A DNA stretch of 40,412 bases, taken from Firmicutes bacterium UBA3941 (GTDB lineage Bacteria; Bacillota; Clostridia; Caldicoprobacterales; UBA3941). The notes beneath the pieces were generated by a model. It worked only from the letters and a program-made list of their open reading frames with translations. It was not told the origin of the DNA and searched no databases. A program made the position numbers and the translations under genes. The DNA is taken from assembly GCA_002385665.1 (NCBI GenBank), contig DGDX01000066.1, forward strand, positions 28,348 through 68,759. The letters run 5' to 3'. This document shows positions 1-40,412 of this stretch, piece after piece (positions within the stretch are counted from its first letter, which is position 1; every line of letters starts with the position of its first letter).

Positions 1-1641
1 TTTACCAAGGTATTGGAACTTGACCTTTCAACGGTAGAGCCCAGCCTGGCCGGACCTAAACGGCCCCAGGACAGAATAAACCTCAAGGACATGAAAGAAT
101 CCTATCGCAAAGCGATAATCGCTCCCTTGGAAGAAGGCGGCTACGGCGTTGAAAAAAGCAATGCGGACAAAGTAGTTGCAATCAGATACAAGGATGGTGA
201 AGTGGAAGAGCTGAGGAATGGGTCTGTGGTAATTTCCGCCATTACCAGCTGCACCAATACGTCGAATCCCCATGTTATGATAGGGGCAGGGCTTCTGGCA
301 AAAAAGGCTGTAGAGAGAGGCCTCAAAAAGCCCAGATACGTAAAGAGCAGCTTTGGACCCGGCTCATTGGTTGTTACGGAATATCTCAAAAATGCGGGGC
401 TACTCCCCTACTTGGAGCAGCTGGGCTATAATATTGTTGGCTATGGGTGTACCACCTGCATAGGCAACAGCGGCCCCCTACCCGACGAGGTAAGTGAAGC
501 CATAGATAATAATGATATGACTGTAGCAGCTGTGCTTAGTGGTAATCGTAATTTCGAAGGCCGCATCCATCCCCAAACTAAAATGAATTACCTGGCTTCA
601 CCCCCGCTGGTTATCGCCTATGGCTTGGCCGGTACTGTTGACATCGATCTCTATTCTGAGCCCATCTCCTATAACGATAAGAATGAACCAGTATATTTGA
701 GGGATATATGGCCAAGTGACGAAGAGATTGAAGCCATGATCAAGGCTCATGTAAAGCCCCATATATACCGTGATAAATACGACGGTATTTTCCATGCAAA
801 TGAACTATGGAACAGCCTGCCTGTATCCGACGGCGATATCTACAAATGGAGCGAAACTTCTACCTATATAAGAAGACCTACCTTTTTTGACAATATAGAA
901 ATAGATCCCAATAAGGTCAAAGATATTTTAGGTGCCAGGGTATTGGCCCTATTAGGGGATAGCGTTACCACCGATCATATTTCACCGGCAGGGAGCATCC
1001 CTGAGACCTCCGATGCCGGTATTCACTTGACTTCACAGAATATAAAGACGGATCAACTCAATACCTACGGCTCTCGCAGGGGAACCCATGAAGTGATGAT
1101 GAGAGGTACTTTTGCAAATATCAGGATAAGAAATAGAATGGTTCCCGGAGTTGAGGGAGGTTTTACAAAGTATATTCCTACGGGAGAGGTCATGTCCATA
1201 TACAATGCGGCTATGAAATATAGGGAAACCGATACACCCCTTGTTGTTATAGCAGGTAAGGAATACGGAACAGGTAGCTCCAGGGATTGGGCTGCCAAGG
1301 GAACCGCCTTATTAGGGGTCAAAGCAGTCCTAGCCCGGGGCTTTGAAAGAATCCACAGAAGCAACCTAATTGGCATGGGTATTCTGCCCATACAGTTCCC
1401 GGAAGGGGCCAGTGCTGAATCTCTTGGTATTACAGGGACAGAAAGCTTTGATATAATAGGTCTCTCCGAGAACCCTTACCCAAATAAAAGGCTCCAGGTT
1501 CGTGCCGTCCGTCAGGACGGAAGTACTCTGGCTTTTGAAGCAATTGCCAGGATAGACAGCAACATTGAAATGGAATATTACGTGCACGGTGGCATCTTGA
1601 ATATGATTTTAAGAAACTTTTGGAAGTCTGATGACCATTAA
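1..1641 (+). CDS. acnA: Aconitate hydratase, 3' part (N-terminus outside window)
   Basis: The reading frame is open from base 1 and ends at TAA 1639-1641, so this is the C-terminal part of an aconitase (citrate to isocitrate, TCA cycle, cytoplasmic). The three [4Fe-4S] cysteines are visible: one in the SCTNTS motif (codon 250-252) and two in CTTCIGNSGP (codons 448-450 and 457-459). The swivel domain follows, with GDSVTTDHISPAG (about 957-995), YGSRRGTHEVM, GKEYGTGSSRDWAAKG (about 1255-1300) and ARGFERIHRSNLIGMGILP. Together these are typical of the AcnA/IRP branch. Roughly the first 350 residues, holding the N-terminal substrate-binding part, lie to the left. No clear terminator follows. The other member of this superfamily to consider would be a methylcitrate-type aconitase, but motif order and spacing fit AcnA better. 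Confidence 0.95.
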   Translation, partial: FTKVLELDLSTVEPSLAGPKRPQDRINLKDMKESYRKAIIAPLEEGGYGVEKSNADKVVAIRYKDGEVEELRNGSVVISAITSCTNTSNPHVMIGAGLLAKKAVERGLKKPRYVKSSFGPGSLVVTEYLKNAGLLPYLEQLGYNIVGYGCTTCIGNSGPLPDEVSEAIDNNDMTVAAVLSGNRNFEGRIHPQTKMNYLASPPLVIAYGLAGTVDIDLYSEPISYNDKNEPVYLRDIWPSDEEIEAMIKAHVKPHIYRDKYDGIFHANELWNSLPVSDGDIYKWSETSTYIRRPTFFDNIEIDPNKVKDILGARVLALLGDSVTTDHISPAGSIPETSDAGIHLTSQNIKTDQLNTYGSRRGTHEVMMRGTFANIRIRNRMVPGVEGGFTKYIPTGEVMSIYNAAMKYRETDTPLVVIAGKEYGTGSSRDWAAKGTALLGVKAVLARGFERIHRSNLIGMGILPIQFPEGASAESLGITGTESFDIIGLSENPYPNKRLQVRAVRQDGSTLAFEAIARIDSNIEMEYYVHGGILNMILRNFWKSDDH

Positions 1642-1731
1642 TAGGCTCTGGTAAAATGCCCGGTCAGGCTGATGAATGAATTTGCAACCATGACAAGGGA
1701 ACTAATTGTATCCTTTGCACCCTGAGCTATC

Positions 1732-1760
1732 TTGCATATTTCCCTTTTATAATATACTAT
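1732..1760 (+). promoter_or_regulatory. Candidate sigma-A promoter for the GH9 gene
   Basis: TTGCAT (1732-1737) and TACTAT (1755-1760) are separated by 17 bases. A second perfect TATAAT (1748-1753) overlaps but has no properly spaced -35. The predicted start near 1767 would give a leader of about 110 bases before the GH9 gene. The hexamers are only partial matches, so this is a moderate call. Confidence 0.35.
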
Positions 1761-1797
1761 ATTAGTATGGTAAAGGGTAATCCCATTATAACTATAT

Positions 1798-1852
1798 TTC
1801 TTGATGGGGCTCTGCACCTAGAAGTAATAGGCTTAGTGCATCACATCAAGAA
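1798..1852 (+). promoter_or_regulatory. Long imperfect hairpin in the GH9 leader
   Basis: An outer perfect 9-bp stem pairs TTCTTGATG (1798-1806) with CATCAAGAA (1844-1852). An inner TGCAC (1813-1817) pairs with GTGCA (1836-1840), and a short CTA (1818-1820) can pair with TAG (1829-1831). The structure ends four bases before the GH9 ribosome binding site (1856-1863), a position suited to control of translation, or it could be a DNA operator. It matches no riboswitch class I recognise. Confidence 0.4.
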
Positions 1853-1875
1853 TAGAAAAGGAGTTGGAAGAGAAA

Positions 1876-4380
1876 ATGGATAATACAAGTCGTTGCAACA
1901 CCTGTAATGAAAAGGGATTCAAACTAAATAAAGAATTGGGCTATTTCAAGAACATCGGCGTTGATGTTATGGCCTTTGATGATATTTACCCGGAGGGGCA
2001 CCAATCCGGTGTGAGCATCATCATGCATGGGAATCGAGTTGCAACAAACGGTGATATACGTTTTGAGCAGACACCAGGCCAATGGCAACCCGTACCAAAA
2101 CAGGGTGAACGCAAGTTGGATGAAGCCGCCAACACCATCACGACTTCTCTTAGTTTCCCGGATAGATCCAGACATCTCAGGGGCTTTAATCCCATGATCT
2201 ATCCAGATTTTGAGTTCAATTACGAAGTTATCGTCAAAGGTGAAGGTGATTCCGTCAGGGTGACTGTGAATTTGGACAGACCTATACCTGAGAGGTTTGT
2301 AGGTAAAATGTGCTTTAATCTGGAGCTGTTCCCCGGTGCATTATTCGGAAAGCCCTGGATAATGGACGATAAGCATGGTATCTTCCCTGAACAGCCCAAC
2401 GGCCCTGTTCTGACTCTACCTCCTAACTATCTACATACCGGGGATTTCAGTGAACCCGATGCAAGAGCTGATATCAAACATCTTTCCGGCGATAACAAGG
2501 GATATAACCCAATTATTGCCGATGATATCATCGCCGAACCCTATGCAGTTGGCAGGCGATTTGTGGTTAGACCAGACGATCCCTATAACAGACTCGTTAT
2601 TGAAAGCAAAGGTACGGAACTTAAGCTGTATGATGGACGTATGAATCATAACAACGGTTGGTTTGTCATTAGCAGTGAGGTTCCCGCCGGAGCAACCGAT
2701 AATGCTATCGAATGGGTTATAACCCCAAATGTCGTAGAAGACTGGATATACCCACCAGTTGTTCAAACATCCCAGGTAGGATATCACCCCAACCAAACTA
2801 AAACCGCGATTATTGAGTTGGATAGACGTGACAGCAATTGTGAGAAGCCAATTCTGCTAAAGATAACGGAAACTGGTGAGGAAGAAGTTTACTCCAATAA
2901 CGGTGAGAAATGGGGACAGTTCCTCCGCTATAACTATTTGAAATTTGATTTTACCAACATAAAAGAAGAAGGACTATATAAGGTCCGGTATGGATCATCG
3001 GAATCTTCTATCTTCCGTATCGCCAAGGACGTTTACGATCGTGGCGTATGGCAGCCGGTTCTGGAGTATTTCCTTCCCGTACAGATGTGTCATATGCGGG
3101 TAAATGAAAAATATCGAGTATGGCATGACCTCTGCCATGACGACGATGCCCGTATGGCTCCGGTTAATTACAATCACATCGACGGTTATGTGCAGGGACC
3201 TTCTACATTGACCAAGTACAAACCAGGCGATGTAGTACCCGGCCTTAATGTCGGTGGTTGGCACGATGCAGGTGATTTTGACCTTCGTGTTGAATCACAG
3301 TCCGGTGAATTCTATATTCTCACCTTGGCATATGAGTCCTTTAATGTAGACTATGATGTGACTACCATAGATCAGGAAAGACGGATAACCGAAATCCATC
3401 AGCCGGACGGTAAAAATGATATCCTCCAGCAGATCGAACATGGTGTCTTGTCCGTGGTAGGTGCCTATCGTGCATTGGGACGACTCTATCGTGGTATTAT
3501 CGCCAATGATCTAAGACAATATGTCCTTCTTGGCGATAGTGCAGCCATGACAGACGGTATCAAAGGTAATGACGATGATCGCTGGGTGTTTACTGAAGAC
3601 AATCCTCCCAGGGAATTGACAACAGCTGCTCATCTGGCGGCCGCCTCTCGTGCTTTGAAGGGCTTTAACGATACATTGAGTGAGCAGTCCCTGGAGGCAG
3701 CCCGTGAGCTCTTTGAGGTAACGGACGGATCAGGTAAGGCAAGAGCTGCAAAAGTACACGCTGCAGTAGAATTGCTTCTGACCACCGGCGAAGAGAAATA
3801 TAAGGATTTCTTGTTATCGGAAATTGATTTTATAGTCGATTCCATAGCAGATGTGGGCTGGTTCACTGCCCGTGCTGAAAAGGTAATGAACAATGCCGAA
3901 TTCTCAGAAAAATTCCGTAGCGCATTACCCGGATTGAAGGCGCATTTTGATAAGCAGAGCGCTGAAACCCCCTATGGAATTCCCTATCGCCCATATATAT
4001 GGGGAGCAGGCTGGGGTATCCAGAGCCTGGGCTACCGCTATTACTTCCTGCATAAGGCCTACCCTGAGATCTTCGATGCCGAGTTGATTTTCAACTCTCT
4101 AAACTTTGTTTTAGGCTGTCACCCGGGTTCTAATACCATGTCCTTTGCATCAGGGATTGGCACAAAATCTGCAACAGTTGGCTATGGACTCAACCGTGCT
4201 GACTGGTCCTATATCCCCGGTGGAGTAATTTCGGGTACGGCCCTCATAAGACCCGATTTCCCTGAGCTGCTTGTATTCCCCTATCTGTGGCAGCAAGTGG
4301 AATATGTAATGGGCGGAGGCTCCTCTCACTATATGTTCCTGGTCCTGGCAGCTCAACAGATCGCCAAGGAGCAGGAATAA
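1876..4380 (+). CDS. Glycoside hydrolase family 9 enzyme, no signal peptide
   Basis: A GH9 (endoglucanase or exo-glycosidase type) enzyme of 834 residues. I chose ATG 1876 because AAAAGGAG (1856-1863) lies 12 bases upstream; the in-frame TTG at 1864 would abut that site. Residues 1 to about 290 form a beta-rich N-terminal region I cannot assign. An Ig-like CelD_N-type domain follows (about 295-370, starting at VVQTSQVGYHP), then the (alpha/alpha)6 catalytic domain. The catalytic-base motif is GGWHDAGDFD, with Asp464 and Asp467. The C-terminal Glu809 in the QVEYVMGG segment matches the GH9 acid position. There is no secretion signal, so the enzyme probably acts on imported oligosaccharides. 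Some GH9 members of similar layout are exo-beta-glucosaminidases; the substrate cannot be fixed from sequence. The gene appears monocistronic, flanked by its own promoter and terminator. Confidence 0.88.
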   Translation: MDNTSRCNTCNEKGFKLNKELGYFKNIGVDVMAFDDIYPEGHQSGVSIIMHGNRVATNGDIRFEQTPGQWQPVPKQGERKLDEAANTITTSLSFPDRSRHLRGFNPMIYPDFEFNYEVIVKGEGDSVRVTVNLDRPIPERFVGKMCFNLELFPGALFGKPWIMDDKHGIFPEQPNGPVLTLPPNYLHTGDFSEPDARADIKHLSGDNKGYNPIIADDIIAEPYAVGRRFVVRPDDPYNRLVIESKGTELKLYDGRMNHNNGWFVISSEVPAGATDNAIEWVITPNVVEDWIYPPVVQTSQVGYHPNQTKTAIIELDRRDSNCEKPILLKITETGEEEVYSNNGEKWGQFLRYNYLKFDFTNIKEEGLYKVRYGSSESSIFRIAKDVYDRGVWQPVLEYFLPVQMCHMRVNEKYRVWHDLCHDDDARMAPVNYNHIDGYVQGPSTLTKYKPGDVVPGLNVGGWHDAGDFDLRVESQSGEFYILTLAYESFNVDYDVTTIDQERRITEIHQPDGKNDILQQIEHGVLSVVGAYRALGRLYRGIIANDLRQYVLLGDSAAMTDGIKGNDDDRWVFTEDNPPRELTTAAHLAAASRALKGFNDTLSEQSLEAARELFEVTDGSGKARAAKVHAAVELLLTTGEEKYKDFLLSEIDFIVDSIADVGWFTARAEKVMNNAEFSEKFRSALPGLKAHFDKQSAETPYGIPYRPYIWGAGWGIQSLGYRYYFLHKAYPEIFDAELIFNSLNFVLGCHPGSNTMSFASGIGTKSATVGYGLNRADWSYIPGGVISGTALIRPDFPELLVFPYLWQQVEYVMGGGSSHYMFLVLAAQQIAKEQE

Positions 4381-4424
4381 ATCCCATGAAACCGTTCCAT
4401 CATAATTGATGGTCAAAATCTAAG

Positions 4425-4463
4425 ATTAGCCCTTGCGGTGATGTGTCCGCAAGGGCTAATTTT
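4425..4463 (+). terminator. Intrinsic terminator of the GH9 gene
   Basis: A perfect 14-bp stem (4425-4438 with 4447-4460) encloses an 8-base loop and is followed by TTT. It starts 45 bases after the GH9 stop codon. The right arm also gives a short A-rich flank on the other strand, but no gene there needs it. Confidence 0.9.
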
Positions 4464-4772
4464 CTATCTAAACCTTATATTGGATATATCCGATCCCCTG
4501 TCTTATATCAGTCTCTATCCAACCTTCTTAAGTCATGCTATTAATGATATCAAATCATATAGTTAAACTTGGATTTCCGCTCCCTTGCAATTTTTCATCA
4601 TAATTGGTTATCCTATATATTGCGAATAATGCTCATCATATTTTATTCAGTTAATCCGCTATTATTATGTATTGAATATTGAATAACAAATATTGGATCT
4701 ATATTCAATTTTAATGTCTTTAAATGTAGCTTTTAAAATCTATCAGATTAATCGAAAGGTGGAATCTAATTG
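4464..4772. other. AT-rich intergenic region upstream of the lipoprotein gene
   Basis: This gap holds no coding frame I would accept. It is strongly AT-rich and contains one 9-bp inverted repeat, ATTGAATAT (4671-4679) and ATATTCAAT (4701-4709), about 65 bases before the next start codon. No well-spaced -35/-10 pair stands out, although the lipoprotein gene must be expressed from somewhere here. The repeat could be an operator. Confidence 0.4.
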
Positions 4773-5294
4773 ATGGGCAAAAAGTTAATATGTTTTCTAA
4801 TTGTTATATTACTCTTGACGATAGCCGTTTCCGCTTGCGCAGTAACGAAAAAGCCTCCTTCCAGAAAGGGAGAGACTCCGGAATCCAGTCAATCCGAAAA
4901 AGCACCTACACAGGAGGAGAAACAGGAGCAAACCCCTAAAAATGAAGAAAAACTGGACGGACCAACCAATGCCAGGAAAGTAAAGGATGGAAAGTATGAG
5001 GGCATTACCGACAAGGATGAACGAGGAAATTATGGCATAGCCAAGATCACCGTAAAAGATGGAAAGATCACTGAAGCCGAGTATACCGAATACACGGAAG
5101 ATAATAAGCCAAAAACAAAGGAGAGTGGGTATGATTATCAGCAAGCTTTAGATGCCTTTGAAAAGCTGCCAGATATACTGATTGAGACACAGGACCTCAA
5201 CAAAATAGACACCTATGCAGGTGCAACAGGTACCACCAAGACCTTCAAGATAGCCGTAATGAAGGCTCTGGAAAAAGGAATAAAAGAAGAATAG
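4773..5294 (+). CDS. FMN-binding domain lipoprotein
   Basis: A predicted surface lipoprotein of 173 residues. The start is ATG 4773, with GGTGG (4758-4762) ten bases upstream; TTG 4770 is the alternative. A hydrophobic signal ends in the lipobox VSAC, with Cys22 as the lipidated residue. A charged linker rich in Lys, Glu, Gln and Pro (about 25-65) resembles a cell-wall spacer. The C-terminal FMN_bind-type domain starts at DGKYEG and ends with DTYAGATGTTKTF; the Thr in AGAT is where ApbE-type flavin transferases attach FMN in this family. By analogy with PplA-like lipoproteins, it may carry electrons outside the membrane; that is inference. No apbE or NADH dehydrogenase gene is in the window. 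Confidence 0.85.
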   Translation: MGKKLICFLIVILLLTIAVSACAVTKKPPSRKGETPESSQSEKAPTQEEKQEQTPKNEEKLDGPTNARKVKDGKYEGITDKDERGNYGIAKITVKDGKITEAEYTEYTEDNKPKTKESGYDYQQALDAFEKLPDILIETQDLNKIDTYAGATGTTKTFKIAVMKALEKGIKEE

Positions 5295-5308
5295 TTATAT
5301 AACTATTC
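5289..5308. terminator. 20-bp palindrome holding both convergent stop codons
   Basis: A perfect 20-bp palindrome (arms GAATAGTTAT / ATAACTATTC). It contains TAG of the lipoprotein gene (5292-5294, plus) and TAG of the thioesterase gene (5303-5305, minus). Flanks are A-rich on the left and T-rich on the right, so it may act as a weak bidirectional terminator. The stem has no GC-rich core and no long T-run, so the call is tentative. Confidence 0.45.
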
Positions 5309-5734
5309 CTCTTGAACACACCTTTGAAACAATTGGTACAAATCAGGAGCTGTTTTCTTTATATTTATTGGCTTTAGGTTGCTATCCGTAATTGCATTAA
5401 CGGTCTTACCCTTTGCCAATAGGCTGTTATCCTCCTTCCTGATGACCTCATACTCCATAGTAATCCTCGCTCCAGTAAAACCTGTCATAGTGGTACGTAT
5501 GATAAGCAGGTCATCATATAGGGCGCCTTGTAAATACTTGCAGTAGGTTTCCCTGAGGGGTAGCAATATACCCCTTTCCTCCGCTTCCCTGTAGCTAAGG
5601 CCCTGCTGACGCATATATTCGGTCCTGGCCACTTCAAACCAAACATAATAATTGGAATGATGCACGATTCCCATACGATCCGTTTCCTTGTACCTGACTC
5701 GTATCTCGGTATCCACCGTTACCAGTTTAACCAT
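5303..5734 (-). CDS. YbgC/4HBT-type acyl-CoA thioesterase
   Basis: A 143-residue single hotdog-fold protein, the usual size of the 4-hydroxybenzoyl-CoA thioesterase/YbgC family, which hydrolyses acyl-CoA thioesters in the cytoplasm. The family signature TDRMGIVHHSNYYVWFEVAR is near the N-terminus (about 18-37); its Asp is the catalytic residue in this family. The ATG at 5734 is the only ATG near the conserved start and has an in-frame stop two codons upstream. Its AGGAG site directly abuts the ATG, which is unusually close and suggests weak translation. It lies 160 bases downstream of pfkA on the same strand, so it may be the last gene of that operon. The substrate is unknown. Confidence 0.88.
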   Translation of the reverse strand: MVKLVTVDTEIRVRYKETDRMGIVHHSNYYVWFEVARTEYMRQQGLSYREAEERGILLPLRETYCKYLQGALYDDLLIIRTTMTGFTGARITMEYEVIRKEDNSLLAKGKTVNAITDSNLKPINIKKTAPDLYQLFQRCVQEE

Positions 5735-5755
5735 CTCCTATGCTCTGCATGCTAA

Positions 5756-5779
5756 CGGTATAAAACTATGTTTATACCG
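5756..5779 (-). promoter_or_regulatory. Inverted repeat upstream of the thioesterase gene
   Basis: A 9-bp stem pairs CGGTATAAA (5756-5764) with TTTATACCG (5771-5779), with a 6-base loop. It lies 22 bases before the thioesterase start and has no T-run on the minus strand, so it looks more like an operator or leader hairpin than a terminator. A TATAAA lies just upstream on the minus strand near 5790, but without a convincing -35. Confidence 0.3.
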
Positions 5780-5894
5780 GCTGTAGCTTTATAATCCCTG
5801 TAACTCATAGATCCCTTAATTTAGGGTGTTGAAAGCTGTATATATGCCCCTTGGATACAGCTATTACAATAGAACTTATCCAAGGCCAGACTGT

Positions 5895-6854
5895 CTAAAT
5901 TGATAAGATCTTGGACATTTCATAAAGATCTGTATCAAAACTCTTTTGCATTGCCATGCCTTCTTCGATATCGCAATCAGTTATCTGGTTATTTCTAATA
6001 GATACTAATCTATTTATCCTGCCCTCTTTCAGGGAATTTACTGCATGATACCCCATCTTACTTGCCAGAATTCTATCTGCCACCGTAGGATTGCCACCAC
6101 GTTGAATATGGCCCAGTACCGTAGCCCTGGTCTCAATCCCGGTCTTTTCTTCGATCTGTGCACATAATTCGTTTACATCGATCATGCCTTCAGCAAGCAT
6201 GATGATGTGTGAGCTCTTACCCCGGTCCCTGCCTTGAATAAGCCGCCTGCATAGTTCATTAATATTAAGGGAGATTTCGGGTATAATGATATGCTCAGCC
6301 CCTCCAGCGACCCCGGTATAGAGGGCAATATCTCCACGACCTCGACCCATAACTTCAATCACGTTTGCCCGCTGGTGGGACGTTACGGTATCCCTGATTT
6401 TATTAATGGCGTCAACAACTGTATTTGTTGCCGTATCGAAGCCTATAGTAAAATCTGTAGAGCTAACATCATTGTCTATGGTGGCAGGAATTCCAATAAC
6501 CGGTATTCCCAATCGGCATAAATCATAAGCCCCCCTGAAAGTTCCATCGCCACCAATAACAATTATGCCTTCAATTTCAAATATCTCCGCCATGTTTTTG
6601 GCCTTTTTTTGACCCTCTGGGGTCCTAAACTCCTCAGAGCGATCTGTATGGAGTATAGTTCCACCTCTGTGTACTATGTCCCCAACTGAAGTAATATCCA
6701 TTTCCCGCAGATCCCCATATATAAGACCATTGTATCCTCTTCGGATGCCGATTACCTTCATTCCATAATAGACCGCAGTACGGACCACTGCCCGTATTGC
6801 AGCATTCATTCCCGGAGCATCCCCACCACTTGTCAAGACCCCTATTGTTTTCAT
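5895..6854 (-). CDS. pfkA: ATP-dependent 6-phosphofructokinase
   Basis: Phosphorylates fructose 6-phosphate to fructose 1,6-bisphosphate in glycolysis. Length 319 residues, the standard bacterial PfkA size. The N-terminal [17 protein letters not shown] matches the ATP-binding loop. GGDGT places Gly at position 104, which indicates ATP rather than pyrophosphate as phosphoryl donor. TIDND places the catalytic Asp at 127, in standard PfkA numbering. Later motifs include [10 protein letters not shown] and [16 protein letters not shown], the latter with conserved substrate and effector residues. The start has AGGAGGT eight bases upstream. It follows a small ORF by 30 bases in a dnaE-mtrB-orf-pfkA operon. 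Pyruvate kinase, which often follows pfkA in Clostridia, is absent here. Confidence 0.97.
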
Positions 6855-6884
6855 CTTTTATGACCTCCTCATAAATTTATAGAA

Positions 6885-7082
6885 CTAAAATCCGTATTCC
6901 ATAAGTATGTTGTGGACCTCCCCGACTTCCGATTGGGGGACCATTATCTCGAAACAGTTCTCTTCAGGTGCTATATTTTTATAGACAGGTCTTATCTTGT
7001 AAGGTATATTTTCATCCCCCAAAATATCTTCTATGGCATCGACATCCTTTTTATGATGCGCCATGTATACAACGACCCACAT
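6885..7082 (-). CDS. Small DUF2007-like protein between mtrB and pfkA
   Basis: A 65-residue protein. ATG 7082 has a G-rich site (AGGGGGG) about six bases upstream; an internal ATG seven codons in is the alternative. The pattern is beta strand (VVVYMA), helix (KKDVDAIEDILGDENIPYK), strand, then a C-terminal strand-helix ending HNILMEYGF. This resembles the small ferredoxin-like DUF2007 (putative signal-transducing) family. There are no cysteines for metal apart from one. It sits 25 bases after mtrB and 30 before pfkA, so it is almost certainly cotranscribed. The function is unknown; DUF2007 membership is inferred by eye. Confidence 0.7.
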   Translation of the reverse strand: MWVVVYMAHHKKDVDAIEDILGDENIPYKIRPVYKNIAPEENCFEIMVPQSEVGEVHNILMEYGF

Positions 7083-7107
7083 TACAAGCCCCCCTATGAG
7101 ACATTGT

Positions 7108-7341
7108 TTAATATTTTTCCCCCGAGTTTATCACTCCGTGCTTGGTATAGATGACAGCCTTACCGCGAATTTTTATGGCAGATGTGTTCTCTGTAAACTG
7201 GGCTATCATAACCTCGCCCCTGTCAAGCTTTTCTGTATGATGGAATTTTGTGTCCCTCCCCCGGGTTAGGCCAATAATATTTACCCCGTCCTCCTTGGCA
7301 AGAATGCAAACATAATCATTGGTTAAATCCTTTAAATCCAT
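7108..7341 (-). CDS. mtrB: trp RNA-binding attenuation protein (TRAP)
   Basis: A 77-residue protein closely matching the Bacillus TRAP subunit, which forms an 11-mer ring that binds tryptophan and wraps RNA carrying (G/U)AG repeats to attenuate trp genes. I chose ATG 7341 because AGGAGGT lies eight bases upstream; the frame stays open to 7416, but that extension is not TRAP-like. The core [19 protein letters not shown] and [14 protein letters not shown] are near-identical to the known protein. The RNA-binding KKR set is present as Lys38, Lys57 and Arg59. The tryptophan-pocket residues Thr26, Gln48, Thr50 and Ser54 are also present. It lies 94 bases downstream of dnaE, not beside folE as in Bacillus. 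I see no array of (G/U)AG triplets nearby and no anti-TRAP gene. Confidence 0.95.
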
Positions 7342-7435
7342 TTCGCACAACCTCCTAAATACACAATGCCCACAACCCTTACTAAATTGATATCTTACCA
7401 TACCAAAAGCATACAAGGCTTACTTCTATTTGAAG

Positions 7436-10400
7436 CTAGCCCCGTACCAGTTTAACACAACCATTTCCCAACAGGTTGGAGAGTTCCTCTATCAATCCCC
7501 TGTCTTCCTTTACCCATAGTTCGCGATCGGCGAGGCTTTTTTGTTTAATGGATTCGACATACAGAATCACCGGGATGTTACCACTGTACTTCTTTAAGAT
7601 AGGGTTCAATTGATGGCTTATGTTGATCCTGTTGTTGGGTCCTATCTTTAAATACAACTTTTTATTCATGGAGGATGTTAATGGAATCACCCTATCACAC
7701 AGGATCTTTGGCTCCTCTTCCTCCTTCAAGCTCAGCTTACCCTGAATTATAACGGTACTGTCGTTGTCCAATAATCTTGCATACCTTTTATATATGGTAG
7801 GAAATACAATAACTTCAATAGTTCCATAGAGATCCTCAAGAGTAACAAAGGCCATCAAATTATTATTTCTTGTGGTTTTACGCTTATGCTCAACGATTAT
7901 CCCACCAATTTCAACCATGTCCCCATCCTTTAAGGAGTCCGGAGAAATAAGGGCTTCCGTATCGAATTCTCTGGCCTGAAGGTCCAAGGTGCTGGTCAGC
8001 CCCTCCAAGACGTCCTTATACTCCCATAGGGGATGCCCGCTTATATATACTCCGACAGTCTCCTTTTCCATACTGAGAAGGATATCCCTGGGAAACTCTT
8101 TGATATCGGGCAGGAGCTCAAAATCCATCGGCTCTTCCCTTTGGATTAAGGCCTGGTCAAAGAGTGATATCTGGCCGTCCAGGTTTTTCCTCCGGTCCTG
8201 AAGTACACCATCCAGAACCCTTTCATAAACCGCCATCAGTTGGGATCTATATACCCCCAGGGAATCAAAAGCCCCACATTTTATCAGGCTTTCCAATAGC
8301 CGTTTATTTAATCCTGAACTGTCCACCTTTTGGCAAAAGTCCAGGATGCTCCTGAATTTCCCCTTCTCATTCCTTGCCTTGACTATCTCATCAATTGCAG
8401 ACAGGCCGACATTCTTAACCGCAGCCAGACCGAACCTGATTTTATCACCAACTACAGTAAACTTAGCCATACTCTCGTTTACATCAGGCGGCAATACCTC
8501 TATCCCCCTTTTCCTGCAGTATTGGATATAACCAGCCACCTTACTGCTGTTTCCTATTACGCTGGTCATCAGAGCAGCCATGAATTCCACAGGATAATGG
8601 TATTTCAGCCATCCCGTCTGATAGGCTATGAGGGCATATGCAGCCGCATGGGATTTGTTAAAGGCATACTTTGCGAACTCCATCATCTCGTCAAAAATCT
8701 TACCGGCCTGCTCTACATCCACACCATTTCTAAGAGCGCCGGGTACTATTACGTTACCGTCGTCATCAGTGAGGCCGTAGATAAAATTATGCCTTTCCCT
8801 TTCCATGACCTCCATGTCCTTCTTGGCCATGGCCCGCCGGACCAGATCCGATCTGCCCAGGGAGTAGCCCCCCAGATCCCTTACTATCTGCATTACCTGT
8901 TCCTGGTATACCATACACCCATAGGTAACCTCTAATATATTAGTCAGGCTGGGATCAGTGTACTCAATGGATTCGGGATGATTCTTGTTGTCTATATACC
9001 TGGGTATCTGATCCATGGGACCCGGTCGATACAGGGATATCCCGGCAATGATGTCCTCAAAATTGCTGGGTTTTAGTTCCTTTAGGAAATGTCTCATCCC
9101 TGCGCTCTCCAGCTGAAAAACACCGTCGGTATCAGCCTGGCTGAGCATCTCGTAGACCCCGGGATCGTCAAGGGGTATTGTATTTATGTCCACGTCAATG
9201 CCCTTATTAAGCTTTATAAGGTGGACTGCATCCCTGATTACGGTCAGGGTACGCAAACCTAAAAAGTCCATCTTTAATAAGCCTAATTGCTCAAGAACCC
9301 CCATAGAAAATTGGGTAGTAATAATATCGTCATTCTTTTGAAGGGGGACGTGCTCAGTTATGGGATCCTTGGATATAACTACACCTGCGGCATGGGTTGA
9401 GGCATGTCTTGGTAAGCCCTCCAGGCTGCGAGAAGTATCAATTAGTTTTTTTATAACAGGCTCGCTTTCGTATAATTCCCGAAGCTCTTCGTTGACTTCC
9501 AGGGCTCTGTTTATAGTCATTCCCAATTCAAAAGGTATGGCTTTTGCTATTCGGTCCACATCCCCATAGGGAAGGTTGAGGGCTCTGCCCACATCACGTA
9601 TAGCTGCCCTGGCTGCCATGGTTCCAAAGGTAATTATCTGGGCTACCCGATCCTCTCCGTACTTCTCCACTACATAATCTATAACTTCCTGCCTTCTTTC
9701 AAAACAGAAATCGATATCTATATCAGGCATGCTAATCCTCTCGGGATTTAAAAATCTCTCAAAGAGGAGGTTATATTTAAGTGGATCAATCTGGGTTATC
9801 CCCAGAACATATGCAACCAGACTACCCGCAGCACTTCCTCGCCCAGGTCCTACCATGATCCCCCTATCCCTGGCATACTTAATAAAGTCCCACACTATCA
9901 GGAAGTAATCCACATACCCCATCTGCTCTATGGTATTGATCTCATACTCAAGGCGTTCAAGAGCTTCATCGGTCACCACAGGATACTTTTCTCTTAAACC
10001 TTCGGAGCAAAGATGCCTTAAGTATTGGGAGGGACTAAAACCGTCGGGCACCTGGTATTCGGGCATATGGATGGTATCAAAATCGAATTCCACATTGCAG
10101 CGCTGGGCTATTCTTACTGTATTCTCTATTGCTTCTGGAAAAGCAACGAATAATTCCTTCATCTCTTGAGGGGATTTTAAATAGAATTCTGAGGAGTTAA
10201 ATCTCATCCTATCCTCATCATCCACTGTCTTTCCTGTCTGTATGCATATTAGAACGTCATGGGCAGTTGCATCTTCGGAGTTTACATAGTGGACATCGTT
10301 AGTTGCTATCAATGGAATGCCTGTAGCTTTGCTCAGTTCTGCTATTAGGGGGTTAACCCTGGCCTGTTCCTCCAAGCCGTGATCTTGTAGTTCCAGGTAG

Positions 10401-10912
10401 AAATTCCCCTTCCCCATAATCTTTTCCAACCTCAACGCCAGGGCTTGGGCATCTTTTTTCTGTCCGGACAATAGCAACCTGGGAATATCACCGGCCAAGC
10501 AAGCGCTAAGGCCAATCAGGCCTTCACTATGCTGAGATAATACCTCATAGTCTATCCTGGGCTTGTAATAAAAACCATCAATAAATCCCATAGAGACCAA
10601 TTTTACCAGGTTGAGATAGCCCTTTTGGTCTTTAGCCAGGAGTACCAGGTGGGCGTAGTTACTATCGGTATGAGGCTGTCTATCGGTCATAGAACGAGGA
10701 GCAATATAGACCTCACATCCAATAATCGGTTTTATGCCTCTGGCTTTTGCCTCCTTATAGAAATCCACCACCCCATACATGACTCCATGATCGGTAATTG
10801 CCAGACTGTCCATTCCTAGCTCTTTACATTTATCCAACAAATCCGTGATTCGACCAGCCCCGTCCAAGAGGCTGTATTCTGTATGGGTATGGAGATGAAC
10901 AAAACCAGACAC
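7436..10912 (-). CDS. dnaE: DNA polymerase III subunit alpha (DnaE)
   Basis: Replicative-type DNA polymerase, 1158 residues, the expected size for DnaE. It has an N-terminal PHP domain (FVHLHTHTEYSLLDG, AITDHG). The palm motif GPGRGSAAGSLVAYVL is at about 355-370. The catalytic aspartates lie in PDIDIDF, at Asp397 and Asp399. A tandem helix-hairpin-helix region and an OB-fold (about 1000-1080, DMVEIGGIIVEHKRK) follow. In Firmicutes, DnaE usually works with PolC; PolC is not in this window. The start is GTG 10912, with AGGGGTG about seven bases upstream; no ATG gives a full PHP domain. A promoter candidate lies at 10973-11001. It is the first gene of the operon with mtrB, a small ORF and pfkA. 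Confidence 0.98.
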   Translation of the reverse strand: MSGFVHLHTHTEYSLLDGAGRITDLLDKCKELGMDSLAITDHGVMYGVVDFYKEAKARGIKPIIGCEVYIAPRSMTDRQPHTDSNYAHLVLLAKDQKGYLNLVKLVSMGFIDGFYYKPRIDYEVLSQHSEGLIGLSACLAGDIPRLLLSGQKKDAQALALRLEKIMGKGNFYLELQDHGLEEQARVNPLIAELSKATGIPLIATNDVHYVNSEDATAHDVLICIQTGKTVDDEDRMRFNSSEFYLKSPQEMKELFVAFPEAIENTVRIAQRCNVEFDFDTIHMPEYQVPDGFSPSQYLRHLCSEGLREKYPVVTDEALERLEYEINTIEQMGYVDYFLIVWDFIKYARDRGIMVGPGRGSAAGSLVAYVLGITQIDPLKYNLLFERFLNPERISMPDIDIDFCFERRQEVIDYVVEKYGEDRVAQIITFGTMAARAAIRDVGRALNLPYGDVDRIAKAIPFELGMTINRALEVNEELRELYESEPVIKKLIDTSRSLEGLPRHASTHAAGVVISKDPITEHVPLQKNDDIITTQFSMGVLEQLGLLKMDFLGLRTLTVIRDAVHLIKLNKGIDVDINTIPLDDPGVYEMLSQADTDGVFQLESAGMRHFLKELKPSNFEDIIAGISLYRPGPMDQIPRYIDNKNHPESIEYTDPSLTNILEVTYGCMVYQEQVMQIVRDLGGYSLGRSDLVRRAMAKKDMEVMERERHNFIYGLTDDDGNVIVPGALRNGVDVEQAGKIFDEMMEFAKYAFNKSHAAAYALIAYQTGWLKYHYPVEFMAALMTSVIGNSSKVAGYIQYCRKRGIEVLPPDVNESMAKFTVVGDKIRFGLAAVKNVGLSAIDEIVKARNEKGKFRSILDFCQKVDSSGLNKRLLESLIKCGAFDSLGVYRSQLMAVYERVLDGVLQDRRKNLDGQISLFDQALIQREEPMDFELLPDIKEFPRDILLSMEKETVGVYISGHPLWEYKDVLEGLTSTLDLQAREFDTEALISPDSLKDGDMVEIGGIIVEHKRKTTRNNNLMAFVTLEDLYGTIEVIVFPTIYKRYARLLDNDSTVIIQGKLSLKEEEEPKILCDRVIPLTSSMNKKLYLKIGPNNRINISHQLNPILKKYSGNIPVILYVESIKQKSLADRELWVKEDRGLIEELSNLLGNGCVKLVRG

Positions 10913-10972
10913 TTATTTCACCCCTAAACAATGTTAGAATATTCTGCAAACCCTATTTCTATCTCTAAATCT

Positions 10973-11001
10973 ATTCTATCATTTTTCCCTGTACGATACA
11001 A
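10973..11001 (-). promoter_or_regulatory. Candidate promoter of the dnaE operon
   Basis: On the minus strand TTGTAT (11001-10996) and TAGAAT (10978-10973) are separated by exactly 17 bases. The predicted start, near 10966, is about 54 bases before the GTG of dnaE. Confidence 0.5.
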
Positions 11002-11080
11002 TTAGACATATCTGAAAATATACCATCCTATTTACCCTGCAGCTATTGGATCAAAACCGGTTCCCAAGTTTTCCGACCAA

Positions 11081-11107
11081 AATAAAAAAGCAACATAAAG
11101 TTGCTTT
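11081..11107 (-). terminator. Intrinsic terminator of the HD-GYP gene
   Basis: Read on the minus strand, AAAGCAAC and GTTGCTTT form an 8-bp stem (11107-11100 with 11094-11087) with a 5-base loop, followed by a T-rich tail TTTTATTTT. It lies 26 bases after the HD-GYP stop and upstream of the dnaE promoter, so it insulates the two units. Confidence 0.85.
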
Positions 11108-11132
11108 CTCACTATATAGTTTGTAATTTAAT

Positions 11133-12206
11133 TCAATTCAAATCTTCGCATATCTGAGTTATAGTTATTTCTGGCCATTCCGCCAGGTTGATTTCCCTGT
11201 AAGTATCGTACTTTTCTCCATAGGGGTCATATATTATCCTGATAGTTGGTCTATTGGGATGATGGCCATGGTTTTTGGATACCAGCCCCTTTTCACCCGT
11301 ACTCAATATAACACTGCTGCCAACGGGATATAGGGCAATATTCTTAATAAAGGTGTTGACAAGTTCGCTATCAAACAAAATATCACCCATACTCGTCAGA
11401 TAGCTGCCTGCTTCGTAGGGTTCCATACCCATGCGATACACCCTGTCAGAAGTCATGGCATCATATACATCTGCTATAGCTATCACTTTCGCGTATTCAT
11501 GGGTGTCCTCACCCGTTAGACCCCTGGGATACCCGGTTCCATTGAACCTTTCATGGTGTCCCAACGCGGCGTTGGCTGCTGGTGCCCTAATATCGTCACA
11601 ATCTTTCAATATTTCAAAGCCATATATAGTGTGCTGCTTTACCTGCTCATATTCCTCGCTCGTTAATCTCCCGGGCTTCTGCAGAATGTGTTTGGGTATT
11701 CTCATCTTGCCTATATCGTGGAGCAGGGCACCGACTCCCAGATCCCTCAACCGCAGTTCATTATATCCAAGTTCTATCCCTGTAATGACGGATAAAATGC
11801 ATACATTTGTACAATGGCCAAATGTATAATCATCAATCATTCTTATATCCTTCATATTTACCAGGATATTATCGTTGCTTAACAGTTCATCAACGATGTT
11901 GTTTACTACTTTAGTTATCTCTGGCACCCGATTCAATCTGTTCTGCCACAGGATATCATTCATAACTTCCTTTACTACCGACTGGGTATAATACCTGGTC
12001 TCGTCTGATATAAGATCCTCTGTTTCTATTCCTTCGGAAATATCGTCCTCTATATACAGTTGAGAAATACCTTTTTCCCGAAGCCTTTCTATATATCTGG
12101 ATGTAAGAGTTACACCCTGTCGGACTAAAACATTTCCCGTAGCATTGATTACCGACCGGGCCAGCTTTATGCCTGGTTTAGCTTGATTAATTCCAATCCT
12201 CCGCAT
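11133..12206 (-). CDS. HD-GYP domain protein (putative cyclic-di-GMP phosphodiesterase)
   Basis: 357 residues from ATG 12206, chosen because GGAGGAAACT directly precedes it; the frame extends nine codons further without a better site. The N-terminal region (1 to about 110) resembles the DUF3391-like or unassigned regulatory domain often found before HD-GYP. The C-terminal HD-GYP domain has HDIGK (His163, Asp164) and HHERFNGTGYPRGL (about 217-230), the two diagnostic motifs for cyclic-di-GMP hydrolysis in this family. There are no membrane segments, so it is cytoplasmic. It is flanked by its own promoter and terminator and so is a single-gene unit between crh and dnaE. Actual phosphodiesterase activity is inferred from intact motifs. 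Confidence 0.92.
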   Translation of the reverse strand: MRRIGINQAKPGIKLARSVINATGNVLVRQGVTLTSRYIERLREKGISQLYIEDDISEGIETEDLISDETRYYTQSVVKEVMNDILWQNRLNRVPEITKVVNNIVDELLSNDNILVNMKDIRMIDDYTFGHCTNVCILSVITGIELGYNELRLRDLGVGALLHDIGKMRIPKHILQKPGRLTSEEYEQVKQHTIYGFEILKDCDDIRAPAANAALGHHERFNGTGYPRGLTGEDTHEYAKVIAIADVYDAMTSDRVYRMGMEPYEAGSYLTSMGDILFDSELVNTFIKNIALYPVGSSVILSTGEKGLVSKNHGHHPNRPTIRIIYDPYGEKYDTYREINLAEWPEITITQICEDLN

Positions 12207-12310
12207 AGTTTCCTCCAACGATGTGAAATACACCAGGCCGAAAACCCCTATCTGTTAAACTGCCTAGTTGAAGGATTATGGCCATAATACCCTAGATGTA
12301 TTGCTACAAT

Positions 12311-12339
12311 ATTATACAATGTTCTGCATAATTCATCAA
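12311..12339 (-). promoter_or_regulatory. Promoter of the HD-GYP gene
   Basis: On the minus strand TTGATG (12339-12334), 17 bases, then a perfect TATAAT (12316-12311). The predicted start near 12304 leaves a leader of about 98 bases before ATG 12206. This is the cleanest sigma-A promoter in the window. Confidence 0.75.
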
Positions 12340-12383
12340 TATGACATAGGGACACTTTATATAGGACTTTAGAACTGTTTATA

Positions 12384-12662
12384 CTATTTGCAATTAGGTA
12401 TGTGGCTAAAATTTGAATCTACTAGCTCGGTCAGGGAATCTATGGCCTCCTGGGCATCTTCCCCCTGTGCAATGATGGTAATTTCATCGTCAGTCGCAAC
12501 ATTCAGGGACATTATGCCCATGATGCTTTTGGCGTTGACTTTTTTCGTACCGACCTCTACCCAAATCCTGGAATCGTACTTGCTGGATACCTGAACGAAA
12601 AGTGCTGCCGGTCGAGCGTTAAGTCCTGAATCATGCATTATCCTTACTTTCGTACTAATCAA
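12384..12662 (-). CDS. crh: Crh-like HPr paralogue (Asn15, Ser46)
   Basis: 92 residues of HPr fold. The active-site loop reads SGLNARPAALFVQ, so the phosphocarrier His15 of HPr is replaced by Asn15. The regulatory site is kept: Ser46 in KSIMGIMSL. Bacillus Crh has Gln15 and Ser46, and the surrounding sequence also matches Crh. The protein therefore should not carry PTS phosphate but could be phosphorylated by HprK and act as a CcpA co-repressor. The TTG start (12662) gives exact HPr numbering and overlaps the whiA stop by eight bases, implying translational coupling; AGGGGGA lies upstream. The position after whiA matches crh in Bacillus. An hprK gene is 6 kb away. Confidence 0.9.
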   Translation of the reverse strand: MISTKVRIMHDSGLNARPAALFVQVSSKYDSRIWVEVGTKKVNAKSIMGIMSLNVATDDEITIIAQGEDAQEAIDSLTELVDSNFSHIPNCK

Positions 12663-13626
12663 CTGGACTTCCCCCTTTTTTCCTTAAGTTCTCCGCCATT
12701 TGATCCAACTTTCTTAAACGATGATTGACTCCCGATTTGCCTATGGGTGGATCTAGCATTTGGCCTAATTCTTTCAGGCTGGCATCAGGATTTTTCGTCC
12801 TCAGTTCGGCAATCTCTCTGAGAGGCGGTGTAAGCTTGGATAAACCATAATGATCCCTTAGATATTGTATACTCTCTATCTGCCTCACTGCTGCATTAAT
12901 TGTCTTGCCCAAATTAGCTGTCTCACAATTGACAATTCTGTTTATATTATTGCGCATATCCTTATATATCCTGATATTTTCCAGTTCCAATAAGGCGGCA
13001 TGGGCGCCAATAATACTTAAAAAGTCCACAATATGCCCGCCATCTTTCAGATAGACTACATAATAACTCTTTCTCCCAATAGTCCTGGCACTGAGACCGA
13101 ATTCGTTTATAAGATTTGCCAGGCTGTTTGCATATGTTTCGTTATGAGTAACTATTTCCAGGTGGTAAATCTTTTCCGGATCGCTTACCGAACCACCGCC
13201 CAAAAAAGCACCTCTTATATAAGCCCTTTTACAGCATCTCTTTTTGATGATGTTTTGGTCAACAGTGCGATTAATCCATAGATCTCCACCGTCTTGCTTC
13301 CTTATTATTCCCGTATCCAGCAAAACCCTCATGGCCTGCCGGTTATTTGACAGCACCAAATAATAGCTGTTGTTTTTTCTCAGTCTTTGCTTTCTTCTGA
13401 CTACGATCTCCGCTTGTATTTTGTAAAGTTTTTTCAGTATTAAAAAAATCCGCCTGGCAACACCAGGATTCTCTGTATTTATGCGCAGAGATACCCCCCG
13501 TCTCCCACTTATATGGATACTACCACAAATTTGTATTAATGCGGCTAATTCAGCAAGATTGCAGCAGGAAGGTTGATCATCCCCTATATGGCAAATCTCA
13601 TTCTTCACTTCGGATGAAAAGGACAT
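12655..13626 (-). CDS. whiA: Sporulation/division regulator WhiA
   Basis: 323 residues from ATG 13626, which has AAGGAG eight bases upstream; the upstream GTG at 13635 would abut that site. WhiA combines a degenerate LAGLIDADG homing-endonuclease fold (N-terminal, with RGAFLGGGSVSDPEKIYHLEI) and a C-terminal helix-turn-helix (DASLKELGQMLDPPIGKSGVNHRLRKL). It binds DNA and affects division, and sporulation in actinomycetes. It lies 47 bases after rapZ and overlaps crh. The normal intervening yvcK gene is missing. Confidence 0.96.
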   Translation of the reverse strand: MSFSSEVKNEICHIGDDQPSCCNLAELAALIQICGSIHISGRRGVSLRINTENPGVARRIFLILKKLYKIQAEIVVRRKQRLRKNNSYYLVLSNNRQAMRVLLDTGIIRKQDGGDLWINRTVDQNIIKKRCCKRAYIRGAFLGGGSVSDPEKIYHLEIVTHNETYANSLANLINEFGLSARTIGRKSYYVVYLKDGGHIVDFLSIIGAHAALLELENIRIYKDMRNNINRIVNCETANLGKTINAAVRQIESIQYLRDHYGLSKLTPPLREIAELRTKNPDASLKELGQMLDPPIGKSGVNHRLRKLDQMAENLRKKGGSPVD

Positions 13627-13673
13627 CTGTTTCACTCCTTAAATCCGGCCGGAATAATGCCGGGTATTTGCCA

Positions 13674-14531
13674 TTAAGCATCTGAAATGTCCCTATGCTC
13701 AACAGAAACTCTGTAACCCTTCTCCTGTAATTCCTCATAAAGGGCATCTCCAATGGCCACGGATCTATGCATACCACCGGTGCAACCAATACCTACAACC
13801 AATTGATACTTACCCTCTTTTATATAATGGGGGATCAAGAACTCCAGCATGTCCATTGTTTTGTCCATAAACTCTCTGGTCTCAGGAAATTTAAATACAT
13901 AGTCCCTCACCTCGGGTTTTTGACCGGTGTGTATTTTAAGCTCGTCAACATAGAAGGGATTAGGCAAGAATCTCACGTCAAAAACCAAGTCAGCATCCAG
14001 CAATATCCCGTGTTTAAACCCAAAGGATATAATGGATATCAAAAGACCTTCATTGTCCTGTTGATCATGGAAGAGTTCAACCAAGGTTTCCTTTAGCTGT
14101 TTTGGATAGAGGTTACTGGTATCTATTATATGATCCGATATCTCCTTTATCCTACCCAGTAGTTCCCGCTCTTTTCTTATGCCAGAGATAATCCTCCCTT
14201 CTCTTACCAAAGGATGAGCCCGCCTGCTCTCCTTATACCTCTTTATAAGGACATCATCAGAGGCCTCAAGGAAAAGTATCTCATAGCGATGACCCGCCTC
14301 TTTCATTTCTGAGAGGCAGTCTAAAAGATCATCAAAAAACCCCCTTCCCCGTATATCCACCACGATAGCTACCTTGTCTATCTGCCCTTCGGATCCCTGG
14401 CATAGTTCGACAAATCTCAAGATCAGCTTGGGCGGTAGGTTATCAACACAGAAAAAACCCATGTCCTCTAAATATCGAATAGCCATAGTTTTCCCTGCAC
14501 CCGACAGGCCAGTTAGAATCAAGAATCTCAT
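13674..14531 (-). CDS. rapZ: RapZ-family P-loop nucleotide-binding protein
   Basis: 285 residues from ATG 14531, chosen because it gives the standard N-terminus ([14 protein letters not shown]) and GGAAGAGGG lies upstream. The frame runs 11 codons further into the end of the PHP gene. It has a Walker A motif GLSGAGKT near residues 8-15 and the C-terminal RapZ domain with [13 protein letters not shown]. In E. coli RapZ is an RNA adaptor controlling glucosamine-6-phosphate synthesis; in Firmicutes (YvcJ) its role is less clear and it binds nucleotides. It follows a PHP gene and precedes whiA. Confidence 0.95.
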
Positions 14532-14556
14532 ATCTATACCCTCTTCCTTAGTTAAG

Positions 14557-15297
14557 TTAAGCAAGTTCTGCGTTAATTATCTGCTCCGGCTCCAGGCCTG
14601 CTGCCATGGCGATTTCAATACCCCTATGGAAATCTCCGACTCTGGAAGGATGGTGGGCATCACTATTTATAACAAAGCTAACACCTTCCCTCATTGCTAT
14701 TTTAACATATTCTACGGTCATAAATCCATGACTGGCATTAATCTCCAAGGCTACACCCCTCTTTGCTGCATGCTTGGCCAACATTTTAGAGTCAATATCA
14801 ATTTTGGCCCCAGGATGGGTAATTATCTTTATCGGGTATCTGCCCATAGCCTTTATCATAGCCTGGGTATTCTGTTGCCTCAAATGCTCTTTATCAATGG
14901 GCAAGAATAAAGACAAGGCGTTTTTTATAAACAGTTCTTTTGCGTCATGAAATGACAGAGGCATAACAGCCTTATGGAAACCCATTAAAATTATATCAAA
15001 TTTGTCAATATATTCTTGTGGTATATCTATGGTACCGTCTAATCCGACTAAGTTGGATTCAATCCCCAAGAGGATATCTATATCGGGATACTTCTGGTTC
15101 AACCGTTGTATCTCGTTCCTCATTTTATCTATATCTCTATACTTTAACCCAAATCCTATATGTCCAAAACCATGATCTGCAATAGCAATGCTCTTCAGAC
15201 CCATATCCCGGGCCACTCTTACGTTATCCTCTATGGTGCCCTTGCCGTGACTGTATCGTGTATGGGTATGGTAATCCGCGGTGATTCTATACTTCAT
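14557..15297 (-). CDS. PHP-domain phosphoesterase (YcdX-like)
   Basis: 246 residues, a stand-alone PHP domain with the metal-binding motifs [14 protein letters not shown] at the N-terminus, ADHGFGH, then THPGAK and [11 protein letters not shown] near the C-terminus. These provide the His/Asp ligands for a trinuclear metal site. It resembles YcdX-type phosphatases and the PHP proteins found in clostridial murB-rapZ-whiA clusters. The start overlaps the murB stop as ATGA (15294-15297), so translation is coupled. The substrate is unknown. Confidence 0.9.
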
Positions 15298-16208
15298 CCT
15301 TCTCCGACTATCCTTACTTCGGGTATCATTTCAACCCCGTATTTTTCTAATATAATTTCCTGAACTTGAGAGATGAGGTCGATAACATTTTTGGCGGTGG
15401 CATTTCCCAGGTTTATAATGAAACCCGCATGTAGATCCGAGATCTGGGCATCACCAACCCGCAGCCCCTTCAACCCGGAATCCTGGATTAACTTCCCTGC
15501 ATAGTAGCCCACCGGACGCTTGAAAGTGCTCCCTGCACTAGGGTATTCAAGAGGCTGTTTTTCCTTCCTCCTCCTGGTTAGATCAGCTACAAGCTCTAAG
15601 GATTCCTGCTTATCTCCGTATTCCAATTTCATTACTACTTCCAGTACTATATGTCCATTGGTCTGGATTATACTGGTGCGATATCCAAAATTCATGTCCC
15701 CTAATTGAAAGGTATGGTAGTTTCCTTGCCTATCCACTGTGGTTACGGACACCACTATATCCTTCATTTCTCCGCCGTAGGCTCCTGCGTTCATGACTAC
15801 TGCCCCGCCTAAAGTCCCAGGTATCCCACAGGCAAACTCCAGGCCCCTCAGGCTGTTTTCTGTGGCTATCCTGGACAGATCAGTCAAAAGGACCCCGGAT
15901 TGGGCCTTAATTATATTTCCTTCCATAGTAATATGGCTATAGTTGTCCGAAAGCTTAATTACTACCCCCCTGATACCCCCGTCCCTTACCAAAAGATTAG
16001 AGCCGTTGCCCATTACAAACATTGGGGTGGAAAGTTCATTACACACCCTTATCGTATGTATAATCTCAGAGTCCTGGGCAGGGGTAACCAGTATATCTGC
16101 GGCTCCACCTATTCTAAAAGATGTATGATTCTTCATTGGCTCATTTAGCAACAAGCGTTGGTGTGGTATGTATTCGCTTAATCTCCTATATACTACATCC
16201 ATTTGCAT
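15294..16208 (-). CDS. murB: UDP-N-acetylenolpyruvoylglucosamine reductase
   Basis: FAD-dependent reductase of peptidoglycan precursor synthesis, 304 residues from ATG 16208. That start has GGAG nine bases upstream; a GTG at 16244 is in frame but abuts its own AGGAG. The FAD-binding pattern PMFVMGNGSNLLVRDGGI and the GIPGTLGGAVVMNAGAYGGE motif are clear. The type II catalytic set is visible: Arg in NFGYRTSII, Ser in PSAGSTFKRP, Glu in the final PEVRIVGEG. It heads the murB-PHP-rapZ-whiA-crh cluster. The leader upstream carries two GGAGTGAAAT repeats. Confidence 0.96.
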   Translation of the reverse strand: MQMDVVYRRLSEYIPHQRLLLNEPMKNHTSFRIGGAADILVTPAQDSEIIHTIRVCNELSTPMFVMGNGSNLLVRDGGIRGVVIKLSDNYSHITMEGNIIKAQSGVLLTDLSRIATENSLRGLEFACGIPGTLGGAVVMNAGAYGGEMKDIVVSVTTVDRQGNYHTFQLGDMNFGYRTSIIQTNGHIVLEVVMKLEYGDKQESLELVADLTRRRKEKQPLEYPSAGSTFKRPVGYYAGKLIQDSGLKGLRVGDAQISDLHAGFIINLGNATAKNVIDLISQVQEIILEKYGVEMIPEVRIVGEG

Positions 16209-16367
16209 ATTTATTTCACTCCCTATAATAGGAATCAATTTCACTCCTTATACTCCTTTAAGTTTACATTAAATCCTAGTTTCATTCAATAGGCTACCAC
16301 AGTAAACACTACTTCATACCTTATATCAAGGTACCTAATATCCTCTATAGTTTCGACAAGACTCTCC

Positions 16368-17618
16368 TTATGAATTCTCATCTTGGGAGTTCTCCGGCAA
16401 TACTTTCAGCAATTCCTGCCTGTTTTTTATCCAAAATTCATCCTTTGGACTGTAGCGGAAATTTGAAATATTCTCTTCCAGCTGCAACATTTCAGGATCA
16501 TCCTCATAGATGAATCCAACATCATTTACTATTGGAAACATACCAATCCTCCCCAGGTCAGCCTGGGCCTCCATGGACAGCAGGGATTGTAAAAAATCGG
16601 CACATTTACTTAGCTTTACCTTGTTTTCCTTGTTAATGATTCCATAGACCGCAACCTGATCCTGAAATATCCCTTCCCCTTTCACCATGGGCAAGGTATA
16701 TACGCCCATTTCGAGCCCCTTGCCCTGTGAACTTAAGGCCCTATTCCTGTAAAGCACCCTTGTACTGCCAAGAAAAACCCCGATCCTCCCCTGACTAAGG
16801 AACAACTCTATAGCGGCGGTACTGTCCATGTTCCTGATTCCTTTAGGAACTGCGTCCTGTTTATGCATCCAGCTGTACACATACCTATACCCCACATTTT
16901 CTTCTATCTTATCACCCTCGTAATATATCATACTGATAATAGGGTTTGAATAGGGGGTACAATAGGTACCAAAACCATAATAGAGTATCTCCCTTTTCCT
17001 TTCCTTCTCTATGTAGGGGAACTTCTCCATCACCCTGTCCAGAGTCGTATATTGGATATCCGTGCCTTCTAGGTTTATACCGTGCTCTTCCAGCATTTCC
17101 TTGTTTGTGTATAGGGCGTACGTCCCCATCATGTAGGGTATTCCCATCATTGAGCCGTTACCATACATAAATTTTTTCGCAAAGGGAGTTATCCTGTCCA
17201 GGTCCTCCTCAGTAAAATATGACTCCAAATCCTGCAGCCTCGAATATGACAATATCTCATCATATGGAGACAAGGATACAATGTCCGGTAATATGGTTTC
17301 CTCCACATCACCCGTGAAATACATTGCTGCCCTTTGTGGCGTCATCCTTCTTACATCGATAAATATGCCGGGATTTTCCCTTTCAAACTCCTGGATCCTG
17401 GAACTTAGCCAACTGCTGTTAGAGCCGACCCCCGTTTCAACATAGGGTATATCCCAAAGGGTTATAATGCCGGTCCATTTTTCATCCTGTCCTGCATTTT
17501 CGCCATTAAAAGGTTCATTTTTATCCGAGCCCATAAGAAAAATTCTTGTACCTAAAACCAGGAATATCAAAATGACCATATATAGAATAAGAGTAACCGG
17601 TTTTTTATTAGTTTTCAT
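16368..17618 (-). CDS. Orphan membrane-anchored extracellular solute-binding protein
   Basis: 416 residues from ATG 17618 with AGGGGGGA upstream. Residues about 8-28 form a hydrophobic segment, followed by a polar linker and a type 1 solute-binding fold (ITLWDIPYVETG, IQEFERENPGIFIDVRRM, GIPYMMGTYALYTNKEMLEEHGI). This is the pattern of ABC sugar-binding proteins. There is no lipobox cysteine, so it probably stays anchored by an uncleaved N-terminal helix. No permease or ATPase gene is nearby, so it may serve a distant transporter or act as a sensor. It lies 159 bases upstream of murB. Confidence 0.85.
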   Translation of the reverse strand: MKTNKKPVTLILYMVILIFLVLGTRIFLMGSDKNEPFNGENAGQDEKWTGIITLWDIPYVETGVGSNSSWLSSRIQEFERENPGIFIDVRRMTPQRAAMYFTGDVEETILPDIVSLSPYDEILSYSRLQDLESYFTEEDLDRITPFAKKFMYGNGSMMGIPYMMGTYALYTNKEMLEEHGINLEGTDIQYTTLDRVMEKFPYIEKERKREILYYGFGTYCTPYSNPIISMIYYEGDKIEENVGYRYVYSWMHKQDAVPKGIRNMDSTAAIELFLSQGRIGVFLGSTRVLYRNRALSSQGKGLEMGVYTLPMVKGEGIFQDQVAVYGIINKENKVKLSKCADFLQSLLSMEAQADLGRIGMFPIVNDVGFIYEDDPEMLQLEENISNFRYSPKDEFWIKNRQELLKVLPENSQDENS

Positions 17619-17746
17619 AATAAATCCCCCTACAAGAGATCAAAACCCTTTACTCCATTTATATGGTTCACCTTCAAATCCTATTACACCACCCCGGCAG
17701 ATTGAGAGCCTGTGGCATTGTATTGAGATTCCAGGCACTAATATAA

Positions 17747-17796
17747 AAGTAGCCAAAACTACATTTGAAAAGTTCCCAATGTAGTTTTGGCTACTT
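17747..17796 (-). terminator. Strong intrinsic terminator after glcK
   Basis: A perfect 18-bp stem (17747-17764 with 17779-17796) with a 14-base loop. On the minus strand it ends in CTTTTATAT. It lies 76 bases after the glucokinase stop codon and closes the HAD-hprK-glcK unit. Confidence 0.88.
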
Positions 17797-17872
17797 ATTT
17801 AAGCCGGATCCGTCCTGGCTATTGATACTATATTCGTCTTAAAATATCTAATCCCATTTAAATTCCCATGAA

Positions 17873-18817
17873 TTATAATTTCCCCAACATGGCGGCACCA
17901 ACTATTCCAGCATCATTGCCCATGGTAGCAAAGACTATCTTTGCGTAAGGTGCACTCTTATAGAATATATGCTTCTTGACCTTTTCCAGCAGGGCATCCA
18001 TTAGAAAATCTCCAGCCTTGGCCACACCGCCGCCTATAGCTATGATCTCAGGGTCAAAAGAGTTGATTATTGTAATAATACCCATGGTTAGGTAGTATAT
18101 GAACCTGTCAAATAACTCCATAGCTGTCTCGTCGCCCTCTTTTGCAGCATCGATAACAGTTTTGGCTGTTATTTTATCCAGATCCCCATCCACCATCTTA
18201 TAGATGAGGGATTCGGGATTTTTCCCTGCGGCTTCCTTGCCCTCCCTGATTATGGCAGTGGCAGAAGCATACCTTTCCCAGCAACCCTTATTGCCACATG
18301 TACACGGAATACCGTCCACTTGTACGACCAGGTGTCCAAGTTCCGCTCCTACAGAATGAGCTCCACTATATGGCTTACCGTCTATTACAATACCGGAGCC
18401 TATACCGGTCCCCAAAGTAATGGTTATTGAGTTTTTCGCACCCTTGCATGCCCCGGCAACAACTTCGGCAAGGCCGGCTGTGTTTCCATCATTTTCAATA
18501 TACACGGGTAGGTTAACATGCTTTTGCAATTCTTCTCTGAGAGGGACGTTATGCCATCCTAGATTATTGGCAAAAACAATAACTCCATTTTCCTTATCAG
18601 GGAGTCCTGGGGATCCTATCCCTATAGATTTCATATCTTCAACCTTGTAACCGGATTCCTGGATAACCCTATTAACAAGATCTCCCATATCCTTAACGAT
18701 TACTTCGAAAGGACGACCTACTCCAGTGGGAGTTTCTCCTTTATGTAATATTTTCCCATTCTCATCTACCACACCGACTGCTATATTTGTACCACCTAAA
18801 TCTACACCAATATACAT
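17873..18817 (-). CDS. glcK: ROK-family glucokinase
   Basis: Phosphorylates glucose to glucose 6-phosphate with ATP. 314 residues, the normal ROK length. The ATP-binding DLGGTN is at 6-11. The catalytic END ends at Asp110. The zinc site comprises His162 and CTCGNKGCWE (Cys172, Cys174, Cys179). The start has GGAGGAAATATA directly upstream. It lies 93 bases downstream of hprK, which suggests a link between glucose phosphorylation and HprK signalling. It could also act on other hexoses, but overall similarity fits glucokinase best. Confidence 0.93.
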   Translation of the reverse strand: MYIGVDLGGTNIAVGVVDENGKILHKGETPTGVGRPFEVIVKDMGDLVNRVIQESGYKVEDMKSIGIGSPGLPDKENGVIVFANNLGWHNVPLREELQKHVNLPVYIENDGNTAGLAEVVAGACKGAKNSITITLGTGIGSGIVIDGKPYSGAHSVGAELGHLVVQVDGIPCTCGNKGCWERYASATAIIREGKEAAGKNPESLIYKMVDGDLDKITAKTVIDAAKEGDETAMELFDRFIYYLTMGIITIINSFDPEIIAIGGGVAKAGDFLMDALLEKVKKHIFYKSAPYAKIVFATMGNDAGIVGAAMLGKL

Positions 18818-18910
18818 TATATTTCCTCCTTCAACATGATATAATAAATGCTGTTACCCAGCCGAAGCTTCAAAAATTTAACCAAACATTTATTTACTTG
18901 TCCCTGAGTT

Positions 18911-19849
18911 CTATTCTCCCCTATTCTGTTGAATAAGTGCGTTCAAACGATTGTCCAATTCTACCGCGGCATTATAGCCCATACGCTTGAGTCTCCAGTT
19001 CCGGGCAGCCACCTCAACTATAATGGCCAGGTTTCTCCCGGGCCGGACAGGGATTACAATCTTAGGCAGCTTAACACCCAAAATCTCAATGTGTTCCTCT
19101 GTTAGTCCAAGGCGGTCGTATTCCTTGCTATCGTCCCAAAACTCTAAATAGATGACGATATCCAAGGGTTTATTGTTTATAACGGATCCAACCCCGTACA
19201 TGGATTTTATATCAATGATTCCGATACCTCTAATCTCCATAAAGTGCCTGATGAGTTCCGGGGATTCCCCTATTAGCCTGTTGTCCGTTACCTTCTTTAT
19301 CTCAACTGCATCATCAGCTACCAATCGATGGCCTCTTTTCACCAGTTCCAGTGCTGTTTCGCTCTTTCCAATACCGCTTTCACCCATTAGGAACACCCCT
19401 GCCCCATATACATCTACCAGTACACCGTGGCGGGTGATCTTTGGGGCCAGGGCCGAACCCAGATAGTTGATAAGCCTTTGCGTTAGGGAACTGGTAGATT
19501 GGGATGACCTAAACAAACAGCGATTATATTTCTTGGATAGTTCCAAAATGTATGGCGGGATCTCCATATCCCTTGAGATGATCAGACATGGAAAATCGTA
19601 TTGAAAGAACTTGTCCAGTTGCTGCAAACGAAAATCGGGGTCCAAGGTCTCAAGGTAAGTCATTTCTACCTTACCCAGCACCTGTATCCTCTCGGAAGCA
19701 AAATAATCGAAGAAGCCCGCAAATTGCAGCCCCGGCCTATTAATGTCGCTGGTAGTAACTACCAAAGGCCTGCTGTCATGGCAGTAAATGACTTCCAGAC
19801 CCAACTCCTCCACAATGTTATCTATAGGTATAGACGGCAAGGCTATCAA
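18911..19849 (-). CDS. hprK: HPr kinase/phosphorylase
   Basis: Phosphorylates Ser46 of HPr/Crh in response to glycolytic metabolites, and dephosphorylates it. 312 residues if TTG 19849 is used, which overlaps the upstream gene's stop as TTGA. The site AAAGGGG abuts that TTG, so TTG 19840 (nine bases away) may be the real start. The Walker A motif GESGIGKS is at 156-163. The catalytic His141 lies in RHGVLVDVYG, and the HprK signature MEIRGIGIIDI is at about 204-214. A likely partner, the Crh-like protein, is in this window; canonical HPr is not. Confidence 0.96.
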   Translation of the reverse strand: MIALPSIPIDNIVEELGLEVIYCHDSRPLVVTTSDINRPGLQFAGFFDYFASERIQVLGKVEMTYLETLDPDFRLQQLDKFFQYDFPCLIISRDMEIPPYILELSKKYNRCLFRSSQSTSSLTQRLINYLGSALAPKITRHGVLVDVYGAGVFLMGESGIGKSETALELVKRGHRLVADDAVEIKKVTDNRLIGESPELIRHFMEIRGIGIIDIKSMYGVGSVINNKPLDIVIYLEFWDDSKEYDRLGLTEEHIEILGVKLPKIVIPVRPGRNLAIIVEVAARNWRLKRMGYNAAVELDNRLNALIQQNRGE

Positions 19850-20658
19850 CCCCTTTTCAATACAAACTTATCAATAACTTGGGCTACTCCATCTTCATCG
19901 TTTGTCCCGGTTACATAATCAGCACACTTCTTCACTTCCATGGGAGCGTTACCCATGGCTACACCCAATCCGGCATATTGGATCATGGAAATATCGTTGA
20001 AGCTGTCGCCAATGGCTATGATATCTTCCTTGTCAATCCCTTTTGTTACTGCTAAATACTCCAGGGCCTTGCCCTTGGTGGCATCCCTATGGGTGAATTC
20101 CAGGTATTCGGGTTTTGACGTGGTGATCTCAATCTCATCACCTAATATTTCGGTAAATTCATCCTTTAATTCTAAAATCCTATGAGGTTCATCCATTATG
20201 AGAAGCTTGTTTGGTGGCTCCTCTAAAAATTCATCCAAAGGACCCACTTCGATCCCTTGCACTCCTATTTGCTTGTGGTATTGACGGCTGTATGAGTTCG
20301 CCTTTTCGATGTAGTATTCATCACCGATATAGATCTGAAGGTAGACACCCTTGGCCTTACATAAGCTAACAATTTTTTTGGAAATGTCCAGCCGTAAGGT
20401 CTGATTATACAATATGTTGTTGGAAAATGCGCTTTTTACAAGACCCCCTTGATATGTAATGATTGGGACATCTAAACCCAGTTGTCTCGCAAATACTACC
20501 GCAGATCTAAACATCCTGCCTGTTGCAATGGTTACCAATAAACCTTTATCCATAGCTTTAACCAGCGCTTCATGATTTCTGGGACTAATCTTTATATCGG
20601 ATCCCAACAGGGAATCGTCCAGATCTACCGCTATAAGTTTATACGCCAAAGGTCTCAC
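19846..20658 (-). CDS. Cof-type HAD phosphatase
   Basis: About 270 residues with the HAD motifs: LIAVDLDDSLL (motif I, nucleophile Asp), TIATGRM (motif II), and GDSFNDISMIQYAG (motif IV), with a C2 cap between. This is the Cof/YkrA subfamily, which dephosphorylates sugar phosphates and similar metabolites; the substrate cannot be read from sequence. The annotated GTG 20658 lies against its GAGG site; TTG 20649 is six bases from GAGGTG and gives the more typical Cof N-terminus. It overlaps hprK by four bases. Confidence 0.9.
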   Translation of the reverse strand: MRPLAYKLIAVDLDDSLLGSDIKISPRNHEALVKAMDKGLLVTIATGRMFRSAVVFARQLGLDVPIITYQGGLVKSAFSNNILYNQTLRLDISKKIVSLCKAKGVYLQIYIGDEYYIEKANSYSRQYHKQIGVQGIEVGPLDEFLEEPPNKLLIMDEPHRILELKDEFTEILGDEIEITTSKPEYLEFTHRDATKGKALEYLAVTKGIDKEDIIAIGDSFNDISMIQYAGLGVAMGNAPMEVKKCADYVTGTNDEDGVAQVIDKFVLKRG

Positions 20659-20717
20659 CTCATAAAGTATTTATAAATATGATATTAAGTTAACACACTG
20701 TGCCAGTCAGATTTATA

Positions 20718-20751
20718 GGTAACAGCTATTGAGCATTCAATAGCTATTACC
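20718..20751 (-). terminator. Hairpin downstream of uvrC
   Basis: A 15-base inverted repeat with a 4-base loop. In minus-strand RNA the one non-Watson-Crick position becomes a U-G pair, while on the plus strand it would be a C-A mismatch. This points to function in minus-strand transcripts from uvrC, which ends at 20864. The T-tract is weak, so termination efficiency is uncertain. Confidence 0.5.
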
Positions 20752-20863
20752 CAGTTATTACACTAACACAAGAGTTTAATTCATGTCTATAGTATATATT
20801 GTATCTTTTAGCATGTCCATATCTCTTTGAAAAAAAGGGCTGCCATAACAATGCTACCTGGTA

Positions 20864-22732
20864 TTAATCTGAATGATCCATCCCGAAGTACTCCATAATG
20901 CTGAGGGCAGCCTTGCGGTTCATGCCCGCAACCTTACTTAATTCTTCCAGGTTGGCATCTCTTATGGCCTTGATGGATCCAAAATGCTTTAGTAAAGCCC
21001 TTCGTCTGCTGGGTCCTATATGAGGGATATCCTCCAGTATGGACCTAATACTGTTCTTGCTATGCAGGCTTCGGTGATAGGTGAGGGCGAATCTGTGAGC
21101 CTCATCCCTTATTCTCTGCAACAACTGAAGCCCGAGGCTGTTTTTCGGCATTACAAGAGGTTCTTCCTTCCCCTCCGTGAATACTTCATCGAACTTCTCT
21201 GCCAGGCTTATAACTGGGATATAGTCAATGCCCATTTCCCTTAGGGTGGAAACGGCTACATTTAACTGCCCCTTACCTCCATCAATCAATATCAGATCCG
21301 GGAATCTTGAAAACTTTCCTTCATCTGGATCCCTGTCTTTAGCATCCAATTCCTTCTTCTCTTCCAATCCCCTCTTGAACCTTCTCATAATTACCTGGGA
21401 CATGCTGCTATAATCATCAGGCCCCACAATCCCTCTTATCCTAAACCTTCTGTATTCCTGCTTGTTGGGTTTCCCCTTTTCAAAAACAACCATAGATGCC
21501 ACTGAATTAGCCCCTTGAGTATTGGATATATCGAAGGCCTCGATCCGGGTCGGTACATAGGGGAGGTCCAGATACTGTGTCAGCTCTTCTGATGCGCCTA
21601 TAGTCCTTTCCTCCTCCCGTAAGGTCTTTTGCTTCAGGTTTTCCAAGGCCTCCAGGGAGTTCTTCAGGGCCATATCCACCAGTTTCTTCTTATTCCCCCT
21701 CCGGGGAACTTTAACATATACCCGGTTCCCCCTTCTGGATGTTAACCAACGCTCAATAACTTTTGCCTCATCAATTTCATGCTGCAGGAGGATTTCTTTG
21801 GGTATGAAAGAGGCTGTCAGATAGAATTGCTTTATAAAAGAACCCAATATTTCCTTTATATCGTTGTCGTTTTCGGTATCCAGTACAAACTGTTCGCTCC
21901 CCATTAGCTTACCATTTCTGATAAAAAACATCTGGACAATGCTTTCCAGTTCGCCCAGTGCAATAGCGATAACGTCCTGGTCCAACATATCAACGGATAC
22001 TATTTTCTGTGTTTCCATAACCTTTTCAACCGAAAGGATTTTGTCCCTTATGGAGGCAGCCTTTTCAAAGTTCAATTCTTCGGCTGCTTCATTCATCTGC
22101 TCCCTTAACTCTTTTATGATATCCTCATATTTACCGTCCAGGAATTTGCAGACATCATTTATCACTTTCCGATACTCTTCCTTGGATATATTTCCCAGGC
22201 AAGGTCCCTGGCACTGGTTGATATAGTAATAAAGACATGGTCTATCCCCTTTTTTTATGTTGTTGAGGTTCTTTTTACATGTCCTTATGGGGAACAGTTT
22301 CCTTATGACCTCTATGGTATCCCTGACCACTTTGGTACTGCTGTAAGGCCCGTAGTAGAGGTTCTTATCCTTGGCTACCTTTCGGGTCAGCTTAATTCTC
22401 GGATAATCCTCTTCCGTTGTAACCACGATATACGGGTAACTCTTATCATCCTTCAACAGCACATTATACTTGGGTCTGTGTTTTTTTATTAGATTGCATT
22501 CCAGAATCAGGGCTTCCAGTTCCGAATCGGTAATTATATATTCAAAGTCCCTAATATTTGCAACCATGGCTCTCACCTTGGGCAGGTGATTCTTCGATGA
22601 TTGAAAATATTGACGGACACGATTTCTTAGAGATATAGCCTTACCTACATAGATTATATTATCTATTTCATCCTTCATCAGGTATACTCCAGGACTATCA
22701 GGCAGGTTTTTTAATTTCTCTTCCAATATCAT
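20864..22732 (-). CDS. uvrC: Excinuclease ABC subunit C
   Basis: Dual-incision nuclease of nucleotide excision repair, 622 residues, the usual length. The N-terminal GIY-YIG domain has SPGVYLMKDEIDNIIYVGKA (about 12-31). A Cys-rich segment (CKKNLNNIKKGDRPCLYYYINQCQGPC) and a UVR motif follow. The C-terminal RNase H-like nuclease has FDISNTQG and LILIDGGKGQLN, and tandem helix-hairpin-helix motifs (DIPHIGPSRRRALLKHFG) close the protein. The start has a G-rich site (GGGGTGGGA) about eight bases upstream. It lies 63 bases after the PBP gene. Confidence 0.97.
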   Translation of the reverse strand: MILEEKLKNLPDSPGVYLMKDEIDNIIYVGKAISLRNRVRQYFQSSKNHLPKVRAMVANIRDFEYIITDSELEALILECNLIKKHRPKYNVLLKDDKSYPYIVVTTEEDYPRIKLTRKVAKDKNLYYGPYSSTKVVRDTIEVIRKLFPIRTCKKNLNNIKKGDRPCLYYYINQCQGPCLGNISKEEYRKVINDVCKFLDGKYEDIIKELREQMNEAAEELNFEKAASIRDKILSVEKVMETQKIVSVDMLDQDVIAIALGELESIVQMFFIRNGKLMGSEQFVLDTENDNDIKEILGSFIKQFYLTASFIPKEILLQHEIDEAKVIERWLTSRRGNRVYVKVPRRGNKKKLVDMALKNSLEALENLKQKTLREEERTIGASEELTQYLDLPYVPTRIEAFDISNTQGANSVASMVVFEKGKPNKQEYRRFRIRGIVGPDDYSSMSQVIMRRFKRGLEEKKELDAKDRDPDEGKFSRFPDLILIDGGKGQLNVAVSTLREMGIDYIPVISLAEKFDEVFTEGKEEPLVMPKNSLGLQLLQRIRDEAHRFALTYHRSLHSKNSIRSILEDIPHIGPSRRRALLKHFGSIKAIRDANLEELSKVAGMNRKAALSIMEYFGMDHSD

Positions 22733-22795
22733 TTTTAAATCCCACCCCTTCTGTATAGTCTTTGCTATGATAAACGATCTACTAATCTGTTGTGT

Positions 22796-24256
22796 TTAAT
22801 ATCCCAGATCGACTGCCTTTTTAAGTATTTTCCCAGCCAGCGGTGCTGCTGCCTTTCCTCCAGTCTGACCGGAAGGCATATCCTCCAGGACCAGAGCAAT
22901 GGCTACCTTGGATTTGCTATCGGAAACAAATCCTATAAACCAGGCGTTATTTCTTGTTCCGGAATCCTCATCCACAATCTCGGCAGTACCGGTTTTTCCT
23001 GCTACCTGCTTACCCTTAATGGCGGCTGCCTTTCCCGTACCCTCTGAAACCACATCCTTCATCATATCATGTATGGTTTGGGATACTTCCTCGCTCATGG
23101 ACTTTCGATAAACCCTGGATTCTAACGCTTTTTGTACCTTGCCATTTCTTCCGACCACCTGGTAGACAAGTTTCGGTTCCATCATTATCCCCCGGTTTGC
23201 TACCGCAGAAGCAACCATGGCCATATGGAGCGGGGTTACCTGTACATCCCCCTGACCGATGGAGGTCAGGGCCAGCTTCTCCTTAGAGACGCCGGGCTTA
23301 AGAGGTAATCGGCTGGCAACCAGCTTTAAATCGGGGAATATAAAATCCTGGTTAAAACCAAAGGCTTCTCCGGTCTTTAGAAGCTTCGCCCTTCCTACTT
23401 CTACGCCTAATCGGGCAAAATCCCCATTACAGGACAGCGCCATTGCCTGGGCCAGATCAACCTGGCCATGGGCTTCGCCCCCATAGCAGGAAATGTTTTG
23501 AGTGCCAATCTCTGTAGTTCCACGACAATCAAAGGTTTCCTCAAGTACATTTTCCAGATTCTCCAAGGCAGACGCCGCAACTATTATTTTAAATATTGAG
23601 CCGGGGGCGTAAAGACCCTCGGTCGCCCTGCTTACCAAGGCATCGCCGGCAATATCTTCACCTAGCTTATTGGGATTAAAGGTTGGGTGGCTGACCATGG
23701 CTAATACCTCTCCCGTCTGGTAGTCCATAACCACGACGCTACCCTTATGCTTTCCAAGAATATCATCGGCATACTGCTGTAGATCGGCATCGATGGTAAG
23801 GTATAAGGTGTTTCCCACCTCCCGGGTCATAAATATCTTCTGATATATTCTCTCATAGAAGGGATTGTTGTACCCCAAGAGATAACGGATCTGCAGTGCC
23901 TCTACTCCGGATCTGCCAAACTGGGGATCATTGTATCCTACCACATGGGCTGAACTCCTTGCCCTTTGTTTGCCCCCTGAATAGCTTCTATAATAAAAAA
24001 CCTGTTTTGTATTGGTTTCGGGATTTCTGCGGTTCTCCTTGACGGTGGAGGCCAGGACCTGTCCCTTGCGATCTTTTATGTCTCCGGGGATTACCTTAGG
24101 CTCCCAGGCGTCCAAACGTACCCTTGGGTTGTAGGAATTTGCAAACCATCTGTCCCCGTAGAAGAAAAGGACATAACAATAATAAGCAGCCAGCAAGATA
24201 AAGGCCCCCAATAGGACAACCAGCCCCTTCTTTAGGTTATGCCTTAAGCTCTTCAT
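22796..24256 (-). CDS. Class B penicillin-binding protein (PbpA-like)
   Basis: A transpeptidase of 486 residues, anchored by one N-terminal helix (about 11-32). The active site has PGSIFK with Ser220 and Lys223, SCN at 275-277, and KTGT at 421-424, all intact. The dimerisation region between helix and catalytic domain is short, as in PbpA of actinobacteria and similar clostridial proteins. The start overlaps the SEDS gene's stop as ATGA, forming a SEDS-bPBP pair that together polymerises and crosslinks peptidoglycan. The role in division, elongation or sporulation is not determinable here. Confidence 0.92.
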   Translation of the reverse strand: MKSLRHNLKKGLVVLLGAFILLAAYYCYVLFFYGDRWFANSYNPRVRLDAWEPKVIPGDIKDRKGQVLASTVKENRRNPETNTKQVFYYRSYSGGKQRARSSAHVVGYNDPQFGRSGVEALQIRYLLGYNNPFYERIYQKIFMTREVGNTLYLTIDADLQQYADDILGKHKGSVVVMDYQTGEVLAMVSHPTFNPNKLGEDIAGDALVSRATEGLYAPGSIFKIIVAASALENLENVLEETFDCRGTTEIGTQNISCYGGEAHGQVDLAQAMALSCNGDFARLGVEVGRAKLLKTGEAFGFNQDFIFPDLKLVASRLPLKPGVSKEKLALTSIGQGDVQVTPLHMAMVASAVANRGIMMEPKLVYQVVGRNGKVQKALESRVYRKSMSEEVSQTIHDMMKDVVSEGTGKAAAIKGKQVAGKTGTAEIVDEDSGTRNNAWFIGFVSDSKSKVAIALVLEDMPSGQTGGKAAAPLAGKILKKAVDLGY

Positions 24257-25662
24257 TCCTCATAATCTCCTTCTTCATCGGTTTCATGGGTTTGTTCTTC
24301 CGTATCCCCGTCAAGACTGGGCACGGTAATTGCCACCCCTTCCAGGACCCCTATTAAGGCCAGTGAGGATACCATGGAACTGCCCCCAAAACTTACAAAG
24401 GGCATGGTTACCCCGGTTAATGGAATCATCTTGATGACCCCACCTATGATGGTAAAGGCCTGCATGCTTAGGGCTACAGTTGCACCAAAAGCCAGCAGCG
24501 ACCAATAGGGATCCTGACTTCTTATGGCGATGGTTACCCCCCTCAGAACTATGATAGCATAAAGCCCAATAATACAAAGTCCGGTGATTATTCCAAATTC
24601 TTCGCAAAGAGTAGCAAAGATGAAGTCGGTTTTAAAGGCTGGTACCACTTGGGGTGAGCCTAAACCCAGGCCTGTCCCTATAAGACCACCGCTGCTAATG
24701 GCTATTAGTGAATGAGCTATCTGATAGCCCTTGTTCTCTATATCCCTCCAGGGATTTTTCCATGCCTCTATCCGAATCCGCACATGGCTAAAAAGACGGT
24801 AACTTATTACACTTCCCAAGGCAGCAGCCCCCAGGGCCAAAGTCGTAATTAACCAATCAGAAGTAGCTATATAGTAAACAAAAAGGAAAATATAGAAGTA
24901 CAACAGGGCTGCACCCAAATCCCTCTGAAGTACAACCAGCATAACGGAAATCACGGCAAATATAAAGGCGGGCAAGTGGTCTCTGAATCCACCGTCATAT
25001 TTGAACCAGGACGCAAAGACAAAAACCAGAATTATCTTCACAAACTCCGACGGTTGAAAGCTAAAGCCCATTATGGACACCCAATTCTTGGCACCATAGA
25101 CTTCCTTACCTAATATAATGGGCAATAATAGCAATATACAGCCAATCACCATAATTGTATAGGCCAATTTCCTCCCCACCCGGATCCTTTTTGTGAAGAG
25201 AATAAAAAACAACATGCCAAGATTCCCGTATGCAAAGTGCTTGATCTGGTTCATGCCCAGTTCAGGGCTAAACCTATAGAGCATTATAAAACCAAAAATC
25301 GCCAATAGATCAACTACAATCAGTAAAAGTCTATCGGAATCCGGAAAGATCAATCGGAAAAGATTATACTGCAATATTAAGGAGGTACCCACTACCAACC
25401 CCAAAATAGCGGTATATATGTCATATACCCCCGATCCCTTATAAGCAAGCAGTGCAAAGGCGGAGGTGAGAAAAACCACCATAAAAAAGATTATATGTCC
25501 AAATGGCCCCTCATCCCGATAGTTTTGCCCTTTCTTTGCGCCCATGGTTTCCAGAACAATTCTAATGATCACGAAAATGATCAGTCCTATGAACCAATAG
25601 CGCATGGTTAAGGCAAGTATTTCATAATTTTTATCAGGCATAATACCACTGCCCTTCCCCAT
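24253..25662 (-). CDS. SEDS glycosyltransferase (FtsW/RodA/SpoVE family)
   Basis: An integral membrane peptidoglycan polymerase of 469 residues with about ten to twelve predicted helices. SEDS motifs visible: GFSFQPSEFVKI, GYQIAHSLIAISSGGLIGTGLGLGSPQ, and VPAFKTDFIFATLCEEFG, which holds the conserved Asp thought to be catalytic. The C-terminal tail is short and highly acidic. AAGGGA precedes ATG 25662; an internal ATG seven codons in, after a purine-rich stretch, is possible. It is paired with the downstream PBP. It starts 41 bases after the tRNA terminator. The subtype cannot be decided. Confidence 0.93.
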   Translation of the reverse strand: MGKGSGIMPDKNYEILALTMRYWFIGLIIFVIIRIVLETMGAKKGQNYRDEGPFGHIIFFMVVFLTSAFALLAYKGSGVYDIYTAILGLVVGTSLILQYNLFRLIFPDSDRLLLIVVDLLAIFGFIMLYRFSPELGMNQIKHFAYGNLGMLFFILFTKRIRVGRKLAYTIMVIGCILLLLPIILGKEVYGAKNWVSIMGFSFQPSEFVKIILVFVFASWFKYDGGFRDHLPAFIFAVISVMLVVLQRDLGAALLYFYIFLFVYYIATSDWLITTLALGAAALGSVISYRLFSHVRIRIEAWKNPWRDIENKGYQIAHSLIAISSGGLIGTGLGLGSPQVVPAFKTDFIFATLCEEFGIITGLCIIGLYAIIVLRGVTIAIRSQDPYWSLLAFGATVALSMQAFTIIGGVIKMIPLTGVTMPFVSFGGSSMVSSLALIGVLEGVAITVPSLDGDTEEQTHETDEEGDYEE

Positions 25663-25703
25663 GTTGGTTCCCTTTTATATCCATTCTAACCCAATATTTG
25701 CTC

Positions 25704-25733
25704 AAATAAACAAAGGCGATGCCCCGCATCGCC
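25704..25733 (-). terminator. Intrinsic terminator of the tRNA-Arg gene
   Basis: On the minus strand GGCGATGC, GGG, GCATCGCC forms an 8-bp stem followed by TTTGTTTATTT. It begins three bases after the CCA end of the tRNA. Confidence 0.9.
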
Positions 25734-25736
25734 CAC

Positions 25737-25812
25737 TGGTGCGTCTGACAGGACTTGAACCTGCGACCTTTGGAGTCGGAGTCCAACGCTCTATCCACTG
25801 AGCTACAGACGC
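25737..25812 (-). tRNA. tRNA-Arg, anticodon CCG
   Basis: 76 bases including an encoded CCA. The acceptor stem pairs GCGTCTG with CAGACGC, followed by discriminator A. The D arm has AGCTCAGTGGATAGAGC. The anticodon stem TTGGA/TCCAA holds the loop CTCCGAC, so the anticodon is CCG (reads CGG). The T arm is GCAGG-TTCAAGT-CCTGT with one G-U pair. No intron and no mismatches in the stems were seen. Confidence 0.97.
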
Positions 25813-25825
25813 ATATGCATAAATC

Positions 25826-25834
25826 ATTATACCA
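25826..25834 (-). promoter_or_regulatory. Extended -10 promoter of the tRNA-Arg gene
   Basis: On the minus strand TGG-TATAAT is an extended -10 (TGn directly before TATAAT at 25831-25826), 13 bases upstream of the mature tRNA 5' end. No good -35 is seen, as is common for extended -10 promoters. Confidence 0.6.
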
Positions 25835-25921
25835 CTATTTTAAACTTAATGCTAGTTCTAATTCTGCTCCCGATTCTTACCAAACTACATAAAATTTCTT
25901 CCAATATTCGAGTTTGAATGT

Positions 25922-25927
25922 TATAAT
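25922..25927 (+). promoter_or_regulatory. Candidate -10 of the receiver-domain gene
   Basis: A perfect TATAAT on the plus strand with a weak TTCCAA (25899-25904) 17 bases upstream. The predicted leader is about 45 bases to TTG 25978. It is back-to-back with the tRNA promoter. Confidence 0.4.
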
Positions 25928-25977
25928 CAGACTAAATATATATATACCATACTTGCACTTAGAGAGGAGTGTATACC

Positions 25978-26376
25978 TTGGTTTTAAGGGTTATGATGGT
26001 AGACAGCAGCTATAAAGCCCGCAGGGATATAGACAACAAAGTAGATTGGGTTGAGAATGATTTTGAATTGGTTGGAGAGGCCAATAACGGTGAGGAAGGA
26101 TTGAGTCTCCTCCCCCACGTATCTCCCCATGTTATACTTACCGAAATCAGGTTGCCTAAAATGGATGGCATTACCTTCATCGAAACTGCAAAGAAGCGAT
26201 GGCCTAATATAAAGTATGTGATTGTCAGCAATTATGATAACTTCGATTACCTAAAGCAGGCTATGAGAGTGGGGGCCTACGACTATATCCTTAAGCCTGT
26301 GAAGCCAAACGAAATAAACCAGGTATTGCTCAGGGCAAAGGAAGAAATAGAAACAGGAGTGAAAAAATTCTTTTAG
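25978..26376 (+). CDS. Stand-alone receiver domain with Glu at the phosphorylation site
   Basis: 132 residues, one REC domain of the YesN type and nothing else. I chose TTG 25978 because AGAGGAG is eight bases upstream; a GTG at 25969 would overlap that site. The usual phosphoacceptor Asp (LTDIRMPxMDG) is Glu56 here (LTEIRLPKMDG). Of the acidic pair after strand 1, only Asp9 remains (VDSS). The switch Ser84 and the invariant Lys106 (LKP) are kept. A Glu at this position often mimics phosphorylation, so this may be a constitutively active or phosphorylation-independent adaptor. There is no DNA-binding domain and no kinase gene nearby. It converges on ybbR with one base between stop codons. Confidence 0.85.
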   Translation: MVLRVMMVDSSYKARRDIDNKVDWVENDFELVGEANNGEEGLSLLPHVSPHVILTEIRLPKMDGITFIETAKKRWPNIKYVIVSNYDNFDYLKQAMRVGAYDYILKPVKPNEINQVLLRAKEEIETGVKKFF

Positions 26377-26388
26377 CTTATTCTAAAA
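26371..26388. terminator. Small bidirectional hairpin between convergent genes
   Basis: TTTTAG (26371-26376) pairs with CTAAAA (26383-26388) around a 6-base loop. It spans both stop codons (TAG 26374-26376 plus; TAA 26380-26378 minus). It is short and AT-only, so termination is uncertain. Confidence 0.3.
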
Positions 26389-27595
26389 TCACCCTCAGGC
26401 TCCTGGGCTCTATTTCCACTATCTCCAGCCCTGGAGGCAGTTTATCAACCAATATGGGATAGGTCCTTCCGCCCCTCGAAGATTCATTGAGATCTACATA
26501 TAGTTTAAGGTCTTCAGCCTTAAAGGCGTTAACCAGACTCTGGGGACCTCTTATGGTTATAAACTTATCCCCTTCATCCTCTTCAACATTGGCTTCCAAT
26601 CCTTCGGCAATATTCCGCAATTCTATATCCTCAACGGAAACTTGTCTATCAACGATCTTTTCTATCCTTACCAAGACCTGGACTGTGGAATTTTGTCCGG
26701 GACTTAGCCTAATGCCTTCCTGCTGTTGCAGTTTTACTTCCCTAACGATATTACTGGTGGCACCCTGGATATCCAGTATCTCAGTTGGTATGGAATCCAA
26801 GGCCTCCAGGACCTCCGGGTCCCCATTAACGGTTACCTCTTTGGGTTTTATTTCCTCCCCCGTCACAACATAGCCGTCAGCCGGTTTGCCGGTAATGACC
26901 GCATCTACTGAGACAATTTTGTTTGGATAGACCGTTACTACACAATATTCAGGGTTTATGGTTATAAAGTCCAGATCCAGGGGCTCATCCTCATTGTTGA
27001 ACAATTGAACAGCAGACGAGCGCTCCAGTTTTTTATCCTTGTCGTCCCCTAATAAAACGGACACCTGGGCATATGCTGCAGTAGCAATGAGGCTTTCAGG
27101 GCCCCTGATCTCAATATTTCTGGGCTCAATTTCATAGAACCGTTTGCCCAGTTCCAGGCTGTCATCATCTTCTATCTTAGGTAGCACAGGGACTGATTTT
27201 GCTACTATTCTTTCCACGTTGATCTTTATATCGGGAGCAGACTTTATCTCAATGTTACTGGTACCTGGAAGTCCCTGAATTTCAACGCTGACACTCTGCT
27301 CACCAGTCTTGTTTACATCCGATAGGTTTAGAATAGCAACAATCTTGCTCCTATCCAAATATTTTACCATGCTGGCCTTGGCTCGGATATCAAAGCTGTA
27401 ACTGTCCGGTATCTCTGAGGATATCATCAGCCCGTTTTCCGTAAGCTTCTGCTGATTCTCAATTTTAATAGGAATGTCCCTAAAACTCATATCCCGTACA
27501 GGATCCTTGTTGCTTGGGGTCATGCTCCAAAGGATAAGGGCAATAACTACAGAAATTATCTTTAAGGTTATGTTTCTTTCAAAAAAGCTAGCCAT
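26378..27595 (-). CDS. ybbR: YbbR-domain protein, CdaA regulator (CdaR)
   Basis: 405 residues from ATG 27595, with AGGAGGTCC seven bases upstream inside the end of cdaA. One N-terminal membrane helix (about 9-25) is followed by an extracellular region of several repeated YbbR beta domains of about 80 residues, recognisable by recurring segments such as IEIRGPESLI, VTVNGDPEVL and ITIRGPQSLV. YbbR/CdaR binds and modulates the diadenylate cyclase CdaA at the membrane. The start overlaps the cdaA stop by eight bases. glmM, which usually completes this operon, is not next. Confidence 0.94.
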   Translation of the reverse strand: MASFFERNITLKIISVVIALILWSMTPSNKDPVRDMSFRDIPIKIENQQKLTENGLMISSEIPDSYSFDIRAKASMVKYLDRSKIVAILNLSDVNKTGEQSVSVEIQGLPGTSNIEIKSAPDIKINVERIVAKSVPVLPKIEDDDSLELGKRFYEIEPRNIEIRGPESLIATAAYAQVSVLLGDDKDKKLERSSAVQLFNNEDEPLDLDFITINPEYCVVTVYPNKIVSVDAVITGKPADGYVVTGEEIKPKEVTVNGDPEVLEALDSIPTEILDIQGATSNIVREVKLQQQEGIRLSPGQNSTVQVLVRIEKIVDRQVSVEDIELRNIAEGLEANVEEDEGDKFITIRGPQSLVNAFKAEDLKLYVDLNESSRGGRTYPILVDKLPPGLEIVEIEPRSLRVILE

Positions 27596-28445
27596 TTTTG
27601 GACCTCCTTCTAATAAAGCTAAAAGGCCCAACATCGTCATCCTTAATATATATCGAAGACAGGACATTTTTAAGGCCGTCTATATCCAAATATCTGGTAA
27701 GCCTGCCGCCGCTGGCCATGGATATAACACCGGTTTCTTCAGAAACTATTATAGCCAGGGCATCGGAGCTCTCTGATATTCCAAGGGCTGCCCGGTGGCG
27801 GGTACCCAATTGCTTGCTTAGATTTGGGTTCTCGGTTAGGGGTAGAAAACAACCGGCTGCAGCTACCCTATCACCCCGAATCACAACGGCACCGTCATGA
27901 AGTGGGGTGTTGGGTACAAAGATGTTTTCCAACAGCTCCCTGGTCAGCCTTGCGTCCAACCAAATCCCTGTTTCGATGATTTCGTTAATACCGGTATTCT
28001 TCTCAATCACTATAAGGGCGCCTACTCTGGTCTTGGACATATTGGCAACAGCCGCTGCGATGCCGTCTACAATGCTCTTTGCATCCATGTCATTTTCGTC
28101 ACGCAATAGACGGGATCTATCAAAAATACGGCCCCTGCCGATTTGCTCCAGGGCCCTTCTGATCTCGGGGTGAAAAACAATTACACCTGCTGTAATACCA
28201 AAGTTGATGGTATTTTCCAAGATCCATGCTATAGTATTTAACCTGAGCCACTTGGTTACAAAGTATATAAAGAAGAGAAAGACCAAACCCTTGAGTACCT
28301 GTTCTGCCCTGGTCTTTCTGATGAGCAATAGGAGCTGGTACAATACGAAGGCTACGACCGCAATATCTACTATATGACGAATAATATCTGGAAATTGTAA
28401 ATAGGGCTCTAATCGCTGCAGTAGATCAGATATAAACGGCCACAT
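27588..28445 (-). CDS. cdaA: Diadenylate cyclase CdaA
   Basis: Makes the second messenger cyclic di-AMP from two ATP; needed for potassium and cell-wall homeostasis in Firmicutes. 285 residues with three N-terminal membrane helices (about 22-42, 50-67, 72-90) and a cytoplasmic DAC domain. The catalytic motifs DGA (184-186) and RHR (216-218) are intact. The start has a GGGGGTGAAAAT site upstream. It is followed directly by ybbR. Confidence 0.96.
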   Translation of the reverse strand: MWPFISDLLQRLEPYLQFPDIIRHIVDIAVVAFVLYQLLLLIRKTRAEQVLKGLVFLFFIYFVTKWLRLNTIAWILENTINFGITAGVIVFHPEIRRALEQIGRGRIFDRSRLLRDENDMDAKSIVDGIAAAVANMSKTRVGALIVIEKNTGINEIIETGIWLDARLTRELLENIFVPNTPLHDGAVVIRGDRVAAAGCFLPLTENPNLSKQLGTRHRAALGISESSDALAIIVSEETGVISMASGGRLTRYLDIDGLKNVLSSIYIKDDDVGPFSFIRRRSKNG

Positions 28446-28772
28446 ATTTTCACCCCCGCTTTTGATATTAAGAAAGAATAACCGGATAAAAAGAAAAATT
28501 ATGAATTATTATGTAGATAAACCTGTCCTATAGAGCATCATTTGAAGTCCCATTGTTATATTCAGATAGGCTAGATAGAACCGCCCCTATAATTATAACA
28601 TCATTCTATGATATTTTTCTATAGCAAGCATAAAAAATGTAGAACTTGACCCATGGCTGCTATGGTTTATTGTTTAGTTTATATATCAAATGGACAAAAT
28701 CTATCCACATCATTCCATTTACCCCATATCCACCGTATTGAAAACTAAAATATAAAATTTAAGGATACCAGA
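28446..28772. other. Intergenic region between the radical SAM gene and cdaA
   Basis: 327 bases, AT-rich, without a convincing coding frame. A TATAAT on the minus strand near 28594-28599 may be the -10 of cdaA, but no proper -35 pairs with it. No clear terminator follows the radical SAM gene. Nothing resembles a known riboswitch. Confidence 0.4.
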
Positions 28773-29771
28773 TTATCTGCCCCAATCCCCAACAATTCTT
28801 CGTAATGTCTCCCCGCAATTACCACATCTTCCTTCACGGGTAATACCCACGACATGGGCCCTGTAGTAACCCCTGTCAATCAGGGTGTTGCCGCAATTGT
28901 GGCAATAGGTGTTATTATCTGATTCCAACATATTGCCCAGATAGACATGGTTTAGATACCTATCCCCCAAGGCTTTCAATGCGGTCATGGTTTCCCTTGG
29001 GGTAGGTGGCAGATCCATTTGGTAGTTTGGAAAATACCGGGAGAGATGCAGGGGGATATCCGGATCTATCTCCATTATCCATTTAAACAGTCCTTCCATC
29101 TCCTTAATCCCATCATTGACCCCGCCGACTACCAGGGTGGTTAGCTCCACATGGCAATGCCCGGCAGCTAACTCTACTGTCTTTTTAACTGGTAATAGGC
29201 TTCCACCGCAGATCTCCCTGTAGTATTGATCGGTAAACCCTTTGACATCAATATTCATGGCGTCTATATAGGGTAATAACTCACCAAGGGGTTTAGGCAA
29301 GACATAACCGTTGGTAACCAGGACGATCTCCAGGTTATGTTCTCGTGCCAGGGTGCTGACATCAAGAATGTATTCATAGTTTATAATTGGCTCATTATAG
29401 GTAAAGGCAATGCCAACGCTATTCCTTTCCTTGGCCAAGGTCACCAGGTCCTCCGGAGAAATGTAGTGAGTTTCAGCCTTATTATGGGCAATATGCCAGT
29501 TTTGGCAGAATGAACACTTTAGGTTGCACCACAGCCCGCCAACGGACAGGATGTTCGAACCGGGATAGAAATGATAGAGGGGCTTTTTTTCTATGGGGTC
29601 CATGGCAATGGCGGATATATTACCATAGCCTTTGGCCATCAGCCCTCCGTCCACATTCATTCTCACGCGACAGTCTCCGCTTTTACCCTCCTCTATGATA
29701 CAAGCGTTGGGGCATAGAAGACACCGCACTTTTCCCTGTCCGGTTTTTGTATAGAATAGAGCCTCCCTCAT
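28773..29771 (-). CDS. AmmeMemoRadiSam system radical SAM enzyme
   Basis: 332 residues. The radical SAM cluster motif CNLKCSFC (Cys82, Cys86, Cys89) sits in a GLWCNLKCSFCQNWHI context. An N-terminal Cys set (17, 20, 24, 34) and a C-terminal zinc-ribbon-like set (290, 293, 316, 319) could bind further metal. This matches the radical SAM member of the conserved AMMECR1/MEMO/radical SAM trio, whose reaction and substrate are unknown. It is distantly like pyruvate formate-lyase activating enzymes. The start overlaps the upstream gene's stop as ATGA, so the two proteins are translationally coupled. Confidence 0.93.
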   Translation of the reverse strand: MREALFYTKTGQGKVRCLLCPNACIIEEGKSGDCRVRMNVDGGLMAKGYGNISAIAMDPIEKKPLYHFYPGSNILSVGGLWCNLKCSFCQNWHIAHNKAETHYISPEDLVTLAKERNSVGIAFTYNEPIINYEYILDVSTLAREHNLEIVLVTNGYVLPKPLGELLPYIDAMNIDVKGFTDQYYREICGGSLLPVKKTVELAAGHCHVELTTLVVGGVNDGIKEMEGLFKWIMEIDPDIPLHLSRYFPNYQMDLPPTPRETMTALKALGDRYLNHVYLGNMLESDNNTYCHNCGNTLIDRGYYRAHVVGITREGRCGNCGETLRRIVGDWGR

Positions 29772-31177
29772 GAGTGCCTGATCACCTCAAATCTTTGCAT
29801 AACATATTCTTCGTCCTCATCTATCCCGGCTTTTTGCAAGGCTATTTTGACCTGTTCCTGTGGTGTATCTATCCCCTCCAGGTTTGGAAGAAGAAGTCCA
29901 GACCTGGAGCCATGGCTGACTATTACTCCATATCTTTTCACGTCCAGTTCATCCAGGGTTTCTATGGGTTCCGGTTCCTTTAACACATCTACGGAGTAGA
30001 CCAGACTATCCAATTCCTCTTCCTCCACCGGGAAAAATCTGGGGTCCCTGGTACCGGCACTGATTGCGTTCTTCACTATTTCCCAGGCAATATTCTCCTG
30101 GGTTGCCTCTATGGTACCTATGCATCCCCGCAGCTGGCCGTACTGCTTGATAGTTACAAATACGCCTGCTCGGCTATTAAGCATGGGATTCGGCAGCCCG
30201 TCACCCAAATCCATAACCTTTCCGGTACGTATATAGGTTTCAAGGGATTCTCTGGCCAAACGTACATAGGCATCCTCTTTTTCCCTTATCCGCCTTATGC
30301 CAAGCTCATTGTTTCTTCTTAGCTTATCCATAAGCCGGCGGGAGTTGTCGGTATTCTCAGGCTCAAAGGAGGCTACACAATAACCAACTCCAAATGGCCC
30401 TTCATAGGACAGGACCTTAGATTTGAAGGCTTGTCCGTCCAAGGCGCCCATAGCCATGATAATAGATCGCAGGCCGCATTCCCCGCCCTCCCTTATGAGT
30501 GCCGGATCTATGGAAAATATTCCCTCAACGTCGCCCTTGGCTATCAAGGTCGTAATGGTTTTGTCCAGCTCCGGCCCTGAGGGGTGATAGCCATAAGGTC
30601 CATCCGCCTTCAAACGATGGGAAAGGTCTCCACTGGCGATTATGACAACATCCTTGTCCTGGGATTCTATCGCCCTTTTCATGGCGATTCCGAAAGCATA
30701 CAGTTCATGGAAGGGAAGATGGGAAACGCCCATGGTGACCAGTCTATATCCGGTAAAATACTTATTGACAAAGTATAGGGGTACCAAAACGCCCCAATCC
30801 AGAGAAGCTGGTATATTGTACGATGAACACATGGCTCCATCCAGGTCTATGGCCAATATTCCAACCCTTTGAGCTTCACGGATAATCCTTCCTATGAGGT
30901 CTTGGTTGGCTTGAAAGGTCATGGATACTTCAGGAGTACCAAATCGGGAAAAATCCCCTTCCAATACATCCTCTGACATAATACCGATTCCATCGGCAAA
31001 AACCGGACCATGGGGGCTTATTACAATAATCGTATCAGGGCTTTTGTCAGCGATCTCCTGCCCCAATACAGTCATAGAATCTATGGTTCTTTGGGCACCT
31101 TCCCTGTCCCTTCTCCCGACCTCTTCTACAATAATAGGCGGATGGGGAGATAAATACACTCCTAAGATCCTTCCCAT
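29768..31177 (-). CDS. MEMO/LigB-like and AMMECR1 fusion protein
   Basis: 469 residues. The N-terminal half (1 to about 272) is a class III extradiol dioxygenase/MEMO-type domain. It keeps residues matching the LigB metal site: His12 (SPHPP), His56 (SPHGP) and a Glu in REGGECG (230 or 233), plus His187 in SGDLSH as a possible catalytic base. The C-terminal half (about 280-469) is an AMMECR1 domain with the invariant LRGCIGT at 349-355. Both are members of the AmmeMemoRadiSam system, here fused in one chain. AAAGGAG lies about eight bases before ATG 31177. The reaction is unknown; retained metal ligands suggest an active metalloenzyme rather than a scaffold. Confidence 0.93.
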   Translation of the reverse strand: MGRILGVYLSPHPPIIVEEVGRRDREGAQRTIDSMTVLGQEIADKSPDTIIVISPHGPVFADGIGIMSEDVLEGDFSRFGTPEVSMTFQANQDLIGRIIREAQRVGILAIDLDGAMCSSYNIPASLDWGVLVPLYFVNKYFTGYRLVTMGVSHLPFHELYAFGIAMKRAIESQDKDVVIIASGDLSHRLKADGPYGYHPSGPELDKTITTLIAKGDVEGIFSIDPALIREGGECGLRSIIMAMGALDGQAFKSKVLSYEGPFGVGYCVASFEPENTDNSRRLMDKLRRNNELGIRRIREKEDAYVRLARESLETYIRTGKVMDLGDGLPNPMLNSRAGVFVTIKQYGQLRGCIGTIEATQENIAWEIVKNAISAGTRDPRFFPVEEEELDSLVYSVDVLKEPEPIETLDELDVKRYGVIVSHGSRSGLLLPNLEGIDTPQEQVKIALQKAGIDEDEEYVMQRFEVIRHS

Positions 31178-31269
31178 TCCGATTCTCCTTTCTTTTTTTA
31201 TTCCCTCTGTATCCTATCCTTGCCTGTACTTGACTGAGATGGGTTCTAACAAAGTGAAAACACAGCATA

Positions 31270-31983
31270 TTACGCATCGGATAGATAGCTTATGATCCCA
31301 CAATATATGGCCCATGCTACCTCTTCCTGGTACTCGTCCGTCGCAAGCAATTGCTCTTCCTGAGGATTGGATAAAAAACCGCACTCTACCAATACCGATG
31401 GGCTGTCTACCGCCTTCAGGATTAAATAGCTGTCAGATGCCTTAATCTCCCTTTTATTTCCCCGGTCCAATATGCGTATCAATTGCTGTTGAATGGATTC
31501 GGCCAAGCGTTTTCCTTCTTCGCTGCCCTTCAAATAGAAGGTCTGAGCCCCATAATACTGAGACTGTCCGAACTTATTTAAATGAATGCTGATTACCAGA
31601 TCCGGTTGGGATTTTTGGAGGATTTCTACCCTCCTTGTCATATCCTGTCGCTTCCTGGAACCGGTATAATTTTGGTCATATAGGCCGTCATGGGTCTTTC
31701 GTGTCATTACGACCTTTGCGCCTTCATTCTCCAAATAGGCTTGAAGTTTCTTCGCGATCTTTAAGTTGATCTCGTCCTCACGGATCCCCGTCGGGCTTAC
31801 AGCCCCCGGATCAATTCCCCCATGGCCGGCATCGATGGCAATGGTTACACCATATGCCGGGGATCCGAATACCGACAAGGCCTGCCGTTCACGTATCTTT
31901 ACAACATATGAAATAGCAATAATGATGCCCAGAATAATCCAAAACACCAGTAATGTTTTTCTGCTAATGTAATAGACCCTCAT
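31270..31983 (-). CDS. cwlD: N-acetylmuramoyl-L-alanine amidase CwlD-like
   Basis: 237 residues from ATG 31983 (TTTGGGGG seven bases upstream), the same length as Bacillus CwlD. One N-terminal anchor helix (about 8-28) is followed by an Amidase_3 domain with zinc ligands in DAGHGG, REDEINL and SIHLN, and the catalytic Glu in VECGFLSN. CwlD acts in spore cortex maturation by helping form muramic-delta-lactam. General cell-wall amidase is the alternative, but size and anchor favour CwlD. It is evidence that the organism sporulates. A TATAAT (32024-32019, minus) lies upstream without a clear -35. Confidence 0.88.
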   Translation of the reverse strand: MRVYYISRKTLLVFWIILGIIIAISYVVKIRERQALSVFGSPAYGVTIAIDAGHGGIDPGAVSPTGIREDEINLKIAKKLQAYLENEGAKVVMTRKTHDGLYDQNYTGSRKRQDMTRRVEILQKSQPDLVISIHLNKFGQSQYYGAQTFYLKGSEEGKRLAESIQQQLIRILDRGNKREIKASDSYLILKAVDSPSVLVECGFLSNPQEEQLLATDEYQEEVAWAIYCGIISYLSDA

Positions 31984-32155
31984 ATGCAAACCCCCAAAAT
32001 CCTAAGACGAATCGTATTATTATAGGATATTCTTCAGGGAGCTTGCTTTATGAATCTTTTCTATGCAGCTACACTGGGGATTTTAACAGGGCATCTTCTT
32101 TAGTTTATTCTATCATAATATTATGGATGTTCCAATAAAGGTGGAAATCATTGGT

Positions 32156-35100
32156 TCAGATCTCTCCCATGATTACTCTTACACTATGTCTACCGTCCCC
32201 TTCCACCAGGGGAATCACCTTATCCTCAAGCTTCAGATCGTCCAGCCACATTTCTCTGACTCCTCTATTCACCCTGTCAGGGTTCTCTACCCTTATATCA
32301 TAGATGGTACTTCTATATCTGTAGGTCATATTAAAGCCCTCCCAGCTTGCAGGTATGCAAGGGTCGATATAGAGTCTGTCCCCCCGAAGCTTTAATCCGA
32401 GAATCCACTCTATTCCCACCCGGTACATCCAGGATGAGGAGCCGGTGTACCATGTCCAGCCGCCACGTCCAACATGAGGCTCTACGGCATATACATCGGC
32501 AGCCATAACGTAGGGTTCCGTCTTGTACCGACTGATCTCGTACCATGTCCGTCCATGGTTAATGGGGTTGATCATATTGAAAAATTCCCAGGCCTTGTCC
32601 CCGTCCCCCTGTATTGCCTTGGCCATAATGGACCAGATTGCGCCATGGGTATATTGGCCACCATTCTCCCTGACCCCGGGTACGTATCCCTTGATATATC
32701 CCGGTTCCAGATGAGATCTGTCAAAGGGTGGTGACAAAAGCTGTATCAATCCCTCCTCCCTCCTTACCAGATGCCTCTCCAGGGAGTCCATGGCGATCTT
32801 TGCTCTGTTTGGATCGGCAGCCCCTGAGATTACGGACCAGGATTGGGATATGGCATCGATTTGGCATTCCTGGTTTTGCTCGGAGCCAAGGGGCGTACCG
32901 TCGTCAAAATATGCCCTTCTGTACCATCCACCATCCCATCCGTGTCTGTCTATGGCCTCCTTTAGAGATTTGGCCACCTCCTTATACCTTTGAGCCCTTT
33001 CCATGTCATTCCGCCTCTGGCATATTGGGATAAATTTATCAAGAACGGTATACAGGAACCATCCCAGCCAGACACTTTCGCCCTGGCCTCCGATACCGAC
33101 CTTGTCCATGCCATCGTTCCAGTCCCCTTCTCCCATAAGGGGCAATCCGTGCCGGCCAAAGGCAAGGGATTTTTCTATAGCCTTTACACAATGGTCATAA
33201 ATGCTCTCCTTGTAATGGGAAACCTCCGGTAAATTGTATCTATCCCATTCCCCCTCCCTCAGGGGTTCGTCCACCAAATAGTGGGTCATCTCATCCAGTA
33301 TGTCCCAATCTCCTGTACCCTGTATGTAATCCGCCGTGACAAAGGGCAGGAACAACAGATCGTCGGTGATTCTGGTCCTGATTCCCCTATGGGGCGGATG
33401 CCACCAATGCTGAACATCCCCTTCTTCGTACTGATGTTCGCTGTGAAGAAGTATTTGCCTCTTCACCCTATCCGGATCGCTGTATACCAAGGCCAAAACA
33501 TCCTGTAATTGATCCCTGAATCCATATGCGCCCCCGGCCTGGTAAAAACCGGTTCTGGCCATAATCCTACAGCTCAGGGTCTGGTATACCAGCCATCTGT
33601 TAAGCATAATGTCCATAGACATATCGGGGGTGCTGACTGTAATGGCGCTGAGCCTTTCATCCCAGATCCGTTTCGTCTCCTCCAGTGCTTCCTGGGCAGC
33701 ATTGGTGTTGGTATAGTCCCCGATAATCCGTCTTGCCTGGGATTCATCGTCCCCCTGGCCCAATACAAAGACCAGTTCTTCCTCTTCTCCGGGTCCTATC
33801 TCCAATGCCACCTGAATAACACCGCAAGGGTCAAATCCAGGCCCAACACGGTTGGACAGACTTGCCCGTCCCAGGGCCGCCGGATCCGCCAAGGTTCCGT
33901 TCCTGCCAATGAACTCCGTTCTATCTCCTGTAAAGCCTATATAGGGCTTATCACTGGCTATAAAGGCTACCCTATCGCCAAATTCCCCATTATATGGGTT
34001 AATGGCAAATAAGGCGTTTAAACTCCTATCCTCCTTGGTCATAATAAATTGGTTATTGGGAATTGGATTGACTCCGCAAACCCATTCTACATAGAAGGTT
34101 ATGGTCAGGCTCCTTGTCCTGTCGGAGTCGTTGACAAGCCCTATATGGTAATATTTGACCGGCTGATGGGGGGCTACAAACATGGTCTGTCTTTGCCTCA
34201 ATTTATTTCTGTCATATTCAAAGACGGTATAGCCCTGACCGTGCCGTACGGTATAATCGCCATCGGTGCGAATGGGGGCCGGAGCAATGGACCAGACAGC
34301 CCCGGAATCCTCATCCCTTATATATACCGCCTCACCCACAGGGTCCACAACGGGGTCATTGGACCAGGGGGTCAATTTGTTCTCCCGGCTATTGCCGTAC
34401 CAGGTATATCCTGCCCCGGATTCCGTTACCAGAAAACCCAAAACTTCATTGGCTATAACATTGCTCCAGGGTAGTGGAGTGGCATTGCCCTTGCGAATTC
34501 TTATTTCATATTCCTTTCCACCCGGCGTAAACCCGCCAATATCGTTAAAGTATATAAGCTCCCCATTCTTCTTTATTTCATCCTTGCACTCCTGCTCGAT
34601 ACCGGAGAATTCCTTTATATCCGGAAGCTTGTCAATAGTATCATTGCCCTCTATCTGGGAAGCCAGAGAGCCCAGCTCACCGTCAATTACAATCCTGGAT
34701 GCAAAGGCCAACAGATTTTTGTCCACATCGGGCATCAGATTGCCCGGGAGCAGGTATACCCCTCCCGGCTTATCCTGCAGCTCCCTTAGGTGGCTGACGG
34801 TCAGCATCTCCCTCAGGCGATCCTGAACGGGCTGTTCATAGCTGTTGCCATAATCATTTAGTATCACCAGGTCAACCAGTATCCCCTTAAGCCGCCAGTA
34901 TTCATGAATGGATAACATCTGCCTGACCATTTCCAGTTGCTCGGTATTGGTTATCCTGATGGTTGCTATGGGAAGATCTCCTGAAATACCGTAGGTCCAC
35001 AGCCTGGTCTGGTCCTCTTCATTCACGATATCCTTCAAGAGGGCTCTTCTGGCTGGATTTGTGTATATTATGGAGGAGAGCATCTTTTGGTAGAGGCTCA

Positions 35101-38100
35101 CTTCCGCCGATGAAATGTTCAGATACCTCATCTCAACCTGGCTATGGGTCCAAGCCAATTCAAAGGCCCTGGCTATAACCGCTGCACTTCGGTATTCCCT
35201 GGCCAGATTTATTACCTCTTCCCTGGTATCGGCAACAACTACCATATAGGATAGCTTGGCTGCCTGACCGGGGCCTATGCCAACCCGCTGTCTTAGGCTC
35301 ATAATGGGATCCAATACAGCCCCCACGGTATTGCTAAGGGGCTGATCCGGATCCATGGCCTTTGGATTCCTAAGTTCACGATTTCGGCCGATAAACTTGG
35401 ACCTGTCGGATTCGTACTGCACGACCCCTATTGGATCGCCTTCTACTACCAAGGTGTGGGCCATCCACATCTGTTTCTGGTCCTTGCTCCTGGGCCTCCG
35501 GGTCATGACCAATATTTCATGCTCCGGTATATACTCGGTCTTAACGAACAGGTTGGTAAAAGCCGGATGAGCGGTATCGTCCCCTTGTCTCGTCAGGATT
35601 GGTTCAAAATAGCTGGTAACCTCCATTACCCTTTCGTGTTCACTATGATTGTTCAAGGTAATCCTTCGGATCTCAACGCTATGCTCGGGAGATACCACTA
35701 TCTCCGTTCTTGTTTCAATGTTGCCGTCCTGCCGTTGGAATACGGCCTTATCGCCTTCGAAGACCACCTCATACTTGTCTCCGGAATCAAGACAAGGCTG
35801 GTATGCCGATGACCAAAAGTGTCCGGAGTTAAGATTCTTAATATAGAAGAACATACCCCAATTATCCCTGGTTACATCCTCCCGCCAACGGTTGATAGCC
35901 AACCCTTGATATTGGCTGAAGCCCCCACCGCTATTGGTGACGATGGTTGTATAGTGGTTATTGGATAGTACACAAACCTCAGGAGAGGGGGTGTGGGGAG
36001 TATCTATTATATTTCTCGTATGGATTTCATGGAAGGATTTCATATCCTTATCCATATCCGGGATATCTGAAGCTTCACTATGCTCCTTGATTATGATTTC
36101 CTTTTGCGGGATCCTCTCCTGTAGCAATAGTTCCGTAGCCCTTATCATGGGTACAGCATGGAAGCGCTCCTGCATAACACAGTTATTTAAATAGTTGTTA
36201 AAGGCCAGGAGTATCATCCCCTGGTGGTGGGCCATATAGGTCTTGACCAGCATGCTCTTTTTCCTACTGGGAACCCTTTCAGGCGTATAGTCGATGGATT
36301 CATACATTCCATAGCTGCCGCTGGCCCCTTCCGATTCCAGATACTCGATGTTCTTCATAACGGCCCGGGGATCGATAGTCAGCCCCATTATGGAGGCATA
36401 GGGGGCCACCACCATATCCTTTATAAGCCCTTTTTTTAGACCCAACTTTGGCACTCCAAAGGCTTTATACTGATAGTTTAGTTGTAGATCGAAGGCATAG
36501 AAAGCAGATTCGGAAACTCCCCAGGGTAAATGCCTCTGATCGCTGTACTGCCTCTGCCCCATTAAGACGGCCTGGTATGTTTCATCCCAGAGGGTGTTCC
36601 TGTAGTTTTTCATTATAAGCAGGGGCATCAGATACTCAAACATGGTACCGCCCCAGGACAGCAGGCTCCGGGAATCGCCCACCATGGTTAAAGATCTGGC
36701 CAGCTTAAACCAGTGTTTCTGTGGAACATCCCCCTTTGCAATGGCTACAAAGCTGGTTTGCCTGGCTTCAGAAGCCAACAGATCGTAGTAGACATCCTGC
36801 AGTTCTCCGGCTTCGATATCGTATCCAATAGAAAATAACTCCTTCTTCTTATCATAGAGGGCACCAAAATCCATATTCTGAAATATTTCATCTATGTTGT
36901 CCATGAGCTTCTTACACCGGCGGGCCATTTTTCTTGCAGCCATATGGGATTCCCCCAGAGCGATCTCCAGCTGTTTCAACCAGGCAGCCACTCCATTGGT
37001 TTGCCTGTCCGGGTTTTTGGTCCGCCTCAGGGACAGGATCATATTGGATAGCTGATCCAAAATATTGGGGTAATCATCCAAGATCTTTTTGAAGGAAAAC
37101 TCCATGTTCAGCTTGTCCATAAGGATGCCAAAGCTTTCCTTTGCCTCAATAGGTAATCCATTTTCACCTAAAATGCTCTTTGGAACATCCAACAAAAGGT
37201 CCACCCAGGGAACCACGGTAGCCATCTCTTCCCTAAATTGTTCTATCTGCCTGTCCGTATAATCCCCAATGTTTCCCAATTGGTTCAAGGTCAGCTTCCA
37301 TTCCGTCAGGGTGATGTTTTCGCTGACCTCCAACATATTTATGATGGAGGGTATGGATCTCCCGGTATTTTCGAAGTCCAGGCCTATGGTATCCCTGAGC
37401 CCAAGGGCCATCTCCCTGCCTATCAAGGGTCTTGATAGGAGCTCACCTATCCCCTGCTTAAGCAGGATAAGGTAGCAGGCCAAATTCCCGCTGTCCACAG
37501 AGGAGACATACCTGGGTTTTAAAGGCTCCAAGGTGCGGGTATTATACCAGTTATAGTAGTGTCCATTCCATTTTTCCATGCGCTTTAGGGTGCTTATGGT
37601 GTTTTCAAATCTTTCTATGGCTTGGGTAGTGCTTATATAGCCCAGATCCCTGGCCGTCAGTGTCGACATCAGGGCCAGGCCTATATTGGTAGGTGAAGTC
37701 CTATGGGCTATCCCCACATGGGGTTCTTCCTGGTAGTTATCGGGGGTCAGCCAATTATCTTCAGGACCCACGAACTCATCGAAGTATTTCCAGGTCTTTC
37801 TGGCTATCATCCGCAACTTATATACCTGTTCCTTCGATAGATCGGATTCCCTCCTGTACTTGGGCTGGCTTATCCTGTAGGCAATCAAGGGTGACAAGAG
37901 CCAAACAAGGGATATTACCAAGGGTATAAACAAGAGGGATTGTCTAAAGGTTACCACCCAGATAAAAAAGGCGACTGAGATCAGCATGGCTGGGAACATT
38001 TTTTTCCAATAATCCTCCAGGGTCCCCTTGAACCTTCTATCGGTGTCTGCGGCGGTAACCCACTCCAACAGGTTTTTTCTGGTGAAAAACACCCTGACTA

Positions 38101-40412
38101 TGGACCTTATTATGGCATCGGTCATGAGGTATGCCTGATGGGCTAAAAATACAAAGGTCAGAATGATCTGCATGGCCAAATTTTTGGTTCCGTACAGGAT
38201 ATCCCCCAGGAATCGATTGGAAGAACCCACCCTTCCCAGGAAGGAAGCCACAACATCCATCAATAAGGGCATGGTTAGGGTTATGGTGAATAGCCCCAGC
38301 CAAAACCAATCGGCCCTTGGCAGAACGGTCAAACCCAGAGTTAAGAGAAGAAAAAGGGATGGGGGCAAAAGGCTTCTTCGCAAATTGTCGAAGATCTTCC
38401 ACTTTGAAATTGCAGATAGGGGATTCTTTACCCTTTCCCCCTTTGCATTACGAACCTTACCAAAAAGCCATGGTACCAGCTGCCAATCGCCCCTTACCCA
38501 CCTATGGGACCGCATGGCATAGGAAATATAGTTGGCCGGATAGCCGTCGATCAGCTCAATATCGGTAACAAGGCCCGCCCTTATATAGGACCCTTCCAAA
38601 AGGTCGTGGCTCAGTATACTGTTTTCAGGTATTTGAGAGCCTAATACCTCATTGAATACATCTACATCAAAGGCCCCTTTACCTGTGAAGATTCCCTCAC
38701 AGAAAAGGTCCTGATATACATCGGAGACCGCGGTGGTATAAGGATCTACCCCCGTCTGTCCCGAAAAGGTCAGTGCAAATGAAGAACGGCTGGCGCTGTC
38801 CACTGAAACGCCGATCCTGGGCTGCAAGACCCCATAACCCTTGACTACTCTGTTTAGGGTTTTATCGACTATGGGCCGATTAAGAGGATGGGCCAGGGTT
38901 CCTACCAGGCGTTTAGCCACATCCCTTGGGAGGTTGGTATCAGCATCCAAAGTTATTACGTACTTTATTTTGGGGAGTACGGATAGATCTCCCACTTGTG
39001 TTGAAAAGCTGGTGTTCTCATTCCCCCTGAGGAGGCTGGTGAATTCCACCAGGGCTCCCCTCTTCCGGTCCCAACCCATCCATGATTCCTGGGAAGGGGC
39101 CCATTGCCTGTGTCGATGGAAGAAAAAGAAAATCCCGCCGTCTTCACGGCCATACCTCTCGTTTAACTCCCCTACCGCCCTGGTAGCCGCTTCTATGATG
39201 GCTTCATCATCGGGCTCCTTTTCATTCCTGGAATCCTTAAAATCCCCTACCAGAGCGAAATGGATATTGTCCCCCTGATTTGCTAAATAGAATACCTCCA
39301 TCTGCTCAATAAGTTCCCAGACCCTTTTTTCACTGGTTAAAAGGGTCGGGATAATCACCATGGTGCGATATTCCTCAGGTATCCCTTCCTCCAGTTCCAG
39401 CTTGGGCAGATAACAGGGGCGCAAGATCCTGGGGATGATCCAGTGCATCAGGCCAACGGCCAATGTTATCACGGGGATCAAAAGCACAATCCCGGACAGC
39501 ACCAGAAGTAGCGGATTCTGTTCCTGATCCAGGCCATTTAGATAAACTAACATCAAAAACATCGTGACTGCAACAATAATCCCGATGGATCCCAAATAAA
39601 AGGCAGTGGGATGTTCCTTGATCCAGTTCCCTTTCGGGTTCCTGCCGCCTAACCTTGCTTCCAGGTCCTTCCTTCCCTCATCTACAAGGTAATACCCTAC
39701 ATGCCCCAACCTGATGTCTTCTCCATTGGATTCCATTGCATCCTTTGCGATATCGACAGCCAGTCTGGCTACATCCAGTTCGCTTACTCTATACTTTCTG
39801 GCAATCTTCACCAGCCCGGCCCTGTAGTAATTGCGGGATGTGAATTCCATTTTGGAATAAAAACCTGAGGGATCCTGGTTTAAAATATGGTCTAAACTGC
39901 TTAATTCCTCAAAAATCTCTTCCCATCTTATGGATAATAAGAACTTCAAACTAATTATGTAATTTCCTATGGAAACCTGGTAATCGCCCTGCTGCTCTCG
40001 TACCGTCTGTATCAGCTCATCGGAATTGGTACCCTGAAGCGCCAATTTCCCATCCAACCACATCAAAAGGGATGTACCCTTGCTTCCGCTGTCACGAAAA
40101 ACCCGCAGCATCCCCTCTGCGTAAGGGGGCAGCATATACCCGATTTCCCTGTCGTGTTCCATGATAAGGCGCTGGAGTTCTTCTCCCGGAGCGTCGACGT
40201 TATCAACTAACAGAGTCCCCCACTTGCGTCCATGATTCTTTTGGTTTTGGTATTCTACTATATCTACTGCCCTTTCCCTGATTTTCTTTATCAGGGATAC
40301 CTTGATCATCAGAGGCAGTATCCACAACTCACCGTTGTTTAACGGAGTGACAGATTGATATTCCTTTAGGAAGCCTATTATAGGCTCCTCCTCCAATTGT
40401 CCGGATCTATAG
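32156..40412 (-). CDS. Cyclic beta-1,2-glucan synthase (N-terminus outside window)
   Basis: At least 2751 residues; the frame stays open to the right edge, so the N-terminus is missing. Domain order, numbered from codon 40396: two membrane helices (about 265-325); a glycosyltransferase family 84 domain with the DXD motif LDADTNLP (about 480-487); further helices (about 690-840); a middle glycoamylase-like domain matching the cyclisation (GH189) part (GMYESIDYTPERVPSRKKS near 1362); two beta-supersandwich units (about 1480 and 1990); and a C-terminal GH94 domain with GEGDWNDGMD near 2423, holding the catalytic Asp. Family members build beta-1,2-glucan chains from UDP-glucose, cyclise them, and trim length by phosphorolysis. 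The best known are proteobacterial NdvB/Cgs, but clostridial members exist. No glucan exporter is in the window. Confidence 0.94.
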   Translation of the reverse strand, partial: YRSGQLEEEPIIGFLKEYQSVTPLNNGELWILPLMIKVSLIKKIRERAVDIVEYQNQKNHGRKWGTLLVDNVDAPGEELQRLIMEHDREIGYMLPPYAEGMLRVFRDSGSKGTSLLMWLDGKLALQGTNSDELIQTVREQQGDYQVSIGNYIISLKFLLSIRWEEIFEELSSLDHILNQDPSGFYSKMEFTSRNYYRAGLVKIARKYRVSELDVARLAVDIAKDAMESNGEDIRLGHVGYYLVDEGRKDLEARLGGRNPKGNWIKEHPTAFYLGSIGIIVAVTMFLMLVYLNGLDQEQNPLLLVLSGIVLLIPVITLAVGLMHWIIPRILRPCYLPKLELEEGIPEEYRTMVIIPTLLTSEKRVWELIEQMEVFYLANQGDNIHFALVGDFKDSRNEKEPDDEAIIEAATRAVGELNERYGREDGGIFFFFHRHRQWAPSQESWMGWDRKRGALVEFTSLLRGNENTSFSTQVGDLSVLPKIKYVITLDADTNLPRDVAKRLVGTLAHPLNRPIVDKTLNRVVKGYGVLQPRIGVSVDSASRSSFALTFSGQTGVDPYTTAVSDVYQDLFCEGIFTGKGAFDVDVFNEVLGSQIPENSILSHDLLEGSYIRAGLVTDIELIDGYPANYISYAMRSHRWVRGDWQLVPWLFGKVRNAKGERVKNPLSAISKWKIFDNLRRSLLPPSLFLLLTLGLTVLPRADWFWLGLFTITLTMPLLMDVVASFLGRVGSSNRFLGDILYGTKNLAMQIILTFVFLAHQAYLMTDAIIRSIVRVFFTRKNLLEWVTAADTDRRFKGTLEDYWKKMFPAMLISVAFFIWVVTFRQSLLFIPLVISLVWLLSPLIAYRISQPKYRRESDLSKEQVYKLRMIARKTWKYFDEFVGPEDNWLTPDNYQEEPHVGIAHRTSPTNIGLALMSTLTARDLGYISTTQAIERFENTISTLKRMEKWNGHYYNWYNTRTLEPLKPRYVSSVDSGNLACYLILLKQGIGELLSRPLIGREMALGLRDTIGLDFENTGRSIPSIINMLEVSENITLTEWKLTLNQLGNIGDYTDRQIEQFREEMATVVPWVDLLLDVPKSILGENGLPIEAKESFGILMDKLNMEFSFKKILDDYPNILDQLSNMILSLRRTKNPDRQTNGVAAWLKQLEIALGESHMAARKMARRCKKLMDNIDEIFQNMDFGALYDKKKELFSIGYDIEAGELQDVYYDLLASEARQTSFVAIAKGDVPQKHWFKLARSLTMVGDSRSLLSWGGTMFEYLMPLLIMKNYRNTLWDETYQAVLMGQRQYSDQRHLPWGVSESAFYAFDLQLNYQYKAFGVPKLGLKKGLIKDMVVAPYASIMGLTIDPRAVMKNIEYLESEGASGSYGMYESIDYTPERVPSRKKSMLVKTYMAHHQGMILLAFNNYLNNCVMQERFHAVPMIRATELLLQERIPQKEIIIKEHSEASDIPDMDKDMKSFHEIHTRNIIDTPHTPSPEVCVLSNNHYTTIVTNSGGGFSQYQGLAINRWREDVTRDNWGMFFYIKNLNSGHFWSSAYQPCLDSGDKYEVVFEGDKAVFQRQDGNIETRTEIVVSPEHSVEIRRITLNNHSEHERVMEVTSYFEPILTRQGDDTAHPAFTNLFVKTEYIPEHEILVMTRRPRSKDQKQMWMAHTLVVEGDPIGVVQYESDRSKFIGRNRELRNPKAMDPDQPLSNTVGAVLDPIMSLRQRVGIGPGQAAKLSYMVVVADTREEVINLAREYRSAAVIARAFELAWTHSQVEMRYLNISSAEVSLYQKMLSSIIYTNPARRALLKDIVNEEDQTRLWTYGISGDLPIATIRITNTEQLEMVRQMLSIHEYWRLKGILVDLVILNDYGNSYEQPVQDRLREMLTVSHLRELQDKPGGVYLLPGNLMPDVDKNLLAFASRIVIDGELGSLASQIEGNDTIDKLPDIKEFSGIEQECKDEIKKNGELIYFNDIGGFTPGGKEYEIRIRKGNATPLPWSNVIANEVLGFLVTESGAGYTWYGNSRENKLTPWSNDPVVDPVGEAVYIRDEDSGAVWSIAPAPIRTDGDYTVRHGQGYTVFEYDRNKLRQRQTMFVAPHQPVKYYHIGLVNDSDRTRSLTITFYVEWVCGVNPIPNNQFIMTKEDRSLNALFAINPYNGEFGDRVAFIASDKPYIGFTGDRTEFIGRNGTLADPAALGRASLSNRVGPGFDPCGVIQVALEIGPGEEEELVFVLGQGDDESQARRIIGDYTNTNAAQEALEETKRIWDERLSAITVSTPDMSMDIMLNRWLVYQTLSCRIMARTGFYQAGGAYGFRDQLQDVLALVYSDPDRVKRQILLHSEHQYEEGDVQHWWHPPHRGIRTRITDDLLFLPFVTADYIQGTGDWDILDEMTHYLVDEPLREGEWDRYNLPEVSHYKESIYDHCVKAIEKSLAFGRHGLPLMGEGDWNDGMDKVGIGGQGESVWLGWFLYTVLDKFIPICQRRNDMERAQRYKEVAKSLKEAIDRHGWDGGWYRRAYFDDGTPLGSEQNQECQIDAISQSWSVISGAADPNRAKIAMDSLERHLVRREEGLIQLLSPPFDRSHLEPGYIKGYVPGVRENGGQYTHGAIWSIMAKAIQGDGDKAWEFFNMINPINHGRTWYEISRYKTEPYVMAADVYAVEPHVGRGGWTWYTGSSSWMYRVGIEWILGLKLRGDRLYIDPCIPASWEGFNMTYRYRSTIYDIRVENPDRVNRGVREMWLDDLKLEDKVIPLVEGDGRHSVRVIMGEI

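What the first reader, a model, noticed from the sequence alone, without database searches (positions are those of the whole stretch)
28773..31177. Complete AmmeMemoRadiSam locus condensed into two coupled genes
Seen: a MEMO/LigB-like domain fused to an AMMECR1 domain in one protein, overlapping by ATGA with a radical SAM gene. Known: these three families co-occur across bacteria and archaea, but the reaction is not established; human AMMECR1 and MEMO1 are disease-linked. Inference: the fusion and coupling imply fixed stoichiometry, with radical SAM and dioxygenase-like sites possibly working on one substrate. LigB-type ligands (His12, His56, Glu230/233, His187) appear intact. Neighbours are cwlD and cdaA, but gene order alone does not prove a cell-envelope link.
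Basis: partly seen in the sequence, partly recalled or inferred. Interest (0 to 1): 0.72.

Follow-up and report, generated by a model that had tools for sequence, protein, structure and literature searches.

The report
Common two-gene AmmeMemoRadiSam locus
This is an ordinary bacterial copy of a widespread three-part enzyme set of unknown function, here packed into two touching genes; that packing is the usual one in its relatives, and the suspected oxygen-using active site does not look like a normal ring-cutting enzyme.

Summary
Window 29768-31177 (-) encodes one 469-aa protein, a LigB/Memo-superfamily domain plus AMMECR1, and overlaps by ATGA the radical SAM gene 28773-29771 (-). All three NCBI AmmeMemoRadiSam models pass their cut-offs. 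But the two-gene form is ordinary: of 119 genomes of the phylum, 93 carry the main AMMECR1 gene, 92 of these also a strong radical SAM match; 82 are fused to LigB, and 78 have fusion plus radical SAM downstream.

The reaction stays unknown. cwlD upstream is conserved synteny, not functional proof. Side find: lone Memo or AMMECR1 paralogs sit beside alpha-2-macroglobulin genes.

The parts
29768..31177 (-). Fused AmmeMemoRadiSam protein B/A, 469 aa: LigB/Memo-superfamily domain + AMMECR1 domain
   Evidence: ORF; PF02900 + PF01871; TIGR04335 and TIGR04336 over cut-off; AlphaFold model mean pLDDT 92.4
30377..31162 (-). LigB domain (residues 6-267), LigB/Memo fold
30476..30478 (-). Codon of Cys234, invariant, candidate third metal ligand beside Glu233
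   Evidence: 90 of 90, 59 of 59 in an alignment of the window and 58 of the 120 listed homologues
30794..30796 (-). Codon of Trp128, at the position of the catechol-binding His of LigB (His127)
   Evidence: His in 86 of 90 homologues; Trp in 23 of 59 near relatives incl. the window; alignment to BvDOD; residue role in PMC11926856 (passages)
29786..30268 (-). AMMECR1 domain (residues 304-464)
30113..30133 (-). LRGCIGT motif with Cys352 of AMMECR1, in a strand of the model
   Evidence: 89 of 90, the other a gap; strand 348-354
29768..29771 (-). ATGA stop/start overlap of the two genes
   Evidence: read directly; GTGA at the same place in L004
28773..29771 (-). AmmeMemoRadiSam radical SAM enzyme, 332 aa
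29505..29528 (-). CxxxCxxC cluster motif (Cys82, Cys86, Cys89)
   Evidence: 88 of 88 each
31270..31989 (-). cwlD, upstream neighbour on the same strand
   Evidence: TIGR02883 over cut-off; within three ORFs upstream in 45 of 90 loci
27588..28445 (-). cdaA (diadenylate cyclase), downstream neighbour after 327 bases
   Evidence: TIGR00159; its cluster is found in 12 of 93 stretches, the window included
26378..27667 (-). ybbR-like gene after cdaA
   Evidence: PF07949

Best explanation
It is a normal Bacillota copy of the AmmeMemoRadiSam set, a presumably cytosolic metal and radical enzyme pathway. Shown here: family membership, co-occurrence, order, conserved residues and predicted folds. Inferred: the radical SAM protein, built on a pyruvate formate-lyase-activase core with a four-Cys N-terminal element and a C-terminal Cys4 element, makes a 5'-deoxyadenosyl radical. 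It acts on a macromolecular substrate presented by the AMMECR1 domain, whose LRGCIGT motif is nearly invariant. The LigB/Memo domain, with a two-His metal site completed by Cys234 or Glu233, carries out a second, oxygen-independent step. Fusion and overlap keep the two steps together. An RNA base is my first guess for the substrate, a protein my second.
Against: No substrate, activity or complex was tested. The ribosomal-protein neighbours may be inherited order only, and argC, argJ and argB neighbours are about as frequent (27, 25 and 21 of 93 stretches). The closest fold of the radical SAM is a protein-modifying activase, which favours a protein substrate over RNA. G100 keeps AMMECR1 and radical SAM with a broken LigB half, and G023 has the fusion without a radical SAM match, so the three parts are not strictly inseparable. 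Carriers and non-carriers do not differ clearly in having any terminal oxidase (23 of 93 against 11 of 26, p 0.09).
Confidence: 0.35

Rival explanations
1. The radical SAM protein is a dedicated maturase of the AMMECR1 domain: it puts a radical or a cross-link on the Gly-Cys of LRGCIGT, and the matured protein is the real enzyme.
For: PFL-activase is by far the closest fold, including an entry with bound peptide (3CB8). The motif is nearly invariant (89 of 90). The genes overlap or lie 0-30 bases apart in 62 of 86 loci. G100 keeps AMMECR1 and radical SAM although LigB is broken.
Against: G023 carries the fusion without a radical SAM match. Lone AMMECR1 paralogs keep the motif's Cys (RGC in three and RAC in one of four read) with no radical SAM hit in the stretch fetched around them, though each of those genomes has the main locus elsewhere. 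A shared fold shows no substrate.
Confidence: 0.17
2. The LigB half is a working class III extradiol dioxygenase that opens an aromatic ring with O2.
For: PF02900 168.6 bits; top structural neighbours are TK2203 and dioxygenases; His12, His56, His187 conserved; Glu233 sits in the LigB Glu register in the HMMER alignment.
Against: Trp128 replaces the catechol-binding His in this clade; Glu233 is Gln or Thr in 9 of 90; 70 of 93 carriers have no terminal oxidase match; none of the seven neighbouring genes scanned looks like aromatic catabolism.
Confidence: 0.05
3. The set handles iron or protects clusters, as MEMO1 does for iron in human cells, with the radical SAM protein as client or partner.
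Against: Among the 26 recurrent gene clusters whose sequences were printed I recognised no iron-transport or cluster-assembly gene (by eye). It does not explain AMMECR1.
Confidence: 0.12
4. The locus belongs to spore cortex or envelope physiology through cwlD and cdaA.
For: cwlD within three ORFs upstream in 45 of 90 loci; cdaA cluster in 12 of 93 stretches.
Against: Of 26 genomes without the main AMMECR1 gene, the best cwlD-like match has rplM-rpsI upstream in operon orientation in 4 and convergent in 1, so that linkage does not need the system. The control searches find the families also in archaea and Thermotoga.
Confidence: 0.06

Closest known systems
NCBIfam AmmeMemoRadiSam system, TIGR04335 / TIGR04336 / TIGR04337 (gene names amrB and amrS seen; amrA recalled)
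   Same: All three models over cut-off, genes adjacent; closest named homologue, 90% identical, is already called AmmeMemoRadiSam system protein A [Caldicoprobacterales bacterium] (P0002)
   Different: A and B fused, which is the usual form here (82 of 93); the B part scores low on the B model (31.7 bits)
amrB-amrS of Segatella hominis and Ideonella dechloratans plasmids
   Same: Two genes: a fused protein ending in AMMECR1, then radical SAM
   Different: N-terminal half matches Pfam Memo (193.7 and 154.4 bits), not LigB
TK2203 (PDB 5HEE) and LigB-type class III extradiol dioxygenases
   Different: Third ligand uncertain, catechol-binding His is Trp, no known activity
Human MEMO1 (PDB 7KQ8)
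   Different: No Pfam Memo match at E <= 0.001; fused to AMMECR1; counterpart of H131 is Trp128
Pyruvate formate-lyase activating enzyme (PDB 3CB8)
   Different: Extra N-terminal Cys4 element and C-terminal Cys4 element; PFLA model far below its cut-off (45.6 of 231.75 bits); no glycyl radical enzyme among the neighbours scanned

Membership tests
AmmeMemoRadiSam system | Protein A model TIGR04335 over its cut-off | tested here: met
   132.5 bits, cut-off 99
AmmeMemoRadiSam system | Protein B model TIGR04336 over its cut-off | tested here: met
   31.7 bits, cut-off 26, best stretch covers profile 133-250 of 270
AmmeMemoRadiSam system | Radical SAM model TIGR04337 over its cut-off, beside A/B | tested here: met
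   307.2 bits, cut-off 220, ATGA overlap
AmmeMemoRadiSam system | Common biochemical function | not testable with these tools
   No reaction is established in the material seen; the system name occurs in five held papers, once each (listing only)
LigB class III extradiol dioxygenase | PF02900 domain and fold | tested here: met
LigB class III extradiol dioxygenase | Two His metal ligands and the acid His195 | tested here: met
   H12 and H56 in 88 of 90 (two gaps), H187 in 90 of 90
LigB class III extradiol dioxygenase | Glu as third ligand | tested here: inconclusive
   The HMMER alignment puts E251 of 3VSG on Glu233, but Glu233 is Glu in 81 of 90 and the next residue Cys234 is Cys in 90 of 90
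LigB class III extradiol dioxygenase | Catechol-binding His (LigB His127 / BvDOD His119) | tested here: not met
   Trp128 at that position
LigB class III extradiol dioxygenase | Ring cleavage with O2 | not testable with these tools
   Needs enzyme assay
Memo (Pfam PF01875) | Match to PF01875 | tested here: not met
   No match at E <= 0.001 for the protein or in the window genome; the B domains of 10 of the 93 carriers do match at that level, 9 over the cut-off
Memo (Pfam PF01875) | 2-His-1-Cys metal site as in MEMO1 | tested here: inconclusive
   His pair and invariant Cys present, but alignments do not agree on the register of the Cys: ungapped with Asp222 of TK2203 (my count), shifted by three in the Memo profile comparison
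Glycyl radical enzyme activase (PFL-AE type) | PFLA model TIGR02493 over cut-off | tested here: not met
   45.6 bits, cut-off 231.75
Glycyl radical enzyme activase (PFL-AE type) | CxxxCxxC motif and core fold | tested here: met

The most novel reading that the evidence does not exclude
AMMECR1 and Memo/LigB domains are oxygen-independent, Cys-centred protein-modifying modules. In the cell they work with a PFL-activase-like radical SAM enzyme. Exported paralogs of either domain have been recruited to alpha-2-macroglobulin proteins, AMMECR1 to thioester-bearing ones and Memo to ones without the motif. The window's clade (Trp128 with Trp81 in its radical SAM partner) would then be a further specialised variant.
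Probability: 0.1. Interest if true: 0.75.

Novelty: new member of a known kind. Interest (0 to 1): 0.3.

Why it matters
MEMO1 and AMMECR1 are disease-linked in people (from the finding and recall; MEMO1's molecular function is called unknown in PMC11081632, abstract) and their chemistry is unknown. A two-gene bacterial set is a compact system in which to find it. The survey gives tests that separate the models: Cys234 against Glu233 as ligand, Trp128 as a natural loss of the catechol site, and natural exceptions (G100, G023, G034) that show which parts can be lost. The locus itself is ordinary.

Tried and rejected
Unusual condensation was rejected: fusion is the majority form (82 of 93), and the 120 listed homologues, of 7998 scored, all carry both domains (the length filter of that search favours such proteins). 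A second AMMECR1 match in the genome was not found (the draft is 83% complete). A second LigB gene is a separate, truncated 4,5-DOPA-dioxygenase-like gene at a contig edge (the likeness is by eye).

Ligand register: MAFFT, hhalign and HMMER place Cys234 differently against Memo and LigB, so no ligand is claimed as shown. Lone Memo sequences gave no MEMO1 match in the PDB (its three weak hits are HopQ and an outer membrane protein); a plasmid amrB did. The genome-contig scan gave one locus only.

An oxygen test gave a mixed result: any terminal oxidase 23 of 93 carriers against 11 of 26 non-carriers, p 0.09; COX1 alone 9 of 93 against 8 of 26, p 0.012 (genomes are related, so p values are rough). 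Promoter and terminator scans gave 13 against 10.3 and 5 against 4.3 expected and say nothing on operon limits.

Plasmid search with a lone Memo: three hits named amrB. Two are Memo-AMMECR1 followed by amrS; the third (Rhizobium) is Memo with a capsule-type domain, without AMMECR1 and with no amrS annotated in the stretch.

Literature: AmmeMemoRadiSam is named in five held papers, seen as a listing only; AMMECR1 with amrB none; AMMECR1 since 2022, 73 papers, titles and abstract starts of 30 seen, none about its enzymology; AMMECR1 with alpha-2-macroglobulin two papers, seen as a listing, both on human or mouse gene expression. Two key papers are not held: the 2019 PCAD-Memo study and the RAGNYA fold paper.

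Full report
What is there. Two genes lie on the - strand: 29768-31177 (469 aa) and 28773-29771 (332 aa), overlapping in the four bases ATGA. A ribosome-binding-like AAGGAG lies seven bases before the first ATG (my reading). The first protein has a LigB domain (residues 6-267) and an AMMECR1 domain (304-464); the second is a radical SAM protein. All three AmmeMemoRadiSam models of NCBIfam pass their cut-offs. On either side are cwlD, 92 bases upstream, and cdaA-ybbR, 327 bases downstream. The genome (G000, unnamed) is an 83%-complete draft of 2.06 Mb. The 90%-identical homologue is named as from a Caldicoprobacterales bacterium (P0002). A named Clostridiales draft shows the same six genes in the same order, with a GTGA overlap (L004; gene identities there by eye, except the fusion, found by tblastn).

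It is the usual form. I searched 119 genomes drawn evenly from the phylum, the window's own included, for the radical SAM family, AMMECR1, LigB and Memo and combined the places. I used the 100 strongest radical SAM matches, down to 112 bits, and left out the weaker ones (47 bits and less), taken by score as other radical SAM enzymes; the list is itself cut at its weak end. Of 98 AMMECR1 matches I set aside five weak ones (85-99 bits) that form another group. The main AMMECR1 gene is in 93 genomes, a strong radical SAM match in 93 (90 over the family's cut-off; one of the other three, G034, is a remnant), both in 92; 25 of 119 have neither. LigB and AMMECR1 share one open frame in 82 of 93; an 83rd, G035, is in frame by its coordinates but failed the rule. 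Eight have them in separate frames, one (G011) is split or frame-shifted and one (G100) lacks a LigB match. Radical SAM lies within 1.5 kb in 90 of 93, downstream in 88; fusion plus downstream radical SAM in 78. Exceptions: G001 (the contig ends there), G029 (unlinked), G023 (no radical SAM match), G014 and G099 (radical SAM first). In 86 loci where both ORFs were called on one strand, 9 have exactly a 4-base overlap, 27 some overlap, and 35 lie 0-30 bases apart (starts are first start codons, so overlaps are upper limits; two further negative values are reversed orders). Outside the phylum, plasmids of Ideonella and Segatella carry a Memo-AMMECR1 fusion followed by amrS; a third plasmid hit, in Rhizobium, does not.

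The metal site. From 93 stretches (92 fetched loci and the window) my ORF caller gave 90 LigB-domain, 90 AMMECR1 and 88 radical SAM sequences; it missed two or three on the wrong strand, and the others lack the gene in the stretch. In the 90 LigB sequences His12 and His56 are present in 88 (two gaps), Asp184, His187 and Cys234 in 90, Glu233 in 81 (Gln 8, Thr 1), Glu230 in 16. In an alignment of the window and 58 of the 120 listed homologues Cys234 is 59 of 59, Glu233 52 of 59. In human MEMO1 iron is held by H49, H81 and C244, matching H12, H61 and E242 of LigB (PMC11081632, passages). H49, H81, D189 and H192 correspond to H12, H56, D184 and H187 here by motif (my reading). For the third ligand the alignments disagree by one to three residues: HMMER aligns E251 of 3VSG with Glu233 but Asp222 of TK2203 with Cys234 (residue numbers by my count), and hhalign shifts Memo's Cys by three. 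Invariance favours Cys234; it is not proved. In the superfamily the third ligand varies (Glu in LigB, His in BvDOD; PMC11926856, passages). The same paper names two His that bind the catechol, LigB His127 and His195. His195 is His187 here, but the His127 position, by alignment to BvDOD His119, is Trp128. That position is His in 86 of 90 homologues and Trp in 23 of 59 near relatives. So the site is not an intact catechol dioxygenase site.

Oxygen. Of 93 carriers 70 show neither COX1 over cut-off nor cytochrome bd; non-carriers 15 of 26; the difference is not clear (p 0.09), while COX1 alone is rarer in carriers (9 of 93 against 8 of 26, p 0.012). Missing oxidases do not prove anaerobic life and drafts are incomplete, but a core function that needs O2 is unlikely.

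Neighbours. In the 93 stretches, clusters of cwlD-like amidase occur in 55, rplM in 32, rpsI in 30, argC in 27, argJ in 25, argB in 21 and cdaA in 12 (lower limits, since the ORF caller misses genes and many stretches end at contig ends; names beyond cwlD, cdaA and ybbR are my reading of the printed sequences). cwlD is within three ORFs upstream in 45 of 90. Among 26 genomes without the main AMMECR1 gene, the best cwlD-like match, over its family's cut-off in 7 of 26, has rplM-rpsI upstream in operon orientation in 4 and convergently in 1, within about 1.5 kb. So the place looks like an old syntenic block.

Natural exceptions. In G100 (one contig) only the two ends of the LigB half remain, in different frames, while the AMMECR1 and radical SAM frames are open; an assembly error is not excluded. 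In G034 only the last third of the radical SAM gene remains, directly after cwlD. One suggests that the LigB half can be lost alone, the other that fusion and radical SAM can go together.

Mechanism. Shown: identity, linkage, conserved residues, predicted folds. Inferred: radical chemistry by the radical SAM protein on something held by AMMECR1, a second metal-dependent step by the LigB half, no need for O2. The substrate is a guess. A 2019 comparative study of the PCAD-Memo superfamily (Burroughs et al.; recalled, not held; Memo-Ammecr1 systems are cited to Burroughs et al. 2019 in PMC7159879, passages) had, as I recall, already described Memo-AMMECR1-radical SAM association and pointed to nucleotide-base modification. 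Interest is therefore modest.

Side line. Of 17 genomes with a Memo match, 10 matches lie in the B domain of the main locus and 7 are lone Memo genes. These seven sit directly beside an alpha-2-macroglobulin gene (7 of 7), and four of five weak-class AMMECR1 genes do too. The fifth, G001, is at a contig end, with its A2M gene on another contig. A2M occurs in 16 of 119 genomes; the other four have it beside a bifunctional penicillin-binding protein gene (three of the four scanned by Pfam; the fourth not scanned). Pfam confirms A2M in the four large proteins I scanned (L181, L188, L189, L191). The CxEQ thioester motif is in 0 of 7 Memo-linked, 5 of 5 AMMECR1-group (G001 counted) and 4 of 4 PBP-linked A2M proteins. 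Export of Memo and AMMECR1 there is read from hydrophobic N-termini by eye; no signal-peptide program was run.

Noticed in passing
L188-L194 (G047, G116, G075, G061, G023, G106, G109): Lone Memo proteins, most with hydrophobic or lipobox-like N-termini by eye, lie directly beside an alpha-2-macroglobulin-family gene in 7 of 7 cases; none of these seven A2M proteins has a CxEQ thioester motif.
   Followed up: partly
L178-L181 (G049, G088, G114, G078); L177 and L201 (G001): Lone AMMECR1 proteins of a weak class (open frames 250-315 aa, membrane-anchored by eye) lie directly beside an A2M gene with a GCVEQ thioester motif in 4 of 5 cases; the fifth is at a contig end.
   Followed up: partly
L183:4159-5352 (+) and L182:5099-6187 (-): Radical SAM paralogs with a Tat- or lipobox-like N-terminus by eye; in L183 the next gene is a long protein with a spermine synthase domain, in L182 a similar long gene lies nearby.
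   Followed up: partly
window 30794-30796 and radical SAM residue 81 (codon at 29529-29531): Trp128 in the LigB half and Trp81 before the CxxxCxxC motif of the partner occur together in the window (the only one of 86 survey loci) and in L004; elsewhere His and Gly are the rule. A possible paired change in this clade.
   Followed up: partly
L099:8998-9945 (G100): Only the two ends of the LigB half remain, in different frames, while AMMECR1 and the radical SAM gene stay open.
   Followed up: partly
L187, G034:C8:61848-62210: Remnant of the radical SAM gene directly after cwlD, the rest of the locus gone.
   Followed up: partly
window 32156-40396: 2746-aa protein with GH94 catalytic, supersandwich and glucoamylase domains upstream of cwlD; a 2862-aa protein, similar by eye, is in the same place in L004.
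   Followed up: no
G000:C95:14-547 (L003): A second LigB gene in the window's genome, at a contig edge, similar by eye to 4,5-DOPA dioxygenases.
   Followed up: no
window 25969-26376: Lone response-regulator receiver gene on the + strand between ybbR and an ftsW/rodA-like gene.
   Followed up: no
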